Shown piece after piece: positions 1 to 64,000 of a DNA stretch of 64,000 nucleotides (position 1 is the first letter of the stretch; every line of letters begins with the position of its first letter). A program made the position numbers and the translations under genes. The notes beneath the pieces are model-generated. The model was not told the origin of the DNA, did not search any database, and saw only the letters and a program-made list of their open reading frames with translations. Source of the DNA: Terrimonas ferruginea DSM 30193 (GTDB taxonomy: Bacteria; Bacteroidota; Bacteroidia; Chitinophagales; Chitinophagaceae); contig NZ_KE384402.1 in the NCBI RefSeq assembly GCF_000425585.1, positions 4,204-68,203 of the forward strand. Reading direction: 5' to 3'.

Positions 1-131
1 TTGTTGGCCAGTACGTTGCCAACGGGGTTGCGGGCAACGCCCTGGTAATTGAACAGCGCAGGTGCCTGCCCAAATACGCTGGTGTAAGCTGCGCACAACA
101 AAGCGAGCAGCAGCAAATAACTTCTTTTCAT
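1..131 (-). CDS. Secreted protein, N-terminal fragment (runs off window start)
   Basis: Only the first 43 codons are inside the window, reading leftward from ATG at 129-131. The start is MKRSYLLLLALLCAAYTSV, a clear signal peptide with a basic n-region and leucine-rich core, followed by a mature start of the type FNYQGVARNPVGNVLAN. From family knowledge, that NYQGVAR opening is common in large Bacteroidota surface or tail-fibre-like proteins, but the rest is missing and I assign no function. It lies 34 bp downstream of the T9SS cargo gene on the same strand, so the two are probably co-transcribed. Confidence 0.75.
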   Translation of the reverse strand, partial: MKRSYLLLLALLCAAYTSVFGQAPALFNYQGVARNPVGNVLAN

Positions 132-165
132 TGTTTTCGTGATTAGTGTTAGGTTAATGGTTGGA

Positions 166-723
166 TCAGTTAGACATCTTCAAAACTTTCAGACCGCTGT
201 GGCGGATCACTTCGATGTTGTCGCCCGGACGTACACGGTCGGGCTTCAGATCGGCGATCACGAAGTACAACCCATCGGGACGCGCACTCAGGTCAAACAG
301 GTCGATGCGGCAGCAGCCGTTGTACTGGTAGCTTCGCTTTTCCAGTACACGACCGGTGGCATCCACCAGTTGCAGCGACATGCGCCCGGTCTCACGCACA
401 AAAAAGCTCACTTCGAACTTCCCTGTGGTGGGGTTGGGGAACAAACGGTAATCACCTTTTTCGAACAACAATGTCATTGGAGAATTGCCGATCTTGTCGG
501 TGCAGGGTTGTAAAACACCCTGCGTAACGATCACGGCGCTGTCGGCTGGTTTGATCGTGGAGATCGCCAGCATCTCTCCAAAACTCCATTCGAAACGGTG
601 ATAAGATGAAGGGTTGTCGTAACTACCTCCGGCAACGTTGAATGTAGCGGGAGTGACCGACTGGGCATAACAAAGGGACATGGCAAGAAATGTTGCCAGG
701 AAGGAAAGTAGAGGTTTCCTCAT
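166..723 (-). CDS. T9SS type A sorting domain-containing secreted protein
   Basis: A 185-residue exported protein. An N-terminal signal peptide (MRKPLLSFLATFLAMSLCYA) is followed by a short unrecognised region of about 85 residues. A C-terminal sorting domain starts near residue 100 with the hallmark YRLFPNPTTGKFEVSF and continues with the beta-strand pattern of the type IX secretion CTD (LVDATGRVLEKRSY, DLSARPDGLYFV). The C-terminus is a little longer than usual because IEVIRHSGLKVLKMSN closes the domain. In this family the CTD directs outer-membrane passage and surface attachment. The passenger is too short to name. It precedes the partial secreted gene on the same strand and has a good promoter at 801-831. 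Confidence 0.85.
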   Translation of the reverse strand: MRKPLLSFLATFLAMSLCYAQSVTPATFNVAGGSYDNPSSYHRFEWSFGEMLAISTIKPADSAVIVTQGVLQPCTDKIGNSPMTLLFEKGDYRLFPNPTTGKFEVSFFVRETGRMSLQLVDATGRVLEKRSYQYNGCCRIDLFDLSARPDGLYFVIADLKPDRVRPGDNIEVIRHSGLKVLKMSN

Positions 724-800
724 CGAGACGGGTTTATTGGTTAAATGGTATGGTTAATTCCTGCCTGTGAACAGGCATGGCTACGAGGTAATGGCTGGAG

Positions 801-831
801 CAAAAATACGGGGTCTTAAGGGTGCAGCAAT
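801..831 (-). promoter_or_regulatory. Bacteroidota-type promoter of the T9SS cargo gene
   Basis: Reading leftward, ATTG (828-831) lies 19 bases upstream of TATTTTTG (801-808). This fits the TTTG-N19-TAnnTTTG pattern of the primary Bacteroidota sigma factor apart from one -33 base. The leader to the ATG at 723 is about 75 nt. Confidence 0.55.
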
Positions 832-903
832 ACCCCATTTATGTGATTTTTCACTTATTTTTTAAAGAAAAAATACTACGAAGCGGTAAAAGTGCTAGTT
901 GGA

Positions 904-980
904 GAATTTGATGATTTGAAAATTTGAAAGCTGACATACTGAGATTATCAAATCCTCAAATTTCCAACTTGTCAAATCAG
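904..980. repeat. Family A array (ATTTGANN units), inverted arms
   Basis: Left arm of 8-base units ATTTGATG, ATTTGAAA, ATTTGAAA. After a short spacer an inverted right arm follows (units ATCAAATC, CTCAAATT, GTCAAATC read on the plus strand). The right arm stops 2 bp from the def stop codon at 982-984. The two arms can pair into a long imperfect AT-rich hairpin downstream of def. Confidence 0.7.
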
Positions 981-981
981 T

Positions 982-1560
982 CTAGCCGGGAAAAGTCATC
1001 TTATAATCCACGCGGATCTTTCCTTTGGAGATGTCGGTAAGTTTGCCTTTCATGAGTTTGCGTTTAAGCGGAGAGAGGTGATCGATGAATAATTTACCAT
1101 CGATGTGATCATATTCATGAAGGATCACGCGGGCGGTGAGGCCGGTGAATGTTTTTTGATGAGGCTGGAATTGTTCGTCAAGGTAATCGAGAGTCACGGA
1201 TTCTTCGCGGTTTACGTCTTCGCGGATTTTAGGAATGCTGAGACAGCCTTCGTTGTAAGACCATTTATCTCCGCTCAGTTCCACAATGTGTGCGTTGATG
1301 AATACCGCTTTGAGGCCCGCATCGCCGGGGTATTCTGCTTTTTCGTCTTCGTCCATGTTGTCGAACATCTGGGCGGTATCTACCACAAAGAGGCGTATAT
1401 CGCGGTTGATCTGCGGTGCGGCGAGCCCTACCCCATTGCTGGCATACATGGTTTCCCACATGTCTTCGATCAGTTTATCGAGACCGGGATAATCGGCGCT
1501 GATGTCGCTGGCTACTTTTCTCAGAACGGGATGCCCGTATGCTACAATGGATAAAATCAT
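982..1560 (-). CDS. def: Peptide deformylase
   Basis: A 192-residue cytoplasmic Fe2+/Zn2+ hydrolase that removes the formyl group from the initiator methionine of nascent proteins. All three family motifs are present: GVGLAAPQ (residues 43-50), EGCLS (104-108, metal-binding Cys) and HEYDH (148-152, two metal-binding His and the catalytic Glu). Length is normal. It carries an insert around residues 65-82 (MFDNMDEDEKAEYPGDAG) that is richer in acid residues than in the E. coli enzyme. It lies 59 bp downstream of ruvX on the same strand, but that gap holds its own promoter, so it need not depend on readthrough. A family A array begins at its stop codon. Confidence 0.97.
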   Translation of the reverse strand: MILSIVAYGHPVLRKVASDISADYPGLDKLIEDMWETMYASNGVGLAAPQINRDIRLFVVDTAQMFDNMDEDEKAEYPGDAGLKAVFINAHIVELSGDKWSYNEGCLSIPKIREDVNREESVTLDYLDEQFQPHQKTFTGLTARVILHEYDHIDGKLFIDHLSPLKRKLMKGKLTDISKGKIRVDYKMTFPG

Positions 1561-1586
1561 GGATCGTTTGCTTCTTTGCGAAGCTG

Positions 1587-1617
1587 CAAAGGTAAAGATT
1601 CCGGGCTTACCGGCAAA
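1587..1617 (-). promoter_or_regulatory. Promoter of def (TTTG-N19-TACCTTTG)
   Basis: On the minus strand TTTG (1614-1617) is followed after exactly 19 bases by TACCTTTG (1587-1594), an exact match to the Bacteroidota -33/-7 pattern. The -33 element lies immediately next to the ruvX stop codon. The leader to the def ATG is about 25 nt. Confidence 0.75.
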
Positions 1618-1619
1618 GG

Positions 1620-2033
1620 TCAGTAATGATTGCGGAGATAATCCTGCAGCATGATGGTAGCCGCTATCTCATCTACCAATGCCTTATCGCGGCGCTGTTT
1701 TTTGCGCAAGCCCATTTCGAGCATGGCAGTTTTGGCCATTTTGGAAGTAAACCGTTCGTCTACCTTCTCAATGGGCATGGCCGGATATAGTTTTGTAAAC
1801 GTTTCTATAAATTTATCTACCAGCGGTGTGGCATGCGTATGCGTATCGTCGAGGTTGAGCGGATAGCCGATGAGCACGCGTTCCACCTGTTCGCGCTGCA
1901 GGTAGTCTTTCAGGTAGTCGGTCAGTTTAGGAGTATCCACCGTTGCCAATCCCGTGGCAATGATCTTCAATGGGTCCGTAACGGCGATGCCGGTGCGCTT
2001 CATTCCGTAATCCAATGCCATTATGCGAGCCAT
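1620..2033 (-). CDS. ruvX: Holliday junction resolvase RuvX / YqgF family
   Basis: A 137-residue RNase H-fold nuclease of the YqgF family, linked to pre-16S rRNA 5' processing and Holliday junction resolution. The acidic active-site residues are visible: Asp in ALDYGMKRTGIAVTD (N-terminus), Glu in VDERFTS (about residue 92) and Asp in VDEIAATIMLQDYL (C-terminus). Length matches the family. It starts with MARIMALDYG, and an alternative internal start at the second Met would cut into the first strand. The upstream gap is filled by a composite repeat (2044-2200) separating it from the UbiA gene on the same strand. Confidence 0.93.
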   Translation of the reverse strand: MARIMALDYGMKRTGIAVTDPLKIIATGLATVDTPKLTDYLKDYLQREQVERVLIGYPLNLDDTHTHATPLVDKFIETFTKLYPAMPIEKVDERFTSKMAKTAMLEMGLRKKQRRDKALVDEIAATIMLQDYLRNHY

Positions 2034-2043
2034 CTTTGAGTAG

Positions 2044-2200
2044 TTAGTTTTAAGTAATAAGTTTTAAGTCTTAGGTTGGAGGCAGAAGAGCCGGTTGTCG
2101 GTTCTTGTATACACGAACCAAGGTCACTCATTCACTATTCCCTATTCACCATTCACGATTGACGATTGACGATTCACCATTCACCATTCACGATTTCTAA
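2044..2200. repeat. Composite intergenic element: family B arm, palindrome, family C arm
   Basis: In order: AAGTNNT-type units (2048-2075), the palindrome GGTTCTTGTATACACGAACC (2100-2119, one base off perfect), then a C-family arm of 7-base units such as ATTCACC and ATTGACG (2128-2200). The C arm runs into the last codons of the UbiA gene and provides its stop codon. Confidence 0.75.
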
Positions 2201-3131
2201 ACCACAAATCCGCAATCACAAACACCGCAAACACCACCGAAGCGATGCCATTCGCCGTCATAAATGCCAGGTTAACACGACGCAGATCAGTGGGTTTGAC
2301 GATGGAATGCTGGTAAACGAGCATGCCGGCAAACACCACAAACCCTGTCCAGTACAGCCATCCGAAATGACCATAATAGCCTGCCGCGATCACACAACCC
2401 GCACTGATACCGTGCAACAGTTCCGACACGCGCAAGGCACGTGCTTTACCCAACCACGACGGAATGGAATACAATCGCTGCGAACGGTCAAATTCTTCGT
2501 CCTGTAAGGCGTAAATAATATCAAAACCACTTACCCAACAGATCACGGCAAAAGAAAACAACAGGGGCAGCAAAGCAAATTGACCGGTCACCGCCAGGTA
2601 GGCCCCGATCGGTGCCAGCGACAATCCGATGCCGAGTATCAGGTGGCAAAGCGGCGTAAAACGTTTCGTATAACTATACCCCAGTATCACGGCAAGCGCA
2701 ACAGGCGAGAGAAAAAAACATAACCGGTTAATAAAAAATGTACAGGCGATAAACAGCAGGCTGCTGATCAACGTAAACCATCCCACATGCGATGCCTTCA
2801 ATGCGCCGGCGGGTATTTCACGTACCGCCGTACGCGGATTTTTGGCATCAAATTCCCGATCGAGGTAGCGGTTGAAAGCCATGGCCGCGCTGCGCGCGAA
2901 CACCATACATAAAATCACCAATCCCAGGTATTTTGCCACCAGCCAGGGTGCGGCACCTGCCTCCAACTGGCCCAGCAATGAATCCGGCGTGTATAACAAT
3001 CCCCCCGAAGCCGTAAACAGTTCCCTGCCTGTGAGACTGATGCCCAGGAAAAACCCGATCAGCGCAAAAGGCATGGCAAAAATGGTGTGGGAAAATTTAA
3101 TCAGGCTGAGATAACGGCTCGTTGTGGACAT
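2181..3131 (-). CDS. UbiA-family aromatic prenyltransferase
   Basis: A 316-residue integral inner-membrane protein that transfers a polyprenyl chain to an aromatic acid in quinone synthesis. Both Mg-diphosphate motifs are present: NRYLDREFD (about residue 86, NRxxDxxxD) and DEEFD in YALQDEEFDRSQRLYSIP (about 213). Eight to nine hydrophobic helices are visible. The KRFTPLCHLILGIGLSLAPIGAYLAVTG stretch resembles 4-hydroxybenzoate-type enzymes. Bacteroidota use menaquinone, so MqnP of the futalosine route is a plausible role (inference). The -7 box TAACTTTG ends four bases before the ATG. The final residues RNREW and the stop codon are read from a family C repeat, so the native C-terminus may have been replaced. 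Confidence 0.88.
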   Translation of the reverse strand: MSTTSRYLSLIKFSHTIFAMPFALIGFFLGISLTGRELFTASGGLLYTPDSLLGQLEAGAAPWLVAKYLGLVILCMVFARSAAMAFNRYLDREFDAKNPRTAVREIPAGALKASHVGWFTLISSLLFIACTFFINRLCFFLSPVALAVILGYSYTKRFTPLCHLILGIGLSLAPIGAYLAVTGQFALLPLLFSFAVICWVSGFDIIYALQDEEFDRSQRLYSIPSWLGKARALRVSELLHGISAGCVIAAGYYGHFGWLYWTGFVVFAGMLVYQHSIVKPTDLRRVNLAFMTANGIASVVFAVFVIADLWFRNREW

Positions 3132-3162
3132 GCGGCAAAGTTAGCGCTATTGATAATGCGAT

Positions 3163-3693
3163 TTAGCGGAGGCGGTTGCGCACAAGCTCCCATAATACCA
3201 CCCCGGCGGCCGTGGCAATATTGAGGGAATGTTTCATGCCCAATTGCGGAATTTCAATACATCCTTCACATTCGCCAATGGTCGCCTGCTCCACGCCCGT
3301 CACCTCGTTGCCGAATATCACGGCCAGCGGCGCTTCGGTCAGCGATCCGGTCTTGTGAAGCGCAATACTATTCTCCGCCTGCTCCACCGCAAATACACGG
3401 TACCCCGCCGCTTTCAGTTCTGCGATTGCCTCGGAGCTGCGTGCGAAATGTTTCCAGGTTACGGTTTCCTCCGCACCCAGCGCGGTTTTGCGTATTTCTT
3501 TATGAGGGGGACAACCGGTATACCCGATCAGGTAAATGGCTTCGATCAGAAACGCATCACAGGTTCTGAATACACTTCCCACATTATAGGCGCTCCGGAT
3601 ATTTTCGAGTACCACCACTACCGGAATTTTCGAAGCCTGCCTGAATTCTTCCGGCGACATCCGGCCCAATTCGTCCATTGACAATTTTCGCAT
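3163..3693 (-). CDS. TrmH/SpoU-family RNA 2'-O-methyltransferase
   Basis: A SPOUT-fold methylase of 176 residues that uses S-adenosylmethionine to methylate a ribose in rRNA or tRNA. The three SpoU motifs are visible: NIRSAYNVGSVFRTCDAF (motif 1, catalytic Arg), AVIFGNEVTGVEQATI (motif 2) and IEIPQLGMKHSLNIATAAGVVLWE (motif 3, the trefoil knot). I chose the start MRKLSMDELG at 3693. A longer reading from 3717 adds MHILYFRG but overlaps a TATTTTCG box that sits 4 bases before 3693. There is no extra N-terminal RNA-binding domain, so the target cannot be named. Confidence 0.88.
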   Translation of the reverse strand: MRKLSMDELGRMSPEEFRQASKIPVVVVLENIRSAYNVGSVFRTCDAFLIEAIYLIGYTGCPPHKEIRKTALGAEETVTWKHFARSSEAIAELKAAGYRVFAVEQAENSIALHKTGSLTEAPLAVIFGNEVTGVEQATIGECEGCIEIPQLGMKHSLNIATAAGVVLWELVRNRLR

Positions 3694-3711
3694 CCCGCGA
3701 AAATACAGAAT

Positions 3712-3803
3712 GTGCAAATGTGTAAATATGGAAATGTGAAAATGAAAAAAATAGCCTCAGCCATTTCCACATTTACACATTCCGAATGGCACATTTTCAC
3801 ATT
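3712..3803. repeat. Family D array (AATGTGNA units), inverted arms
   Basis: Left arm AATGTGCA, AATGTGTA, AATATGGA, AATGTGAA (3712-3745), then an inverted right arm rich in ACATTTCC/ACATTTAC units ending at 3803. It sits between the DUF4139 terminator and the start of the RNA methylase gene. Confidence 0.7.
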
Positions 3804-3831
3804 AAAAAAGCCCCGCGTGCGGGGCTTTTTT
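3804..3831 (-). terminator. Intrinsic terminator of the DUF4139 gene
   Basis: GCCCCGC-gt-GCGGGGC stem flanked by A6 and T6, so it is symmetrical and could work in both directions. It starts 2 bp after the stop codon of the DUF4139 gene. Confidence 0.9.
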
Positions 3832-3832
3832 G

Positions 3833-5524
3833 TCATTTCAAATTAACAATCTTCTTGTCCTTCGGATATTTCACCGTATAGGTAAACCGTACACGTCTAC
3901 TTTCCCCGGGTTTCAGATCGATTTTCCAGGTGAGTACACCCGTCTCTTCGTTCACCGCCGCATTGCCATCGTCCTCGAGCTTCACTTCCACTTCCTTAAT
4001 CGTACTCAGCGGATACTGATCTTTCAGCAAGAGGTTCACATCGGTGAGTTTATTGTTCTTCACAATGATCTCATAGGTAAAGGTCTGCTTCGTATCGCGG
4101 CCGCTTGTTTTCAGGCTGCTCAATTCTTTTACCAATGATCTTTTTACCGCTATACGTTTGTCTTTGCCCAATGACAGGTTCAAGGTATCCGCAGTTGTGT
4201 TGGGATCGATTACCGATTTGCCTACATAGGTTTCGTCCATGATGATATTGGCATCGCCAGGCAGCAGATCAAGATTCTGCCAGTTGGCGATCTCGGCCAT
4301 CAGGTAAGCTTCTTTGTCTGCACGGGGCACTGCGTAGTTTTTTAACAAACAGGTGATCTCTTCGTCTTTGATCGACACGCTGTGCAACTGGCCATCGCTT
4401 TCAATATCATAGGGAAGATCGATTTCGAAATTCGTATTAAGCTGACCTTCATTAAGCGTTGTGTAAGACTGCAGCGTACTCGGATCGATGGTGTCTGCTG
4501 TTTTTTTAAACTCATAGTTACTCGATTGCCCTCTTACTACCACTTCCGATAATACTTTATCATCTCCATAAGATTGCACCACATTCCGGGTGGCATTGCC
4601 CACCGCCGCACGACGCTGCAGGTCTGTATAAATACCGGGTACATATATCTGCAGGAACCAGGGAGCCAGCACTGGTGCATTGGTGCCAAAACTCGGCGTG
4701 CCGGTGCTCAGTGTGAGTTTTGTTTTTTTCCAGAATATACCGGTCGTCTGGGTAAGCGCAGCCTTGTATACCAGTTTCACTTTGTTGGTCTTTGAATTTA
4801 CCCGGATATCATATACCGGCGTCCATCCCGCATTATTGGTGTAATAGGAAAGTGCAACAGGTATTTCCCCGGATCGTTTGCTGATCACCTGCAAAATGAT
4901 TTGTCCGTACGAGGGAGCACGTTTCGGGGCCAGTTGCTGCAATTCATTTAAACGAACCTGCAATTCACTCACACGGCGGTTGGAGGCAATAATCGTCTGC
5001 TCGTATTGGTAAATGCTGTTCTTCGCTTTTTCAATTTTTGCGTTGTAGTATTCGACCAGTTTGAGCACATCCTCGCTGGTCACGGGTTTGTTGCCACCCA
5101 CACTTACCATGGTTTCGATCAGTTTGCCTGTTTTTTCGAGTATCTCCCGCTGAATGCTGATCTGGTTTTGGATACGGCTGTTGTCCTGTTGAATCGCTGT
5201 TATACTGTCTTCTATCTTCCGGTATTCCGGTGTTTTGACCAGCGGAGGCAATTCCGGTGTGTACACCGAATATTTATGTGATAACAGGGCCACGTCTTCC
5301 GGGCAACTGATCTGCAAACTGTTTATATCGATGCTGGTGGCCAGTTGCCCGATCACGATGGTGCGGGTATTAGCCGTTATCGTCACTTTCGACTGATGCG
5401 TCAGTTCCGCACCGTAGCCAAAATAAACCGTTGCACTTGAAACAGCGGCCTCTGCGCGCGCTGTATCCTGGGCGTTAGCGACAGTGCCGGCTACCCATCC
5501 CATCAAAAACAAAATTTTCCGCAT
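3833..5524 (-). CDS. DUF4139 (MuiA-like) secreted protein
   Basis: About 563 residues from MRKILFLMGWVAGTVANAQ, a signal peptide. The longer reading from 5551 adds nine residues without signal character. After cleavage comes a DUF4140-like beta domain (VSSATVYFGYGAELTHQSKVTI). A coiled-coil segment follows near residues 95-200 (RKIEDSITAIQQDNSRIQNQ and following). The DUF4139 domain then runs from ILQVISKRSGEIPVALSYYTNNAGWTPVYDIRV to the end, closing with LTWKIDLKPGESRRVRFTYTVKYPKDK. Proteins of this family are periplasmic or surface-exposed, and MuiA was named for mucoidy inhibition. The biochemical role is unknown. A short internal motif VLSEVVVRGQ resembles a TonB plug start and lies in a disordered insert. 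Confidence 0.85.
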   Translation of the reverse strand: MRKILFLMGWVAGTVANAQDTARAEAAVSSATVYFGYGAELTHQSKVTITANTRTIVIGQLATSIDINSLQISCPEDVALLSHKYSVYTPELPPLVKTPEYRKIEDSITAIQQDNSRIQNQISIQREILEKTGKLIETMVSVGGNKPVTSEDVLKLVEYYNAKIEKAKNSIYQYEQTIIASNRRVSELQVRLNELQQLAPKRAPSYGQIILQVISKRSGEIPVALSYYTNNAGWTPVYDIRVNSKTNKVKLVYKAALTQTTGIFWKKTKLTLSTGTPSFGTNAPVLAPWFLQIYVPGIYTDLQRRAAVGNATRNVVQSYGDDKVLSEVVVRGQSSNYEFKKTADTIDPSTLQSYTTLNEGQLNTNFEIDLPYDIESDGQLHSVSIKDEEITCLLKNYAVPRADKEAYLMAEIANWQNLDLLPGDANIIMDETYVGKSVIDPNTTADTLNLSLGKDKRIAVKRSLVKELSSLKTSGRDTKQTFTYEIIVKNNKLTDVNLLLKDQYPLSTIKEVEVKLEDDGNAAVNEETGVLTWKIDLKPGESRRVRFTYTVKYPKDKKIVNLK

Positions 5525-5582
5525 ATTAATCCATTTTATACCCAGATGCACCGGCGGCTCATCTTACATAAAGGCCATTCCT

Positions 5583-5590
5583 TATTTTTG
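5583..5590 (+). promoter_or_regulatory. -7 box TATTTTTG of mutS, 5 nt from the ATG
   Basis: TATTTTTG followed by CCGCC and the mutS ATG at 5596. Transcription from this box would start at or within a few bases of the start codon. No TTTG is seen 19-20 bases upstream. Confidence 0.6.
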
Positions 5591-5595
5591 CCGCC

Positions 5596-8220
5596 ATGGC
5601 CAAAAGCAAGACAGAAGAAACTCCCATGATGCAGCAGCACCGGGCTATCAAACAGAAATACCCGGATGCCGTCCTGCTTTTTCGTGTGGGTGATTTTTAT
5701 GAAACATTCGGACAGGACGCCGTTATAGCGTCCGGCGTACTGGGCATTACCCTTACCAAACGGAACAATGGCGCCGCTTCCTCGCTGGAACTGGCCGGTT
5801 TCCCGCATCATGCACTCGATACCTATTTACATAAATTGGTCAAGGCCGGCTACCGCGTAGCCATCTGCGACCAGCTGGAAGATCCCAAAACGGCCAAAGG
5901 AGTTGTTAAAAGAGGCGTAACCGACATGATCACGCCCGGCACGGCGGTGAACGACAAATTGCTTGAGCACAATAGCAACAACTTCCTAGCCGCCCTGCAC
6001 ATCGAACAGGACGACCGCTTCGGCCTCGCCTTCCTGGATATTTCCACCGGCGAATTCTTTCTCGCCGAAGGCGACCGGGAATATGCCGATAAACTATTGC
6101 AGAGCTTCAAACCCGCGGAGATCGTTTATCAACGCCAGCACCAGAAGAAATTCCGGGAGTTTTTTGGTGGAAAAATGTACACCTATACGCTCGACGAATG
6201 GATTTTTGATCATACCTACGCTACGGATACGCTGCTCAAACATTTCCAGACACATTCCCTCAAAGGTTTTGGGGTGGATGACCTGCGCAATGGCATCATT
6301 GCCGCCGGCGCCATCATTCATTACCTCCGCGATACCGAACATCCCAACCTGCAACACATCACTTCGCTCCAGCAACTCAGCCGCGAAGATTTTCTCTGGA
6401 TGGACCGGTTCACCATCCGCAACCTGGAGCTGATCGGCAGCGGCCCCGACGCGGGACATACTTTATTGGGCGTACTCGACAACACCGTGTCGCCCATGGG
6501 TGCGCGACTGCTCCGTCGCTGGATCGTATTTCCGTTGAAAGACCTGCAAAAGATCAATCAACGCCTTGATCTGGTAGAATTTTTTATTAAGGAAACGGAT
6601 CTCCGCAACGAGCTGCAGCACGCGATCCGCCAGTGCGGCGACATCGAACGGCTTGTTTCCAAAATCCCATTGCGCAAGATCAATCCGCGCGAGGTATTAC
6701 AACTCGCCAGAGGGCTGCAACAGGTAAAAGAGATCAAAGAAAAATGCGAAGCCAGCGGCCAGGAGTACCTGCTCAGGATCGCCGCTTCACTCGATCCCTG
6801 CCCCGCCATCGCTGAAAAGATTGTTACAGAGATTATGGAAAATCCGCCGGCACTGGCCATCAAAGGCGGTTTTATTAATAACGGCGTTGATCCCGAACTT
6901 GACAAACTCCGCCAGATTTCGCAGAACGGCAAGGAATACCTCGCCCAATTGCAGCAGCAGGAAGCCGACCGCACCGGCATCCATTCGCTCAAAATCGGAT
7001 TCAACAATGTATTTGGTTATTACCTCGAAGTAACCAATTCCCATAAATCCAAAGTGCCGGCCGAATGGATGCGCAAGCAAACGCTCGCCAACGCAGAGCG
7101 CTATATCACGCCCGAATTGAAGGAATACGAAGAAACGATCACCGGCGCCGAAGAAAAGATCCTTCAACTGGAATTACAGCGTTATGAACAACTCGTCAAT
7201 GATTTGTTCGATTACCTCGCACCCATCCAGACCAATGGCCAACTGGCGGCCATCCTCGATTGCCTTTGCTGTTTCGCCTTCAATGCCATTCAATTCCAAT
7301 ATAAAAAACCTTTATTGCACGAGGGCGACGACTGGCAATTGAAAGATTGCCGCCACCCCGTAATCGAACGGCACCTGCCTCCCGGCGAAAGTTATATCAG
7401 CAACGACATCACACTCGACAAGACAGATCAGCAGATCATCATTCTCACCGGTCCCAACATGAGCGGTAAATCTGCTTTGCTGCGACAGGCCGCCCTGGTG
7501 ACATTGATGGCACACATGGGATCATTTGTACCCGCTGCGGAAGCCCATATTTCTTTGACGGATAAAATATTTACCCGCGTAGGCGCCTCCGACAATCTCA
7601 GCGGCGGCGAATCGACCTTTATGGTGGAAATGAACGAAACGGCAAGCATCATCAACAACATGACCGCGCGCAGCCTCATCCTGCTCGATGAGATCGGCCG
7701 CGGCACCTCTACCTATGATGGCATTTCCATCGCCTGGAGCATTGCCGAACACCTGCACAATTCCCCGCATCAGCCCAAAACGCTTTTTGCCACGCACTAC
7801 CACGAGCTCAATGAACTGGAAGAAAAGCTGGGACGCGTAAAGAATTACCATATCACCAATAAAGAATCCGGCAACAAAATCATTTTCCTGCGTAAACTGG
7901 CCCGCGGAGGCAGCACCCACAGTTTCGGTATCCATGTAGCTAAAATGGCCGGCATGCCGCCTTCACTGATCCAGCGGGCAAATGAAATACTGGTACAACT
8001 CGAAAGCCAGCACGTAAATGATGGTGAGGAAACAGCGGGCGGCTCGCTCGAAGGCAAGGTAAGACAACTGAATACGCCTAAAATGCAACTATCGATCTTC
8101 GACGCGCACAGCCAGACCTTTGAGGAAATCAGGGATTTGCTGCAGAATATCGATATCAACCGTTTAACGCCGGTGGAAGCCCTGCTAAAATTGCAGGAGA
8201 TCAGGGAACGGATAAAATAG
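5596..8220 (+). CDS. mutS: DNA mismatch repair protein MutS
   Basis: An 874-residue MutS that recognises mismatches and small loops and recruits MutL. The N-terminal mismatch-binding domain has the FYE motif in LLFRVGDFYETFGQDA (residues 27-42), whose Phe stacks on the mismatch. The connector, lever and clamp domains follow. The ATPase domain has Walker A GPNMSGKSALL (about residue 620), STFMVEM, Walker B LILLDEIGRGTSTYDG (about 695) and the LFATHYHELNEL loop. The C-terminal segment with VRQLNTPKMQLSIF is of the kind seen in Bacteroidota MutS. Length is normal. The gene is monocistronic in appearance and divergent from DUF4139, with an almost leaderless start. Confidence 0.98.
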   Translation: MAKSKTEETPMMQQHRAIKQKYPDAVLLFRVGDFYETFGQDAVIASGVLGITLTKRNNGAASSLELAGFPHHALDTYLHKLVKAGYRVAICDQLEDPKTAKGVVKRGVTDMITPGTAVNDKLLEHNSNNFLAALHIEQDDRFGLAFLDISTGEFFLAEGDREYADKLLQSFKPAEIVYQRQHQKKFREFFGGKMYTYTLDEWIFDHTYATDTLLKHFQTHSLKGFGVDDLRNGIIAAGAIIHYLRDTEHPNLQHITSLQQLSREDFLWMDRFTIRNLELIGSGPDAGHTLLGVLDNTVSPMGARLLRRWIVFPLKDLQKINQRLDLVEFFIKETDLRNELQHAIRQCGDIERLVSKIPLRKINPREVLQLARGLQQVKEIKEKCEASGQEYLLRIAASLDPCPAIAEKIVTEIMENPPALAIKGGFINNGVDPELDKLRQISQNGKEYLAQLQQQEADRTGIHSLKIGFNNVFGYYLEVTNSHKSKVPAEWMRKQTLANAERYITPELKEYEETITGAEEKILQLELQRYEQLVNDLFDYLAPIQTNGQLAAILDCLCCFAFNAIQFQYKKPLLHEGDDWQLKDCRHPVIERHLPPGESYISNDITLDKTDQQIIILTGPNMSGKSALLRQAALVTLMAHMGSFVPAAEAHISLTDKIFTRVGASDNLSGGESTFMVEMNETASIINNMTARSLILLDEIGRGTSTYDGISIAWSIAEHLHNSPHQPKTLFATHYHELNELEEKLGRVKNYHITNKESGNKIIFLRKLARGGSTHSFGIHVAKMAGMPPSLIQRANEILVQLESQHVNDGEETAGGSLEGKVRQLNTPKMQLSIFDAHSQTFEEIRDLLQNIDINRLTPVEALLKLQEIRERIK

Positions 8221-8297
8221 CGCTGAAAAATGAAAATCAGCCACCCGGATTAGGTCCAATGCAAAAAGTTCTTATTTTTACTTCAAACCAAGTTAAC

Positions 8298-8897
8298 ATG
8301 AAGCTTATTAAACTATCTGCTTTACCCCTTCTTTTCTGCTGCATACTGGCTTCTTCCTGCGAAAAAGAGTATAACGAGAATGGAACCGAATACGTTAAAA
8401 ACGACCTGCCGGTGACCGGCGCCCAGGTGTCTCCCCAGGCTTCACCTTCAAGTGGTACCGGCAAACTGACGGCAAGCTATAGCAAGCGTACAAAACTGCT
8501 GACCTATTCACTTTCCTGGTCAGGATTGTCTGACAGTGTAATGGCCATCCGTATCAGCGGCCCTGCCCCTGTTGGTTATGGAGCATTCCGCGCGGGCTAT
8601 GCACCTGCTGCGGCCACCGCCGACACCACCACTCCTTACAATGTATTGCAACAAGTTACCGGCACACTGCTGACTTCGGCCAATACCAGCCAGTTCGTTT
8701 CTACCAAAAAACTCCCGGCTACAGGTTCTTATACAGGCACCATCCTGATCGACGGTGTTAAATTCAAGGAAGTAGACCTGATGAACGGACTGTACTTCAT
8801 CACCATTCACTCTAAAACAATTTTGCCCGGAACGGCTCCTGCCAACCTGTTCTACCGCTGGTACGGTGAAATCCGCGCACAGTTGAAAGTAAATTAA
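8298..8897 (+). CDS. CHRD domain-containing lipoprotein
   Basis: 199 residues from MKLIKLSALPLLFCCILASSC, a lipoprotein signal with lipobox ASSC. The longer reading from 8259 puts 13 polar residues before this signal, so I reject it. The mature part resembles a CHRD domain: VTGAQVSP, then GTGKLTASYSKRTKLLTYSLSWSGLSDSVMAIRISGPA (the family pattern of GTG, LTY, WSGL and the HIHG-like position). Near the C-terminus come LYFITIHSK and an EIRAQL ending that matches the usual YVNIHT and GEIRGQL positions. The histidines of the HIH motif are replaced here (MAIRISG). Function in bacteria is unknown. It probably faces the periplasm or surface. Confidence 0.75.
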   Translation: MKLIKLSALPLLFCCILASSCEKEYNENGTEYVKNDLPVTGAQVSPQASPSSGTGKLTASYSKRTKLLTYSLSWSGLSDSVMAIRISGPAPVGYGAFRAGYAPAAATADTTTPYNVLQQVTGTLLTSANTSQFVSTKKLPATGSYTGTILIDGVKFKEVDLMNGLYFITIHSKTILPGTAPANLFYRWYGEIRAQLKVN

Positions 8898-8923
8898 TCC
8901 CGATATTTGCAACTTTATATAAG

Positions 8924-8953
8924 CGTCCAGCCTCCGGGTTGGACGTTTTTTTT
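8924..8953 (+). terminator. Intrinsic terminator of the CHRD gene
   Basis: CGTCCAGCC-tccg-GGTTGGACG hairpin followed by T8. The T-run overlaps the stop codon of the convergent SET gene (8952-8954), so the two genes share this end. Confidence 0.85.
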
Positions 8954-9341
8954 ATGCCTGGCTCACATCAAACCACACGGGCTTTTCATCGTTCCAGTCG
9001 CCATTGTAATTGGTAAATAACTCTTCTCCTTCTGCTATATCCCGCACCGTACGTATTGACATGGTATCATTGTCGTAATTCATTTCATACTCGCAATTGG
9101 CCTTGTAAGCATGATTATAAACTGCGAGCCAGCCAAGTGCCATGCAGCAGGCACCGTTATCGCCTTCCCATTCAAAAATATAATCGTGCAGGAGGGTCTG
9201 ATCGAGCAATTCCCGTTCGCGTGCTCTCATTACGATCACCGGTGAGGATTCAATAAGCGTACCTGCGGAAATGGCTTCGCGCGTGTAAACGCCTCTGCCC
9301 CGGCCGGGCGATTCAGCGATATATAAAAAAGGTAAGACCAT
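8952..9341 (-). CDS. SET domain protein-lysine methyltransferase, minimal
   Basis: 129 residues that are essentially only a SET domain. Visible motifs are the N-terminal substrate loop GRGRGVYTREAISAGTLIE, the NHAYKANCEY core (the family NHxxxPN/NC position that binds S-adenosylmethionine) and the C-terminal EGEELFTNYNG with the catalytic Tyr. There is no cysteine-rich post-SET region. Small bacterial SET proteins methylate lysines of unidentified protein targets, so the substrate here is unknown. It is convergent with the CHRD gene and divergent from mgtE. A TATTTTTG box lies at 9359-9366. Confidence 0.85.
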   Translation of the reverse strand: MVLPFLYIAESPGRGRGVYTREAISAGTLIESSPVIVMRARERELLDQTLLHDYIFEWEGDNGACCMALGWLAVYNHAYKANCEYEMNYDNDTMSIRTVRDIAEGEELFTNYNGDWNDEKPVWFDVSQA

Positions 9342-9414
9342 GGTAAACGGTTATCCGGCAAAAATAAAAAGTGGCGGTCACGAATTCTTCATCTGTACCC
9401 TTGCATGATCTTTG

Positions 9415-9422
9415 TAAATTTG
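9415..9422 (+). promoter_or_regulatory. -7 box TAAATTTG of mgtE, 4 nt from the ATG
   Basis: TAAATTTG is followed by ACGC and the ATG at 9427. A weak TCTG lies 19 bases upstream. No Mg-sensing leader can fit in such a short 5' end. Confidence 0.55.
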
Positions 9423-9426
9423 ACGC

Positions 9427-10821
9427 ATGGCAGAAGATCAGACAATGCATAGCACCCTGCAGGAACAATTTGAAGCCGTTATACAAACGGAAGACAAATT
9501 GCAGATCAGGGATTTTCTGAATCACCAGAACATCAGTGATGTGGCGGACCTCGTGTACGAATTTCCCGACTACGAGAGCAGCATCATCGCCAATATGCTC
9601 ACACACCGCGCGGCCAGCGTGTTCAAGATACTGGAATTTCCCACGCAGAAGCGGATTATCCAGAACCTCCCGCCCAACACCATCGCCTCCCTGCTCAACG
9701 AACTCCCCGCGGATGACCGCACCGACTTCCTGGAAGAACTGCCCAGCAATGCCGTGCGTGAACTGATCAAACTGCTCGACCCCCAGGAAAGAAAGATCAC
9801 CCTGTCGCTGCTCGGCTACCCCGAAAACAGTATCGGCCGCCTGATGACGCCCGATTACGTATACGTATATTCCGATAATACCATCGAGGAAGTGTTTGCC
9901 ACCATCCGCAAATACGGCAAAGACAGTGAAACCATCAACGTTATTTACGTTATCAATAAAAAAGGCGAACTGCTGGATGATATCCGCATCCAGGAATTCA
10001 TCCTCAACAGCCCGGATAAAAAAGTATCCGAACTGATGGACGGCCGTTTTGTGGCCCTGCGCCCCGACGATGACCAGGAAACAGCCAGTGAAGTGTTTAA
10101 AATGAATAACCGCGTGGCATTGCCCGTGGTCAGCAGCAGCAACAAACTGCTGGGCATCGTTACCATCGACGACATGCTCTGGGTAGCCAGTGAAGAGTTC
10201 AGCGAGGACATGCAGAAAATGGGTGGTACGGCGGCGCTGGAACAACCCTACCTCGAGATGCCGATCTTCCAGTTGTTCCGCAAACGCGCCATCTGGCTCG
10301 TGATCCTTTTCCTGGGTGAAATGCTGACCGCAACCGCCATGGCCTATTTTGAAGAAGAGATCCAGAAAGCGGTAGTGCTCGCGCTTTTCGTGCCGCTGAT
10401 CATTTCCAGCGGCGGCAACAGCGGCTCGCAGGCTTCCACGCTTATTATCCAGGCAATGGCCGTTGGGGAAATCACCATCAAAGAATGGTGGAGAGTGCTG
10501 CGCCGCGAGATCGTGTCAGGACTGCTGCTCGGAACCCTGCTGGGTATTATCGGCTTCGTCCGCATTTTCCTCTGGCATTCCTTCGCGCCCAATCTTTACG
10601 GCGAACATTGGCTGCCAATCGGGCTTACCGTCGGCATCACCTTGCTGGGCGTGGTTTTGTGGGGCACCCTGTCAGGCAGCATGCTGCCGATGGTCCTGAA
10701 GCGCCTCGGTGCCGACCCTGCTGTGAGCTCCGCACCTTTTGTCGCCACCCTGGTCGACGTCACCGGACTTGTTATTTATTTTTCCGTTGCGTACCTTTTA
10801 CTGACCGGCAGCCTCCTCTGA
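9427..10821 (+). CDS. mgtE: Magnesium transporter MgtE
   Basis: A 464-residue Mg2+ channel of the inner membrane. Domain order is the MgtE N domain (residues 1-125, helical with the LPPNTIASLLNELPADDRTDFLEELP repeats), a CBS pair (about 135-255, e.g. MTPDYVYVYSDNTIEEVFATI and VSELMDGRFVALRPDD), the plug helix, and five membrane segments from about residue 285. The pore-lining signature GGNSGSQASTLIIQAMAVGEI (about 335) is intact. Length is normal. It lies upstream of glmS on the same strand with a 127-bp gap that holds a separate -7 box, so the two are probably independent. Confidence 0.97.
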   Translation: MAEDQTMHSTLQEQFEAVIQTEDKLQIRDFLNHQNISDVADLVYEFPDYESSIIANMLTHRAASVFKILEFPTQKRIIQNLPPNTIASLLNELPADDRTDFLEELPSNAVRELIKLLDPQERKITLSLLGYPENSIGRLMTPDYVYVYSDNTIEEVFATIRKYGKDSETINVIYVINKKGELLDDIRIQEFILNSPDKKVSELMDGRFVALRPDDDQETASEVFKMNNRVALPVVSSSNKLLGIVTIDDMLWVASEEFSEDMQKMGGTAALEQPYLEMPIFQLFRKRAIWLVILFLGEMLTATAMAYFEEEIQKAVVLALFVPLIISSGGNSGSQASTLIIQAMAVGEITIKEWWRVLRREIVSGLLLGTLLGIIGFVRIFLWHSFAPNLYGEHWLPIGLTVGITLLGVVLWGTLSGSMLPMVLKRLGADPAVSSAPFVATLVDVTGLVIYFSVAYLLLTGSLL

Positions 10822-10907
10822 TCACCCGTTTATTTGCGCCCGGGCGCATTATTTACACCGGTTTTCCACGAGGCGGCCGCACAAATCCGCAACCGCGGGG
10901 AAATACT

Positions 10908-10915
10908 TATCTTTG
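10908..10915 (+). promoter_or_regulatory. -7 box TATCTTTG upstream of glmS
   Basis: Matches TAnnTTTG, 33 bases before the glmS ATG. No clear -33 TTTG is seen and there is no glmS ribozyme. Confidence 0.4.
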
Positions 10916-10948
10916 CTCACTTTAAACGCATGATCTAAACACCCTTAT

Positions 10949-12784
10949 ATGTGTGGAATTGTTGGATATACAGGACCAAGAGAAGCTTACCCGATAATTG
11001 TAAAAGGACTCAAACGATTGGAGTACCGCGGTTATGACAGCGCCGGCGTGGCATTGCAAAACGGCGGACTACATGTCTATAAGAAAAAAGGCAAAGTAGC
11101 CGATCTCGAAGATTCCATCGCCGGGAAAAATGTGCACGCCCATGTCGGCATCGGACACACACGCTGGGCCACGCATGGCGAGCCCAACGACCGCAATGCC
11201 CATCCGCATCAGTCGGCCAGCGGGCGACTGGCCATGATCCACAACGGTATCATTGAAAACTACGCACAACTCAAAAGCGAACTGGTAAAAAAAGGCTACG
11301 AGTTTAAAAGCGATACCGATACCGAGGTACTGCTCAACTTCATCGAAGAAATCCTCGTAAAGAATGATTGCTCACTGGAAGAAGCCATCCGTATCGCCCT
11401 CAAACGTGTGGTGGGTGCTTACGTAATCCTCCTGCTCGATGCAGAAAACCCCGATACTATCATCGCGGCACGCAAAGGAAGCCCGCTCGTGATCGGCGTG
11501 GGCAAAGGCGAACACTTTCTCGGCTCAGATGCTTCACCCATGCTCGAATACACCAAAGAAGTGGTGTATGTAAACGATTACGAGCTGGCCATTATCAAGC
11601 CCGATGAACTGATCCTGAAAAACCTGGGCAACGAGAAACTCACTCCCTACGTACAGAAACTTGATCTGGAACTGGCCTCCATTGAAAAAGGCGGCTACGA
11701 ACATTTCATGCTCAAAGAAATATTTGAACAACCGCAGACCATCAATGACTGCCTTCGCGGAAGACTCGACGCCGTAGCCGGCACCATCACCATGAGCGGC
11801 ATTCAGCAATATGCCGAACAAATCATGCAAACCAACCGCATCATCATGGTAGCCTGTGGCACCAGCTGGCATGCAGGACTGGTAGCAGAATATATTTTCG
11901 AAGAGCTTTGCCGCATCAACGTGGAAGTGGAATACGCATCGGAATTCCGTTACCGCAATCCGGTGATCAATCCGGGAGACGTGATCATTGCTATTTCACA
12001 AAGTGGTGAAACGGCAGACACCCTGGTGGCGATCGAGACCGCGAAGGAAAAAGGCGCCATTATACTTGGCGTGGTAAACGTGGTAGGCTCCTCCATTGCC
12101 CGCACATCGCATGGCGGTGCTTACACACACGCAGGACCCGAGATCGGCGTGGCAAGCACCAAAGCCTTTACCGCACAACTAAGCGTGCTCACCATGATTG
12201 CGCTGAAGGTTGGCTATATGAAAGGCACCATTCCCCAACAACGCTATCTGCGGCTGCTGAACGAACTCAACGAGCTGCCGGAGAAGGCAGCCTGGGTACT
12301 GCAACAACATGAAAAAATAAAAGCGATTGCAGAAAAATACAAAGATGCCCGTGACTTCCTGTATCTCGGCAGAGGTTACAATTTTGCCGTGGCACTCGAG
12401 GGCGCACTCAAGCTGAAAGAGATCTCTTACATCCATGCCGAAGGATATCCTGCTGCAGAAATGAAGCACGGCCCTATCGCACTGGTGGACGAAAATCTGC
12501 CTGTCGTATTCATTGCCACCAAAGACCCCTATCACGAAAAAGTGGTGAGCAATATGCAGGAGATCCGCGCGCGCAAAGGGCAGGTCATCTCCGTGATCAC
12601 GGAAGGCGACGAACACTCCGCGTCGTTGTCGCTGGACGTGATGATCATTCCCGAAGCTGATGAGATCGTGGCACCGATTCTCAGTGTTATTCCGCTGCAA
12701 TTGCTGGCTTATTATATCGGAGTTTCCAAAGGACTGGATGTAGACAAACCCCGCAACCTTGCCAAGTCTGTAACGGTAGAATAA
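10949..12784 (+). CDS. glmS: Glutamine--fructose-6-phosphate aminotransferase (isomerizing)
   Basis: A 611-residue cytoplasmic enzyme making glucosamine-6-phosphate, the first committed step of amino-sugar and peptidoglycan precursor synthesis. The N-terminal class II glutamine amidotransferase starts with MCGIVGY, where Cys2 is the nucleophile after Met removal. It continues with RLEYRGYDSAGVA and HTRWATHGEPNDRNAHPH. Two SIS domains follow (CGTSWHAGLVAEY and SQSGETADTLVAIETAK in the first, YLGRGYNFAVALEGALKLKEISYIHAEGYPAAEMKHGP in the second). The C-terminus is DKPRNLAKSVTVE, as expected. Length is normal and nothing is missing. The DUF4954 gene follows after 32 bp and may be co-transcribed. 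Confidence 0.98.
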   Translation: MCGIVGYTGPREAYPIIVKGLKRLEYRGYDSAGVALQNGGLHVYKKKGKVADLEDSIAGKNVHAHVGIGHTRWATHGEPNDRNAHPHQSASGRLAMIHNGIIENYAQLKSELVKKGYEFKSDTDTEVLLNFIEEILVKNDCSLEEAIRIALKRVVGAYVILLLDAENPDTIIAARKGSPLVIGVGKGEHFLGSDASPMLEYTKEVVYVNDYELAIIKPDELILKNLGNEKLTPYVQKLDLELASIEKGGYEHFMLKEIFEQPQTINDCLRGRLDAVAGTITMSGIQQYAEQIMQTNRIIMVACGTSWHAGLVAEYIFEELCRINVEVEYASEFRYRNPVINPGDVIIAISQSGETADTLVAIETAKEKGAIILGVVNVVGSSIARTSHGGAYTHAGPEIGVASTKAFTAQLSVLTMIALKVGYMKGTIPQQRYLRLLNELNELPEKAAWVLQQHEKIKAIAEKYKDARDFLYLGRGYNFAVALEGALKLKEISYIHAEGYPAAEMKHGPIALVDENLPVVFIATKDPYHEKVVSNMQEIRARKGQVISVITEGDEHSASLSLDVMIIPEADEIVAPILSVIPLQLLAYYIGVSKGLDVDKPRNLAKSVTVE

Positions 12785-12816
12785 CACCGCAGCCAAACGC
12801 TGTCCTCATCTTATCT

Positions 12817-15075
12817 ATGAACACAATTATCAGAAAACCGCTCGCTGAGCTCGGCTACAACTTTATTCCTGCGGAATATATTCCAAAGGGAAAAGATGAA
12901 TATTACCTGCGCTTCAAACAGAATCCGCGAAAAGATTATAAGGCGCTTACGGAAAAACAAATCAATCAACTGACAGCAGCCGGCAACAGTTCCGATAACT
13001 GGGAGCATGTGCTGATCACACCCGGTACCGACGTATCACTCATCCGCAACTGTAAATTCTTCGGCCTGGTGCGCATTGGTAAACTGGAACCTTATTCTGT
13101 AGAATACCACAGCCTGAAACTACCGGTCGGCTTATACAACAGCACCATCATCAGCAGCGATATCGGTGATTATGCGGCTATCGATAATGTCAACTTTCTC
13201 AGTCACTATATCGTTGGCAATGATGTAATACTCGTTAACATCAACGAACTCGCCTGCACCTCGCACAGTAAATACGGCAACGGCATTCTCAAAAAAGGGG
13301 AAAAAGAAAACATCCGTATATGGCTCGAGCTCTGCAATGAAAATGCAGGCCGCAGCGTATTACCCTTTGATGGAATGGAAGCCGGAGATGCCTGGCTTTG
13401 GACGCGTCACCGCGATGACGAAACATTGATGCAACGATTCAAGGAACTGACCGAAAAACGCTTCGACGATGTACGCGGACGATATGCCACCATCGGCGAC
13501 CGCACGGTTATAAAAAATACCCGCATCATCAAAGACGTACTCATCGGCAGCGATGCCTATATCAAAGGCGCCAACAAACTAAAAAACCTCACGATCAACT
13601 CCTCTGCGGAAGCGCGCTCACAGATCGGAGAAGGCTGCGAACTGGTCAACGGCATTATCGGTTATGGATGCCGGGCGTTCTACGGTGTAAAAGCAGTGCG
13701 CTTTATCATGGGTTCCTTTTCCCAACTCAAATACGGCGCGCGGCTGATCAACTCGTTCCTCGGTGACAACTCAACGATCTCCTGCTGTGAGGTGCTGAAC
13801 TCACTGATCTTCCCGGCGCATGAGCAACACCACAACAACTCTTTTCTCTGTGCCGCTTTATTGGGCGGACAAAGCAATATGGCGGCCGGTGCCACGATCG
13901 GTTCCAATCATAACTCAAGAGGTGCAGACGGCGAGATTGTTGCCGGCCGTGGCTTCTGGCCCGGTCTCTGCGTGAGTCTCAAACACAATTCACGTTTCGC
14001 TTGTTTTACCCTGATCGCCAAAGGCGATTTCCCTGCAGAGCTTTCCATCCCCATTCCTTTCTCGCTTATCAGCAACGATGTAAGCCGCGACCGGCTCACG
14101 ATCATGCCCGCGTACTGGTTTATGTACAACATGTATGCGCTGGCGCGGAATGAAGGAAAATATCTCTCCCGCGACAACCGCATTCAGAAAACGCAGCACC
14201 TGGAATATGATTTCCTGGCGCCTGACAGCGTTAATGAACTGTTTGATGCCCTGGCTATTTTTTGCGAAGCAACCGGCAAAGCATTTTTCCGGCAAAAGGA
14301 GAAGAAAGCAACAGCGGAACAATGCCGTCGAAAGGGCAAAGAACTATTGGAAGAAGCGCCTGAAAAAGTAGCAGGCCTCGAAATAATGGCAGACGGTTTT
14401 GAAAATACAAAACGTCCGGTTGTATTACTGAAAGTGGCGGAAGCCTACCGCATTTTCAAAGAGCTCATCATTTATCATGGTGTGTCGCAGCTGATGGGAT
14501 ATATCCGCGAAGAAAAACCGGAAGACTTCAACACTGTGCGTGATTACTTCTTTGCTGCACCTGACCGCGAACCCTGGCTCAATGTAGGTGGACAACTGAT
14601 CGCGCGTTCTGCGGTGCAGCAATTGATCGAAAAGATCAAAACCGGAGAAGTGGATCAGTGGAGCGAGATCCATGAGTTTTACCGCCTCGAAGGCGACCAA
14701 TATATTCATAACAAACGCGGCCATGCATTTGCCGCTCTGCGTGAGTGGCTGGCACTTTCTTCTTCAGCCTTTACACCAGCAGTGTTTGCGGGCCTGCTTT
14801 CACAGGCTTTGCAGACGCGCGAATGGATGACGGAGAACATTTACACTTCCCGCGCGAAAGACTACGCCAATCCATTCCGTAAAATGGTGTATGAGACCGA
14901 AAAGGAAATGGAGAAAGTGATCGGTGCGCTGAAGGACAACAGTTTTATTCTTCAGCAACAAGAGGAACAGGAAAAATTCCGCAAAGAGATTGCGCAATTG
15001 CAGCAACTGTATGCCCCGTCCAAAACAAAAGGGCATAAAAAAACCCTCCGTAAGGAGGGGTCAGTAAGCAATTAG
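12817..15075 (+). CDS. DUF4954 family protein with left-handed beta-helix
   Basis: A 752-residue cytoplasmic protein. Residues about 70-370 show hexapeptide-like strands typical of a left-handed beta-helix (TIISSDIGDYAAIDNVNFLSHYIVGNDVILVNI and later RTVIKNTRIIKDVLIGSDAYIKGANKLKN). A second repeat group contains GGQSNMAAGATIGSNHNSRGADGEIVAGRGFWPG. This resembles nucleotidyl- and acyltransferase folds, and the family is Bacteroidota-enriched with no assigned reaction that I know. The C-terminal third is helical with a coiled coil ending near residue 735 (QQQEEQEKFRKEIAQLQQLY). Its position just after glmS suggests a link to sugar-nucleotide metabolism, which is inference only. The last 12 codons read through a terminator-like hairpin. 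Confidence 0.85.
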   Translation: MNTIIRKPLAELGYNFIPAEYIPKGKDEYYLRFKQNPRKDYKALTEKQINQLTAAGNSSDNWEHVLITPGTDVSLIRNCKFFGLVRIGKLEPYSVEYHSLKLPVGLYNSTIISSDIGDYAAIDNVNFLSHYIVGNDVILVNINELACTSHSKYGNGILKKGEKENIRIWLELCNENAGRSVLPFDGMEAGDAWLWTRHRDDETLMQRFKELTEKRFDDVRGRYATIGDRTVIKNTRIIKDVLIGSDAYIKGANKLKNLTINSSAEARSQIGEGCELVNGIIGYGCRAFYGVKAVRFIMGSFSQLKYGARLINSFLGDNSTISCCEVLNSLIFPAHEQHHNNSFLCAALLGGQSNMAAGATIGSNHNSRGADGEIVAGRGFWPGLCVSLKHNSRFACFTLIAKGDFPAELSIPIPFSLISNDVSRDRLTIMPAYWFMYNMYALARNEGKYLSRDNRIQKTQHLEYDFLAPDSVNELFDALAIFCEATGKAFFRQKEKKATAEQCRRKGKELLEEAPEKVAGLEIMADGFENTKRPVVLLKVAEAYRIFKELIIYHGVSQLMGYIREEKPEDFNTVRDYFFAAPDREPWLNVGGQLIARSAVQQLIEKIKTGEVDQWSEIHEFYRLEGDQYIHNKRGHAFAALREWLALSSSAFTPAVFAGLLSQALQTREWMTENIYTSRAKDYANPFRKMVYETEKEMEKVIGALKDNSFILQQQEEQEKFRKEIAQLQQLYAPSKTKGHKKTLRKEGSVSN
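15043..15060 (-). terminator. Terminator-like hairpin inside the DUF4954 C-terminal codons
   Basis: CCCTCC-gtaa-GGAGGG. On the minus strand it is followed by T7, while on the plus strand it has A7 before it and no T-run after. It therefore looks like a terminator for leftward transcription coming out of the 15.1-15.7 kb block, although it encodes the tail LRKEGS of DUF4954. Confidence 0.5.
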
Positions 15076-15158
15076 CATGTGGCGTATAGATAGAAAAATC
15101 GTTTATTTCGGTATTGTGCCTGCTAATATAGTCAAAAAATCAAAAAAGAGTGAGGAGT

Positions 15159-15196
15159 TTTAAGTATTAAGTTTTAAGTTACAAGTATTGAGTAAA
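15159..15196. repeat. Family B arm (AAGTNNT units)
   Basis: Units AAGTATT, AAGTTTT, AAGTTAC, AAGTATT and GAGTAAA immediately before the first 187-bp unit. Together with the C arm at 15624-15693 it brackets the large non-coding block between two convergent genes. Confidence 0.7.
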
Positions 15197-15198
15197 TT

Positions 15199-15385
15199 CT
15201 CCCTGGTTCGTATACACCACGACTGCTCGCAAGATTTTAAACCCTTTCAATCCGGCATCACCCCTCCGTTGGCCTCCAGACCAACGGACCTGCTCATCCC
15301 TGAGTCCGGTACGAAGTTGACCTTAACCTGTCAAAGAAACCTAGCGCTTGCTTGTTGGTCGGGAGAACAACAAGGGCGCTAAAAT
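15199..15385. repeat. 187-bp structured tandem unit, copy 1
   Basis: Begins with CTCCCTGGTTCGTATACACC, half of the family E palindrome. A 138-bp core follows (15243-15380) and matches copy 2 at 137 of 138 positions. The core has two inverted repeats: CCGTTGG/CCAACGG (15266-15272 and 15281-15287), and near its end CTTGTTG/CAACAAG nested inside AGCGC/GCGCT (about 15343-15380). The first 44 bases differ far more between copies than the core does. A 64-codon reading frame covers the unit but its start lies outside the repeat and it has no protein-like features. Confidence 0.85.
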
Positions 15386-15572
15386 CTCCCTGGTTCATGT
15401 ACATACCACAACTGTTCGGAGGATTTTAAAACCTTTCAATCCGGCATCACCCCTCCGTTGGCCTCCAGACCAACGGACCTGCTCATCCCTGAGTCCGGTA
15501 CGAAGTTGACCTTAACCTGTCAAAGAAACCTCGCGCTTGCTTGTTGGTCGGGAGAACAACAAGGGCGCTAAC
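15386..15572. repeat. 187-bp structured tandem unit, copy 2
   Basis: Second direct copy, exactly 187 bp downstream of the first. Its core (15432-15569) differs by a single A-to-C change just before the terminal hairpin, which turns the outer pair AGCGC/GCGCT into a four-pair GCGC match. A third, broken copy begins at about 15588 and contains only the palindrome part. Confidence 0.85.
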
Positions 15573-15587
15573 TAAAGAGAGTAAACT

Positions 15588-15618
15588 CTCCCTTGGTTCG
15601 TGTGTAAACGAACCAGGG
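15588..15618. repeat. Family E palindrome with GGGA/TCCC extension
   Basis: CTCCCTTGGTTCG, then TGTGTAAA, then CGAACCAGGGA: an inverted repeat around a variant of the GGTTCGTGTATACACGAACC core. It is the start of an incomplete third 187-bp copy. Confidence 0.7.
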
Positions 15619-15623
15619 AAATC

Positions 15624-15693
15624 CATTCACGATTCACCATTGACGACTGACGATTCACCATTGACGACTGACGATTCACCAACGACGATTCAC
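15624..15693. repeat. Family C arm (7-base ATTCACG/ATTGACG units)
   Basis: About nine units of the pattern ATTSACN or CGACTGA, running up to the A-run of the terminator at 15699. It is the mirror orientation of the plus-strand TGAATGG arms found elsewhere. Confidence 0.7.
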
Positions 15694-15698
15694 AAAAA

Positions 15699-15722
15699 AT
15701 CCCCCACATTACTGTGAGGGAT
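15699..15722 (-). terminator. Terminator of the small alanine-rich lipoprotein gene
   Basis: ATCCCTCACA-gtaa-TGTGGGGGAT on the minus strand (one C-A mismatch) followed by T6. It lies 22 bp after the stop codon at 15745-15747. Confidence 0.8.
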
Positions 15723-15744
15723 TCGTAAAAAACATAGCAAAAAA

Positions 15745-15987
15745 TTATTTAGCCTTTGCGCTGTCAACTTTCATTTTCAGAGAGTCGAGTTTTTGGTTAG
15801 CGCTGTCAACCTTGTTGTTCAGGGTGTCAGCAGCCATTTTCTGAGCAGCAGCAATGCTGTCAGCTTGTACGCGAGCTACAGAATCAGCGATGCGTACAGA
15901 ATCTTCAGCGCTTACTTTGTTTTCAGCTTCGTTGTTGCAAGCTGCGAAAGCAACTGCGATGAACGCGATAGCGAATACTTTTTTCAT
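15745..15987 (-). CDS. Small helical lipoprotein
   Basis: 80 residues from MKKVFAIAFIAVAFAACNNE, a lipoprotein signal with lipobox FAAC. A longer frame from 16041 covers the promoter and is not the start. The mature part is a single low-complexity amphipathic helix rich in Ala, Asp, Ser, Lys and Val, with heptad-like VDSA/LDSL repeats (NKVDSANQKLDSLKMKVDSA). It looks like a small coiled-coil outer-membrane-anchored protein of the Lpp kind in form, though not in sequence. I do not recognise the family. A strong promoter and a terminator frame it as a one-gene unit. Confidence 0.8.
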   Translation of the reverse strand: MKKVFAIAFIAVAFAACNNEAENKVSAEDSVRIADSVARVQADSIAAAQKMAADTLNNKVDSANQKLDSLKMKVDSAKAK

Positions 15988-16011
15988 TTGTGGTTTTAAT
16001 TTTTGAGGAGG

Positions 16012-16042
16012 CAAAAATACTCGCCGTTTTGATTTCTGCAAA
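16012..16042 (-). promoter_or_regulatory. Promoter TTTG-N19-TATTTTTG of the small lipoprotein
   Basis: TTTG (16039-16042) and TATTTTTG (16012-16019) on the minus strand with exactly 19 bases between. The leader is about 20 nt. Confidence 0.75.
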
Positions 16043-16061
16043 TATCTCTTTTCCCCATACC

Positions 16062-17435
16062 CTATTTTTTACGGAAAAATAATCTTACCGGCACCCCCGT
16101 AAAGTCAAATTGCTGGCGCAGTTGGTTCTCCAGGTAGTTCTTATAAGGCTGTTTGATATCGTCCGGGAAGTTGCAGAAAAAGGCGAATGAAGGCACCGCG
16201 GTAGGCAGTTGCGTTACGAACTTTATCTTGATGGCATGCCCTCGTACAACCGGCGCATGATAATTTTGTACAGCCTTGAGCATCACATCATTAAGCTTGG
16301 AAGTCGGCAGCCTGCGGCGACGTTTCTCCACCACATCCAGCGCTACTTCCACCGCTTTGAATATGCGCGTTTTTTCTTTGGCGGAAATGAACAGAATAGG
16401 CACATCTGTGAACGGTGCCAGCTTCTCTTTTAACACACGTTCGTAATCACGGGCGGTGTTGGTTTCTTTGTTGGCAACCAGGTCCCATTTATTTACCAAC
16501 ACTACCACGCCTTTGCCTTTCCGGGCGGCCAGGCTGAAGATATTCAGGTCCTGGGCGGTAATCCCTTTTTCTGCATCGAGCAGCAACAGGCACACGTCGG
16601 CTTCATCCAGCGCTTTGATGGCGCGGATAACGGAATAGAATTCCAGGTCTTCGTGTACTTTGTTTTTGCGGCGGATACCGGCCGTATCGATCAGGATAAA
16701 TTCTTTTTGAAAAAGTTTATAGTGCGTGTGAATGGTATCACGGGTAGTACCGGCGATATCACTTACGATGGTGCGTTCCTCTCCGATCAATGCGTTCAGC
16801 AAAGAGGATTTGCCTACATTGGGTTGACCGATTATTGCAAAGCGCGGAATCTCCGGCTCTTTTACTTCTTCTTTTGCTTCGACGGGATTGCCTTCTTCAT
16901 CAAATTCAACAGGCACTTCTTCTTCCGGTATTACAGGCACATCGGGCATCAGTTCGGTCAGCGCATCGAGGATCTCGCCACTACCGCTGCCGCTGGCGGC
17001 CGCTACAAAGAATACATGTTCGAAACCGAGCGAATAAAACTCAGATGCTTCGAGCAAACGATCAGTGTTATCCACCTTATTAACCGTCAGAAAGATCGGT
17101 TTGGTGCTGCGGCGCAATACATGGGCCATAGCCTCGTCGAGGTCGGTAAGACCGGTGTGTGCATCCACCATAAAAATAATGGCACTCGCTTCGTCAACGG
17201 CTACCAATACCTGCTTCGCAATTTCTTTTTCAAAGATGTCTTCGCTTCCGGACACAAAACCGCCGGTATCGATAACGTTGAATTGTTTGCCATTCCAATC
17301 GGCCACGCCGTATTGGCGATCGCGGGTAACTCCGCTTACATCGTCCACAATGGCCTTCCGTTGTTCAATCAAACGATTGAAGAAAGTGCTCTTGCCCACA
17401 TTGGGTCGTCCGACGATCGCTACTGTAAAACTCAT
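16062..17435 (-). CDS. der: Ribosome biogenesis GTPase Der (EngA)
   Basis: 457 residues with two tandem GTPase domains and a C-terminal KH-like domain. It is needed for 50S subunit maturation. GTPase 1 has GRPNVGKSTFF (residue 8 on), DTGG and NKVD. GTPase 2 has GQPNVGKSSLLNALIG (about 203), DTAGIRRK and NKWD. The linker is acidic (EEEVPVEFDEEGNPVEAKEEVKEPEIP), as usual. The C-terminal domain ends with YLENQLRQQFDFTGVPVRLFFRKK, typical for the family. The gene lies 33 bp downstream of era on the same strand, so the two ribosome-assembly GTPases probably form an operon. Confidence 0.97.
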   Translation of the reverse strand: MSFTVAIVGRPNVGKSTFFNRLIEQRKAIVDDVSGVTRDRQYGVADWNGKQFNVIDTGGFVSGSEDIFEKEIAKQVLVAVDEASAIIFMVDAHTGLTDLDEAMAHVLRRSTKPIFLTVNKVDNTDRLLEASEFYSLGFEHVFFVAAASGSGSGEILDALTELMPDVPVIPEEEVPVEFDEEGNPVEAKEEVKEPEIPRFAIIGQPNVGKSSLLNALIGEERTIVSDIAGTTRDTIHTHYKLFQKEFILIDTAGIRRKNKVHEDLEFYSVIRAIKALDEADVCLLLLDAEKGITAQDLNIFSLAARKGKGVVVLVNKWDLVANKETNTARDYERVLKEKLAPFTDVPILFISAKEKTRIFKAVEVALDVVEKRRRRLPTSKLNDVMLKAVQNYHAPVVRGHAIKIKFVTQLPTAVPSFAFFCNFPDDIKQPYKNYLENQLRQQFDFTGVPVRLFFRKK

Positions 17436-17468
17436 AATACCTGTTTAATTTAAAAACGGAATGCCTGT

Positions 17469-18335
17469 CTAGTAACCATATTCTTTCAGTTGCAGGTCAT
17501 TCTCCCGCCACTTCGGTTTTACTTTTACAAACAATTCCAGAAATACCTTTTGCTGGATAAACGCCTCGATATCTTTCCGCGCTTCCGTGCCCAGCTTTTT
17601 GATCATGCTTCCTTTATCACCGATGATGATCGCTTTCTGCGTCTCACGGTGTACAATAATATCTGCTACAATTTTTACCAGTGTCTGCTTTTCTTTGAAC
17701 TCGCGGATGAGCACGGCCGTATGATAGGGCAGCTCATCGGAGAAAAGCTCGTACACTTTTTCCCGGATCATTTCACTTACAAAAAAACGGGTCGGCAGGT
17801 CGCTGATATCGTCTTCGGTATAAAACGGGTCTCCTTCCGGCAGCAATTCGAGAATCGGCGCCAGGAATGCGTTCGCATCAAAACCTTTCGCCGCACTGAT
17901 AGCTACTACCGACCGGCAATAGGATTGCTGCGTGTAGAATTCCGTTATCTCTTTCACGCGGGCTACGTTCGTTTTGTCGGTTTTGTTCAACACCACGATA
18001 GCCGGTACCCGCAGGCGCAAAGCTGAAAAGATGGCGTGCGACAAGGCGGGGTCTTCGTTCACATCAGCGATCAGCAGGGCCACATCGGCATCTTCCAATG
18101 CGCCCTTCACCGCCTGCATCATCTTCTCGTGCAGTTTATATTTGGGTTCGATGATCCCGGGGGTATCGGAAAAAATGATCTGGTAATCGTCCTCCGTCAT
18201 GATCGCTTTGATGCGGTGACGGGTGGTCTGCACTTTGGGCGACACGATCGCCAGCTTCTCGCCTATCAGTGCGTTGAGCAACGTGCTTTTTCCCGCGTTG
18301 GGACGGCCGAATATGTTGACAAATCCTGCTTTCAT
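17469..18335 (-). CDS. era: GTPase Era
   Basis: 288 residues. The N-terminal GTPase domain has G1 GRPNAGKSTLLNALIG, G3 DTPG (in FSDTPGIIEPKYKLHE) and G4 NKTDK. The C-terminal KH domain has the FVSEMIREKVYELFSDELPYHTAVLI motif and the GDKGSMIKKLGTEARKDIEAFIQQKVFLELFVKVKPKWR segment that binds the 3' end of 16S rRNA. Length is normal. It starts with MKAGFVNIFGRPN. It is followed directly by der, and upstream it is separated from the next gene by a terminator. Confidence 0.97.
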   Translation of the reverse strand: MKAGFVNIFGRPNAGKSTLLNALIGEKLAIVSPKVQTTRHRIKAIMTEDDYQIIFSDTPGIIEPKYKLHEKMMQAVKGALEDADVALLIADVNEDPALSHAIFSALRLRVPAIVVLNKTDKTNVARVKEITEFYTQQSYCRSVVAISAAKGFDANAFLAPILELLPEGDPFYTEDDISDLPTRFFVSEMIREKVYELFSDELPYHTAVLIREFKEKQTLVKIVADIIVHRETQKAIIIGDKGSMIKKLGTEARKDIEAFIQQKVFLELFVKVKPKWRENDLQLKEYGY

Positions 18336-18370
18336 GAAATGAACTGGTTTACAGTTCCTTATAATAAAAT

Positions 18371-18396
18371 ACCGGCATCCCTTCCGGAACGCCGGT
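18371..18396 (-). terminator. Terminator after the L7/L12-like membrane protein gene
   Basis: ACCGGC/GCCGGT stem with an inner TTCCGGAA palindrome, followed on the minus strand by ATTTTATTATAA. It lies between the stop at 18439 and the era start. Confidence 0.7.
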
Positions 18397-18438
18397 GTGC
18401 AAAATTACTCTTTATGGGCCGAAGAAAAAAGTCGGCCT

Positions 18439-18954
18439 TTATTGTACGAGATTGGCGGAAAGCAGCTTACCGGTTGAATCGATCTTTGCCTCGCAAAGTG
18501 CCTGTACACGGCCTCCGAAACCATTTTTAGCCGAGAATTGCGTTTTGACTACGATCTCCGCTCCCTGATCCCAGAAACGCGTTTCGATATGTTTGTAGCT
18601 GTCCGGATCATTGATATTTTGCTTGATCCAGGCATTCACAGCAGGGCAACTGCCATCCCAGGCTGAAAACAACTTCTCCACCCGCTCCTGGCGGGTCAGT
18701 GGCTTGGGTTCCTCACCAGAGCAGGTATTACATCCCACCCAGATAACGATAACGATAATGGCCAGTCCGATCAGACCACTGACGGTATTGTTTCCTTTGG
18801 AGATAACAAGGCCGGGATTGGCTGCTACAAAGGAATCAACATACTCTTTGGCTTCTTTGAGCGATACTTTGTTGGTGGTCTTGACGTACTTGATAGCTTC
18901 GATCCTGCCTTTGGTTTCGAGGATCGTTTTGAGCTGATTGTCGAATGGTTGCAT
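18439..18954 (-). CDS. Membrane protein with N-terminal L7/L12 C-domain-like segment
   Basis: 171 residues from MQPFDNQLKTIL. The frame can be extended to 18996 but without support. Residues 7-42 (ILETKGRIEAIKYVKTTNKV, then SLKEAKEYVDSF) follow the pattern of the ribosomal protein bL12 C-terminal domain (KIxxIKxxRxxTxLxLKEAKxxV). A short linker leads to one transmembrane helix (VSGLIGLAIIVIVIWVGC, about residues 58-75). After the helix a 95-residue domain is predicted to face the periplasm, with Cys-rich start CNTCSGEE and later FWDQGAEIVVKTQFSAKNGFGG. The family is unknown to me. The L12-like fold in membrane proteins is known to act as a protein-interaction module, and its role here is inference. 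Confidence 0.75.
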   Translation of the reverse strand: MQPFDNQLKTILETKGRIEAIKYVKTTNKVSLKEAKEYVDSFVAANPGLVISKGNNTVSGLIGLAIIVIVIWVGCNTCSGEEPKPLTRQERVEKLFSAWDGSCPAVNAWIKQNINDPDSYKHIETRFWDQGAEIVVKTQFSAKNGFGGRVQALCEAKIDSTGKLLSANLVQ

Positions 18955-19139
18955 AGGAAATTTTGTGATGGTTAAAGAATTCCCTTCCGGGATCATCGGC
19001 CAAAATACCTGTTCGACCTGGATTTTAAAAGCAAACCGGAAAAATCCCCTTTGTGGGCATCAACACGCATTTTGTACCGGGTTTGTTCCGGGTTATGCAG
19101 CTTGCAAAGAAACGAAAGAGGATAACTAATTAAAAACAA

Positions 19140-19163
19140 AGAGGTTGCAAAAATGCAACCTCT
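19140..19163 (-). terminator. Terminator of the initiator tRNA
   Basis: AGAGGTTGC/GCAACCTCT, a perfect 9-bp stem with a 6-base loop, followed on the minus strand by TTGTTTTTAATT. It starts 7 bases after the tRNA 3' end. Confidence 0.85.
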
Positions 19164-19169
19164 TATCTG

Positions 19170-19241
<72 letters not shown>

Positions 19242-19251
19242 ATTTGGATGG

Positions 19252-19283
19252 CAAATGTAGGGTCTTTTATGTTCTCCGCCAAA
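19252..19283 (-). promoter_or_regulatory. Promoter of tRNA-fMet (TTTG-N20-TACATTTG)
   Basis: TTTG (19280-19283) and TACATTTG (19252-19259) on the minus strand, 20 bases apart. The box ends 10 bases before the mature 5' end. Confidence 0.65.
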
Positions 19284-19297
19284 AGATTATAAAAAAA

Positions 19298-19325
19298 AAC
19301 CGGGAAGTTCTTCAACTTCCCGGTT
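19298..19325 (-). terminator. Terminator of the head-GIN gene
   Basis: AACCGGGAAGTT-gaag-AACTTCCCGGTT, a perfect 12-bp stem followed by T9 on the minus strand. It lies 27 bp after the stop codon at 19352. Confidence 0.95.
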
Positions 19326-19351
19326 TGCTATCGAGGATAGTGCACCCTTGT

Positions 19352-20062
19352 TTAACCATCTTTTCTGCGCACGCTGCTGGCACCACTGGAGCGGATTTCA
19401 CGCACTTCCGCATTACCACGGTAACGGATATCGCTTGCCCCGCTTGCTTCTGCCGTAAATTCTTTATTCACGGTAATTTTTACATCGCTTGCCCCGCTCG
19501 CATTTACATTGCAGAAATCACTGCTCAATTCATATCCTTTGAAATTGCTGGCACCGCTTGCTTCTACAGCGAGTGTACCTGCCGCTCCCGTAAGATTCAT
19601 GTCGGAAGCGCCGGACAGGTTTACTTTTACTTTTCCAAGGTCCACTTTACCTTTCAGGTTGGCGGCACCACTGAGGTCTATTTTCACATTATCCTGCTTC
19701 CAGGTGCCCAGTACATATACGTCGCAGGCACCGCTGATCGTAAGCCGGTCGAGATTCTTAAATGAAATATAGGCTTTGAGTTTTTGATTTACCCATTTCC
19801 CTTTGTGGGTATAACGGATCACCAGTACGCCCCCTTTTACTTCCACCTGGATATTTTCTTTATAGCGCTGATCGGTTGTACTTACCGCCACACCTTCTTC
19901 ATTGCCTTGCGTCAGGTATACATCGAAAGCGTTGGATACTTCAATGGCATGAAAACCTTTTGCCGCTCTTATTTCAGCATTCGGGTCGTTGATCGTTTGT
20001 TGGGCCAGTGCAGGGCTGGAAATCAGCACCATAGCCAGCAGCAGTGATAAAATATGCTTCAT
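19352..20062 (-). CDS. Head GIN domain (DUF2807) secreted protein
   Basis: 236 residues. Signal peptide MKHILSLLLAMVLISSPALAQQ, then a DUF2807 beta-helix-like domain. It begins with the GFHAIEVSNAFDVYLTQGN head motif and continues with regularly spaced strands built on the repeated phrase SGA or SGASD (ISGACDVYV, LSGAANLKG, LSGASDMNL, ASGASNFKG, NASGASDVKI, EASGASDIRY). These turns give the GIN fold its name. It is found widely in Bacteroidota as a predicted surface or periplasmic adhesin-like protein of unknown ligand. The C-terminus (SSGASSVRRKDG) has no T9SS domain. Confidence 0.9.
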   Translation of the reverse strand: MKHILSLLLAMVLISSPALAQQTINDPNAEIRAAKGFHAIEVSNAFDVYLTQGNEEGVAVSTTDQRYKENIQVEVKGGVLVIRYTHKGKWVNQKLKAYISFKNLDRLTISGACDVYVLGTWKQDNVKIDLSGAANLKGKVDLGKVKVNLSGASDMNLTGAAGTLAVEASGASNFKGYELSSDFCNVNASGASDVKITVNKEFTAEASGASDIRYRGNAEVREIRSSGASSVRRKDG

Positions 20063-20149
20063 TTTCTGTGCTTGTTTTTATGTGTAACGGACCGGGGGAG
20101 GAAAAGTTACAGCGCAAGCGAAGTAATTTAATCCTGGTACACCCGGCTA

Positions 20150-20245
20150 AATGTGAAAATGTGCCCCGCCGTAGGCGGGGGCCATGTGTAGATGTGACTG
20201 GAACCAATTTTCACATTTACACATTTACATATTTGCACATTTCCC
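20150..20245. repeat. Family D element with GC hairpin, in a divergent gap
   Basis: Left arm AATGTGAAAATGTG, then the hairpin CCCCGCC-gta-GGCGGGG (20164-20180), more ATGTGNA units, and an inverted right arm of ACATTTAC/ACATTTGC units (20211-20243). It is the only array in the window lying between two gene starts rather than next to a gene end. Confidence 0.7.
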
Positions 20246-20261
20246 TACCTTCGCAGCCACA

Positions 20262-20349
20262 GATCCCGGGGTGTCCCCCGATGAATCATCGGAGGGGCTG
20301 AGATAATACCCGTAAGACCTGATCAGGGTAATGCCTGCGCAGGGAGGAG
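20262..20349 (+). promoter_or_regulatory. TPP riboswitch (THI element)
   Basis: The conserved aptamer is visible: P1 TCCC/GGGA, GGGGTGTC, a variable stem CGATG-aat-CATCG with flanking CCCC/GGGG, the pyrimidine-binding GGCTGAGATAATACCCG, GACCTGATCAGGGTAATGCC, and the closing GCGCAGGGAGG. About 75 bases separate it from the ATG at 20425. I see no strong terminator there. A weak GGGAGG/TTTCCCTCTC pairing followed by ATTATTTTTT is possible, so the expression platform is uncertain. It should reduce expression of the TonB receptor when thiamin pyrophosphate is high. Confidence 0.93.
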
Positions 20350-20424
20350 GTTTGACTACTGTCCCTTTCTTCTACTACAGCATTTCCCTCTCATTATTTT
20401 TTAACAGCTAAAACATTAAAAAAA

Positions 20425-22593
20425 ATGAAGAGGATGATTATGACCGGCTGCCTGCTATCGGCAGCTATGTTATCCTTTGGCCAGACAACAGCACAACGTG
20501 ACAGCTTCGATCTGCTATCGCCTGTGGAAGTCCGCGCAGTACGCGCCGGCGAAAAAGCCCCGTTCGCAAAATCCAATTTGTCAAAAACCGAAATTGCCAA
20601 ACGCAACCTCGGGCAGGACATTCCTTTTGTCCTCAACCTCACACCTTCCGTAGTAGTAAATTCCGATGCCGGCACGGGCATCGGTTACACAGGGCTACGC
20701 ATCCGCGGTACCGACGCCACCCGTATCAACATTGCGTTGAACGGTATTCCCTACAACGACGCAGAAAGCCAGGGTACCTTTTTTGTTAATCTCCCCGACT
20801 TCACGTCTTCCGTCAACTCCATCCAGATTCAACGCGGCGTGGGTACTTCTTCCAATGGTACCGGTGCGTTTGGCGCTACCGTCAGCCTCTCTACCAATGA
20901 AGTCAACACCAAACCTTACGCTGAATTCAACAACGCGTACGGTTCATTCGACACCTGGAAGAACACGGCCAAAGCCGGCACAGGGCTTATCGATGATCAT
21001 TTTACCGTTGACGCGCGCCTCAGCCGTATCAGCAGCAGCGGCTACATCGACCGTGCTTCAAGTGATCTGCAATCTTTTTATTTATCCGGCGCTTACCTTA
21101 ACAAAGGCAGTTCCGTAAGGCTGAATATTTTTTCCGGTAAGGAAAAAACCTACCAGGCCTGGAACGGCGTACCCGAAAACCTCAAGGAAACCAACCGCAC
21201 CTACAATTCTGCCGGCACCGACCGGCCAGGCGCGCCGTACGACAACGAAACAGACAATTACACGCAAACGCATTACCAGCTTTTCTTTGATCAGAAGTTG
21301 AATACCTCCTGGCAATTCAACACTGCATTGTACCTCACGCGTGGCAAGGGCTACTATGAAAACTACAAAGGCAATGAAAAACTGAGTAAATACGGCCTTC
21401 CCGATCTGGTATTGGGCGACACTACTATTTCACGCACCGACCTCGTTCGCCAGAAATGGCTGGACAATTATTTTTATGGACAAATTCTTTCGCTGCAATA
21501 CCGTAAGGATCGCCACGAATGGGTAATCGGCGGCGGATGGAGCCGTTACCAGGGCGACCATTTCGGTAGAGTGATCTGGGCGAAATATGGCTTTGATGAA
21601 GGTTACCGGTATTACGACAACGATGCGTGGAAAACGGATGTGAATGTTTATACCAAATGGCAATACCAGCTTACAACCGCTTTTAGTTTATTCGCAGATC
21701 TGCAATACCGCCGCGTGCAACACCGCATGAACGGCTTTGAAGAAAACCCTGCACTCACCATCGACCGGTCTTTTAATTTCTTTAATCCCAAAGCCGGTAT
21801 TACTTATCGTCAGAACGGGTGGCAGGCTTTTGTGAGCTATGCGCACGCGGGCAAAGAACCCAACCGCGACGACTTCCAGGCAAACCTGAACAACCAGCCG
21901 AAAAAAGAAACCCTGCATGATTTTGAAGCAGGTGTCGAAAAACGCACGTCGCGTTTCAGTGCAGGCGTCAACCTGTATTACATGTTGTACAAAGATCAGC
22001 TGGTACAAACAGGCATGATCAATGATGTAGGAGCTTACACGCGTATCAACGTGCCCAACAGTTACAGAATGGGTGTGGAATTACAAGGTGGCGTAATCAT
22101 CAACAAATGGCTGAACGCAACTGCCAACCTTACGCTCAGCCGCAACAAGATCAAAGCCTTCACCGAATTCCTCGACGACTACGACGCAGATTTTGAATGG
22201 ATCGGTCAGCAGTCGGTGCAGCATCGCAATACCGATATTGCCTTCTCTCCCGCCCTTGTTGCCGGCGGCAGCATCAACATCCTGCCGGTGAAGAATTTTG
22301 AGATCAGTCTGCTTGAAAAATATGTCGGCCGCCAGTACATGGACAATACGCAAAATAAAGAACGTTCACTCGACGATTTCTTCACGCAGGATCTGCGCGT
22401 CCTTTACACCTTACGCGGTAAGCGCCTCGGCGAATGGACACTTATCGGTCAGGTCAACAACGTTTTCAACCGCCGCTACGAACCTAATGGTTATACTTAC
22501 AGTTATGTGTTCGACGGCAGCATCACTGCGGATAAGTTTTATATGCCGATGGCAGGAACGAATTTTATGGTGGGTGTGAATGTGAGGCTGTAG
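20425..22593 (+). CDS. TonB-dependent receptor, probable thiamin uptake
   Basis: A 722-residue outer-membrane beta-barrel. Signal peptide MKRMIMTGCLLSAAMLSFGQ, then a plug domain (about residues 45-165) with VEVRAVRAGEKAPFAKSNLSK, LNLTPSVVVNSDAGTGIGYTGLRIRGTDATRINIALNGIPYNDAESQG and IQRGVGTSSNGTGAFGA. The barrel ends with MAGTNFMVGVNVRL, the usual aromatic/aliphatic terminal strand. There is no CarboxypepD or SusC-type N-terminal extension and no SusD partner, so it is not a glycan receptor. The upstream TPP riboswitch points to thiamin or a precursor as ligand (inference from established TPP regulation of outer-membrane receptors in Bacteroidota). The stop codon opens straight into a family B array. 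Confidence 0.92.
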   Translation: MKRMIMTGCLLSAAMLSFGQTTAQRDSFDLLSPVEVRAVRAGEKAPFAKSNLSKTEIAKRNLGQDIPFVLNLTPSVVVNSDAGTGIGYTGLRIRGTDATRINIALNGIPYNDAESQGTFFVNLPDFTSSVNSIQIQRGVGTSSNGTGAFGATVSLSTNEVNTKPYAEFNNAYGSFDTWKNTAKAGTGLIDDHFTVDARLSRISSSGYIDRASSDLQSFYLSGAYLNKGSSVRLNIFSGKEKTYQAWNGVPENLKETNRTYNSAGTDRPGAPYDNETDNYTQTHYQLFFDQKLNTSWQFNTALYLTRGKGYYENYKGNEKLSKYGLPDLVLGDTTISRTDLVRQKWLDNYFYGQILSLQYRKDRHEWVIGGGWSRYQGDHFGRVIWAKYGFDEGYRYYDNDAWKTDVNVYTKWQYQLTTAFSLFADLQYRRVQHRMNGFEENPALTIDRSFNFFNPKAGITYRQNGWQAFVSYAHAGKEPNRDDFQANLNNQPKKETLHDFEAGVEKRTSRFSAGVNLYYMLYKDQLVQTGMINDVGAYTRINVPNSYRMGVELQGGVIINKWLNATANLTLSRNKIKAFTEFLDDYDADFEWIGQQSVQHRNTDIAFSPALVAGGSINILPVKNFEISLLEKYVGRQYMDNTQNKERSLDDFFTQDLRVLYTLRGKRLGEWTLIGQVNNVFNRRYEPNGYTYSYVFDGSITADKFYMPMAGTNFMVGVNVRL

Positions 22594-22806
22594 GTTTTAA
22601 GTATTAAGTTTTAAGTAATAAGTGATAAGTAAACAGCCCTGGTTTGTGAATACACGAACCAGGGCTGTTTCGGTTATAGATTATACCTAAAGCCTTTTAC
22701 TTAATACTTAATACTTATTACTTAATACTTATTACTTAATACTTATTACTTAATACTTATTACTTAATACTTATTACTTAATACTTATTACTTAATACTT
22801 ATTACT
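22594..22806. repeat. Composite element B-arm / hairpin / inverted 14-bp tandem
   Basis: It begins at the base after the TonB receptor stop. The left arm has units AAGTATT, AAGTTTT, AAGTAAT, AAGTGAT. The centre is ACAGCCCTGGTTTGTG-aata-CACGAACCAGGGCTGT (22641-22676), a 16-bp stem with one mismatch holding a family E core. The right arm is the inverse family in a perfect 14-bp tandem (ACTTAATACTTATT, about seven copies, 22697-22806). It ends inside the stop codon of the convergent gene. Confidence 0.9.
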
Positions 22807-23335
22807 TACTCTTCACCAACCCCATGCTCATCTTCCCCAACGTTCCGTCTTCTTTAAAATGGAAATAGAGATAATAATCACCGCGGGCCATCCTCACTAT
22901 TGAGTCTTCGTAACCTTTCGACTCGTCAAAACCTTTCAATGCTTCACGGATCATCGTCAGCGTTGTTTGCGCGTTGAGAGACAACCTGTCAATAGTGAAG
23001 CTGCCTGCAAACAAACCCTTCGGCGTTACTTCCTTGCGCTCCATTGACTGAAAGTATAACTGTATTTCCGATACCTGTCCTGAATATCCTTCTTTGCCAC
23101 TTGGTTCAAACAGCACTATGCCGAGATCATCATAAGAGTGCGTGCGATTGTAACCATCCCTGGTACGTGCACCGGCACCAATGGCTGACGTAAACGACTC
23201 CAGCGGCCAACCCGCGCCAATGGCCTCTTTATTGATACTAAAGGTGAGTTTGGTCAGTTTGAAATTGAGTTCCCTCGACTGGCCGGCAGCCACCCCGGAA
23301 ATCAAAACGAATAAGATCAGTAAAAAACGTTTCAT
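22802..23335 (-). CDS. Hypothetical secreted protein
   Basis: 177 residues with signal peptide MKRFLLILFVLISGVAAGQS. The mature part starts with ELNFKLTKLTFSINKEAIGAGWPLESFTSAIG, then contains THSYDDLGIVLFEPSGKEGYSGQVSEIQLYF and a C-terminal DYYLYFHFKEDGTLGKMSMGLVKS. It looks like an all-beta or alpha/beta single domain without catalytic motifs. I do not recognise it by name. The terminal codons SK and the stop TAA are embedded in the AGTAAGTAATAAG repeat. It is downstream of the rhodanese terminator, so probably separately transcribed. Confidence 0.8.
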   Translation of the reverse strand: MKRFLLILFVLISGVAAGQSRELNFKLTKLTFSINKEAIGAGWPLESFTSAIGAGARTRDGYNRTHSYDDLGIVLFEPSGKEGYSGQVSEIQLYFQSMERKEVTPKGLFAGSFTIDRLSLNAQTTLTMIREALKGFDESKGYEDSIVRMARGDYYLYFHFKEDGTLGKMSMGLVKSK

Positions 23336-23375
23336 CTCTTTTTTTCACAAAATGCGGCATACACGGCACAAAAAA

Positions 23376-23393
23376 ATACCCCGGTTGGGGTAT
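23376..23393 (-). terminator. Terminator of the ddl-PASTA-rhodanese group
   Basis: ATACCCC-aacc-GGGGTAT followed by T7 on the minus strand. Confidence 0.85.
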
Positions 23394-23399
23394 TTTAAA

Positions 23400-23545
23400 G
23401 TAGTAAGTTAAACGGCAGAAGTATTCACCTATTCACTCATTGAGGATTGACCGTCGAAACGGTGGTTCTTTAGGACACGAACCGCGGAGTGCATTGGAGA
23501 AACTATTCACTTATTGACTTATTCATTCCCGAGACTTCGGGATGA
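23400..23545. repeat. Degenerate composite element (C-type arms around E-type core)
   Basis: Units TATTCACC, TATTCACT and TTGACC (23430-23455), a worn family E core GGTTCTTTAGGACACGAACC (23464-23483), then TATTCACT/TATTGACT units and the inverted repeat CCCGAGACTTCGGGA (23527-23541). It is downstream of the rhodanese gene and upstream of the 22802-23335 gene. Confidence 0.6.
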
Positions 23546-23562
23546 CAACTGATCATTCATGC

Positions 23563-23871
23563 CTACCGGCCAAATTTCTCCTGCCAGTTAAGCATACCGC
23601 CGGTCAGGTTCTTGGCATTTTTGAAACCCATGGTTTCGAGCAACAGGCAAGCCTGTCCACTGCGGTTGCCACTGCGGCAATACACCACCAGTTCTTCTTC
23701 TTTGAATGCCTCAAGCTCATCCACGTCCATAGCCTGCACACGGCCCAAAGGCACCAATACACCACCGATATTAAAATCGGCATGTTCATTCGGCTCACGC
23801 ACGTCTACAATATTGATCTTTTCACCAGCATCCAGCCGGCTTTTTAATTCGTCTGCGGTTATTGTTTGCAT
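23563..23871 (-). CDS. Rhodanese-like domain protein
   Basis: A 102-residue single rhodanese domain. It has the first loop VDVREPNEHADFNIGG, the active-site loop VVYCRSGNRSGQA with the catalytic Cys, and the C-terminal helix MGFKNAKNLTGGMLNWQEKFGR. Such stand-alone proteins move sulfane sulfur or act as sulfur carriers in the cytoplasm. The physiological acceptor is not evident. There is no signal peptide. It lies 15 bp downstream of the PASTA gene and is likely the last gene of that unit. Confidence 0.92.
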   Translation of the reverse strand: MQTITADELKSRLDAGEKINIVDVREPNEHADFNIGGVLVPLGRVQAMDVDELEAFKEEELVVYCRSGNRSGQACLLLETMGFKNAKNLTGGMLNWQEKFGR

Positions 23872-23886
23872 ATTGCGTCTGTTTTT

Positions 23887-24702
23887 TTATTCTGGATTTG
23901 ATTCATCGGGCATGGGCAGCAGACTATCCAATGCCGGACGATCCGTCTGCAGCCAGATATCGATGGTTTGTCCGGGACGGATATAGTTGTAGCGATGATC
24001 TTCGCGCATCCGCTCCGGTGTTTGTTTATAAATAAATGCATTGGCCGTATCGCTTACGCCGGATGCCATCACGGAAGCGAAGGATATTCCATAAGCTTCA
24101 AGCAATACGCGCGCCTCTTCATAGGTTTTACCGAGAAGATTAGGCACTACGATCTGTTGATTGCCTACCCCGTCGCCCAGTACCATATCGATGCGGCTTC
24201 CCATCCGCACCTGTGTGCCGGCGGCGATCAGTTGACCATTGAAACGTTGCTCTAATATGGAGTTTTTGGCAAAGTCGGGTTTGAAAGTAGTGTCGCCGGG
24301 TTTAAGACCTGCATTCATCAATACCATTTCCGCGCTGCGGTAACTGTATCCGACAATATTCGGCATTTCCACCATCGGCGGCACAGCCCTGTTGATGGTG
24401 AGGTAAACAGTGCGGTTCACTTTTACCACCTCATCTGCGTCGGGTACTTGTTTGAGTACCGTCAGCGGCTTGGTGGTATCCGTGTAAACGGAATCCTGGA
24501 TCACCACTTCAAAACCTGCTTTGGTCAGCAGCTTTTCCGCATCTTCGTAAGACTTGCCCAATACATAAGGCACTGTCTTGGATGCAGAATGGTTGGTAAA
24601 CCAGTTAAGCGACAAAACGATCAGGCAGAAAAGGCCGATGGCCAATGCAATACCTGTAACAATGTTCAGCCACAACGGGCGATGGGTGATGAATTTAAAC
24701 AT
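23887..24702 (-). CDS. PASTA domain-containing membrane protein
   Basis: 271 residues with one N-terminal transmembrane helix (LNIVTGIALAIGLFCLIVLSLNWF). Three PASTA domains follow at about residues 45-110 (VPYVLGKSYEDAEKLLTKAGFEVVIQDSVYTD), 115-185 (MPNIVGYSYRSAEMVLMNAGLKPGDT) and 190-258 (VPNLLGKTYEEARVLLEAYGISFASVM). PASTA modules bind muropeptides or stabilise cell-wall enzymes. Here there is no kinase or transpeptidase part. It is 30 bp downstream of ddl on the same strand, which supports a role at the peptidoglycan layer. The tail ends in SNPE. Confidence 0.9.
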   Translation of the reverse strand: MFKFITHRPLWLNIVTGIALAIGLFCLIVLSLNWFTNHSASKTVPYVLGKSYEDAEKLLTKAGFEVVIQDSVYTDTTKPLTVLKQVPDADEVVKVNRTVYLTINRAVPPMVEMPNIVGYSYRSAEMVLMNAGLKPGDTTFKPDFAKNSILEQRFNGQLIAAGTQVRMGSRIDMVLGDGVGNQQIVVPNLLGKTYEEARVLLEAYGISFASVMASGVSDTANAFIYKQTPERMREDHRYNYIRPGQTIDIWLQTDRPALDSLLPMPDESNPE

Positions 24703-24732
24703 GCAAATGATTCTTGATAGCCAAATGGCGGC

Positions 24733-25722
24733 TTATTTCACGAAACACTCATTAACTAATTTAGCATAAAATTCCGTAAGGCTCCAGCCCATCTCACGCA
24801 CCTGTTGCGGCACTACGCTCGCATCACTTTGCCCGGGAATCGTATTCACTTCCAGCATATGCGGTTTACCAGTTTCTTCGTGGTAAATAAAATCGATACG
24901 GATCACGCCGCCGCAATTGAACACTTCATAAATACGCCTGGCCGCCTCACGTATCTTATTGGCAATCGACTCGTCAACTACCGCGGGGGTAACTTCCGTT
25001 GACTTGCCTTCATATTTTGCTTCGAAATCGAAAAATTCTTTGTCGTCATCCGCTTTCACTTCGGTCAGCGGCAGCACCGTAATGTTGCCTTCTGTTTTAA
25101 AAACACCTACCGTGAATTCGCGGCCCTGGATCATTTCCTCCACCAGCACCTGCGTGTCTTCTGCAAATGCCTTTGCGATAGCCGCATCCAGGTGCGCAGC
25201 ATCAACCACTTTGCTCATGCCAATGCTGGAACCGCCGTTGGCTGGTTTTACAAATACCGGAAGACGCAATTGCTCCAATACCTGGCTACCCGTCAGCGGC
25301 GTATGTTTGAATAGGTGTACGGAATTGGCTACCGCAATGCCGCCCATGCGCGCTACGGCTACCGCATACCGCTTGTTGAATGTGATGGCCGAACAGGTGG
25401 CATCGCAACCCGTGTACGGAATACCAAGCGTATCGAAATAGCCCTGCAGTTTGCCGTCCTCACCAGGTGTACCGTGCATACCGATAAACACCGCATCAAA
25501 ACGAACATGCTGGCTGTCCAGGTGAAGCGAGAAATCATTTTTATCCACCTGCACTTTGCGGCCGTCGGCCAGCTCATAACTCCAGCTGTCCGTTTTTACA
25601 TCGATTTTGTAAACATTGAAAAGATTTTTATCGAGATGTTTTTCGATCGTTGCCGCGCTCCGGTAAGAGATAACTGCCTCCGAGGAAAAGCCGCCCGTTA
25701 CGAGGGCTATGTTCTTTTTCAT
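24733..25722 (-). CDS. ddl: D-alanine--D-alanine ligase
   Basis: A 329-residue ATP-grasp enzyme joining two D-Ala for the peptidoglycan stem peptide. The N-terminal region has NIALVTGGFSSEAVISYRSAATIEKHL and GMHGTPGEDGKLQGYFDTLGIPYTG. The ATP-binding motifs are KPANGGSSIGMSKV (about residue 153) and the metal-binding RIDFIYHEETGKPHMLEVNTIPG near residue 290. All catalytic positions look intact. The usual GGxSxE of the N-terminus reads GGFSSEA. It leads a small unit with the PASTA and rhodanese genes. Confidence 0.96.
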   Translation of the reverse strand: MKKNIALVTGGFSSEAVISYRSAATIEKHLDKNLFNVYKIDVKTDSWSYELADGRKVQVDKNDFSLHLDSQHVRFDAVFIGMHGTPGEDGKLQGYFDTLGIPYTGCDATCSAITFNKRYAVAVARMGGIAVANSVHLFKHTPLTGSQVLEQLRLPVFVKPANGGSSIGMSKVVDAAHLDAAIAKAFAEDTQVLVEEMIQGREFTVGVFKTEGNITVLPLTEVKADDDKEFFDFEAKYEGKSTEVTPAVVDESIANKIREAARRIYEVFNCGGVIRIDFIYHEETGKPHMLEVNTIPGQSDASVVPQQVREMGWSLTEFYAKLVNECFVK

Positions 25723-25848
25723 TGATTCCGTTGGTTTTTAGAACGCAAATATTGCGGAAAAAAAGGTAAGCAGAAAGAATAAAAGTAAAATTCACTTTTT
25801 TATTGCACGCTGACCGCGAAAGGCTTACAGGGAAATGTTAAAATAAGA

Positions 25849-25877
25849 AAGGTGAAGTCCGTTTGGCCCTTCACCTT
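25849..25877 (-). terminator. Terminator of the ferredoxin gene
   Basis: AAGGTGAAG/CTTCACCTT with an 11-base loop. T-rich on both sides (TTTCTTATTTT on the minus strand and T5 on the plus strand). The 290-bp gap between ddl and the ferredoxin gene holds nothing else that I can see. Confidence 0.65.
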
Positions 25878-26013
25878 TTTACGACGGGAAATATCACCCG
25901 CCTGCATTATTAGCAGCTTTGGACTGCTTATTCAATAACTGAATATACCTTCAAGTTAGGATAATTTCTGGTCCGATGGCCCACCCGCGGCAGGTTTTTA
26001 TGCACATCCGGGA

Positions 26014-26361
26014 TCAGATATGCAGCCGCGCTTTTTTCTCCATCAGGCCTTCTACAGTTTCCTCGTACATTTCGTCAGGTACGCAACAGTCTACCGGGCA
26101 TACTGCCGCACACTGTGGTTCTTCGTGAAAGCCCTGACACTCAGTACATTTATTCGGAGTTATATAGTAGGTATCTACGCTTATCGGGGCATTTTTCTGA
26201 TCGGCGTCCACCTGGGACCCGTCCATCAGGGTAAAAGTGCCTTTCACGGAAGTACCATCACTGATCGCCCATTCTACGCCACCTTCATAAATGGCATTAT
26301 TGGGACATTCAGGTTCGCATGCACCGCAGTTTATACATTCGTCAGTTATCTTGATCGCCAT
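26014..26361 (-). CDS. Dicluster 4Fe-4S ferredoxin
   Basis: A 115-residue soluble electron carrier with two [4Fe-4S] sites. Site 1 Cys are in [12 protein letters not shown] (residues 10-21) and site 2 in [22 protein letters not shown] (about 72-93). The longer spacing inside site 2 and an insert of about 45 residues between the sites ([18 protein letters not shown] onward) mark the YfhL/Alv-type subgroup. The electron partner is unknown. It is divergent from the LuxC-type acyl-CoA reductase gene. Its promoter overlaps that gene's start codon. Confidence 0.93.
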
Positions 26362-26414
26362 ATCACTATGTTTAACAGGTTGAAGTTATTTTTGTCTTTT
26401 GTTGTCGGTCTGCG

Positions 26415-26445
26415 GCAAAATTAAATATTTGGAAATGAATTTACA
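26415..26445 (-). promoter_or_regulatory. Promoter of the ferredoxin gene
   Basis: TTG (26443-26445, minus) and TAATTTTG (26415-26422) with 20 bases between. The -33 part lies inside the first codons of the divergent reductase gene. Confidence 0.55.
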
Positions 26446-27439
26446 AGAACGTATTGTGCTTATGGCCCGCCTGGGCGATTATATGAGAGGAAATGAGCCG
26501 GAATGGGAAGCTGCCCGCGAGCGCGCCGCACTGACCAATAACTGGTTTACACCTGAATTTATACAATTGGCAACCACGGCCATTGCCGACGGATTCCTGA
26601 CCAAAGACACCCTGGAACAATGGACCGCTCCCTATCACCTTCCCGATGTCCCAACGTTTGTGCGTAAAGTAGGCATCGTTATGGCAGGTAATATTCCCCT
26701 GGTTGGCTTCCACGATCTGCTCTGTGTCTTCATCAGTGGCCACCACGCCGTGATCAAACCTTCCTCCCGCGATGAAGTGCTGATCCGCCATCTTGCGGGT
26801 AAACTCATCGACTGGGATCCGCGGGCGGGCAACCTGATCAGCTTTGCCGAACTGCTCAAAGGCTGTGACGCCTACATTGCAACAGGCAGCAACAACTCTG
26901 CCGGTTATTTCGATTATTATTTTGGGAAATATCCGCACCTTATCCGCCGCAACCGTACTTCAGTAGCCATTCTTACCGGCGATGAAACACCGGAAGAACT
27001 GGACCGGCTGGCCGACGATGTTTACCTGTATTTCGGCCTGGGCTGCCGCAACGTGACCAAATTATATGTGCCCGAAGGTTATAATTTTGAGCCCCTGCTC
27101 CGCCGTTTCGACAAATACAATTACCTCGGCGATCATCACAAATACAAAAACAATTACGATTACAACCTGGCGTTGCATCTGCTCAATAAAAAGCCCTACA
27201 TGAGCAATGAAGCCTTATTATTGGTGGAAGAAGAAGCGATCTTCTCTCCCATCAGCCAGTTAAACTTCGGTTACTATTCCGGTGAACCGGCAGTGCTGGC
27301 AGCACAGTTGACCGGGAACGCACAGGTACAATGTGTGGTTGGGAAAAACAATATTCCTTTTGGACAGGCACAGCAACCCGGTATTACAGATTATGCCGAT
27401 GGTGAAGACACTTTGGCATTCCTGAAAACGCTGGCCTGA
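26435..27439 (+). CDS. LuxC-like acyl-CoA reductase
   Basis: 334 residues from MNLQERIVLM. A start at 26399 would place 12 extra residues across the ferredoxin promoter. It matches the acyl-CoA reductase (LuxC) family, relatives of aldehyde dehydrogenases that reduce fatty acyl-CoA to aldehyde with NADPH. Visible features are VGIVMAGNIPLVGFHDLLCVFISGHHAVIKPSSRD (nucleotide-binding Rossmann region) and YIATGSNNSAGYFDYYFGKYPHLIRRNRTSVAILTGDE. The catalytic-Cys loop is FGLGCRNVTKLYVP (Cys about residue 205). A KNNYDYNLALHLLNKKPYMSN segment follows. There are no luxD or luxE neighbours, so bioluminescence is not implied. Confidence 0.88.
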   Translation: MNLQERIVLMARLGDYMRGNEPEWEAARERAALTNNWFTPEFIQLATTAIADGFLTKDTLEQWTAPYHLPDVPTFVRKVGIVMAGNIPLVGFHDLLCVFISGHHAVIKPSSRDEVLIRHLAGKLIDWDPRAGNLISFAELLKGCDAYIATGSNNSAGYFDYYFGKYPHLIRRNRTSVAILTGDETPEELDRLADDVYLYFGLGCRNVTKLYVPEGYNFEPLLRRFDKYNYLGDHHKYKNNYDYNLALHLLNKKPYMSNEALLLVEEEAIFSPISQLNFGYYSGEPAVLAAQLTGNAQVQCVVGKNNIPFGQAQQPGITDYADGEDTLAFLKTLA

Positions 27440-27648
27440 TCAACTGACCGGCCTTTTTATGGATTAATTTGAATCCTGCTGCCCAGGAATTGTAAATTTG
27501 TCTGATCTACGAAGGTCTTAGTAAAAATATGTTAAACTAAACGGGCGGCGAATAAATCGTTCTGACAGTTTGTTATTTTGTATAGCAAAGGCACACAATT
27601 TGAACGAGTGAAGCCTGACCGATTTCACATAAAAAATCAGCAAAGAAT

Positions 27649-29163
27649 ATGAAATTGAAACAACTCCTTCTGGTCGTAGCTGTAAGCTCCGCTTCAGCCG
27701 TGGGCAGTGTTTGGTTGTATGGCAAAGTAACCTCCCGGAATGCGGGATTTGTACAATCCACCTCTGATGGCAAACTGCCGGCAAATTATGCCGGTTTTTA
27801 TGAAAACGCCGCCCAATCCCCCGAACTCACCGACTTTACAAAGGCCGCTTCGGCAGCCGTACCTGCCGTAGTGCACATCAAAACAAAAATTCCCGCGCGC
27901 AAGGTCAGCAACGATCTGCCCCGCAGCCGTGGCAGTGAAATGGATGATTTCTTTGACCAGTTCTTCAACTATGGTCCCCGCGTTCAGCCCGAGCAGCGCG
28001 CTTCCGGCAGCGGCGTAATCATCAGCGAAGACGGATATATCGTTACCAACAACCACGTCATCTCCGATGGTGGCAATGGTGTGGCAGACGAGATCACCGT
28101 TACCCTGAATGAAAACAAAAAGAATTACAAAGCCCGCGTGATCGGCCGCGACCCCAGCTCCGATATTGCCGTACTGAAGATCGATGCATCGGGACTGCCC
28201 TTTATGGTGTATGGCAACTCCGATGATGCCAAACTTGGGCAATGGGTACTTGCCGTAGGTTATCCGCTTACATTGGAAGCAACGGTAACAGCAGGCATCA
28301 TCAGTGCACAGGGCCGCACCATCGGTATCAACAGCCGCCAGAGCAATTCACCGGTTGAATCGTTCATCCAGACGGATGCAGCGGTAAACCAGGGCAACAG
28401 CGGTGGCGCGTTGATCAACACCGACGGTAAACTGATCGGCATCAACTCCGCTATTCTTGCTCCGAGCGGTACTTATGCCGGTTATTCATTCGCCATTCCG
28501 GTCAACATCGTGAAGAAGATCGTGAATGATCTTATCCAGTACGGTGACGTAAAACGTGGTTACCTCGGCATTTCCTATCCTACTACCGACAATGAAGGCT
28601 GGCTGAAAAGAGCCGGTGTAAAAGAAGGTGGTGGTGTATACGCCCTGGCCGTTCCTTCAGACGGCGCTGCGGCAAAAGCAGGACTGAAAAAAGGTGACGT
28701 GATCACCAAGATCAATGGCTCTGTTGTAAGCTCCGGCCTTGAAATGAGCGGACGTATCGCCAGCTTCAAACCCGGTGACAAAGTACGCATCAGCTATATC
28801 CGCGAAGGCAAAGAATATACTACCGACGTAGTGTTGAAAGGTGAAGTAAGCAAAGTGGAAATTGCCAGCGCTGAAATTCTCGGCGACAAACTGGGTGCCG
28901 ACCTGGAAAATCTCGACAGCAAAAAAGCTGCGCAGTACGAGGTCAACGGCGGTATCGTTGTTAAGAAGATCAAAGAAAATGGCCTGCTGAGCAAGACCCG
29001 CATGGACGACGGTTTCATCATCATCTCCGTTAACCGCACCGAGGTGAAGAACATGAACGAACTCGCCAACCTGCTCGGTTCCACCACCGGCACCGTACAA
29101 CTGGAAGGGTTTTATCCCGGCTCAGGCATGTACAGGTATCCTTTAAATCTTGATGAAGAATGA
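27649..29163 (+). CDS. HtrA/DegP-type periplasmic serine protease
   Basis: 504 residues. N-terminal anchor or signal MKLKQLLLVVAVSSASAVGSVWLYG, then a trypsin-like domain with the triad His136 (IVTNNHVI), Asp172 (SSDIAVLKID) and Ser251 (NQGNSGGALIN). Two PDZ-type segments follow: about 300-390 (RGYLGISYPTTDNEGWLKRAGVKEGGGVYA) and a more diverged one at about 410-500 (VNGGIVVKKIKENGLLSKTRMDDGFIIISVNRTEV). It degrades or refolds misfolded envelope proteins. Length is typical. The 208-bp upstream gap has no repeat array. The gene ends with a strong terminator. Confidence 0.95.
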   Translation: MKLKQLLLVVAVSSASAVGSVWLYGKVTSRNAGFVQSTSDGKLPANYAGFYENAAQSPELTDFTKAASAAVPAVVHIKTKIPARKVSNDLPRSRGSEMDDFFDQFFNYGPRVQPEQRASGSGVIISEDGYIVTNNHVISDGGNGVADEITVTLNENKKNYKARVIGRDPSSDIAVLKIDASGLPFMVYGNSDDAKLGQWVLAVGYPLTLEATVTAGIISAQGRTIGINSRQSNSPVESFIQTDAAVNQGNSGGALINTDGKLIGINSAILAPSGTYAGYSFAIPVNIVKKIVNDLIQYGDVKRGYLGISYPTTDNEGWLKRAGVKEGGGVYALAVPSDGAAAKAGLKKGDVITKINGSVVSSGLEMSGRIASFKPGDKVRISYIREGKEYTTDVVLKGEVSKVEIASAEILGDKLGADLENLDSKKAAQYEVNGGIVVKKIKENGLLSKTRMDDGFIIISVNRTEVKNMNELANLLGSTTGTVQLEGFYPGSGMYRYPLNLDEE

Positions 29164-29167
29164 TAGT

Positions 29168-29198
29168 AAAAAGCCCCCGCCGACGGCGGGGGCTTTTT
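29168..29198 (+). terminator. Terminator of the HtrA gene
   Basis: GCCCCCGCC-gac-GGCGGGGGC flanked by A5 and T6, starting 5 bases after the stop codon. It is symmetrical and could also stop leftward transcripts. Confidence 0.95.
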
Positions 29199-29200
29199 TA

Positions 29201-29397
29201 ATGTGTCCGCCTTCGGCGAAATGTGGAAATGTGCCTTTCGGATGTGAAAATGAAAACAGCCAATTCAGTTAAAGACCTACATAATCGATCCAGTCTATAT
29301 TGCGTTTCATTCCACTAAGTAGTTCAACAAGCGTGACAGCAAATTGTATTTCATTTTCACATCTACACATTTACATATTTACACATTCTATCAGCAC
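29201..29397. repeat. Family D element between convergent genes
   Basis: Left arm of AATGTG-type units interrupted by the hairpin CCGCC-ttc-GGCGG. A unique middle of about 90 bp follows (29259-29345). The right arm is an inverted ACATTTTC/ACATCTAC/ACATTTAC array (29352-29390) that ends just before the stop codon of the amylase gene. Confidence 0.7.
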
Positions 29398-29401
29398 ATG
29401 C

Positions 29402-30790
29402 TTACTTCTCCAGCACCCGATACCCCCACGCTCCCACATTCAACTGACGATGCTGATCGATGGAGATCGTTTCATTAGAGAAGGCGTCTTTGAAGTTTCC
29501 CTGCAAACGCGCATCATCGAGATGCACGACGGCATTTTTACGTCCGTCCAACTGTAGCACAACCAGTACTTCGCGGTCGCCTTTTTTACGGAGATATACC
29601 AGTGCCTTATCGTTGTTTTTTACAGGAATAATAAACGTCTGTACCGAAGGATCGCCACCAGCCAATGCGGGATGCGTGGCATGCAACTGCAATAATGTTT
29701 TATAAAAATCATGCAAGGCCGGCTTCTCTGAAGTCCAGGGTATATCATCTTTTTTGAAGAACTCGAGACGTTTGGTTTTCAGCGGCAGTTCCTGGCCGCT
29801 GTAAATAAGCGGCACGCCATTCCAGGTGGCGCTGAATACCGCAAGCGCGGGCGCCATGTCTCCATACTTCTCATACTCGGTACCATTCCAGGTGTTCTCA
29901 TCGTGATTGGAAGTAAACCATGCACGCATGGAGCTGTCGCCAAGCTGGCTGTAATTCGTTAACAGGTTTATCAGCGTATCGAGTGAAGGTTGTTTTTCGT
30001 AATAAGTTTTGGTGAGGTGCATCCACTTCCAGCAATAACTGGCGTCGAATACTTTTCCATAAGCCGGGTTCTCCAATTCATCGAATTCGCCGAGCCAGAA
30101 AAGCGGCTTGAGTGAATCCACGCGTGGTCTTGCCTGTTCCCAGAAATCTACTTCCACCCAGGCGGCAAGGTCGCAACGGAAACCATCTATATCACATTCT
30201 TTTACCCAGTATTGCATGGCTTTGATCATATCGTCGCGCATGGCAGGATTGGCATAATCGAGTTCGATGATATCATCCATACCCGAAGCGATCTGGAATT
30301 GTCCGGTAGAATCACGCAGGTAGTATCCGGGATGTTCGCGGGTCCAGCGGTGATCCCAGCCGGTGTGGTTGGCCACCCAGTCGATGATGACTTTGAACCC
30401 CATATCGTGGGCCTGTTTTACCAGTTGCTTAAAATCTTCCAGCGTGCCAAACTCGGGATTGATAGCGGTATAATCGGAGCAGGCATACGGGCTGCCCAGC
30501 GGTCCTTTCCTGTTTTGCTGCGCAATGGGCGTAATGGGCATAAACCACAACACCTGCACGCCCATTTCCTTTAAACGCGGCATATGGGCTGCAAAGGCCT
30601 TAAACGTGCCTTCAGGCGTGTATTGCCTGATATTGACTTCGTAAATATTTGCATGATGTCTCCAGTCGACACGGCGGATCCCGTTTTGCATGGTTTTTAT
30701 TTTTTCAGTGGATTCGGTGTCCTTTTTCGGCATCAGGATGCAGGAGGTAAGGAACAGTCCGAGAATACAGGCAGGCAACAAATATCTCAT
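29402..30790 (-). CDS. Alpha-amylase family (GH13) lipoprotein
   Basis: 462 residues from MRYLLPACILGLFLTSC, a lipoprotein signal with lipobox LTSC. Nine further upstream codons are possible but unneeded. The (beta/alpha)8 domain has the GH13 signatures: region I WVANHTG (DxxxNH position), region II DGFRCDLAAW with the nucleophile Asp, region III FWLGEFDE with the acid/base Glu and region IV FTSNHDENTW. A C-terminal beta domain starts near residue 385 (FIIPVKNNDKALVYLRKKGDREVLVVLQLDG). It hydrolyses or transfers alpha-1,4-glucan. The lipid anchor suggests an outer-membrane or periplasmic location. No SusC/D pair is nearby. Confidence 0.93.
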   Translation of the reverse strand: MRYLLPACILGLFLTSCILMPKKDTESTEKIKTMQNGIRRVDWRHHANIYEVNIRQYTPEGTFKAFAAHMPRLKEMGVQVLWFMPITPIAQQNRKGPLGSPYACSDYTAINPEFGTLEDFKQLVKQAHDMGFKVIIDWVANHTGWDHRWTREHPGYYLRDSTGQFQIASGMDDIIELDYANPAMRDDMIKAMQYWVKECDIDGFRCDLAAWVEVDFWEQARPRVDSLKPLFWLGEFDELENPAYGKVFDASYCWKWMHLTKTYYEKQPSLDTLINLLTNYSQLGDSSMRAWFTSNHDENTWNGTEYEKYGDMAPALAVFSATWNGVPLIYSGQELPLKTKRLEFFKKDDIPWTSEKPALHDFYKTLLQLHATHPALAGGDPSVQTFIIPVKNNDKALVYLRKKGDREVLVVLQLDGRKNAVVHLDDARLQGNFKDAFSNETISIDQHRQLNVGAWGYRVLEK

Positions 30791-30858
30791 TCCAAAACTT
30801 TGCCGGAAGATAAGCATTAAGCTCCGGACACACCGGGTAGCATCTGCGGTTTTTGAGC

Positions 30859-30866
30859 TATTTTTG
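30859..30866 (+). promoter_or_regulatory. -7 box TATTTTTG of ispH, 4 nt from the ATG
   Basis: TATTTTTG, CAGC, then ATG at 30871. This favours the start at 30871 over the in-frame ATG at 30853, which lies upstream of the box. Confidence 0.65.
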
Positions 30867-30870
30867 CAGC

Positions 30871-32097
30871 ATGAAACAATTCGATGTCCCCATCGTGTAC
30901 CGCAGCCCGCTGATCTCAGCGATCAAGAAAAAACGCCGGGAAGCCGACAAGATGAAAAAGGACTTCTCACCTACGTTGCTCGACTTCGGCCCTGTTCAGT
31001 TTTACCTGGCGCGCCACTTCGGCTTCTGCTATGGCGTTGAAAATGCCATAGAAATAGCTTTCCGCACGGTGGACGAAAATCCGGGTAAACGGATCTTTCT
31101 GCTCAGTGAAATGATCCACAACCCCCAGGTCAACCACGACCTGCAGGAAAGAGGTGTACGCTTCCTGCAAGATACCTATGGACGCGAATTGATCTCGTTC
31201 GACACGCTCACAGCCGATGATGTAGTGATCATTCCCGCATTTGGTACCACACTTGCCATCGAACGCAAACTACAGGCTATTGGTATCCCCACCACGCAAT
31301 ACGACACTACTTGTCCGTTTGTTGAAAAAGTATGGAACCGCAGCGAGGTGATCGCCAAAAAAAATTACACGATCATCATTCACGGCAAACCCAAACACGA
31401 AGAAACCCGCGCCACCTTCTCACATGCGGCCGCCAATGCACCGTCTGTAGTGGTGGAAGACATGGCCGAAGCACAAAAACTGGCCCGATACATCACCGGT
31501 GAAGAACCGGCAGAAAAATTTTATGAAGTATTCAAAGGCCAATACAGCGAAGGATTCAATGTTGAACGCGACCTGCAACGCATTGGCGTGGTAAACCAGA
31601 CAACCATGCTGGCCAGCGACACGCAGGCCATCGCCGATTTCCTGAAACAAACCATGGTGAATCATTTCGGTCTTACCGACGCCAATGTAGGGGAACGCGT
31701 AGCCGATACCCGCGATACACTTTGTTATGCCACCAACGACAACCAGAGTGCCGTAACAGGTTTATTGGAAACACCCGCCGACCTTGCCATCGTCGGCGGC
31801 GGTTACAACTCGTCCAACACTTCACACCTCGTTGAACTTTGCGAAGAAAAATTACCCACCTACTATATCGACAGCAACCAGAAGATTTTGTCTGCTGACG
31901 AAATATTGCATTATAATTTTCACCAAAAAGAAGAAAGGCTTACACACGGATATCTTCCGGCACATCGCCCGGTGAAAATCCTGGTGACCAGCGGCGCCTC
32001 CTGCCCCGATGCCATTGTTGAATCCATCATTCAGAAGATAGCAGGATTTTTTCCTGACGCATTGTCTTTTGTGGAAATCAGCGGGCAGTTTTCGTGA
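30871..32097 (+). CDS. ispH: 4-hydroxy-3-methylbut-2-enyl diphosphate reductase
   Basis: 408 residues from MKQFDVPIVYRSP. Last enzyme of the MEP pathway, giving IPP and DMAPP. The three Fe-S Cys are in HFGFCYGVENAI (about residue 50), TTCPFVEKVW (about 146) and TSGASCPDAIVE (about 377). Substrate His residues are in LLSEMIHNPQVNHD and IIIHGKPKHEETRAT. It is about 90 residues longer than the E. coli enzyme, with an N-terminal extension and an insert near residues 200-260. That long form is known from Bacteroidota, cyanobacteria and plants. The protein is soluble and there is no fused S1 domain. Confidence 0.95.
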   Translation: MKQFDVPIVYRSPLISAIKKKRREADKMKKDFSPTLLDFGPVQFYLARHFGFCYGVENAIEIAFRTVDENPGKRIFLLSEMIHNPQVNHDLQERGVRFLQDTYGRELISFDTLTADDVVIIPAFGTTLAIERKLQAIGIPTTQYDTTCPFVEKVWNRSEVIAKKNYTIIIHGKPKHEETRATFSHAAANAPSVVVEDMAEAQKLARYITGEEPAEKFYEVFKGQYSEGFNVERDLQRIGVVNQTTMLASDTQAIADFLKQTMVNHFGLTDANVGERVADTRDTLCYATNDNQSAVTGLLETPADLAIVGGGYNSSNTSHLVELCEEKLPTYYIDSNQKILSADEILHYNFHQKEERLTHGYLPAHRPVKILVTSGASCPDAIVESIIQKIAGFFPDALSFVEISGQFS

Positions 32098-32107
32098 AAC
32101 GTCATCC

Positions 32108-32228
32108 CGAAGCCTCGGGAGTGAATGGTGAATAAGTCAATGAGTGAATGGTGAATAAAAAGCCATGGTTCGTGTATACACGAACCATGGGGACAATACT
32201 TATAACTTAAAACTTATTACTTACTACC
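32108..32228. repeat. Composite element C-arm / perfect palindrome / B-arm
   Basis: Left arm GTGAATGGTGAATAAGTCAA (32131-32155 and neighbours). The centre is CCATGGTTCGTG-TATA-CACGAACCATGG (32163-32190), a perfect inverted repeat. The right arm ACTTATAACTTAAAACTTAT continues to 32223. The genes on both sides end here (ispH from the left, the glucan phosphorylase homologue from the right). Confidence 0.85.
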
Positions 32229-32239
32229 GACCTTCCACC

Positions 32240-33895
32240 TCACTTGTAGAGCTGCTCATAATACTCATGCGCCATACGATTGCTGTCAAACTGCAATCTC
32301 ACATCCTGCATACCATTGCGCATGATCTGGCGCCAGGTTGGATAATCATTGTAGTAAAGTGGTAATACCTCCTGCTCGAGGATCTCATACAACTTATGGA
32401 GGTCGTATTGATCCTGTTCGTGCGTAGCCATATGAGCATAATCAGCCTTGGGGATCACAAAACCGTTGTGGCCATGGTTGATAAATTCCGGGATCCATCC
32501 GTCATCTGTTGAGAAGTTGACAGCGCCGTTCATGGCTGCGGTCATACCGCTGGTACCCGATGCTTCGCGCGGAACGCGGGGATTATTGAGCCAGCAATCT
32601 GCCGCCTGTTTCAGACGCTTGGATAAGGTTAATTCATAACCGATCAGCACGGCCATGTTCCTGTATTTCTTGCTCAGGTAAACGAGTTGGTTGAATTCAC
32701 TGATCGCCGGATGATCCATCGGGTAAGGCTTGCCTGCCCAGATGATCTGTACCGGATATTTTGCACTCGCGAGCAAACGTTCAAAACGTCCTTCATCGGT
32801 GGTGATTAATCCCGCTCTTTTATAACCGGCAAAACGGCGCGCCCATACGATGGTAAATACATCGGGATTAAAAAGCTTGCCGGTCTGATCGGCCACAATA
32901 TCGAACGCTCTTTTCTTCAGGTATTTTTTGCGGTCGTCAAATCCGTAATGATCGCTGGCATCGGAGAAACGATACAATTGTTTGTCGGCCCAGTAGCGCC
33001 AGTTCTGTGCATTGGTAATATGAATAATCGGGCAGATATTTTCATACTTGCTCCACATGTGCCGCGATACTTCGCCGTGCAGGCGCGATACGCCGTTGGC
33101 AAGATGTGCAAAACGCAGGGCCGTAAGGGAGTGATTGAATTGATCACTGTTGTCTCCATTCAATTGTTTTACTTCCTCCACACTGAGACCACAGAAATAA
33201 CTCATCTTGTGACAGAGATAAATATCGTGTTTTTCGTTGCCCGCTTCTTCCGGTGTGTGCGTGGTAAACACCAGGCGTTTTCTTACTTCGTCGAGGTTGT
33301 TACCGAATTTTTTATACAGATAAAAACCGGCAGAGATGCCGTGTGCCTCGTTGAGGTGATACAGCTCCGGATTGAAACCCAGTATATCGAGCAGCTTGGC
33401 GCCACCTACCCCCAGCAGGATGAACTGCGCTACTTTGGTAGCCACGTTGGCATCGTACAAACGGTGACAGATGGTTTGGGAAACGTAATCGTTCTCCGGT
33501 ACATCGGTACTCAGCAAAAACAGCGGAGCGGTCTTGAATGTTTCGGGATTGAGGTAAAGGACTTTAATCCATACCGGATGTTCGTGTACATTGATCTGAA
33601 ATCGGATACCGGTGTCTTCCAGGAAACTGTATTGTTTTTCGTTCCAGGTAGCTTCCAGTGTCTGATCCTGGTTGCGTTCCTGGTCGTAGTAACCATATTT
33701 CCACAAAATGCCGATGCCGATCATATTCTGACGGAGCTCATAGGCGCTACGGAGATGTGAACCGGCCAGGAATCCCAGACCACCGCTGTAGATCTTGAGC
33801 GGCTGGTGCACGGCAAACTCCATCGAGAAATAAGCAACACGTTTAGCATAGGCCTGTTCAACCGGGTAAGGGACTGTAAAGTTGGTAAAACTCAT
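32240..33895 (-). CDS. Alpha-glucan phosphorylase family (GT35) protein with altered PLP site
   Basis: 551 residues from MSFTNFTVPYPVEQAY. The frame can be extended to 34042 across low-quality sequence, which I reject. It is the short archaeal/Thermotoga-like type, not the 800-residue GlgP. Recognisable parts are AYFSMEFAVHQPLKIYSGGLGFLAGSHLRSA at the N-terminus, HLNEAHG, FTTHTPEEAGNEKHD, TIVWARRFAGYKRAGLI and the C-terminal EASGTSGMTAAMNGAVNFSTDDGW. In glycogen phosphorylases the last motif carries the lysine that binds pyridoxal phosphate (GNMK or GTSGMK). Here Thr452 stands in its place (codon 32540-32542). Either catalysis differs or it acts as a PLP-independent glucosyltransferase. Confidence 0.82.
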   Translation of the reverse strand: MSFTNFTVPYPVEQAYAKRVAYFSMEFAVHQPLKIYSGGLGFLAGSHLRSAYELRQNMIGIGILWKYGYYDQERNQDQTLEATWNEKQYSFLEDTGIRFQINVHEHPVWIKVLYLNPETFKTAPLFLLSTDVPENDYVSQTICHRLYDANVATKVAQFILLGVGGAKLLDILGFNPELYHLNEAHGISAGFYLYKKFGNNLDEVRKRLVFTTHTPEEAGNEKHDIYLCHKMSYFCGLSVEEVKQLNGDNSDQFNHSLTALRFAHLANGVSRLHGEVSRHMWSKYENICPIIHITNAQNWRYWADKQLYRFSDASDHYGFDDRKKYLKKRAFDIVADQTGKLFNPDVFTIVWARRFAGYKRAGLITTDEGRFERLLASAKYPVQIIWAGKPYPMDHPAISEFNQLVYLSKKYRNMAVLIGYELTLSKRLKQAADCWLNNPRVPREASGTSGMTAAMNGAVNFSTDDGWIPEFINHGHNGFVIPKADYAHMATHEQDQYDLHKLYEILEQEVLPLYYNDYPTWRQIMRNGMQDVRLQFDSNRMAHEYYEQLYK

Positions 33896-33951
33896 AATGT
33901 GTAATTTGGACACAAAAGTGCAAGATAAAGGAAAATAAAAAAACCGCTTTG

Positions 33952-34935
33952 TCAGTTCTTTTTTGTCTTGGGTTTCGCGGGTTCTTTTTTCCGCGTATAG
34001 CTGCCGTCGAACGAGCAACGCAGCCCGCGGCGCGCCCCGCAACCTTCTACTTCGTGCAGGGTAACGGAAGAGTTGGTGAATTTGAATTGCAGCACGCAGG
34101 GATCGCCTCCCACGCGGTATTCTGCCGTATTGGCGTTTATCATCGTTGCTTCACCTTTCAGGTCGCCGGTACATTCGCCCCCGTCTTTTTCAAAATGGAT
34201 AAAGAAGGTAATACGGTCGCTGCGGCGGCCATCGCGGACAGAGACGAGATTTCTTTTACCCGCGGTGTAGTCGGCAGTATATTTTTGTTTACGGGAAAAT
34301 GAATCGATGGGATTGAGCAGTTCGCCTACTTTTTCATCCAGCGGGTCGGTCATCACCAGGGCAAATTGATTCACGGAACGATCGAGTACAAATACATCCT
34401 GGCCCTGGCTTACCGTTTCATCGGTATTCTTGCGGGTCACCAGTTTGGCCACCGAATTACTCCGGTCCATGCTCACCTGCTGCTGCGTATTGGCCAATGC
34501 ATCCGGCGCAAGCGCCGTCATGGCCGCAATAAATTTTCCGTCAGTTCCGAATGCCGATACAAAGGATATTTTTTTTGTGCCTGTGAAGGCATTGGTAAAA
34601 AGGTATACGTCTTTGTTACGGCCTTTGATGCGTGCGAGCGGATAATATTTTGCGGGAGATTTCTGCTGTCCTTTTGCGACGATTTTCGACAATACGCTGT
34701 CGGGTATAAATTGGCTGATGACTTTGTAGCTGATCAGCAAAGAATCGCCCGGGCGCTTGTTGAAAATGGTATCGCCGTAGGCAAAAGGAAGATCTTTTTC
34801 AGGATAAAACTCAAGGAAGTCCTGCACGGTCACCGGATCATCGCCGGATAATGTTTTCTTCTTTTTTTCTCCGCATGCCGCCCATATAAGGCAACAGGTC
34901 AGTAAAGCCAGCCAATAAACCTGAAATCTTCGCAT
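33952..34935 (-). CDS. Hypothetical lipoprotein
   Basis: 327 residues from MRRFQVYWLALLTCCLIWAAC, a lipoprotein signal with lipobox WAAC followed by a charged GEKKKKTLSGDD linker. The mature region contains VQDFLEFYPEKDLPFAYGDTIFNKRPGDSLLISYKVISQF and KYYPLARIKGRNKDVYLFTNAFTG. A later half holds four Cys (GGECTGDLKG, GDPCVLQF, VEGCGARRGLRCSFDGSY). The tail is Lys/Pro-rich (RKKEPAKPKTKKN). I know no named family. It is separated from the DtxR gene by a divergent promoter region and from the phosphorylase homologue by 56 bp. Confidence 0.8.
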   Translation of the reverse strand: MRRFQVYWLALLTCCLIWAACGEKKKKTLSGDDPVTVQDFLEFYPEKDLPFAYGDTIFNKRPGDSLLISYKVISQFIPDSVLSKIVAKGQQKSPAKYYPLARIKGRNKDVYLFTNAFTGTKKISFVSAFGTDGKFIAAMTALAPDALANTQQQVSMDRSNSVAKLVTRKNTDETVSQGQDVFVLDRSVNQFALVMTDPLDEKVGELLNPIDSFSRKQKYTADYTAGKRNLVSVRDGRRSDRITFFIHFEKDGGECTGDLKGEATMINANTAEYRVGGDPCVLQFKFTNSSVTLHEVEGCGARRGLRCSFDGSYTRKKEPAKPKTKKN

Positions 34936-35016
34936 ACCGATATAGAATTGAAGAGACAAAATAACGTTTTCCGGGGCGACGGGCAACTGAATTATTTTGA
35001 AATCAGCAAATAAATA

Positions 35017-35041
35017 TTTAGGTTTACCTAAATTAAATTTT
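35017..35041 (+). promoter_or_regulatory. DtxR/MntR-type operator and -7 box of the metal regulon
   Basis: TTTAGGTTTACCTAAA (35017-35032) is an inverted repeat with only the two central bases off perfect. It has the TTAGG/CCTAA half-sites typical of DtxR, IdeR and MntR boxes. Two bases later TAAATTTT (35034-35041) fits TAnnTTTG with one change and ends 4 bases before the ATG at 35046. A protein bound to the operator would cover the core promoter, so metal-dependent autorepression is the simplest reading (inference). Confidence 0.8.
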
Positions 35042-35045
35042 AGAT

Positions 35046-35711
35046 ATGTTGAATTTCTCGGTGAGTGAGGAAAACTACATTAAGGCGATCTTCCGCCTCC
35101 AGCATGGCGACAATACGGTAACGACGAACGAACTTTCCGCTGAATTACGCGCCAAACCGGCTTCCATCACCGACATGATGAAAAAACTCCGCACCAAGAA
35201 ACTGGTGCATTATGAAGCCTACAAAGGTTTCCGGCTTACCGCCGAAGGAAGGAAGGCGGGGTTGATGATCATCCGCCGCCATCGCCTGTGGGAGTTTTTT
35301 CTTTCAGAAAAATTAAAATTCACCTGGGACGAAGTACACGAGCTCGCAGAAGAACTCGAACACGTGAGCAGTAAAAAACTGATCGACAAACTGGATGAGT
35401 TTCTCGGTTTTCCGCGGTACGATCCACATGGCGATCCCATTCCCGATGCCAATGGTAAAATTGAAGCAAGCAGGCAGGTGGCACTTACCGCTTTACCCCT
35501 CAATAAATCCGCAACGGTTTGTCATGTAAGTGATCAGTCTTCTTCCATGCTTGAACTGCTCGGTCATAAAAAGATCGCGATCGGTACGCGGGTGGAACTC
35601 AAAAAACAATTTGACTTCGACGGCTCCATGGACGTGCGCGTCGGCCGTCAGCAAACGGTCAATATCAGTAAACAACTGGCTCAAAATATTTATGTAAAGT
35701 ACGATGGCTAA
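35046..35711 (+). CDS. Metal-dependent transcriptional regulator, DtxR/MntR family
   Basis: 221 residues. The winged helix HTH (residues 5-70) has YIKAIFRLQHGDNTVTTNELSAELRAKPASITDMMKKLRTKKLVHYEAYKGFRLT. The metal-binding dimerisation domain follows (about 75-140) with RRHRLWEFFLSEKLKFTWDEVHELAEELEHVSSKKLIDKLDEFLG, where Glu and His ligands are visible. A C-terminal FeoA/SH3-like domain runs from about 150. PHGDPIPDANGKIE is the usual linker. It overlaps the NRAMP transporter gene by 8 bp, and the promoter carries a matching operator. A manganese regulator of the MntR type is the likely identity, with iron as the alternative. Confidence 0.93.
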   Translation: MLNFSVSEENYIKAIFRLQHGDNTVTTNELSAELRAKPASITDMMKKLRTKKLVHYEAYKGFRLTAEGRKAGLMIIRRHRLWEFFLSEKLKFTWDEVHELAEELEHVSSKKLIDKLDEFLGFPRYDPHGDPIPDANGKIEASRQVALTALPLNKSATVCHVSDQSSSMLELLGHKKIAIGTRVELKKQFDFDGSMDVRVGRQQTVNISKQLAQNIYVKYDG

Positions 35712-37599
35712 ACAGCACCAGGACGTATCCCTGAGCGAGGTACATGAATCGGTAGACACTACTTCCACCAACAAGCCGGTATGGCGGAGGATATTTGCCT
35801 TCTTCGGACCGGCTTACCTTGTAAGCGTCGGCTATATGGACCCGGGCAACTGGGCCACGGACCTGGCCGGTGGCAGCCGTTTTGGTTACACCCTGATCTG
35901 GGTGTTGCTCATGAGCAACCTGATGGCGCTTTTATTGCAAAGCATGTCTGCAAGGCTTGGCATCGTGCGCCGCCGCGACCTGGCGCAGGCCAACAGGGAA
36001 ACCTATCCGCGCCCCGTTAATTTTGCCTTATACATTCTTGCTGAAGTAGCTATCGCCGCAACAGACCTTGCCGAAGTATTGGGCATGGCCATCGGTATAC
36101 AATTGCTTACCGGATTGCCGTTGATCTGGGGCGTTACGATTACCGTACTCGACACCTTCCTCATTCTTATTTTGCAACGCCTGGGCATGCGCAAAATGGA
36201 AGCTTTTATTGTAGGACTGGTTTGCGTGATCGGTCTTTCGTTTTTGGTGCAACTGGTGATGGCAAGACCCAACCTCGGAGAGGTCGCCACCGGATTTATC
36301 CCACGCATTCCGGATTATGCCGCTTTGTATATCGCCATCGGCATTATCGGTGCCACCGTAATGCCCCACAATCTTTACCTGCACTCGGCGCTTGTGCAAA
36401 CAAGAAAAATCAAACGCACGCGTGAAGGAATCAAAAAAGCCTTGCGACTGAATTTTGCCGACACGGCCATTGCACTCAATCTCGCATTTTTCGTAAATGC
36501 CGGCATACTTATACTGGCCGCTGCGGTATTCTACAAGACAGGACAGACCGATGTGGGTGATATCCGTAACGCCTATAAACTACTGCCCGCGGGATTGGGA
36601 AGTGAATTTGCCGCAAGTCTTTTTGCCATAGCACTCATTGCGGCCGGCCAGAGTTCTACGGTTACCGGCACGCTTGCGGGACAAATCGTGATGGAAGGTT
36701 ACCTGCACTTACGGATCAATCCGATGATGCGCCGTTTACTGACAAGGATGATCGCTATCGTTCCGGCCGTGCTGGTGATACTGATCAGTGGAGAAGAAGA
36801 AGTGGAAGACCTGCTCATTTTCAGCCAGGTGATACTCAGTATGCAGTTAGGGTTTGCGATCATACCGCTTATTCATTTCGTGAGTGATAAAAAGACAATG
36901 GGCGAGTTTGCCATCAAGCGCATTACGCAGATAGCGGCCTGGCTGATCACCGTAATATTGGTGGTATTGAATCTGGCCATGGTGGGTGAAAGCGCACTCT
37001 CCTACTTCCGCGAGCCGGGTCAGTGGGGAATTAAAATTGCCATTATTGTTGCCACGCTACTTTTCACCGGATTATTGGCCATTGCCATTATTTATCCCCT
37101 GAAGAAAAAGCGGCAGCTGCGGACCGATGCACAATTGCACCGCGAAGCAAAACCGCTGGAGATCGAAGCTATTGATCCCTATCCCATCATTGCCGTAGCG
37201 CTTGACTTCAGCAATCATGATCAATTGCTTATTTCACATGCATTGGGACAAGGCCATCCATCCACAAAATATGTATTGATACATGTGGTGGAAAGTGTAC
37301 CGGCACGTTTGTATGAACACCAGAGCGATGACAGCGAAACACAAAAAGACCGGGAGCATATTAATTTTTATGCTTTGCAATTGCAGGAGAAAGGTTATGC
37401 TGCCGATGCGCTGATCGGATTTGGGGAGCGGGCGAAAGAGATCGTGCGATTGGTGAATGAAAGTGGCGCCTCCATGCTGGTAATCGGTGCACATGGCCAC
37501 AGCGGCATCAAGGATTTGTTGTATGGAGAAACGATCAACACCGTGCGGCATGGACTGCACATACCGGTACTTGTGATCCGGACCCGTGATCAATCATAA
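35704..37599 (+). CDS. NRAMP divalent metal transporter fused to universal stress protein domain
   Basis: 631 residues. The NRAMP part (about 20-450) is a proton-coupled Mn2+/Fe2+ importer with eleven or so membrane helices. The metal-binding TM1 motif is DPGNWATDLAGGSRFGYTL and the TM6 motif is MPHNLYLHSALVQTRKIKRT. After a basic linker a UspA domain fills residues about 485-631: YPIIAVALDFSNHDQLL, YVLIHVVESVPARLY and the nucleotide-binding GAHGHSGIKDLLYGETINTVRHG with VLVI. The fusion would place a nucleotide-binding module on the cytoplasmic face. It is translationally coupled to the metal regulator. Related NRAMP-Usp fusions exist in Bacteroidota, but how the Usp part acts is not known to me. 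Confidence 0.93.
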   Translation: MAKQHQDVSLSEVHESVDTTSTNKPVWRRIFAFFGPAYLVSVGYMDPGNWATDLAGGSRFGYTLIWVLLMSNLMALLLQSMSARLGIVRRRDLAQANRETYPRPVNFALYILAEVAIAATDLAEVLGMAIGIQLLTGLPLIWGVTITVLDTFLILILQRLGMRKMEAFIVGLVCVIGLSFLVQLVMARPNLGEVATGFIPRIPDYAALYIAIGIIGATVMPHNLYLHSALVQTRKIKRTREGIKKALRLNFADTAIALNLAFFVNAGILILAAAVFYKTGQTDVGDIRNAYKLLPAGLGSEFAASLFAIALIAAGQSSTVTGTLAGQIVMEGYLHLRINPMMRRLLTRMIAIVPAVLVILISGEEEVEDLLIFSQVILSMQLGFAIIPLIHFVSDKKTMGEFAIKRITQIAAWLITVILVVLNLAMVGESALSYFREPGQWGIKIAIIVATLLFTGLLAIAIIYPLKKKRQLRTDAQLHREAKPLEIEAIDPYPIIAVALDFSNHDQLLISHALGQGHPSTKYVLIHVVESVPARLYEHQSDDSETQKDREHINFYALQLQEKGYAADALIGFGERAKEIVRLVNESGASMLVIGAHGHSGIKDLLYGETINTVRHGLHIPVLVIRTRDQS

Positions 37600-38187
37600 A
37601 TCACGTTTTGTTTTAAGCAGGTGTTTGAACCGGCTGAATGTTTCCGGTTTGATGTTGAGGTAAGAAGCCAGAAACTTCTGCGGCACCCGTTGCATCAGTT
37701 CGGGATTTCTTGACACAAAGTTCAGGAACCGTTCGCGGGGTGTCATTTTTACCATCTGCATTTGCCAGCGGTCTTTGATGATCATCGAATAGGTAATGAC
37801 CATGCGGCCCAGGCGTTCCATGGCGGAGGAAGAGGAATAAACTTTTTCCAGGTCGTCGTAGGTGATGGATACAAGCGTTGAGGGTTCGATGGTCTCGATC
37901 ACATATTCGGAGGGTGTGCGGCTGTGAAAAGACTCCTGGCTGAGAATGAGATGTCCTTCCATCGAGATCTGCGTATTGATCTCTTCGCTGTCTTTGCGGT
38001 AGTATTTCCTTACCAGCCCTTTGGTAATAAAGTTGAAATAATTCTCCACCTCGTTTTCGCGGGTGACGATCTCTTTTTTGCGGAACTGCCTGATTTTAAT
38101 CACCGGCATCAGGATCCTGTACAATTCCTCATCGGTCAGGGGAGTAAACCGTCGGAGGAAACTTACAAATGGTTGTACATTCTCCAT
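37594..38187 (-). CDS. Crp/Fnr-family transcriptional regulator
   Basis: 197 residues. The N-terminal cyclic-nucleotide-binding-like beta roll (about 20-125) has IKIRQFRKKEIVTRENEVENYFNFITKGLVRKYY and ISMEGHLILSQESF. The phosphate-binding RxAL-type loop of CRP is missing, as is usual for the Bacteroidota orphan group. The C-terminal part is helical with LASYLNIKPETFSRFKHLLK as the recognition-helix region. It overlaps the end of the NRAMP fusion gene by 6 bp in convergent orientation. The signal and target genes are unknown. Confidence 0.9.
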   Translation of the reverse strand: MENVQPFVSFLRRFTPLTDEELYRILMPVIKIRQFRKKEIVTRENEVENYFNFITKGLVRKYYRKDSEEINTQISMEGHLILSQESFHSRTPSEYVIETIEPSTLVSITYDDLEKVYSSSSAMERLGRMVITYSMIIKDRWQMQMVKMTPRERFLNFVSRNPELMQRVPQKFLASYLNIKPETFSRFKHLLKTKRDL

Positions 38188-38296
38188 AAAGCAGATAAGG
38201 AATATATAAGATACAACTAATATTTTGATAACTGGAAATGTTTGAGGAAAAATAACTTCCGGGTTATTAAGCGGTCATTTGGCTCTTAAAAAACGT

Positions 38297-38304
38297 TACT
38301 TTTG
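38297..38304 (+). promoter_or_regulatory. -7 box TACTTTTG of icd
   Basis: An exact TAnnTTTG, 35 bases before the icd ATG. A TTTG at 38278-38281 is only 15 bases upstream, too close for the usual spacing. Confidence 0.45.
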
Positions 38305-38339
38305 CAAACTCTTGAATTTAAACTCCTAAATCAAAGCTT

Positions 38340-39575
38340 ATGTCGCAAAAGATCAAAGTAGCCAACCCGGTGGTTGAATTGGACGGGGATGAAATGACCC
38401 GGATCATCTGGAAATTCATCAAGGACAAGCTGATCCTTCCTTATATAGACGTTGATATCAAATACTTCGACCTGGGTGTTGAGCATCGTGACGCGACCAA
38501 CGACCAGGTAACGATTGATGCGGCTAACGCGATCAAAGAGCATGGCGTAGGCATCAAGTGTGCGACCATCACACCTGATGAAGCACGCGTAACAGAATTT
38601 AACCTGAAGCAAATGTGGAAGAGCCCCAACGGCACTATCCGCAACATTCTTGACGGCACCGTATTCCGCGAGCCGATCGTCATCCGCAATATTCCCCGCC
38701 TGGTGACCAACTGGGATGCTCCGATCATCGTAGGCCGTCACGCATTCGGCGACCAGTACCGCGCTACAGACACGGTTATCAAAGGCAAAGGCAAACTGAC
38801 CATGACTTTCACTCCGGAAGATGGCGGCGAACCCCAGGTTTTTGAAGTATACAATTTTAAAGGTGATGGCGTGGCTATGACCATGTACAACACCGAAGAA
38901 AGCATCAGAGGTTTTGCACGCAGTTGTTTCAACATGGCGCTCAGCAAAAAATGGCCGCTGTACCTCTCTACAAAAAATACCATCCTGAAAAAATACGATG
39001 GCCGCTTTAAAGATATTTTTGAAGAAATCTATCAGCAGGAATTCAAAGCACAGTTCGACGCAGCAGGTATCACCTACGAGCACCGCCTGATCGACGACAT
39101 GGTTGCCAGCGCACTGAAGTGGAACGGCAACTTTGTATGGGCTTGTAAAAACTACGACGGCGACGTACAAAGCGATACCGTTGCCCAGGGCTTCGGTTCA
39201 CTGGGTCTGATGACTTCCGTACTGATCACGCCTGACGGCAAAACGATGGAAGCAGAAGCGGCCCACGGTACCGTTACGCGCCACTACCGCGATCACCAGA
39301 AAGGCAAGCCCACCAGCACCAACCCTATCGCGTCTATCTTCGCATGGACACGTGGTCTGGCCTTCCGCGGCAAACTGGACAACAACCAGCCGCTGATCGA
39401 TTTTGCCAATGCACTCGAAGCGGTTTGTATCGAAACAGTAGAAGAAGGCAAAATGACCAAAGACCTCGCGGTTTGTATCCACGGCAACAAAGTAAGCCAC
39501 GGCGAACACTACCTGTACACGGAAGAGTTCCTGGATGCGATCGACAGCAACCTGAAAAAGAAAATGAGCCTCTAA
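38340..39575 (+). CDS. icd: NADP-dependent isocitrate dehydrogenase (eukaryotic-type homodimer)
   Basis: 411 residues converting isocitrate to 2-oxoglutarate with NADP+ in the TCA cycle. It belongs to the subfamily with human IDH1, not to the E. coli type. Evidence is the start [30 protein letters not shown] and the substrate loop [19 protein letters not shown]. Further on come [13 protein letters not shown], the metal-binding [34 protein letters not shown], and the NADP-binding [17 protein letters not shown] with SIFAWTRGL. Length matches. Monocistronic, with an upstream -7 box and a strong terminator. Confidence 0.97.
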
Positions 39576-39577
39576 AA

Positions 39578-39603
39578 AAATCCCCGCTTCGGCGGGGATT
39601 TTT
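39578..39603 (+). terminator. Terminator of icd
   Basis: AATCCCCGC-ttcg-GCGGGGATT with A7 before and T7 after, 2-3 bases from the stop codon. Confidence 0.95.
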
Positions 39604-39604
39604 T

Positions 39605-39735
39605 TAATGTGGAAATGTGACCGAGGCCCTGGGCCTGCGGGTATGTGAAAATGTGAAAATGAAGAACGCTTCGCTTGGAAAACATTTTTACATGGGCCCC
39701 GCCCCGGGGCACATTTACACATTTTCACATTCCAA
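39605..39735. repeat. Family D element with two GC hairpins
   Basis: AATGTGGA, AATGTGAC, a GGCCC/GGGCC hairpin (about 39627-39638), ATGTGAAA units, a middle block around AACATTTTTACATG, the hairpin GGCCCCGCCCCGGGGC (39694-39709), and inverted ACATTTAC/ACATTTTC units to 39732. It has the same order of parts as the element at 49566-49687. Confidence 0.75.
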
Positions 39736-39767
39736 AAAAAACTATCTTCCGTAGTAAACTGCGCGCC

Positions 39768-40970
39768 ATGAACCTCATCGCACTCGCCATAGCTCCCGGA
39801 CTGGCTATCTGCCTGTTCATCTTTCACCGCGATGCTTATAACCGTGAGCCAAAACTCAACCTGCTGTTGACGTTTGTGCTCGGTGCGCTGAGTATTCTTC
39901 CGGCGGTTTTTATTGAAACGGCGCTGAGCATAAACGATAATACCATCTCCGCGGTGGCCGTCCAGGCATTCTTCGTGGTAGCTCTGACAGAAGAGCTTTG
40001 CAAATTTTCAGTGTTGCGTTTTTACAGTTACCCCAAAAAGAGTTTCGACGAACCGCTCGACGGTATTGTATATGGTGTAATGGCGAGTATGGGCTTTGCC
40101 ACGGTAGAAAATATTCTTTACGTCAACAAATACGCTTCGATGGGAATGGGTTACCAGGTGGCATTTATGCGGATGCTGCTCGCGGTGCCCGCGCATGCCA
40201 CTTTTGGTATTGTGATGGGATACTTTGCCGGCAAAGCGAAATTCGGCAACAAAGGCTCTGCCGGATTACTGGTTACCGGCATACTCGCTGCAACAGTTTT
40301 ACACGGCCTTTATGATTTCTTTCTTTTCCTGCAGGGCAATCCTTACGTGAAAGATTATCTATCCGACGTATTGCTGTTTGCCGGCGCTGTATTGTCGTTC
40401 TTCCTGGCGGTGCGGCTGAGCAGGCGTTTTATCCGCCAGCACCGCATTCTCTCGCAAAAAACCTTTGCCCCTACCGAACAAATGCATATCCGCAAAGCTT
40501 ATCCCGCAGACATCCGGCTGATACATGGCCTTGCGCATAAAATATGGCCGGCCACCTACTCCTCCATTCTCAGCATCGAGCAGAGCAATTACATGATGGA
40601 AAAAATGTACAGCGAGGAATCCTTAAAGCGCGACATGGACGAAGGGAAAGAATACATTCTTATCTACGACGGTGTGGAGGTAGTGGGCTTTGCTTCTTAT
40701 GGATGGACGGCTCCCGGCGTCACCAAACTTCACCGGATCTATTTTTTACCACAGGTGCAGGGAAAAGGATTTGGCAAACAAACTATCGAACGCATCAGCG
40801 CTGCCGTTGTAAAAAGCGGTGGTCACAGTCTGCAACTGAATGTAAACCGTCACAACCCCGCGAAAGGATTTTATGAAAAAATAGGTTTCACTATTCTCCA
40901 CGAAGAAGACATCGACATAGGAAACGGCTTCTTTATGAATGATTATGTGATGGAGAAGAGACTAATTTGA
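39768..40970 (+). CDS. PrsW-type intramembrane metalloprotease fused to GNAT acetyltransferase
   Basis: 400 residues from MNLIALAIAPGLAI. A longer frame from 39675 reads through a repeat and is rejected. Residues 1-225 are a PrsW-family membrane domain with about seven helices and its conserved sites: TEELCKF (EExxK, about residue 74), GFATVENILYV, LLAVPAHATFGIVMGYFAG and TVLHGLYDFFLF. Residues about 240-400 are a GNAT domain: IRKAYPADIRLIHGLAHKIWPATYSSIL, the acetyl-CoA loop PQVQGKGFGKQTIERI and NVNRHNPAKGFYEKIGF. I know PrsW from anti-sigma factor cleavage in Bacillus. The joined acetyltransferase is unusual and its substrate unknown. The stop codon lies in a family A unit. Confidence 0.88.
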   Translation: MNLIALAIAPGLAICLFIFHRDAYNREPKLNLLLTFVLGALSILPAVFIETALSINDNTISAVAVQAFFVVALTEELCKFSVLRFYSYPKKSFDEPLDGIVYGVMASMGFATVENILYVNKYASMGMGYQVAFMRMLLAVPAHATFGIVMGYFAGKAKFGNKGSAGLLVTGILAATVLHGLYDFFLFLQGNPYVKDYLSDVLLFAGAVLSFFLAVRLSRRFIRQHRILSQKTFAPTEQMHIRKAYPADIRLIHGLAHKIWPATYSSILSIEQSNYMMEKMYSEESLKRDMDEGKEYILIYDGVEVVGFASYGWTAPGVTKLHRIYFLPQVQGKGFGKQTIERISAAVVKSGGHSLQLNVNRHNPAKGFYEKIGFTILHEEDIDIGNGFFMNDYVMEKRLI

Positions 40971-41040
40971 TCCCGAAGTTTCGGGATTTGATGATTTGAG
41001 CATTTGACGGTTTGATCCGAAGTTTCCGGATTGAGGATTT
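40967..41040. repeat. Family A units with CCCGAAGTTTCGGGA hairpins
   Basis: Starts at the stop codon of the PrsW-GNAT gene (ATTTGATC). It holds the inverted repeat TCCCGAAG/TTTCGGGA (40971-40987), then units ATTTGATG, ATTTGAGC, ATTTGACG, TTTGATCC, and a worn second copy TCCGAAGTTTCCGGA (41013-41028). Confidence 0.7.
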
Positions 41041-41052
41041 ACAGGCCGGGCA

Positions 41053-41130
41053 CTCGAAGCTGGTAGCTGAGGCGCTCGAAGCTGGTAGCTGAGGCGCTCG
41101 AAGCTGGTAGCTGAGGCTCTCGAAGCTAGC
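41053..41130. repeat. 22-bp tandem repeat, four copies
   Basis: Unit CTCGAAGCTGGTAGCTGAGG plus two bases, starting at 41053, 41075, 41097 and 41119. The last copy is partial and runs through the stop codon of the minus-strand gene at 41126, so it supplies the TAG. Confidence 0.9.
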
Positions 41131-41428
41131 GGCTCTGTATGTCCAGTTTGCCCGCGATCTCTGCGCTCATGCCTTCTGCAGATATGCCGTAACCCGTAAC
41201 GAGCACACCTTTATGCCCTCTGTTTCCTTCGATGGCATACACTACCGCTTCATCGGCGGGATCGCTGTTGCCCTCGAAGCGATGCACTTCCGTTACTTCA
41301 AATTCTTCTGCTTTGTATTTTTCTCCTTCGCATATCAGGCAATTTTCCGAAGCGTTGAAATCGAGTGTATAGCCCCGCTGGCGAAGGCCGTTTGTGGCAG
41401 CAGATACCGTGTCGTAGACTGGATGCAT
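41126..41428 (-). CDS. Small conserved protein of unknown function
   Basis: 100 residues, cytoplasmic. It starts MHPVYDTVSAATNGLRQRGYTLDFN, then CLICEGEKYKAEEFEVTEVHRFEGNSDPADEAVVYAIEG and GHKGVLVTGYGISAEG. It has two Cys in a CLIC pair. This small family recurs in Bacteroidota and, as I recall, is often mislabelled as phosphoribosylpyrophosphate synthetase. None of the PRPP synthetase motifs is present. Function unknown. A 22-bp tandem repeat abuts and provides its stop codon. Confidence 0.8.
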   Translation of the reverse strand: MHPVYDTVSAATNGLRQRGYTLDFNASENCLICEGEKYKAEEFEVTEVHRFEGNSDPADEAVVYAIEGNRGHKGVLVTGYGISAEGMSAEIAGKLDIQSR

Positions 41429-41457
41429 GGCAATTTTTTATCCTTAAAGATAAAAAA

Positions 41458-41695
41458 TCCAATTTGATGATTTGAAAATTTGATGATTAGGCAATAGGTG
41501 ATGGTGAGTAAGGCTCCAGGTAATAAGTTAAATTAACGATTCACGATTGATCGACGCCCTGAAAAGTGGTTCGTGAAGACACGAACCACGGGGTGGAGTA
41601 TATCTGAACCTATTCCTTACATACTTAACCTTTATACCTTACGCCTTACGCCTTACGCCTTACGCCTTTTACCTTTTACCTTCCCTAAAGCAGTT
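41458..41695. repeat. Composite element: A arm, E palindrome, AAGGNNN 7-mer array
   Basis: Units ATTTGATG, ATTTGAAA, ATTTGATG (41463-41487). A mixed stretch follows, then GTGGTTCGTG-aaga-CACGAACCAC (41569-41592), a perfect 10-bp stem. Last is an array of CCTTACG/CCTTTTA units (41615-41690), which on the minus strand reads AAGGTAA, AAGGTAA, AAGGCGT four times and AAGGTAT. It begins 5 bases after the stop codon of the AsnC-type gene. Confidence 0.8.
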
Positions 41696-42182
41696 GATGC
41701 GTCTGCTTGATTACGCCCATCACAAATACACTCTGCACCTGCCCCATGTTCTCCACCTGGCTGAGTTTGTCTACATGAAAATGATAATAGTCGTCCATAT
41801 CCGCGGCCATCACTTTGAGCATGAAGTCGAACTGCCCTGAGATGTTGTAACACTCGATCACTTCATCAAGTTCGTTGATGGCTTTGATGAAACGGCTGCC
41901 CGCATTTTTGTTGTGCTGCTTGAGTGACACGTAGCAGATCACCATCAGCCGTTTACCTAATTGAGCCGGATCCAGCAGGGCGGCATATTGCCGGATAATA
42001 CCGGAGCTCTCCAGCCGTCTTATCCGCTCGTGTACGGGCGTGGGACTAAGATGCACGGCTTCGGCAATTTCCTTGACCGTCATACGTGCATTTTGCTGCA
42101 ACAAACGAAGAATAGCACGGTCTTTTTCATCCAGTTCACCAGCCGCAGCGGGTCTTTCTGCTTTTTGAGGAGGTTTGGGCAT
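41685..42182 (-). CDS. Lrp/AsnC-family transcriptional regulator
   Basis: 165 residues. An N-terminal helix-turn-helix (about 18-70) is visible in LDEKDRAILRLLQQNARMTVKEIAEAVHLSPTPVHERIRRLESSGIIRQYAALLDP. A C-terminal RAM domain binds small molecules such as amino acids: KRLMVICYVSLKQHNKNAGSRFIKAINELDEVIECYNISGQFDFMLKVMAADMDDY. A Pro/Ala-rich N-terminal tail of 15 residues precedes the HTH. It is divergent from ahcY with a gap of 155 bp, so control of ahcY or of methionine metabolism is possible but unproven. Confidence 0.95.
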   Translation of the reverse strand: MPKPPQKAERPAAAGELDEKDRAILRLLQQNARMTVKEIAEAVHLSPTPVHERIRRLESSGIIRQYAALLDPAQLGKRLMVICYVSLKQHNKNAGSRFIKAINELDEVIECYNISGQFDFMLKVMAADMDDYYHFHVDKLSQVENMGQVQSVFVMGVIKQTHQLL

Positions 42183-42273
42183 CGTTTTATAGTTATTTCC
42201 ACTACTAATTTACACCAAACCGGTGTTTAATACTAAAATAAAGCATAAACAATTATATTTTATCCTGGTTAAG

Positions 42274-42281
42274 TAACTTTG
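42274..42281 (+). promoter_or_regulatory. -7 box TAACTTTG of ahcY
   Basis: An exact TAnnTTTG, 56 bases before the ATG at 42338, in the divergent gap with the AsnC-type regulator. Confidence 0.5.
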
Positions 42282-42337
42282 CGCCGGCGTTGCCGGAAGC
42301 CCGGACGCTTTTCGTTTTACTACTTAAAAAACAAAAT

Positions 42338-43666
42338 ATGTCTACCGTAACAAAAACAGCGATTGATTTTTCGCTGAAGTACAAAGTGGCTGATATCAGC
42401 CTGGCCGAATGGGGCCGCAAAGAGATCCGTCTGGCTGAAGCCGAAATGCCCGGTCTGATGAGCCTCCGTGCCGAATACGGCCCTTCTCAACCCCTGAAAG
42501 GTGCGCGCGTAGCAGGTTGTCTGCACATGACCATCCAGACTGCCGTGCTGATCGAAACACTTGTAGCCCTCGGTGCTGAAGTAAAATGGAGTTCCTGCAA
42601 CATCTTCTCTACACAGGATCATGCTGCGGCTGCTATCGCCGCTGCAGGTATCGGTGTGTTTGCCTGGAAAGGTCAGACACAAGCCGAAGCCGACTGGTGT
42701 ATCGAACAGACATTGTTCTTCGGCGGCGCTGACCGTCCCCTGAACATGATCCTCGACGACGGTGGCGACCTGACCAACATGGTGCTGGATGTCTACCCCG
42801 AACTGATCCAACACGTGCAAGGTATCTCCGAAGAAACAACTACCGGTGTTCACCGTTTGTACGAGCGCGTGGCCAAAGGCACCCTGCCAATGCCCGCCAT
42901 CAACGTAAACGACTCCGTTACCAAATCTAAATTCGACAACAAATACGGTTGTAAAGAATCACTGGTTGACTCTATCCGCCGCGCTACCGACGTAATGCTG
43001 GCCGGTAAAGTAGCTGTAGTAGGTGGTTATGGCGACGTAGGTAAAGGTTCTGCCGCTTCCCTGTCTGGTGCAGGTTGCCGCGTGATCGTTACCGAAATCG
43101 ATCCTATCTGCGCCCTGCAGGCTGCAATGGACGGTTACGAAGTGAAGAAAATGATCGACGCCGTTAAAGAAGCCGACATCGTTGTTACCGCTTCAGGTTG
43201 CCGCGACCTCATCACGGGCGAACACTTCAAAGCAATGAAGGATAAAGCGATCGTTTGTAACATCGGTCACTTCGATATCGAAATCGATATTGCCTGGCTG
43301 AACGACAACTACGGCAATACAAAAGACACCATCAAACCACAGGTTGACCTGTACAACATCGATGGTAAAGACATCATCGTACTGGCTGAAGGCCGCCTGG
43401 TGAACCTTGGTTGCGCTACCGGTCACCCTTCATTCGTAATGAGTAACTCATTCACCAACCAGACACTCGCTCAGATCGAACTGTGGACCAACCACAAGAG
43501 CTATGAGAACAAAGTGTATGTACTGCCTAAACACCTCGACGAGAAAGTAGCACGTCTGCACCTCGCTAAGATCGGTGTGGTATTGGATGAACTCACTACT
43601 GCCCAGTCTGACTACCTTGGCATCGCCAAAGAAGGTCCTTACAAGCCTGAGCACTACCGTTATTAA
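42338..43666 (+). CDS. ahcY: Adenosylhomocysteinase
   Basis: 442 residues from [17 protein letters not shown]. An upstream in-frame ATG at 42290 would add 16 residues and lies too close to the -7 box. It hydrolyses S-adenosylhomocysteine to homocysteine and adenosine in the methyl cycle. Motifs: [16 protein letters not shown] and [30 protein letters not shown] at the substrate site. The NAD-binding region is [22 protein letters not shown], followed by [12 protein letters not shown]. The terminal [11 protein letters not shown] is required for cofactor binding in the partner subunit. Length is as expected for the 430-470-residue group. It ends with its own terminator. Confidence 0.98.
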
Positions 43667-43694
43667 TCTGACGACAGCATTATAAGACTGCAGA

Positions 43695-43720
43695 AAAGCC
43701 CCGCCGTAAAGCGGGGCTTT
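43695..43720 (+). terminator. Terminator of ahcY
   Basis: AAAGCCCCGC-cgtaaa-GCGGGGCTTT followed by CTTTTG. It lies 28 bp after the stop codon. Confidence 0.9.
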
Positions 43721-43740
43721 CTTTTGTTCAGTGAGTTTAC

Positions 43741-44160
43741 TCAGCTAAGCGGAAAATGATAACTGATCGTAGTGACCAGTTGCCGGTCTCCCTGGTGAGA
43801 GATGTAGCCGCCGGATGGTCCTGCTACGGTTTGAATGTAGCAGATCCTCGACGCCAGCGCACAACCATTGTAATTGTTGCGCTCCTCTACCTGGAAACAA
43901 ACTTCGTTGGGGTACAGATCGGCACGGATGTGAATATCACCGTTGCGGGCGTTGGTAACGACCGCTGTAAGCAATTCCCTGATGACATGTCCGGTTCTCT
44001 TCTCGTCTACAAGAATCAGTGGTTCTTCGGGCATTTCATTAATAAGATTGTTCAGGGCACCTTGGCTGTTGACCAGGAAACCGCTTACCAGGTGATCGAT
44101 CATTCCCTTTAGCGACACCTTACAAAAAAACGGTCGCCGGGAATCGGGATAGTTAGTCAT
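43741..44160 (-). CDS. Small HATPase-like protein, degenerate
   Basis: 139 residues from MTNYPDSRRPFFCKVSLKG. The frame can be extended upstream to 44256. The middle (EEPLILVDEKRTGHVIRELLTAVVTNARNGDIHIRADLYPNEVCFQVEER) looks like the N-box and first strands of a histidine-kinase-type ATPase domain, with the helix TGHVIRELLTAVVTNA in the position of the Asn/Glu box. The end QTVAGPSGGYISHQGDRQLVTTISYHFPL resembles the closing glycine loop and final strand. A DxGxG motif is absent and there is no HisKA or receiver part. It may be a remnant or a protein-binding ATPase-like module. Moderate confidence that it is expressed. Confidence 0.55.
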   Translation of the reverse strand: MTNYPDSRRPFFCKVSLKGMIDHLVSGFLVNSQGALNNLINEMPEEPLILVDEKRTGHVIRELLTAVVTNARNGDIHIRADLYPNEVCFQVEERNNYNGCALASRICYIQTVAGPSGGYISHQGDRQLVTTISYHFPLS

Positions 44161-44557
44161 AGTTTGCGGATTTTTGGACTTGGTTTTCAAAGGATACATC
44201 GATTCTTCAAAACTGACCTTCCCTTCCGCAGACGGATGAAGCCAGTGGTCTTTCACAGGATGGGATCTTCTAAAAGGATATTGGTTTCTACGGAATTTTC
44301 AAAGGGTACCGGATTCACGCTTTTTCTTCGGATAAGGATCGTATGCTTTCAATGGATATTGTCTCACAAAGAAACATCAAATCACAGGCCACATCAATAG
44401 ATCAGCGTGTCATTAGCGTGTGGTTACGCAACTACAACGTGTAATGATTTCCAGTAACATCCATAAGTGTTAACACCGGAACGCATTCAGAATTTAATGA
44501 ATATCATCAGCTTGACAGAACGGTAAAATGACCACGTTTCACTATTTTAGCGGTAAG
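44161..44557. other. Intergenic region without a recognised gene
   Basis: About 400 bp between two divergent genes. I see no array of the repeat families here, no RNA gene and no long convincing ORF. The perfect palindrome GTGTTAACAC lies at about 44467-44476 and could be an operator. A candidate -7-like TATTTTAG lies 13 bases before the ATG at 44558. Confidence 0.5.
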
Positions 44558-45490
44558 ATGTTGCGAAAAAAATCCGCAAAATATTTTTTTTGTCTGCTAA
44601 CCGTACTGTTTTGGTTCAGTGGAGTCTATGCGCAGTCGGGAAAAAAACCCAACAATACCAGTGTACAACTTCCGGCCAGCCAGGTGGCGGCGCTTCAATT
44701 CCTGGATAGCCTGGGACGTCTCGATACCAGCGGCCACTGGCCCAACGTTGACCCCGGTCTTTTCCTCGAAAACCTGCGCGTGTTTGCCACCACCCCGTTG
44801 CGTTTCTATGAAGGAAAGGTGACCAATTTCTGCGCCTATTCCGCCCTTACCTATATTCCCCTGAACTATGATCCGGAAGGCTTTTCACGTTTCATGGTAA
44901 AACTCTACCGTGATGGCAAGGCCACTATGGGAAAAGTGGATTTTCGCCCCGGCAAAGCCGTGCGTACCGAAGCCGGACTGATCCGTTATAAGGGTGCGCT
45001 GGACATCAGCCCTGCCGGGCAAATGTGGTTTCTCGTACTGGCCGATCATTTTAAAGGTTACCTCAACATTTTCAATCACCGCTTTCACAAGGGTGATGAA
45101 AATACACTTTGGGCTTCCACCAACTTTGCGAAGTTCAACCGCATGTTGAGAAGATTGTTTCCCTTCAAAGTACATGCACGTGGAGCGGACATCATACGCC
45201 CATCCATTTCCAAAAACAAAATTTACAGGTACCTCCGGGAGAAACTCGAAGAGGGGCCGGTATTCCTTTACCTGAACAACCGCCTGCTCTACAAAAAAGC
45301 ACATGTGGTGGCGCGCTTCGGCATTCCCACACACTATGTATTGCTCATGGACATTTATGAGGCCGACAATGGTAAACTGAATATCGTGTATTGGGATTAC
45401 GGCAGAAAAAGTCTGCAACAGGTAACGCCTGCATTTCTTAAAAAGATCATTTTCGGAATAACATGGTGTACCATCAAAAAAACAAAATAA
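44558..45490 (+). CDS. Hypothetical secreted protein with cysteine-peptidase-like residues
   Basis: 310 residues from MLRKKSAKYFFCLLTVLFWFSGVYAQ, a signal peptide. The first possible ATG at 44528 adds ten residues. The mature part has NFCAYSALTYIPLNYDPEGFSRFMVKLYRDGKATMG, with a Cys-Ala followed by a helix as in papain- or C39-like peptidases. About 190 residues later comes GIPTHYVLLMDIYEADNGKLNIVYWDYG, with a His and then an Asp in strand contexts like the catalytic His and Asp/Asn of those folds. I know of no named family, so peptidase activity is inference. It overlaps the next lipoprotein gene by 28 bp in another frame, which suggests translational coupling. Confidence 0.72.
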   Translation: MLRKKSAKYFFCLLTVLFWFSGVYAQSGKKPNNTSVQLPASQVAALQFLDSLGRLDTSGHWPNVDPGLFLENLRVFATTPLRFYEGKVTNFCAYSALTYIPLNYDPEGFSRFMVKLYRDGKATMGKVDFRPGKAVRTEAGLIRYKGALDISPAGQMWFLVLADHFKGYLNIFNHRFHKGDENTLWASTNFAKFNRMLRRLFPFKVHARGADIIRPSISKNKIYRYLREKLEEGPVFLYLNNRLLYKKAHVVARFGIPTHYVLLMDIYEADNGKLNIVYWDYGRKSLQQVTPAFLKKIIFGITWCTIKKTK

Positions 45491-46083
45491 CCACGCCCGC
45501 ACTTGCGCTGTGCCTGCTCACCGTGCTGGTAAGCTGCTCACCTACGCGCAAGTTTACCGCGAATTACTATCGCGACAACGACGTACTGTTGCAGGATATC
45601 CGTCATCAATATAAAAAGCTCTACGAAGAAAAACCCTTTGCCCTGGAATTCCGCGACAAGGATTTCAAGCAAATCGGATTCGAGATCATGACGGACAGCA
45701 TCAAATACATTTACAGCTTCAATACAGATCAGTCCAATCTGTCTGACACCTTGAAACAATATGGTTTCAATGAAAAAGCATTCCATCAACTGATCAGCAG
45801 TATGCGCGTGGCGCAATGCACCTGGATCAGCAATGTCGACTACTATGAGCTGCGGCAGAAAAAACAATTTGTGTTTATGTCGATCCGGCACAGTGATTTG
45901 GAATCGCGCTTCAAAGCTGAAAAATATTTTACGCTGGTATTCTTCGACAGGCCGCAATTATTCGATGACCGCAGGCGACTGCTCGACCGCACCGATAAAA
46001 AGAATTTACGAAGCATCAACGGCGAAATTTTCTACCGCATCAACGACCGCGTATGTTATGCCTTTACCGGCCACTTCCGTTAA
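45463..46083 (+). CDS. Hypothetical lipoprotein coupled to 44558 gene
   Basis: 206 residues. MVYHQKNKITTPALALCLLTVLVSC is a lipoprotein signal with lipobox LVSC followed by SPTRKF. The mature region (DNDVLLQDIRHQYKKLYEEKPFALEFRDKDFKQIGFEIMTDSIKYIYSFNTDQSNL) is alpha/beta with no catalytic motif that I recognise. It ends with FYRINDRVCYAFTGHFR. The 28-bp overlap with the upstream gene and the 11-bp gap to the amidohydrolase make a three-gene unit. A partner of the secreted peptidase-like protein is possible. Confidence 0.78.
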   Translation: MVYHQKNKITTPALALCLLTVLVSCSPTRKFTANYYRDNDVLLQDIRHQYKKLYEEKPFALEFRDKDFKQIGFEIMTDSIKYIYSFNTDQSNLSDTLKQYGFNEKAFHQLISSMRVAQCTWISNVDYYELRQKKQFVFMSIRHSDLESRFKAEKYFTLVFFDRPQLFDDRRRLLDRTDKKNLRSINGEIFYRINDRVCYAFTGHFR

Positions 46084-46094
46084 CTAACTTTATT

Positions 46095-47735
46095 ATGATC
46101 AAAAAACTCACTGTCGTTTCCCTGCTTTGCTGGATCTTATTGAGCGCCTGCAACAGCGGCACCAAAGCCGACCTTCTTGTTTACAATGCCGTTATTTATA
46201 CCGTTGATTCCTCCTTCAGCCGGCAGGATGCCATGGTCATCCGCGACGGGCGGATAATAGCAACAGGCACAGCAGAGGAACTAAAAAAGAATTATAAGGC
46301 CGACAGCAGCATCGACCTGCAGGGAGGGTTTGTATATCCCGGCTTCATCGATGCACATGCGCATTTTGCGGGTTATGCACAGAGTCTCGGTACAGTCAAT
46401 CTCGTTGGTACGTCTACCTGGGAAGAAGCGGTAGAACGTACACGTCAATTTGCTTCGCAAAGAAAGGGCAACGATTGGATCACCGGCCGCGGATGGGATC
46501 AGAACAACTGGCCCGGCCAGCAATTTCCCAGCAAAGAATTATTAGATCAATATTTTCCCGACCGGCCCGTATTGCTCAGCCGCATCGACGGACATGCTGC
46601 CATCGCCAACAGCAAAGCGCTTGAATTGGCCGGCGTTAAACCAGGTCAGACATTGACCGGCGGAGATGTAGTGGTAAAGAATGGCACACTTACAGGATTA
46701 CTGATCGACAATGCCGTTGACCTTGTGTCGGCAAAAATTCCGGAAATCTCCCCTGTTTATTTCCGCGAACTGGTGCAGCAGGCAGAAAAGAATTGCCTGG
46801 CAGTTGGTCTTACCACGATCGACGACTGCGGCCTGTCCATTGCGCAAATGGAAGCGTTGAAAAAAATGCAGGACGACCAACACCTGCAGATGCGGTTGTA
46901 TGTATTGCTGAGCGACAGTAAAGAAAATTATACCTATCTGCGCAGCCGCGGCATCATCAAAACAGACCGCATGCATGTGCGTGGCTTTAAACTGTATGGA
47001 GATGGTGCGTTGGGTTCGCGCGGCGCGTGCCTGCTGCATCCCTACAGCGATCAACCCGGACATGTTGGATTTTTATTGAGTAATCCCGCGCATTTTGATT
47101 CGGTGGCGGCACAGGCGCAGCTCGACGGATTTCAGTTGTGCACGCATGCGATCGGTGACTCCGGCAACCGCACGATCCTGAATATCTATGGACGTTATCT
47201 TGTCAACAAAAATGATCAGCGCTGGCGCATCGAGCATGCCCAGGTGGTGAACCAGCAGGATTTTTCTCTTTTTGGCAAATACAGCATCATTCCTTCCGTA
47301 CAGCCTACGCATGCCACGAGCGATATGTATTGGGCCGGTGACCGTCTTGGTGCGGAACGATTGAAAGGCGCGTATGCTTATAAACAATTGCTGGAGGAAA
47401 ATGGATGGATGCCATTGGGCACCGATTTTCCGGTAGAAGATATTTCGCCGTTTAAAACATTTTATGCGGCGGTGGTGCGCCAGGATGCCAAAGGCTGGCC
47501 TGAGGGCGGGTTTCAGCGGGAAAATGCGCTTACCCGCGAACAGGCGTTGCGCGGCATGACTATCTGGGCCGCAAAAGCCAATTTCGAAGAAAAAGAAAAA
47601 GGCAGCCTGGAAAAAGGCAAATGGGCAGATTTTGTAGTGCTGGATAAAGACCTGATGCAGGCACCGGAAAACGAATTGTTAAAAATTCAGGTCCGCCATA
47701 CATTTCTGGGAGGTAAAAAGTTGTATAGCCGCTAA
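46095..47735 (+). CDS. Amidohydrolase family (YtcJ/DUF6282-like) lipoprotein
   Basis: 546 residues from MIKKLTVVSLLCWILLSAC, a lipoprotein signal with lipobox LSAC. It belongs to the amidohydrolase_3 (N-substituted formamide deformylase-like) group: DLLVYNAVIYTVDSSFSRQDAMVIRDGRIIATG, the metal motif GFIDAHAHFAGYA (HxH), LVGTSTWEEAVERTR, GRGWDQNNWPGQQFPSKELLD and later QLCTHAIGDSGNRTIL and WRIEHAQVVNQQDF. The LGTDFPVEDISPFKTFYAAVVRQD segment carries the last metal Asp. The substrate is unknown, and the lipid anchor makes it a periplasmic or surface hydrolase. It is probably co-transcribed with the two genes upstream. Confidence 0.92.
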   Translation: MIKKLTVVSLLCWILLSACNSGTKADLLVYNAVIYTVDSSFSRQDAMVIRDGRIIATGTAEELKKNYKADSSIDLQGGFVYPGFIDAHAHFAGYAQSLGTVNLVGTSTWEEAVERTRQFASQRKGNDWITGRGWDQNNWPGQQFPSKELLDQYFPDRPVLLSRIDGHAAIANSKALELAGVKPGQTLTGGDVVVKNGTLTGLLIDNAVDLVSAKIPEISPVYFRELVQQAEKNCLAVGLTTIDDCGLSIAQMEALKKMQDDQHLQMRLYVLLSDSKENYTYLRSRGIIKTDRMHVRGFKLYGDGALGSRGACLLHPYSDQPGHVGFLLSNPAHFDSVAAQAQLDGFQLCTHAIGDSGNRTILNIYGRYLVNKNDQRWRIEHAQVVNQQDFSLFGKYSIIPSVQPTHATSDMYWAGDRLGAERLKGAYAYKQLLEENGWMPLGTDFPVEDISPFKTFYAAVVRQDAKGWPEGGFQRENALTREQALRGMTIWAAKANFEEKEKGSLEKGKWADFVVLDKDLMQAPENELLKIQVRHTFLGGKKLYSR

Positions 47736-47800
47736 ATACATGTTTCCACAAATGTGGGTAAACGCAATTTGCCCCTCCTTCCATGAAGGCAAAAAATGCG

Positions 47801-47808
47801 TATTTTTG
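47801..47808 (+). promoter_or_regulatory. -7 box TATTTTTG, 5 nt from the start of the amidotransferase gene
   Basis: TATTTTTG, CGGCT, then ATG at 47814. An in-frame ATG at 47796 lies before the box and is therefore not used by this promoter. Confidence 0.65.
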
Positions 47809-47813
47809 CGGCT

Positions 47814-48659
47814 ATGGCCTGGAACGAAAACAAGTCTGTCCGCATCGCCATCCTCGATCTTAACGACGGTCATGCCAACCAGGGTATGCGTTGTATCCGC
47901 CAGATCATCCGTCAATGGAGTGAAGAGAATGAGCTCAACCCGGAGGTTGTAGAATTTGATGTGCGTCAGAAAAATGAACTACCCGATACGTCTTTCGATA
48001 TTTTTATTTCAAGTGGTGGTCCCGGCGACCCGCTTTCCAGCCGTTTCGACGACTGGGACATTGCCTGGAACCGCTGGTTGAGTGATATGGTCCGGTGGAA
48101 TGAAAATCCTGCCAATGTGCAGAAGAAACGTGTGTTCTTAATCTGTCATTCCTTCCAGTTGGCCTGTCGCCATTTTGAAACGGCGATCGTTACGCGCCGC
48201 CGTTCCACCTCCTTTGGCGTATTCCCTGTGCACATGCTGCGCGAAGCATACGACGAACCTGTATTCGATGGTCTCCGCGATCCTTTTTATGCGGTTGACA
48301 GTCGCGATTACCAGGTGGTTCAACCCAATCATACTATTCTCCGCAATTTGGGTGCAGAGATTCTTTGCATAGAGAAGAACCGGCCACATGTACCTTACGA
48401 ACGCGCTATCATGGCTATCCGTTTCAACGAGTATATGATCGGTACTCAATTTCACCCGGAAGCAGATGCGGAAGGCATGAGCCTGCATCTACAAAAAGAA
48501 GACCGCCGCCAGGTAGTGATCGAAAACCACGGCGAAGAAAAACTCAACAGCATGCTGGAACAGCTCAACGATCCCGATAAGATCCGCTGGACCTATGCGC
48601 ATATTTTACCCAACTTTTTGAATGAAAGTGTTGGCCAGGAGGCCAATGTGTTAATTTGA
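47814..48659 (+). CDS. Class I glutamine amidotransferase-like protein
   Basis: 281 residues from MAWNENKSVRIAILDLNDGHANQGMRCI. It has a GATase1 fold similar to stand-alone GMP-synthase amidotransferase homologues. The nucleophile elbow is VFLICHSFQLACRHF, with Cys followed by His-Ser in place of the usual Gly-His. The catalytic His-Glu pair is in GTQFHPEADAEGM. The oxyanion strand is ISSGGPGDPLSSRFDDWDIAWN. There is no synthetase domain, so it either supplies ammonia to a partner or hydrolyses gamma-glutamyl compounds. The stop codon TGA is the first part of a family A array. The gene is nearly leaderless. Confidence 0.85.
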   Translation: MAWNENKSVRIAILDLNDGHANQGMRCIRQIIRQWSEENELNPEVVEFDVRQKNELPDTSFDIFISSGGPGDPLSSRFDDWDIAWNRWLSDMVRWNENPANVQKKRVFLICHSFQLACRHFETAIVTRRRSTSFGVFPVHMLREAYDEPVFDGLRDPFYAVDSRDYQVVQPNHTILRNLGAEILCIEKNRPHVPYERAIMAIRFNEYMIGTQFHPEADAEGMSLHLQKEDRRQVVIENHGEEKLNSMLEQLNDPDKIRWTYAHILPNFLNESVGQEANVLI

Positions 48660-48732
48660 TGATTTGATAATTTGAAAGTGGAGTTAGTTAATTATTAAAA
48701 CTAATTATCAAATTTTCAAATCATCAAATCAG
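48655..48732. repeat. Family A mirror element holding both stop codons
   Basis: Left arm ATTTGATG, ATTTGATA, ATTTGAAA. The middle is AGTTAGTTAATTATTAAAACT. The inverted right arm reads, on the minus strand, ATTTGATG, ATTTGAAA, ATTTGATA. The stop of the left gene (48657-48659) lies in the left arm and the stop of pyrF (48724-48726) in the right arm. The whole gap can fold into one imperfect hairpin. Confidence 0.85.
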
Positions 48733-49539
48733 ATAGCGGTCCATCTCTTGCTGATAACCACTGGCCACTTCCCTCGCTTTCTCCGCAAAGTCTTCGCCGG
48801 AAGAGGCATAGATGATTGCGCGGCTGGCATTCACGAGCAGGCCTACGTCTTCGTTCATCGCCTTTGCAGAAATCAATTCCAGGCTTCCGCCTTGTGCCCC
48901 CACACCCGGAACGAGATAAAAATGACCCGGGGTCAGACGACGTATATTAATGAACTCATCAGCTTGTGTGGCCCCTACAACAAACATCAGGTTTTCGGGC
49001 GTGCCCCAGGTTGAAACGGTTGTAAGCACTTTTTCATACAACATCGTTTTTCCTTCTGCCGTGTCGAGTGTTTGTAGTTCAAAATCGGCAGCGCCTTTGT
49101 TGGAAGTCAACCCTAATACTATTCCCCATTTCCCTTCATATTGTAAAAATGGTTTCACGCTGTCTTCGCCCATGTAAGGAGCGATTGTTACAGCATCGAA
49201 AGGCAGCGTTTCGAAAAATGCACGGGCATATTGATCGGCAGTATTGCCGATATCGCCGCGTTTGGCATCGGCGATGCAGAAATGTTCGCTGCCGATGTAA
49301 CGGACTGTTTTCTCCATGGCTTCCCATCCTTTGACGCCCGCAGCTTCATAGAAGGCTGTATTGATCTTGTAGGACACACAGAGATCGCGTGTGGCATCGA
49401 TGATCGCTTTATTGAAAGCAAAAAAAGGATCGGGATCTGTAAGAAGATGAGCGGGTATTTTGGAAAGATCCGTATCGAGTCCGACACAAAGATACGAGCG
49501 GCGCTTGCGGATCAGCGCTACGAGTTGCTGCCTGTTCAT
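48724..49539 (-). CDS. pyrF: Orotidine 5'-phosphate decarboxylase (type 2)
   Basis: 271 residues catalysing the last step of UMP synthesis. The long form carries the motif [23 protein letters not shown] (DxKxxD, about residues 84-105) and [40 protein letters not shown]. The C-terminal phosphate loop is [13 protein letters not shown] with [17 protein letters not shown]. Start [29 protein letters not shown] is the usual N-terminus. It lies downstream of kmo on the same strand, separated by a family D element. Confidence 0.96.
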
Positions 49540-49565
49540 TTTTCAAAGATAATTGTTTGGTCAAA

Positions 49566-49687
49566 CAATTATCTTTGAAATGTGCAAATGTGAAGATGTG
49601 CCGGCTTCGCCGGATGTGGAAATGGAATGCTAAAAACATTTTCACATGGCCCCGCCGCAGGCGGGCACACTTACACATTTTCACATC
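49566..49687. repeat. Family D element with two GC hairpins
   Basis: Units AATGTGCA, AATGTGAA, GATGTG, then the hairpin CCGGC-ttc-GCCGG (49601-49613), a middle block AACATTTTCACATG, the hairpin CCCCGCC-gca-GGCGGG (49650-49667), and inverted ACACTTAC/ACATTTTC units ending at the kmo stop codon. A preceding inverted repeat (ATAATTGTTTGG/TCAAACAATTAT, 49548-49571) overlaps the pyrF promoter region. Confidence 0.8.
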
Positions 49688-51032
49688 AACCGATCATCTC
49701 AAGTATCTTCTCCTCCACCTCCTCCGACTGCCAGGAAATCTCTATCCCCGGCATACTCATCACCTCCTGCATAATAGCCTCTTGTCTTTGGGCGTTTCGC
49801 AGCGCATCGGAATAGCGGATGTCCGGACTAAAAGTTACTTGTGTATAGGCAGGCACCCATTTATCCGGATATTTTTCATGAAGGCGTGCTTCTATTTTTT
49901 TCTGCAATAAAAATTTCGGATCCGCTGTCCGCTCACGCATTTCAATAAAATTATTGAGCGCGAGTTCCGCAATGGCATCGGCGTCGATCTTGCGCGACAA
50001 TTGAAATGCGGGCAAGACTTCTTCCCAGTTGTCATCGTATTGATCAAGCAACTGATTCAGCACCACGCAATCCTCGAAGCCGCAATTCATCCCCTGCCCG
50101 AAGAACGGCACGATCGCATGCGCGGCATCTCCGATCAGGGAAAAATAATCTTCGCGTATCCAGGGGAAACATTTCACCGTCACTAATGAAGAGGTGGGAT
50201 TGTGAAAAAATTGCTCCGTGAGATCGGGTACCAACTCCACCACTTCCGGGAATTTTTCTCCGAAAAACTGCGCAACCGCTTCCGGCGTTGTCAGTTGTTC
50301 GAAGGAAGTATCACCCGAAAACGGAAAGAACAAAGTGCCGGTGAAACTTCCATCGAGGTTGGGTAACGCAATCAGCATATAATCTTTGCGTGGCCAGATA
50401 TGCAGCGCATTTTTTTCCAGTAAAAATGTACCGCCCGTACCGGCCGGTATCGCTATTTCCTTATAACCGCAATCGATGTAAAACTGCTGGTAGTCGAACA
50501 GGTGATGCTGCGTCATGTGTTGCATACGCGCAGCAGAATAAGCGCCATCGGCGCCTAAAAAAATATCAAAAGAAGCGATCTCTATCGCTGCATCCTCGCT
50601 CTCAAATTGCACCAGTTTATTTTCCCAGTCCACTTCTTGGCAGCGGTGATTGAAATACAATTCAACCCCTTCGGCCTCCGCCAGGTCCATCAGTTTTTTA
50701 TTCAGTTCGCCGCGCGAAACGGAATTGATGTATTGTCCTTCGCGGCCATAGGGCTGAAAGGCGCGTTTGCCATCGGCGGTATGAATGTCGCGGCCATGCA
50801 TCGGAATGGCAATAGTCTGAACGGTCTCTGCGATGCCTACTTCCTGCAAAGCACGGATGCCACGGTCGCTCAAGGCCAGGTTGATCGAACGGCCGGCCTG
50901 CACTTCTTCACGGCGCATATCACCACGACGCTCATACAACGTAACGCGATAGCCGCGGCGCGACAGATAAATAGAAAGCAGCGAGCCGACAAGTCCGGCC
51001 CCGGCAATCAATACGTGTTTATCTTTTTCCAT
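49686..51032 (-). CDS. kmo: Kynurenine 3-monooxygenase
   Basis: A 448-residue FAD-dependent monooxygenase converting L-kynurenine to 3-hydroxykynurenine with NADPH. The dinucleotide motif GAGLVGSLLSIYLSRRGYRVTLYERR is at the N-terminus. The DG motif is in IFLGADGAYSAARM (about 160) and the GD motif in LIGDAAHAIVPFFGQGMNCGFEDCVVLNQLL (about 305). The helical C-terminal region corresponds to the membrane-association part of eukaryotic KMO. Start MEKDKHVLIAGAG. It is 9 bp downstream of kynU and is the last gene of the operon. Confidence 0.96.
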   Translation of the reverse strand: MEKDKHVLIAGAGLVGSLLSIYLSRRGYRVTLYERRGDMRREEVQAGRSINLALSDRGIRALQEVGIAETVQTIAIPMHGRDIHTADGKRAFQPYGREGQYINSVSRGELNKKLMDLAEAEGVELYFNHRCQEVDWENKLVQFESEDAAIEIASFDIFLGADGAYSAARMQHMTQHHLFDYQQFYIDCGYKEIAIPAGTGGTFLLEKNALHIWPRKDYMLIALPNLDGSFTGTLFFPFSGDTSFEQLTTPEAVAQFFGEKFPEVVELVPDLTEQFFHNPTSSLVTVKCFPWIREDYFSLIGDAAHAIVPFFGQGMNCGFEDCVVLNQLLDQYDDNWEEVLPAFQLSRKIDADAIAELALNNFIEMRERTADPKFLLQKKIEARLHEKYPDKWVPAYTQVTFSPDIRYSDALRNAQRQEAIMQEVMSMPGIEISWQSEEVEEKILEMIG

Positions 51033-51041
51033 ATAGTTTTA

Positions 51042-52319
51042 TTAACCGGCCGCCTCTTGCAGCAGGTGTCCGAATTTCCAGATATCTTCAAAACTATTAT
51101 ACAAGGGCACCGGAGCAATGCGTATCACATCGGGTTCTCGCCAGTCGGCGATCACACCGGCTTTCGTGAGATTATCAAATACACTCCTGCCATTCTTATG
51201 AACGAGCATCGACACCTGGCACCCCCGCTGTGCGGTTTCTGTTGGAGTGATGATTTCGAGTTGTCCATGGAAACGTTCACTTGCCTCCTTCAATACCTGA
51301 TCGAGAAAAACATTCTGCTGCAAACGTTTTGCTTCCAGCTTTTCCCAACCGGCTTCTTCAAAAATATCCAGCGATGCTTTGTGCGCGGCCATCGACAATA
51401 CAGGTGCATTGCTCAACTGCCATCCCTCTGCCGTAGGAATCGGATCAAATCCTTTTTCCATTTTGAAGCGGGTATCTTTTCTGTATCCCCACCATCCGGC
51501 AAAACGCGGAACAGATGTATCGGTGATATGTTTTTCATGCACAAACGCACCAGCCACACCACCGGGACCGCTGTTGAGATATTTGTACGAACACCAGCAG
51601 GCAAAATCCACTTGCCAATCATGCAAACGAAGCGCGATGTTGCCCGCCGCGTGTGCGAGATCGAATCCAACCAGGGCACCGGCCTCATGCGCTGCAATGG
51701 TGATGCCTGGCATGTCCAATACCTGGCCGGTATAGTAATTGACGCCGCCAAACAACACCAATGCCGTTTGTGCACCATGTTGGTTGATCGCAGCAAGAAT
51801 ATCCTCCTGCCGGAGTGTATGTTCACCCGCACGTGGCGCTACTTCAACGATTGCTTCTGCCGGATCGAAGCCATGAAATTTTACCTGGGATTCGATTGCG
51901 TATTGATCCGAAGGAAAAGCTTTCGCTTCGCAAATGATTTTAAAACGCTGTTTCGTGGGACGATAAAAACTCACCATTAATAAGTGCAGGTTCACCGTCA
52001 GTTGGTTCATGGCCACCACTTCATCGGGAAGGCTACCGGTGAGTGAGGCAAGTTGCTGTGCAAACTGTTCGTGATAAGGCATCCAGGGTTTGCGTGCATC
52101 GAAATGACCTTCGACACCAAGCCGCGCCCAGTCTTCCAGTTCCTGTTTGATATACGTTTCTGCAGAACGCGGTTGCAATCCCAATGAATTGCCGGTGAGA
52201 TACACCGCATCGATACCATTGTGTTGCGGAATATAGAAGCGCGAACGGAACTGGTTCAACGGATCTTTTGCATCGAGCGCGCGCGCAAACGCTAATGTAT
52301 TTTCCATACTTGTAATCAT
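51042..52319 (-). CDS. kynU: Kynureninase
   Basis: 425 residues. A PLP enzyme splitting 3-hydroxykynurenine into 3-hydroxyanthranilate and alanine. The PLP lysine lies in CWCSYKYLNSGPGG (about residue 236), preceded by GFDLAHAAGN, where the Asp contacts the ring nitrogen. VYLTGNSLGLQPRSAETYI near the N-terminus and EPDVIRIAPVPLYNSFEDIWKF at the C-terminus are also family marks. The start is either MITSMENTL at 52319 or MENTL at 52307. It sits 2 bp after the RidA-family gene, so the cluster is tightly packed. Confidence 0.96.
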   Translation of the reverse strand: MITSMENTLAFARALDAKDPLNQFRSRFYIPQHNGIDAVYLTGNSLGLQPRSAETYIKQELEDWARLGVEGHFDARKPWMPYHEQFAQQLASLTGSLPDEVVAMNQLTVNLHLLMVSFYRPTKQRFKIICEAKAFPSDQYAIESQVKFHGFDPAEAIVEVAPRAGEHTLRQEDILAAINQHGAQTALVLFGGVNYYTGQVLDMPGITIAAHEAGALVGFDLAHAAGNIALRLHDWQVDFACWCSYKYLNSGPGGVAGAFVHEKHITDTSVPRFAGWWGYRKDTRFKMEKGFDPIPTAEGWQLSNAPVLSMAAHKASLDIFEEAGWEKLEAKRLQQNVFLDQVLKEASERFHGQLEIITPTETAQRGCQVSMLVHKNGRSVFDNLTKAGVIADWREPDVIRIAPVPLYNSFEDIWKFGHLLQEAAG

Positions 52320-52321
52320 GT

Positions 52322-52738
52322 TTAATCGAGCAGTGCGATCACTTTTAACTCGATGGCAATGGGAGTTGGAAGGCTTTTAATTTCAACGGTGGTACGGCAT
52401 GCCTGTACGTCGCGGAAATATTCGCCGTAAATCTTATTATAAATTGGGAAATCTTTTTTCATGTTGGTGAGGAACACGGTCACGTCCACGATTTTATCCC
52501 AACTGCTGCCGCTTGCTTCGAGTACACTTTTTACATTGGCAAAAACGGCATGGCATTCGGCTTCAATATCGTATTGAAGAATAGAACCGTCATCTGCCAG
52601 TTGCAGACCGGGGATACTGTTATCGGCTGCATTTCGCGGACCGATGCCTGACAGAAACAGCAGGTTGCCGGCCTTGCGTGCATGCGGATACGCACCTAAG
52701 GGCACAGCGGCATTGGATGTATGAATAATGTCACTCAT
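52322..52738 (-). CDS. 2-aminomuconate deaminase (RidA family)
   Basis: A 138-residue RidA/YjgF-fold protein. It contains YPHARKAGNLLFLSGIGPRNAADNSIPGL, YDIEAECHAVFANVKSVLEASGSSWDKIVDVTVFLTNMKKDFPIYNKIYGEYF and the arginine-bearing CRTTVEIKSLPTPIAIELKVIALLD. The SGIGPR and PTPIAIELK details match aminomuconate deaminases of the kynurenine and nitrobenzoate routes more closely than general RidA. Its location between kynU and the semialdehyde dehydrogenase gene supports conversion of 2-aminomuconate to 4-oxalocrotonate. General RidA enamine hydrolysis is the alternative. Confidence 0.88.
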   Translation of the reverse strand: MSDIIHTSNAAVPLGAYPHARKAGNLLFLSGIGPRNAADNSIPGLQLADDGSILQYDIEAECHAVFANVKSVLEASGSSWDKIVDVTVFLTNMKKDFPIYNKIYGEYFRDVQACRTTVEIKSLPTPIAIELKVIALLD

Positions 52739-52747
52739 AAATTATAT

Positions 52748-54199
52748 TCAAAAAGAAATACAAACATTTCTTGGTTCCGTAAAAAAGCGCAGCGCTTCCC
52801 ATCCTCCTTCGCGTCCCACTCCGCTGTTCTTAACACCACCGAATGGCGTACGCAGATCGCGGAGCAACCAGCAGTTGACCCAGATAATGCCTGCTTCCAC
52901 CTTAGCGGCGAGACGGCCGGCACGCGATAGATCCTGTGTCCAGATAGTAGCGGCCAATCCGTAAGTACTTGCATTCGCCAGTTGCAATGCTTCCTCTTCC
53001 GAATGGAAAGCCTGCAGTGTAACAACAGGACCAAATATTTCTTCCTGGTTGGTCTGGCTGTCCGGACCCAGGCCTTCGATAATTGTGGGTTGTACAAAAT
53101 AGCCGTTGGCGCAGCGGCCCACCGGTTGTACGGATTTTCCACCGCAGGCGATACGGCCACCCTCCTGCTTTGCCGTATCGATGCAACGCAGAATTTTATC
53201 CTGGTGTGCTTTACTCACTACGGCACCCTGCCTGCGTTCGTCATCCAGCGGGTCGCCGGGAATCATCTGTGAGGCTTTTTCAATAAACTCATTCCGGAAG
53301 CGGTCATATATCGAAGCCTCGATCAATATTCTGCTGGTGCAAAGGCAAATCTCGCCCTGGTTGGCGAAAGCGGAGCGCAAGGTTTCCTTCATCATTTTAT
53401 CCCAATCGCAATCGGCAAAAATGAGCGCAGGATTTTTGCCTCCGAGTTCGAGTGAGAGTTTTTTGAATTTCGGAGCGGCGAGAGAAGCGATGCGTTCGCC
53501 GGCACGTGTGCTGCCGGTAAAAGAAATGGCTTTCACATCGGGATGGGTGACGATGGCTTCACCCGCAGTGGGACCTGTACCGTGTACAATGTTCAACACG
53601 CCGGGTGGTAATCCTGCTTCCTGGCAAATAAGGCTGAGCAGGTAAGACGTAACGGGCGTAACCTCGGAAGGTTTGGCGATAACGCAATTGCCGGCCGCGA
53701 GTGCCGGTGCTATTTTCCATGTAAACAAATACAAGGGCAGGTTCCACGGAGAAATGCAACCTACTACGCCAACCGGCTGACGAAGGGTGTAATTGATCCC
53801 GCGGTCTTCCATACCGTGCGCTTCGCTGGCGAAGTGCATGATGGCGGTGGCAAAAAAACGGAAATTAGCAGCCGCTCTTGGAATATCGATGGTACGGCTG
53901 AGTGTGATGGGTTTACCGTTATCGTTTGTTTCGGCCTGGGCCAGTAATTCCTGGTATTGCGTAATAAGATCGGCGATGCGGTTGAGTACAGTAAATCTTT
54001 CCTCCGGTGACGTATTGCTCCATGCAGGAAAAGCGGCTTTTGCAGCGTTCACGGCTTCCTGTATATCACGGTGTCCCGAATCAGGCAAATGCCCGGCCAC
54101 TTCGCCCGTTGCGGGGTTTACATGCTCCAGGTAATTGCCGCTGAGCGGCGCCTGCAGCCTGCCGTCGATATAGTTGGAGAGTTGTTGTGGAACCGTCAT
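52748..54199 (-). CDS. 2-aminomuconic 6-semialdehyde dehydrogenase (ALDH family)
   Basis: A 483-residue NAD-dependent aldehyde dehydrogenase. It has the N-terminal oligomerisation strand TVPQQLSNYIDGRLQAPLSG, cofactor motifs PWNLPLYLFTWKIAPALAAGNCVIAKPSE and SFTGSTRAGERIA, the catalytic Glu in LELGGKNPALIF and the catalytic Cys in NQGEICLCTSRI (GxxC). The closing motif is PFGGVKNSGVGREGGWEALRFFTE. The short GEICLC loop is like aminomuconate and hydroxymuconic semialdehyde dehydrogenases. With ACMSD, HAO and the deaminase nearby the assignment is strong by context. It is first in the tight block ALDH, RidA, kynU, kmo. Confidence 0.9.
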   Translation of the reverse strand: MTVPQQLSNYIDGRLQAPLSGNYLEHVNPATGEVAGHLPDSGHRDIQEAVNAAKAAFPAWSNTSPEERFTVLNRIADLITQYQELLAQAETNDNGKPITLSRTIDIPRAAANFRFFATAIMHFASEAHGMEDRGINYTLRQPVGVVGCISPWNLPLYLFTWKIAPALAAGNCVIAKPSEVTPVTSYLLSLICQEAGLPPGVLNIVHGTGPTAGEAIVTHPDVKAISFTGSTRAGERIASLAAPKFKKLSLELGGKNPALIFADCDWDKMMKETLRSAFANQGEICLCTSRILIEASIYDRFRNEFIEKASQMIPGDPLDDERRQGAVVSKAHQDKILRCIDTAKQEGGRIACGGKSVQPVGRCANGYFVQPTIIEGLGPDSQTNQEEIFGPVVTLQAFHSEEEALQLANASTYGLAATIWTQDLSRAGRLAAKVEAGIIWVNCWLLRDLRTPFGGVKNSGVGREGGWEALRFFTEPRNVCISF

Positions 54200-54207
54200 A
54201 ATTCAAG

Positions 54208-54475
54208 TTCAAAAAAGGTAAAAGGTTTAAGGTGTAAGGCTTAGGGTTATAGGTTATAGGTAATAGGTTTTAAGTAATAGGTAATAAGTAATAAGTACAT
54301 AGCCGGTGCAAAGTCACGCCCCTGGTCGAGGTCAGAAATCTTTACGCCGTTGCTCCTTATGTTGCTTTGCGTGAACCCGCGCTGGTTTTCACGCAAAGAC
54401 GCTAAGTAATAAAGTCGCTAAGACCCATTCACGATTGACGATTCACGATTCACGATTCACTAAATGCTTCCCGTC
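54208..54475. repeat. Composite element splitting the kynurenine cluster
   Basis: From the ALDH start side: an uninterrupted 7-base series AAGGTAA, AAGGTTT, AAGGTGT, AAGGCTT, AGGGTTAT, AGGTTAT, AGGTAAT, AGGTTTT, AAGTAAT, AGGTAAT, AAGTAAT (54214-54298). Next a family F stretch with TTGCTTTGCGTG and TTCACGCAAAGACGCTAAG (54363-54422), then an inverted family C arm (ATTCACG units) up to the SDR stop codon. The series changes gradually from AAGG to AAGT units. Confidence 0.85.
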
Positions 54476-55245
54476 CTTCCTCCATCAACCGGAATACTTA
54501 CCCCGTTTACATAACTGGCGGCGGGGCTTGCGAGAAAAGCAGCGACGGCCGCAATTTCTTCCGCTTCACCAAAACGCTTCATCGGCACTTCCGTCTGCAT
54601 ATCTTTTTCAATCGTGTCGATATCTCGTCCGGTTTTATCCGCTATGTTGTCAATCAACCCCTCGAGTCTTGCGGTGCGCGTGAAGCCGGGCAATACGTTG
54701 TTGACGGTAATGTTATCGGCTCCTAATTCATTCGCCATTGTTTTGGCCCAACTGGCCACTGCACCACGGATGGTATTGGATACGCCCAGGTTTTTCAACG
54801 GAATTTTTACCGATGTGGAAATGATATTCACGATACGGCCAAAGCCTGCTGCACGCATACCGGGAATAACCGCTTTGGCGAGGATATGATTACAGATCAG
54901 GTGCTGATTGAACGTATCCAGGAAGGCTTCTTCTTTTGCTTCGGTAATCGGTCCGCCTGCAGGCCCGCCGGTATTATTGATGAGAATATGAACGGGCTGC
55001 AAAGCTGTGAGCGCCTGAATTTTTTCACGAAGTGTATCCGGCTGCATAAAATCCGCCACCACATAACTGTGTTGCTGACCCTGTTGTGTATCGAGCGTAT
55101 CCACGGCCTGTTGCAGCGATGTTTCATTGCGGGCAAGCAGGATGCAATTGGCCCCCATCAACGCCAGTTCGCGCGCCGTTGCCAACCCGATTCCCTGTGT
55201 GCTGCCACCTATCAGTGCATATTTTCCTGTCAGAGAGAGATTCAT
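54460..55245 (-). CDS. SDR family oxidoreductase
   Basis: 261 residues from MNLSLTGKYALIGGSTQGIG. Twelve further upstream codons are open but precede the promoter box. It is a classical short-chain dehydrogenase: cofactor motif GGSTQGIGLATARE, the NNTGGPAGG loop (NNAG position), a Ser in IISTSVKIPLKNLGVSN, and a C-terminal SPAASYVNGVSIPVDGGRTGSI. The active-site Tyr of YxxxK is not in its usual form, since the segment reads LGVSNTIRGAVASWAKTMANELG, with Asn-Thr where Tyr is expected. Similar SDRs occur in HAO/ACMSD clusters as proposed accessory dehydrogenases. The reaction is unknown here. It is divergent from the HAO gene. Confidence 0.85.
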   Translation of the reverse strand: MNLSLTGKYALIGGSTQGIGLATARELALMGANCILLARNETSLQQAVDTLDTQQGQQHSYVVADFMQPDTLREKIQALTALQPVHILINNTGGPAGGPITEAKEEAFLDTFNQHLICNHILAKAVIPGMRAAGFGRIVNIISTSVKIPLKNLGVSNTIRGAVASWAKTMANELGADNITVNNVLPGFTRTARLEGLIDNIADKTGRDIDTIEKDMQTEVPMKRFGEAEEIAAVAAFLASPAASYVNGVSIPVDGGRTGSI

Positions 55246-55250
55246 AGCGT

Positions 55251-55292
55251 CAAACCTACGCCAAAAAGTTGTAATTTTCACGAACGATCGTT
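55251..55292. promoter_or_regulatory. Divergent promoter region SDR / HAO with palindrome
   Basis: Minus strand: TAGGTTTG (55251-55258) ends 5 bases before the SDR ATG. A perfect palindrome AACGATCGTT (55283-55292) lies in the middle of the 79-bp gap, next to a TAGCTTTA that could serve the HAO gene. The palindrome is a candidate operator shared by both halves of the catabolic cluster. Confidence 0.5.
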
Positions 55293-55324
55293 TAGCTTTA
55301 TTGCCTCATTAAAAACTGATAACT

Positions 55325-55864
55325 ATGCCCGTGCTTGCGCCTTTCAACTTGAAAAAATGGATCGATGAACACCGCGATTTGCTGAAGCCGCCCGTGGGTA
55401 ATCAGTGTATTTACAAAGAAGCGGAAAACTTCATCGTGATGGTCGTTGGCGGCCCCAACGCACGCAAGGATTATCACTTCAATGAAAGCGAAGAACTGTA
55501 CTACCAGGTGGAGGGCAATATCGAATTAAAGATCATCGACGACGGACAACCGCGCACCATTCCCATCAATGAAGGCGATATGTTCCTGCTTCCTCCCCGC
55601 ACGCCGCACTCGCCGCAAAGAGGTCCGGATACCGTGGGACTGGTAATTGAAAAAGTGCGTGAAGAAGCGGAAGATGAAAAAGATGCTTTCATGTGGTATT
55701 GCGAAAGCTGCGGTAATAAACTCTACGAAGAATTTGTATTTGTAAAAGACATCGTGAAGCAATTACCTCCGATCATGGAGAAATTTTATTCTTCCGAATC
55801 GCTGCGCACCTGCAGCAAATGCGGCACGGTGATGGAACCACCGGTTAAAATTCAAAAGGCGTGA
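55325..55864 (+). CDS. 3-hydroxyanthranilate 3,4-dioxygenase
   Basis: A 179-residue Fe(II) cupin that opens the ring of 3-hydroxyanthranilate to 2-amino-3-carboxymuconate semialdehyde. Iron ligands are in KDYHFNESEELYYQVEGN (His and Glu) and LPPRTPHSPQRG (His). The substrate-binding N-terminus is NLKKWIDEHRDLLKPPVGN. The bacterial form has an extra C-terminal rubredoxin-like metal site: CESCGNKLYEE and CSKCGTVMEPP, two CxxC pairs, both intact. The stop codon TGA is part of a family C repeat. It is divergent from the SDR gene and 489 bp from the ACMSD gene that performs the next step. Confidence 0.96.
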   Translation: MPVLAPFNLKKWIDEHRDLLKPPVGNQCIYKEAENFIVMVVGGPNARKDYHFNESEELYYQVEGNIELKIIDDGQPRTIPINEGDMFLLPPRTPHSPQRGPDTVGLVIEKVREEAEDEKDAFMWYCESCGNKLYEEFVFVKDIVKQLPPIMEKFYSSESLRTCSKCGTVMEPPVKIQKA

Positions 55865-56240
55865 ATGGTGAATGGTCAATGGTGAATCGACCTTAGCGGC
55901 TTTGCTGCTTTGCGCCTCTGCGGGAAAAGCCGTGCGGATTCACGCAAAGCGGGATAAGGGCAAAGGCGCAAAGAATATTTATTACTTAAAACTTATTACT
56001 CTTTTGACTATAGTGAATCGACCTTAGCGCCTTTATTGCTTTGCGTCTCTGCGCGAAAAAACCGTGCGGATTCACGCAAAGCTGCATAAGGAGCAACGGC
56101 GCAAAGAATATTTATTACTTAAAACTTATTGCTCTTTTGACTATGGTGAATCACCCTTAGCGCCTTAATTACTTTGCGTCTTTGCGCGAAAAAACCGTGC
56201 GGATTCACGCAAAGCTGCATAAGGAGCAAAGATTTCTAAA
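55862..56240. repeat. Three direct copies of a 131-133-bp unit (family F) after a C arm
   Basis: A C arm (TGAATGG, TGAATGG, TCAATGG, TGAATCG) includes the HAO stop codon. Three copies then start at about 55882, 56013 and 56146. Each has GTGAATCGACCTTAGCG, TTGCTTTGCGYCTCTGCG, the inverted GGATTCACGCAAAGC, a GGCGCAAAG box, TATTTATTACTTAAAACTTA (a B arm) and CTCTTTTGACTATRGTGA. The third copy is cut off before its B arm. Confidence 0.9.
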
Positions 56241-56269
56241 GGCAGGCCGAATCTTAAACTTTGCACCGG

Positions 56270-56353
56270 CTGTTTACCTATTACTTAAAACTTATTACTT
56301 ACTACTCAAAACTTATTACTCTTTTTGCCTTTTGAATTTTTACTTTTGACTTT
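56270..56353 (+). promoter_or_regulatory. Repeat-derived promoter of the ACMSD gene
   Basis: Inverted B units (TATTACTTAAAACTTATT) are followed by a 7-base series TTTTGCC, TTTTGAA, TTTTTAC, TTTTGAC. The junction of the last two units makes TACTTTTG (56341-56348), an exact TAnnTTTG that ends 5 bases before the ATG at 56354. Confidence 0.6.
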
Positions 56354-57340
56354 ATGAAGGTTGATATTCACACGCACATCATGCCGGAACACATGCCCAA
56401 CTGGGCACAACGGTTTGGCTATGGAGACTTTATTCATCTCGAGCACCGCAATTGCCGCGCCTGCATGATGAAAGGCGACAAACTTTTCCGTGAAGTAGAA
56501 CCCAACTGCTTTGATGAAAAAGTGCGGCTGAAAGAAATGGATGAAACGGATGTGCAGATACAGGTGTTGTCAACAATTCCCGTGTTGTTCAACTATTGGG
56601 CAAAACCTGCTGACGGGCTGGAAACCTCCCGTTTTTTCAATGACCATATTGGAGAAACGGTGAGCAAAGCGCCGCAACGCTTTATCGGTCTCGGTACGGT
56701 GCCTTTACAAGATGTGGATCTTGCTATCCGCGAAATGGAACGATGTGTCAAGGAGTTGGACATGCCCGGACTTGAAATCGGTTCCAATATCAATGGAGAA
56801 AATCTTTCCGATAAAAAATTCTTTCCTTTCTACGAAGCAGCGGAGAAATTAGGTTGTGCTTTGTTTGTGCATCCCTGGGAAATGATGGGTGAGCAGCAGA
56901 TACAACGGTACTGGCTGCCCTGGCTGGTGGGCATGCCGGCCGAAACCTCGAGAGCCATTTGTTCTTTTATTTTCGGAGGAGTGTTTGCCGCCTTCCCCAA
57001 ACTGAGAGTAGCGTTTGCGCATGGTGGCGGATCGTTTCCTTTTACGCTCGGCCGTATCCGTCACGGGTTTGATGTACGTCCCGATCTGGTGGCCATCGAC
57101 AATGCCGTAGACCCTGTTAATTATCTCGGACATTTCTGGGTTGACAGCCTCGTGCACGATGCCGCGGCTTTCCGTTTCCTGCTGGACCTGATGGGACATG
57201 AAACCATTTGTGTAGGCAGCGATTATCCTTTTCCGCTTGGTGAAGCAGTACCCGGGCAACTCGTGAATGAACTGATCTCCGATCCGGTATTGAAGGAAAA
57301 AATTTATTCTGCTAATGCATTGAAATGGCTGGGCCGCTGA
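56354..57340 (+). CDS. 2-amino-3-carboxymuconate-6-semialdehyde decarboxylase (ACMSD)
   Basis: A 328-residue Zn-dependent amidohydrolase-fold decarboxylase, diverting the kynurenine ring-cleavage product away from quinolinate. Metal ligands: VDIHTHIMPEHMP (HxH at the N-terminus), LFVHPWEMMG (His about 177) and VGSDYPFPLGE (Asp about 294). The substrate Arg/Trp loop is MPNWAQRFGYGDFIHLEHR. HGGGSFPFTLGRIRHG follows as in known ACMSDs. Length is as expected. Its stop codon abuts, with no gap, the stop codon of the convergent GDPD gene. Confidence 0.95.
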   Translation: MKVDIHTHIMPEHMPNWAQRFGYGDFIHLEHRNCRACMMKGDKLFREVEPNCFDEKVRLKEMDETDVQIQVLSTIPVLFNYWAKPADGLETSRFFNDHIGETVSKAPQRFIGLGTVPLQDVDLAIREMERCVKELDMPGLEIGSNINGENLSDKKFFPFYEAAEKLGCALFVHPWEMMGEQQIQRYWLPWLVGMPAETSRAICSFIFGGVFAAFPKLRVAFAHGGGSFPFTLGRIRHGFDVRPDLVAIDNAVDPVNYLGHFWVDSLVHDAAAFRFLLDLMGHETICVGSDYPFPLGEAVPGQLVNELISDPVLKEKIYSANALKWLGR

Positions 57341-58255
57341 TCAGAACAGATCGGGGTAATCGCTGATGATACCCGACACGCCCAACGCTTTCAGCTGACT
57401 GATTTCTTCGCGGGTATTAACCGTCCAGGGAACAATGCGCATCTGCAAGGCATGGCATTCCTCTACCAACTCTTTTGTTACACGTTTATAAGCGGGACTA
57501 TAAATATAGGGGGTAAATCCAAGTGCTTTCAATTGAGCAGTCAGGTCGCGCGGATCGTTGTCTTCGATCAGCATGGCTGTTTTGATCGCGGGATAATGTT
57601 TGTGCAGGTATTGCAAAGTGCGGAAGTCAAATGACTGAATGATCACCTGCTCTTCGATCTGCTTTTCTTTTATAACATTCATCAGCAGCTCTACGAACTC
57701 CGCGGGTTCGGGATGATAAATATTATCGGTAGAAGGCTGCGTTTTGGTTTCGATATTATAGTAGGGAAATGGCCGGCGGCTGACCATCATGTACTGCCGC
57801 ACGCTGTCTATTATATCGGCGAGCAGTGGTTTGGTCGCTTTCATTTTTGCCTGTTGCGGGAAACGCGGGTGCGGACGCATGCCCACATCAAAACGCGCCA
57901 CTTCGGCATAAGGCATTTTGAAAATATTCAGTTGTTTTTCCTCGGCTTCGGTAACCGGTTTGCCGTCGGGATGCGTGCTGATTTCGTGGTTGAAAAAAGG
58001 TTCGTGAGAGAGCACTACCTTTTTATCGGCCGTAATGACCGCATCCATCTCGAGTGTGGTAACGCCGAGGTCGAGGGCGGTGCGGAAGGCGGGCCATGTG
58101 TTTTCCGGTGCCAGGCCGCGTGCGCCGCGATGGCCTTCTGTGTCAAAAGTTTCCGGTTGAGGTGCTATTGGCGGCACGTTTTTACGGCTTATATGACAGG
58201 CTGCGAAAAAGGCAACCACTACGAGGCTATAATTAAAAATTGTTTTGCGTTTCAT
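57341..58255 (-). CDS. Glycerophosphodiester phosphodiesterase lipoprotein
   Basis: 304 residues from MKRKTIFNYSLVVVAFFAACH, a lipoprotein signal with lipobox FAAC. The frame continues upstream to 58321, but that part is translated from a family A array. The GDPD TIM barrel has EGHRGARGLAPENTWPAF (His, Arg, Glu), LEMDAVITADKKVVLSHEPFFNHE (metal and second His), and the C-terminal MRIVPWTVNTREEISQLKALGVSGIISDYPDLF. It cleaves glycerophosphodiesters to glycerol-3-phosphate and alcohol in the envelope. Confidence 0.93.
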   Translation of the reverse strand: MKRKTIFNYSLVVVAFFAACHISRKNVPPIAPQPETFDTEGHRGARGLAPENTWPAFRTALDLGVTTLEMDAVITADKKVVLSHEPFFNHEISTHPDGKPVTEAEEKQLNIFKMPYAEVARFDVGMRPHPRFPQQAKMKATKPLLADIIDSVRQYMMVSRRPFPYYNIETKTQPSTDNIYHPEPAEFVELLMNVIKEKQIEEQVIIQSFDFRTLQYLHKHYPAIKTAMLIEDNDPRDLTAQLKALGFTPYIYSPAYKRVTKELVEECHALQMRIVPWTVNTREEISQLKALGVSGIISDYPDLF

Positions 58256-58264
58256 AAGGGTTAA

Positions 58265-58490
58265 TGTGATAATTTGATGATTTGAAAATTTGACAATAAA
58301 TACAGTCAAACGGCTTTTCAATCAGCAAATTCTCAAACCACGGAACTTCGGGGTCAAATTATCTGCGTTTGAATCTTTCAGGCCGGAAAATTATAAACAT
58401 TTTCGCAGACCGGAAGATGCTATGTATAATTTGACGATTTGATAATGGCTGTTTGACTGACGCATTATCAAATCTTCAAATTTTCAACTC
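58265..58490. repeat. Two nested family A inverted pairs
   Basis: ATTTGATG, ATTTGAAA, ATTTGACA (58271-58296) with a partial inverse AATCAGCAAATTCTCAAACC (58320-58339). A second pair follows: ATTTGACG, ATTTGATA (58429-58446) and an inverse reading, on the minus strand, TTGAAA, ATTTGAAG, ATTTGATA up to the mrp stop codon, which it contains. Between them lies a GGCCGG/CCGG stretch. Confidence 0.7.
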
Positions 58491-59551
58491 AGTTGCTTCA
58501 CCACCTCGCCGGCAAAAGACCTGAATGCTCCTTTCGTCACTTCATCCTCGCTGATCATAATGGGTCGGCCGCGGTCGCCACCTTCGCGGATGCCCTGTAC
58601 CAGCGGGATCTGCCCGAGGAAGGGAAGATCGTATTCGTCGGCCAGGCGCTTGCCGCCTTCTTTGCCGAAAATGTAATATTTATTTTCCGGAAGCTCGGCA
58701 GGTGTGAAGTAGCTCATGTTCTCTACCAGTCCCAATACTTTTACGTTGAGCTGGGCCTGGCCGAACATTGCGATACCTTTTTTGGCATCGGCGAGGGCCA
58801 CGTCCTGCGGGGTGGACACAATCACTGCTCCGGTTACGGGAACGGTCTGCAGCAGGGTCAGGTGAATATCGCCGGTACCGGGCGGCATGTCTATCACGAG
58901 GTAATCGAGATCGCCCCAGTCAACATCGGTGATAAATTGCTTGATAGCACTGCTGGCCATGGGTCCGCGCCATACCACGGCATTCTTTTCATCTACCAGC
59001 AAACCGATGCTCATGAGACGGATACCATATTTTTCGAGGGGAACGATCATTCCTTTCCCGTTTACGTCTTTCATCATCGGGCGCTCGCCGCGCACGCCAA
59101 ACATGATGGGAACGCTGGGACCATAAATATCGGCGTCCATCAATCCGACGGAGGCACCTGTTTCGGCCAGGGCGAGTGCGAGGTTGGCGGCCACCGTGCT
59201 TTTCCCTACACCGCCTTTACCGCTGAAAACGGCGATGGTGTTGCGCACACCACCCAGCACGCGCGGAGGGGCGTCCTGCAATGGTTTGGCAGCAGCGGCC
59301 GGTTTACCGGAAAAATTAACCCGTACCACCACGTTCTTGTCAATCAGGCGGCGGAGTGTGCTGATGCAGGCCATTTTCACCTCATCCCTTATAGTGCCGG
59401 CATTGGTAGCATAATCGAGGGTAAACGAGATATAATATTTCTCCACAACGATATCCCCGACCTTATTAAGCGATACGATATCTTTTCCTTCTGTGGGATC
59501 CTGCACATTACTGAGCGCATCGAGTATCTGTTCCCGGGTAATCTCCGCCAT
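58484..59551 (-). CDS. Mrp/ApbC-type P-loop Fe-S carrier protein
   Basis: 355 residues. The N-terminal MIP18 (DUF59) domain (about 1-90) has QILDALSNVQDPTEGKDIVSLNKV. The ParA/MinD-like ATPase domain (about 100-350) has the deviant Walker A IAVFSGKGGVGKSTVAANLA, GLMDADIYGPSVPIMFG and DYLVIDMPPGTGDIHLTL. These proteins hold and pass on Fe-S clusters. The CxxC motif that bridges a cluster between subunits in ApbC/Nbp35 is missing: the segment reads MSYFTPAELPENKYYIFGKEGG, with Pro-Glu in place of the Cys pair. The stop codon lies in a family A unit. Confidence 0.93.
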   Translation of the reverse strand: MAEITREQILDALSNVQDPTEGKDIVSLNKVGDIVVEKYYISFTLDYATNAGTIRDEVKMACISTLRRLIDKNVVVRVNFSGKPAAAAKPLQDAPPRVLGGVRNTIAVFSGKGGVGKSTVAANLALALAETGASVGLMDADIYGPSVPIMFGVRGERPMMKDVNGKGMIVPLEKYGIRLMSIGLLVDEKNAVVWRGPMASSAIKQFITDVDWGDLDYLVIDMPPGTGDIHLTLLQTVPVTGAVIVSTPQDVALADAKKGIAMFGQAQLNVKVLGLVENMSYFTPAELPENKYYIFGKEGGKRLADEYDLPFLGQIPLVQGIREGGDRGRPIMISEDEVTKGAFRSFAGEVVKQLS

Positions 59552-59622
59552 GTAAGTATTCTTTAAAAAATTGCCGCTGAAGCAGCTATATTAAAACCTA
59601 TGTTAAAAAAGAAATAAGACTG

Positions 59623-59630
59623 CAAAGGTA
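59623..59630 (-). promoter_or_regulatory. -7 box TACCTTTG of mrp
   Basis: TACCTTTG on the minus strand, about 70 bases before the mrp ATG. No TTTG is seen at the standard upstream distance. Confidence 0.4.
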
Positions 59631-59688
59631 AACACACAATCGTCTATTTTGTTGGCTCTTTTCAACAACTTGTACTTATTTTTACTCT

Positions 59689-60327
59689 GTGAAGAAACTT
59701 TTACAATACCTGCTCACTGCTGCTCTCCTGCTTCCGGTTGCTGCCAAAGCCCAATTCGAAACCGTCCGTGATTCCGTGGTCCAGCTTTATGGCGTTGTCA
59801 TGACGGCCGACAGCCTGGAAGGCATCCCGGCTGTAAGCGTTTCAGTTAAAGGCCAGAACCGTGGCACCATTACCAATGCGGATGGTGTATTCTCGATTGT
59901 GGTATTGAAAGGAGATATGGTGGAATTTTCGCACGTAAGTTATAAGACCAAACTCGTTGAAGTGCCCCGGAATATAAAGGGCAATCAATACAGCATGGTG
60001 CAGTTGATGGTGAATGATACCGTTTACCTGCCTGCCACCATCATCAAACCAAGGCCTACCCCCGAGCAATTCGCGAGGGATTTTGTCAATACACCTGTAC
60101 CGGACGATGATATTGAAATTGCGCGACGTAATACCAATGCCGCCGCTCTCCGTGCCCGTATGAACAATACGCCGGGCGATGGCGCAGAAGCCATCAACCA
60201 GCAGTTCAACCGCGTGGCACAACGCGCCCGCTACCAGGGACAGGTACCACCGATGAATATCTTCAACCCGGCTGCCTGGGCCGACTTCATTCAATCCTGG
60301 AAAAGAGGCGATTTCAAACGTAAATAA
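59689..60327 (+). CDS. CarboxypepD_reg-like secreted protein
   Basis: 212 residues with a GTG start at 59689 (VKKLLQYLLTAALLLPVAAKAQ, a signal peptide). A TATTTTTA box ends 4 bases upstream. Residues about 30-110 form a carboxypeptidase-regulatory-like beta sandwich of the type that precedes TonB receptors: LYGVVMTADSLEGIPAVSVSVKGQNRGTITNADGVFSIVVLKGDMVEFSHVSYKT. The C-terminal half is polar, with TPEQFARDFVNTPVPDDDIEIARRN and a closing NPAAWADFIQSWKRGDFKRK. There is no barrel, so it is a stand-alone module of unknown partner. Confidence 0.85.
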   Translation: MKKLLQYLLTAALLLPVAAKAQFETVRDSVVQLYGVVMTADSLEGIPAVSVSVKGQNRGTITNADGVFSIVVLKGDMVEFSHVSYKTKLVEVPRNIKGNQYSMVQLMVNDTVYLPATIIKPRPTPEQFARDFVNTPVPDDDIEIARRNTNAAALRARMNNTPGDGAEAINQQFNRVAQRARYQGQVPPMNIFNPAAWADFIQSWKRGDFKRK

Positions 60328-60346
60328 CCGTTTACGCCGAGATGCT

Positions 60347-60354
60347 TATTTTTG
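60347..60354 (+). promoter_or_regulatory. -7 box TATTTTTG upstream of the 3-hydroxyacyl-CoA dehydrogenase gene
   Basis: An exact TAnnTTTG, 60 bases before the ATG at 60415. Confidence 0.45.
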
Positions 60355-60414
60355 CCGCCATCTGCGCGGCAGAAGCTGTTGCAGTTATTTTTCACCTGAA
60401 AACATTGCGAACAT

Positions 60415-61302
60415 ATGAACGTTTCTGTTATTGGCGCCGGCACCATGGGTAACGGCATTGCGCACGTATTTGCCCAAAACGGTTATAAAGTAAACCTGAT
60501 CGACGTATCGGAAGCGGCCCTGGAAAAAGCCATCGCCACCATTACGCGCAACCTCGACCGCCAGGTAAGCAAGGGTTCCATAACGGAAGAGATCAAACAA
60601 TCGACGCTGCAGAATATCAGCTCGCACAGCAGTCTCGGCGCCATCTCGCATTCGCAACTGGTAGTGGAAGCCGCTACCGAAAACGAAGCCATCAAATTAT
60701 CGATCTTCAAGCAACTCGATGAGATCGCACCCGAAGGATGCATTCTCGCTTCTAATACTTCCTCTATTTCCATTACCAAAATAGCCGCCGTTACCTCCCG
60801 TCCCGAACTGGTGATCGGTATGCATTTTATGAATCCCGTACCGGTGATGAAACTCGTTGAGATCATCAATGGTTACGCCACCGATGCAAAAGTAACCGCC
60901 ACTATTACGGAGCTTAGCAAAAAACTCGGCAAAGTCCCCTGCGTGGTAAACGACTATCCCGGATTTATTGCCAACCGCATCCTGATGCCGATGATCAATG
61001 AAGCCATTTACAGTCTGTACGAAGGTGTGGCAGGCGTGGAAGAAATCGATACGGTGATGAAGCTTGGCATGGCACATCCGATGGGGCCGCTGCAACTGGC
61101 CGATTTCATCGGGCTCGATGTATGTCTTTCTATCCTGCAGGTGTTGCACAACGGATTCGGTAATCCGAAGTATGCACCTTGCCCGTTGCTGGTGAACATG
61201 GTGACGGCACGGAAACTGGGTGTAAAATCAGGAGAAGGATTTTATGTATATACAGCAGGCAGCAAAGACCTCGTGGTGAGTCCGCGCTTTGGCAATCAGT
61301 GA
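60415..61302 (+). CDS. 3-hydroxybutyryl-CoA / 3-hydroxyacyl-CoA dehydrogenase
   Basis: A 295-residue NAD(P)-dependent dehydrogenase. Rossmann motif NVSVIGAGTMGNGIAHVFAQNGYKVNLID. The catalytic His lies in VIGMHFMNPVPVMKLVEII and its Glu partner in VVEAATENEAIKL. It also has CVVNDYPGFIANRILMPMINEAIYSLYEGV and GMAHPMGPLQLADFIGLDVCLSILQVL. It is stand-alone with no enoyl-CoA hydratase fusion. It may serve butyrate-type or fatty-acid beta-oxidation, or phenylacetate breakdown. Neighbours do not decide. The stop codon TGA belongs to a family C unit. Confidence 0.94.
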   Translation: MNVSVIGAGTMGNGIAHVFAQNGYKVNLIDVSEAALEKAIATITRNLDRQVSKGSITEEIKQSTLQNISSHSSLGAISHSQLVVEAATENEAIKLSIFKQLDEIAPEGCILASNTSSISITKIAAVTSRPELVIGMHFMNPVPVMKLVEIINGYATDAKVTATITELSKKLGKVPCVVNDYPGFIANRILMPMINEAIYSLYEGVAGVEEIDTVMKLGMAHPMGPLQLADFIGLDVCLSILQVLHNGFGNPKYAPCPLLVNMVTARKLGVKSGEGFYVYTAGSKDLVVSPRFGNQ

Positions 61303-61405
61303 ATGGTGAATGGTGAATCGTCAATGGTCAATAGTGAATGGTCAATAGTTGTACTTGCCTAAATACGGTTGACTTTTTGAATTTTGACTTTCGGTCCCTG
61401 AGCGT
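61299..61405. repeat. Family C array, then TTTTGAN series and CCCTGAGCGTGTCGAAGGG
   Basis: Units TGAATGG, TGAATGG, TGAATCG, TCAATGG, TCAATAG, TGAATGG, TCAATAG (61300-61349) form an unbroken 7-base period and include the stop codon. Then a series TTTTTGAA, TTTTGAC, and an inverted-repeat segment CCCTGAGCGTGTCGAAGGG (61397-61415). Confidence 0.85.
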
Positions 61406-61425
61406 GTCGAAGGGTTACTTTTGAA

Positions 61426-61866
61426 TTATCCCTGCCATGCCGGCAATGCATTCAGTTCCTGCAAACTGCCGTTTGATTTTTCCCAGGCCTGGGTAGAGGT
61501 GCCGTTAGTGATCACCAGGAAAGTAGCAGGAAGTGTTATATGATAACGTAAAACCTGGTAGTAAGCTTTTTCTCCGGGTTGAATATCGGGTGCCTTGCAC
61601 TCGACCAGCATCCATGGCTGGTGTTGCTGATCATACACCAGGATATCGAAACGCTTGCGAAGTTCACCTACGCGTATTTCTTTTTCCAGGGCAATCAGGG
61701 CAACAGGATAATGCAGTTGTTCGATCAGTACACGGACAAAATTCTGACGCACCCATTCCTCTTCTGTCAGCAGCAACCAGCGCTTGCGGATTCTGTCGAA
61801 GATCATCGGCCGGTCATTCTCGTGCCGTATGCTAAAATCAGGTTCCGGGTAGCTCAGTTTTATCAT
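61426..61866 (-). CDS. Stand-alone type I restriction HsdR N-terminal domain protein
   Basis: 146 residues. The PD-(D/E)xK nuclease-like core is visible: RFDILVYDQQHQPWMLVECKAPD (Asp about 74, ECK about 87-90), then LRYHITLPATFLVITNGTSTQAWE. In true HsdR this domain cuts DNA after translocation. Here no helicase, methylase or specificity gene is adjacent, so it is not a restriction system. Bacteroidota often keep such an orphan, and its role is unknown. Its TATTTTTG box ends 5 bases before the ATG. Confidence 0.85.
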   Translation of the reverse strand: MIKLSYPEPDFSIRHENDRPMIFDRIRKRWLLLTEEEWVRQNFVRVLIEQLHYPVALIALEKEIRVGELRKRFDILVYDQQHQPWMLVECKAPDIQPGEKAYYQVLRYHITLPATFLVITNGTSTQAWEKSNGSLQELNALPAWQG

Positions 61867-61871
61867 TAGTC

Positions 61872-61879
61872 CAAAAATA
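61872..61879 (-). promoter_or_regulatory. -7 box TATTTTTG, 5 nt from the HsdR-N start
   Basis: On the minus strand TATTTTTG, GACTA, ATG. The divergent AMP nucleosidase gene has TAATTTTC (61901-61908) 5 bases before its own ATG, so both starts in this 47-bp gap look almost leaderless. Confidence 0.6.
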
Positions 61880-61913
61880 AAACATTATATTAGCCGAATT
61901 TAATTTTCATAGT

Positions 61914-62684
61914 ATGAAGACAAAAGAAGAGATCGTCAACAACTGGCTTCCGCGCTATACGGGCGAGAAGTTGGAGAACTTTGGAAAATATATTCTCCTG
62001 ACCAACTTCAGTAACTATGTAAAAATGTTTGCCGAATGGAATGGTGTGGAAGTTGTTGGAGAAGGCCGTCCGATGCAGTGTGCCACAGCCGATAATATCA
62101 CGATTATCAATTTCGGCATGGGTAGTCCCGGTGCCGCCACGATCATGGACCTGCTGAGTGCTATCGAGCCCAGCGCCGTATTATTTTTAGGTAAATGCGG
62201 GGGTTTGAAAAAACGCAACAAGATCGGAGATCTTATTCTGCCTATTGCGGCCATCCGCGGTGAAGGTACTTCCAACGACTACTTCCCTGCAGAAGTGCCT
62301 GCCATGCCGGCCTTCGCCCTGCAGAAAGCCGTGTCGACCACCATCCGCGATTATTCCGTAGACTACTGGACAGGAACCGTATATACCACCAACCGCCGTG
62401 TGTGGGAACATGATGCAGAGTTCAAAGAATACCTGCAGCAAATCCGCGCCTACGCGATCGACATGGAGACCGCCACCATTTTCACCGTAGGTTTTTATAA
62501 CAAGATACCTACCGGCGCACTGCTGCTGGTAAGCGATCAGCCAATGGTACCGGAAGGTGTGAAAACAGAAGAAAGTGACAAAAAAGTAACAGGCAGTTAC
62601 GTAGAGACCCATCTGAAAGTCGGCATCGATTCACTGAAACAACTGATTAACGACGGGCTTACGGTACGACATTTGCGTTTTTGA
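61914..62684 (+). CDS. amn: AMP nucleosidase
   Basis: 256 residues hydrolysing AMP to adenine and ribose-5-phosphate. It is the short form, lacking the N-terminal regulatory domain of the 484-residue E. coli Amn. Nucleoside phosphorylase-type fold: ITIINFGMGSPGAATIMDLLSAIEPSAVLFLGKCGGLKKRNKIGDLILPIAAIRGEGTSNDYFP, then the active-site region AYAIDMETATIFTVGFYN and ALLLVSDQPMVPEGVKTEESD, with catalytic Asp in SDQP. A small lipoprotein-like gene follows after 26 bp. Confidence 0.94.
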   Translation: MKTKEEIVNNWLPRYTGEKLENFGKYILLTNFSNYVKMFAEWNGVEVVGEGRPMQCATADNITIINFGMGSPGAATIMDLLSAIEPSAVLFLGKCGGLKKRNKIGDLILPIAAIRGEGTSNDYFPAEVPAMPAFALQKAVSTTIRDYSVDYWTGTVYTTNRRVWEHDAEFKEYLQQIRAYAIDMETATIFTVGFYNKIPTGALLLVSDQPMVPEGVKTEESDKKVTGSYVETHLKVGIDSLKQLINDGLTVRHLRF

Positions 62685-62710
62685 TCGTAACACTTCAAAA
62701 AACACATACC

Positions 62711-63103
62711 ATGAAACTCCTCCTCGTGTTATCTGCTACCCTGGCGCTGACAGCAGGCCAGAAAGGCTGCGGTAAAAAAAAGACGGCCGATCCTGATAAA
62801 GTTTATAAAGGCCGCGTGGAAGTAGCGGGCATCTGTTCCAACATTACCATCAAGGTGCTGGATGAAAAAGTGGATACGGCACTGTTCCAGGCCAATTGGA
62901 CAGACGAGACCACCGGTAAATCCTATACCAATGTATTTGCCCTGGGCAATCCCTGCGGATTTAACAAAGCCAATGCGGCCACCGATGGCGCGAAAGAATT
63001 TTACTTTAAAATAGATACCGCCAAACAACAGGATTGTGCTGTTTGCATGGCTTATTATCCCGTTCCGCAAAAGCGGGTGAACATAAAAATTGTGACGCCC
63101 TGA
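62711..63103 (+). CDS. Small secreted protein, probable lipoprotein
   Basis: 130 residues from MKLLLVLSATLALTAGQKGCGKKK. The in-frame ATG at 62681 overlaps amn and is less likely. A hydrophobic stretch is followed by GQKGC, a weak lipobox, then a basic linker. The domain has GRVEVAGICSNITIKVLDEKVDTALFQANWTDETTGKSYTNVFALGNPCGFNKA and ends with DCAVCMAYYPVPQKRVNIKIVTP. The four later Cys (ICSN, NPCG, DCAVC) could form disulfides. No family is known to me. It lies between amn and the ABC ATPase gene. Confidence 0.78.
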   Translation: MKLLLVLSATLALTAGQKGCGKKKTADPDKVYKGRVEVAGICSNITIKVLDEKVDTALFQANWTDETTGKSYTNVFALGNPCGFNKANAATDGAKEFYFKIDTAKQQDCAVCMAYYPVPQKRVNIKIVTP

Positions 63104-63110
63104 TCATTGC

Positions 63111-64000
63111 ATGAAGCCCTTGCTCGATATACAGGATCTGACCATACATTTTTCCGGTGAGCAGGGAGAAATACCGGCATTGCGCCAGGTTTCGCTGACG
63201 GTCAACCGTGGCGAAATCCTCGCATTAGTTGGTGAATCAGGATCAGGCAAATCCGTAACATCGCTTTCCATTCTTCGTTTGTTGCCCACTCCTCCTGCCC
63301 TCTTTAAACAGGGCCAGATACTTTATTCGCCTGACGGCGAAAAACAAACGGATCTGCTGAAAGAATCTGCCGATGCCATGCAGCAATTGCGCGGCAATCA
63401 TATCAGCATGATCTTCCAGGAACCAATGACCTCGCTCAACCCTGTGTATACCTGCGGGCAGCAGGTAGCGGAAGCCTTGCGCTTACATAAAAATCTTTCC
63501 GCACAGGAAGCACGCGGGCAAACACTTTACTGGTTCGAACGTGTGAAACTTCCGAATCCCGCGGCGATCTACGACCGTTTTCCGCATCAGCTCAGCGGCG
63601 GGCAAAAACAACGGGTGATGATCGCAATGGCGATGTGTTGTCATCCATCACTCCTGATCTGCGATGAGCCTACTACGGCGCTGGATGTGACCGTTCAGAA
63701 AACGATCCTGCAACTGATCCGGGAATTGCAGCAGGAATCGGGCATGGGCGTTATTTTTATTACGCACGATCTTGGCGTGGTGGCGGAAGTAGCCGATCGC
63801 GCGGCCGTGATGTATCGCGGAGAAATTGTAGAAAGCGGCCCGGTGCGCCAATTGTTTACCACCCCTTCTCATCCTTATACACAGGCATTGCTGGCCTGCC
63901 GCCCGGTGAATCATCCCCGGGGTAAACGATTGCCGGTGGTGAGTGATTTTATGGGAAATGAAAAACAGCCGCAACCAATAGTCATTGATAATTCACCCGA
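63111..64000 (+). CDS. Oligopeptide/dipeptide-type ABC transporter ATP-binding protein (runs off window end)
   Basis: The frame is open from ATG at 63111 to the last base (296 codons so far) and starts 7 bp after the previous stop. It has Walker [19 protein letters not shown] (about residue 40), the Q-loop [15 protein letters not shown], signature [18 protein letters not shown] (about 165), Walker [15 protein letters not shown] and the H-loop [16 protein letters not shown]. The C-terminal extension [13 protein letters not shown] is the oligopeptide-permease mark of DppD/OppD. The sequence after it ([19 protein letters not shown]) may lead to a second ATPase domain, as DppD-DppF fusions are common in Bacteroidota. 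That lies outside the window. Confidence 0.93.

Follow-up and report, generated by a model that had tools for sequence, protein, structure and literature searches.

A tandem intergenic repeat in Terrimonas ferruginea is a decayed copy of a dispersed mobile element

Between two convergent open reading frames (ORFs) of Terrimonas ferruginea DSM 30193 (12817-15075, plus strand, and 15745-16041, minus strand) lie two direct, non-coding units at 15199-15572; all such positions refer to the window, that is, the whole stretch of 64,000 nucleotides from contig NZ_KE384402.1 that was analysed. The question raised by this locus is why two adjacent copies retain a nearly invariant core next to a diverged leader. 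The original prediction, made from the sequence alone, considered selection or gene conversion acting on the core, as for a structured RNA or for a mobile element lacking its own enzyme. Our analysis identified the repeat as a decayed, tandemly doubled copy of a dispersed mobile element, and the apparent RNA candidate appears to resolve into three nested repeat layers: a target palindrome, an IS4-like MITE and a REP doublet.

Results and discussion

Layout of the tandem repeat

As had been proposed, each unit opens with a palindrome half (at 15199 and 15386), and the predicted spacing of exactly 187 bp holds for these starts; for the cores (15243-15380 and 15432-15569) the spacing is 189 bp, owing to a 2-base gap between the aligned leaders. 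The described contrast between a near-identical core and a diverged leader is also confirmed, with 137 of the 138 core columns identical and differing columns amounting to 9 of 46 in the leader versus 1 of 138 in the core (Fisher p = 1.6e-5, for a boundary picked post hoc, when the data had already been seen). No ORF of at least 80 amino acids was found at the locus, in agreement with the view that no protein is evident. The features are as follows.

15199-15614, plus strand: whole remnant, comprising a host palindrome half, two left-hand element units in tandem, a linker and the closing host palindrome
15199-15214, plus strand: worn left half of the host palindrome (CTCCCTGGTTCG) plus TATA loop, to be compared with the 135 genome sites of GGTTCGTG-N4-CACGAACC (at most one mismatch)
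15215-15232, plus strand: left terminal inverted repeat of unit 1 (degenerate CACCACGACTGCTCGCAA)
15243-15380, plus strand: core of unit 1 (REP-like doublet and spacer)
15266-15287, minus strand: hairpin 1 of unit 1, GTTGGTC-N4-GACCAAC type with one mismatch; REP on the minus strand, as judged by loop and 3' flank
15351-15374, plus strand: hairpin 2 of unit 1, GTTGGTC-N4-GACCAAC type with one mismatch
15386-15403, plus strand: palindrome half and loop region of unit 2 (CTCCCTGGTTCATGTACA)
15404-15421, plus strand: left terminal inverted repeat of unit 2 (TACCACAACTGTTCGGAG)
15432-15569, plus strand: core of unit 2
15455-15476, minus strand: hairpin 1 of unit 2
15540-15563, plus strand: hairpin 2 of unit 2; the right arm of the element is absent beyond
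15577-15614, plus strand: linker GAGAGTAAACTCTCCC, then the closing host palindrome GGTTCGTG-TGTA-AACGAACC

The GTTGGTC-N4-GACCAAC hairpins, two per unit, are separated by 86 bp and point in opposite directions as judged by their loops and 3' flanks. The predicted CCGTTGG/CCAACGG arms are present in both units (hairpin 1), as are the CTTGTTG/CAACAAG arms of the second, nested hairpin; the AGCGC arm assigned to the latter exists in unit 1 alone (15343), and unit 2 reads CGCGC. All four hairpins have one mismatch each relative to the genome consensus, and sites of this type number four in the window versus 0.13 expected. The window copy comprises left ends only, with no right terminal inverted repeat, and what had been taken for a third broken copy proved to be the nearly complete host palindrome at 15595-15614 that follows the linker, with no element core inside.

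A dispersed element in the T. ferruginea genome

A search of the own genome (4.69 Mb, 30 contigs) with a 380-base query from the window locus returned 54 match rows, and many of the copies reach well to the right of the window unit and terminate there in the left end repeated in inverted orientation (28 of the 30 loci were inspected together with their flanks). The element consensus of 244 bp was built from 10 near-full copies; its comparison with the fetched genome stretches gave 57 rows at 81-100% identity, including 42 rows of at least 80 bases, which are distributed over 33 loci on 14 contigs and of which 12 are near full length. The full element, of about 244 bp, can be written as CACCAYAACTGTTCGGAA...TTCCGAACAGTTRTGGTG and is often flanked by a 4-bp direct repeat. 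In the fuller copies, the 18-bp ends CACCAYAACTGTTCGGAA / TTCCGAACAGTTRTGGTG are paired as terminal inverted repeats (TIRs), and TIR sites with at most three mismatches numbered 47 in the own genome versus 8 for a reversed control.

Compared with what is expected of a MITE, the element is short and carries no transposase gene (244-bp consensus; no ORF of at least 80 amino acids in the window copy), has TIRs in its fuller copies and is associated with a target-site duplication (exact direct 4-mers in 13 of 25 cases versus 1.5 expected). Ends common to an autonomous element were found in other genomes only, at one complete IS (L147) and six more loci. The core is not single-copy, and the possibility that the window pair is a mere local tandem duplication of ordinary intergenic DNA, which the tandem layout with its common linker would suggest, is refuted by the dispersed copies at 33 loci on 14 contigs; the same ends also recur in other species, and we give this reading practically no chance. 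One full copy had no match in either the plasmid or the phage collection, and a plasmid or phage origin was rejected on this basis. Judged by searches of the open-access literature on Bacteroidota MITEs, IS4-like elements and palindrome targets, covering titles and abstract openings, the element appears to be undescribed.

By an ORF heuristic, 15 of 27 copies are located between convergent genes, and the corresponding figure among adjacent ORF pairs of the window is 13 of 57 (p = 0.006); the solo host palindromes on contig C1 occupy such positions in 7 of 15 cases (p = 0.10, same heuristic). REPs have been described as often located between convergent genes (PMC1525189).

Evaluation of a structured RNA

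According to an alternative hypothesis, the core is a structured non-coding or cis-regulatory RNA under selection, and its near-identity reflects function. The two hairpins per unit, the strong conservation of the hairpin sequences between copies and the many copies between convergent genes (15 of 27), where a role at 3' ends is thinkable, are in its favor. However, the search for compensatory changes revealed no two-sided change to another standard pair at the 19 hairpin pairs of 30 aligned cores; changes were confined to one side and usually broke the pair, apart from three single G-U cells and one cell in which both sides were broken, and each of the window hairpins is itself broken. Plus-strand RNA folding of the two window units was unremarkable (z = -1.04 and -0.87; 29 and 35 of 200 shuffles folded at least as well). 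A full copy with its palindrome, treated as single-stranded DNA, gave z = -5.8, a strong folding that the inverted ends require. No Rfam family was found at the gathering level at the window locus, and the five matches of a further Rfam search were all far below the gathering scores. In addition, the copies vary in truncation, and a 193-base query found nothing in the only same-genus genome and, in the other relatives, no more than two short matches of 52 and 36 bases. A structured RNA was rejected on covariation, plus-strand folding and Rfam, and we regard selection for such a function as very improbable.

Unequal exchange or local gene conversion would explain the matching cores without RNA selection. 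The window units differ by a distance of 0.008 in the core versus 0.20 in the leader, and units 1 and 2 of the array on contig C4 by 0.023 versus 0.19; the mean core distance among nine solo copies is 0.132. The gene conversion invoked in the original prediction is compatible with these two pairs, and the pattern is not seen in the third C4 unit (core distance of 0.135 to both other units) or in the C3 array (leader 0.00-0.03, core 0.023-0.105). The sequence GAGTAAATTCTCCC occurs to the left of the window array and also between C4 units 2 and 3, suggesting exchange between loci. Leader types common to the C10 and C4 arrays were a by-eye impression that the distances do not support (0.17 for the second units, 0.13 for C10 unit 2 and C4 unit 1), and the idea was rejected.

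Apparent insertion into the loop of a repeated palindrome

The host palindrome GGTTCGTG-N4-CACGAACC is present at 135 sites in the own genome when at most one mismatch is allowed, and its control gave 0. Beyond many element ends there is a 4-mer followed by CACGAACC or CACCAAC, and most ends fall within the loop of palindromes such as GGTTCGTG-N4-CACGAACC. Among the 36 own ends with at most two mismatches (array units counted singly), 21 have an exact N4-CAC and 29 are within two mismatches of the 8-base palindrome arm; exact N4-CAC is missing at 15 of these 36, and at 9 of 42 ends from Bacteroidota described below.

An exact 4-bp direct repeat was found in 13 of 25 two-ended elements of the own and other genomes, a count that omits copies missing one end, compared with a shuffle mean of 1.5 and with none of 20,000 shuffles as high. 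Exact direct 4-mers border 8 of the 14 own pairs (shuffle 1.7), which were read by eye, with by-eye placement of the degraded left ends at C2:472349, C7, C4:104514 and C18, and 5 of the 11 pairs in other genomes (shuffle 1.2). Two of the 8 exact own pairs are TATA, which is unable to tell direct from inverted, and four of the 6 inexact own pairs are off by one base.

The flanks tend to form both arms of the repeated palindrome GTTSGTG-N4-CACSAAC, with the 4-mer of the direct repeat as its loop. Over 10 flanking bases, arm pairing averaged 8.0 for 10 elements of other genomes and 6.9 for 10 own elements, versus 2.66 at random places; L147 and the four own pairs with by-eye left ends are omitted from this score, and the own mean is lowered by the C9 element, whose score of 2 is an error arising from a right end set one base short. 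The palindrome GTTSGTG-N4-CACSAAC occurs in 31 of 99 genomes including the own genome, mostly at a few sites per genome, with 125 sites in the own genome and 0 in the only same-genus genome, and its reversed control gave a single match each in 4 of the 99.

Element-free host palindromes of the GGTTCGTG-N4-CACGAACC type are found in the window at 2100, 22641, 23464, 32167 and 41568 (0-2 mismatches). Same-arm palindromes in relatives have AAAA/TTTT loops in G005 and nearly all of G013 and form a TCCC or TCCT cluster in G058, and they are also present in G088; among the places listed, the loops in these four genomes seem to be genome-specific. At C7:61615-61660 (L019), a completed host palindrome, GGTTCGTG-TATA-CATGAACC, stands in place of the left end of an element copy, as if the arm had been copied by a snap-back template switch.

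Relatives in other Bacteroidota and an IS4-like transposase

Scanning species genomes for the exact 18-bp end yielded 47 stretches with 50 ends. Four of these stretches are outside Bacteroidota and do not follow the N4-CAC rule, and therefore look like chance matches; the other 43 are labelled as Bacteroidota, except one called only 'uncultured bacterium'. N4-CAC was present at 33 of the 42 Bacteroidota ends with enough flank, several of which share one assembly (four ends were omitted for short flank: L119, L121 and L151, none; L147 right end, 6 bases), and in the metagenome-assembled genome CANIQT the rule is obeyed by 10 of 11 ends. Five of the loci (L109, L117, L123, L129 and L144) are two-ended elements of 238-350 bp with a flank pairing of 7-9 out of 10.

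A 1298-bp element at L147 (6697-7994) encodes a 391-aa IS4-like transposase, which matches the IS4 family profile NF033592 (147 bits, cut-off 115) and PF01609 and contains the Y(2)R(3)E(6)K motif. The DDE domain, the YREK motif and the family profile by which an IS4 enzyme is recognized are hence all found in the presumed enzyme. Moreover, the C-terminus of a homologous transposase lies just inside the TIR at 6 of 6 further loci (L110, L111, L127, L128, L146 and L153, in two other assemblies). The target duplication of about one helix turn tabled for IS4 elements (8-13 bp, PMC2266710) was not seen, as the MITEs have 4 bp, and L147, the lone complete IS observed, has no direct repeat: its flanking 4-mers, TCCC and GGGA, are inverted, with 6 flank bases on one side. 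The 4-mers at L125 (GTCT/AGAC) also form an exact inverted repeat, and those at L139 (AGGA/TCCC), L137, L124 and L123 have no exact match.

An autonomous partner was not found in the own genome by TIR pairs, protein search or PF01609. The genome showed no longer element in which such ends enclose a transposase, and the protein search returned one 83-aa, 36% match at a contig edge (C12:7-255), an IS4-like fragment whose 1,755-base locus has no TIR with at most five mismatches. PF01609 was detected at two places only, one of which is this fragment; for the gene at C16:49716, inspected over 501 bases upstream, the TIR-site scan lists no site on C16. PADLOC had no match for the transposase or the RAYT, and a link to defence systems was rejected accordingly. 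No solved structure was found for the transposase by sequence.

A REP-like doublet and the RAYT gene

Exact GTTGGTC-N4-GACCAAC sites number 77 in the own genome, with none in the same-genus genome and one in 1 of 17 other relatives. The sole Y1_Tnp match in the own genome is a RAYT (NF047646 REP_Tyr_transpos, 92 bits, cut-off 80), and these hairpins flank it on both sides, between C3:152961 and 154294; on one side, they lie mostly within a copy of the 244-bp element. Two hallmarks of a REPIN were found, namely two inverted REP hairpins with a spacer and a cognate RAYT near the same REPs.

The breakpoints of the truncated copies also bear on the core. Among the rows of at least 80 bases, 26 fall short of the right end, and 16 of these, from 12 loci, break off at consensus 162-170, immediately after hairpin 2, as do the window units. 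Three of the 12 loci have a right TIR no more than 26 bases further on and therefore represent internal deletions; at the other 9, no right TIR (at most seven mismatches) is present in the next 150 bases. These breakpoints fit a REPIN-like module within the MITE, with deletion at the hairpin as the alternative, and together with the location of the RAYT they may point to a role of this enzyme in moving the core. Short tandem arrays of the REP-like hairpin end were also observed inside copies, at C1:102700-102800 and C5:94859-95048.

Alternatively, what disperses could be chiefly the REPIN-like hairpin pair, mobilised by the RAYT via single-stranded DNA, with the outer ends and palindromes being secondary. 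The hairpins cluster at the sole RAYT found, 9 loci break off beyond hairpin 2 and lack a right TIR over the following 150 bases, two loci (C12:95751 and C5:194433) consist of a core without TIRs, and Pseudomonas fluorescens REPINs are reported to form tandem clusters including flanking sequence (PMC3116915). However, the fuller copies have TIRs, 4-bp direct repeats and palindrome targeting, all of which suit a DDE transposase. Y1 enzymes such as those of IS200/IS605 are not known to leave a target duplication. Truncation at the hairpin may also result from deletion or recombination, three internal deletions sharing this breakpoint, and we consider it unlikely that the hairpin pair is the main dispersing unit.

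Origin of the window repeat and comparison with known systems

Most probably, then, the window unit is the left part of a non-autonomous MITE of about 244 bp that belongs to a palindrome-loop-targeting IS4-like family, with a core of the REPIN type, and no RNA function needs to be invoked. The suggestion of a mobile element lacking its own enzyme is borne out by the dispersed copies, the inverted ends, the 4-bp direct repeats, the common insertion rule and the transposase-bearing relatives elsewhere. An IS4-like transposase acting in trans would formerly have moved the element in this genome, presumably through cuts staggered by 4 bp about the palindrome centre, and a REPIN-type module may have been carried in the MITE, perhaps with its own mobility. 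The window copy would have lost its right arm and undergone a tandem duplication of its left part, with unequal exchange or gene conversion preserving the similarity of the cores as the leaders drifted apart; what remains is not expected to be mobile any longer.

The REP-targeting IS ISPsy8, ISRm22, ISPpu9/10 and IS1397 likewise insert into repeated extragenic palindromes and generate short direct duplications (PMC1525189); ISPsy8 and ISRm22 do so at the symmetry axis of the palindrome (Tobes and Pareja 2006, PMC1525189). ISRm22 is an IS4 family member, and some imperfect duplications were attributed to recombination in the same report (PMC1525189). The repeat here, which equals the loop, has 4 bp, compared with 6 bp for ISRm22 and 3 bp for ISPsy8 (PMC1525189). 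The element further differs from the REP-targeting IS presented there in its Bacteroidota host, in its target GTTSGTG-N4-CACSAAC and in that only the enzyme-less form was found in its own genome. The L147 transposase shares the NF033592 score and the Y(2)R(3)E(6)K motif with the IS4 family; in the table rows examined, IS4 subgroups have 8-13 bp duplications (De Palmenaer et al. 2008, PMC2266710), compared with which the 4-bp repeats are unusual for the family where the transposase scores. Nearest by duplication length is IS701, for which exactly four is given for almost all elements (PMC2266710).

With the REPIN/RAYT system (Bertels and Rainey 2011, PMC3116915), the element shares an inverted REP doublet, a RAYT with nearby hairpins and tandem clusters including flanks; unlike in the system described there, the doublet lies inside a TIR-bearing element, and its mobility by the RAYT is hypothetical. 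BrickBuilt of Porphyromonas gingivalis (PMC4596501) is likewise a MITE from Bacteroidota, contains internal tandem repeats and resembles resident IS elements in its TIRs, but these TIRs are different, tabled next to IS5-family ones, and the string 'palindrom' is absent from the main text of that report.

The insertion rule, i.e. the loop of GTTSGTG-N4-CACSAAC, is testable and was seen in several Bacteroidota. As the arms are similar and the loop varies, whether a DDE transposase reads the hairpin or the sequence can be tested directly in this IS4-like family. A broader proposal, which is possible though doubtful at present, is that Bacteroidota hold an unrecognised group of IS4-like transposons and MITEs whose transposase mostly targets perfect, repeated palindromes at their centre, generates a duplicate of the 4-base loop irrespective of its sequence and may recognise an extruded hairpin (cruciform) and not a linear site. 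Both junctions would regain GTG-N4-CAC with every insertion, so that layers of palindrome, MITE and REPIN could grow by nesting or in tandem.

Other features of the window

Heptamer-based tandem repeats of the type GATTCACCATTGAC or AAGTATTAAGTAATA are located at 15623-15692, and such repeats also border many element copies and palindromes. Elsewhere in the window, a tRNA is present at 19170-19241 (minus strand), and a TPP riboswitch at 20257-20362 (plus strand) lies ahead of a 722-aa ORF (20425-22593) that appears, by eye, to encode a TonB-type receptor.
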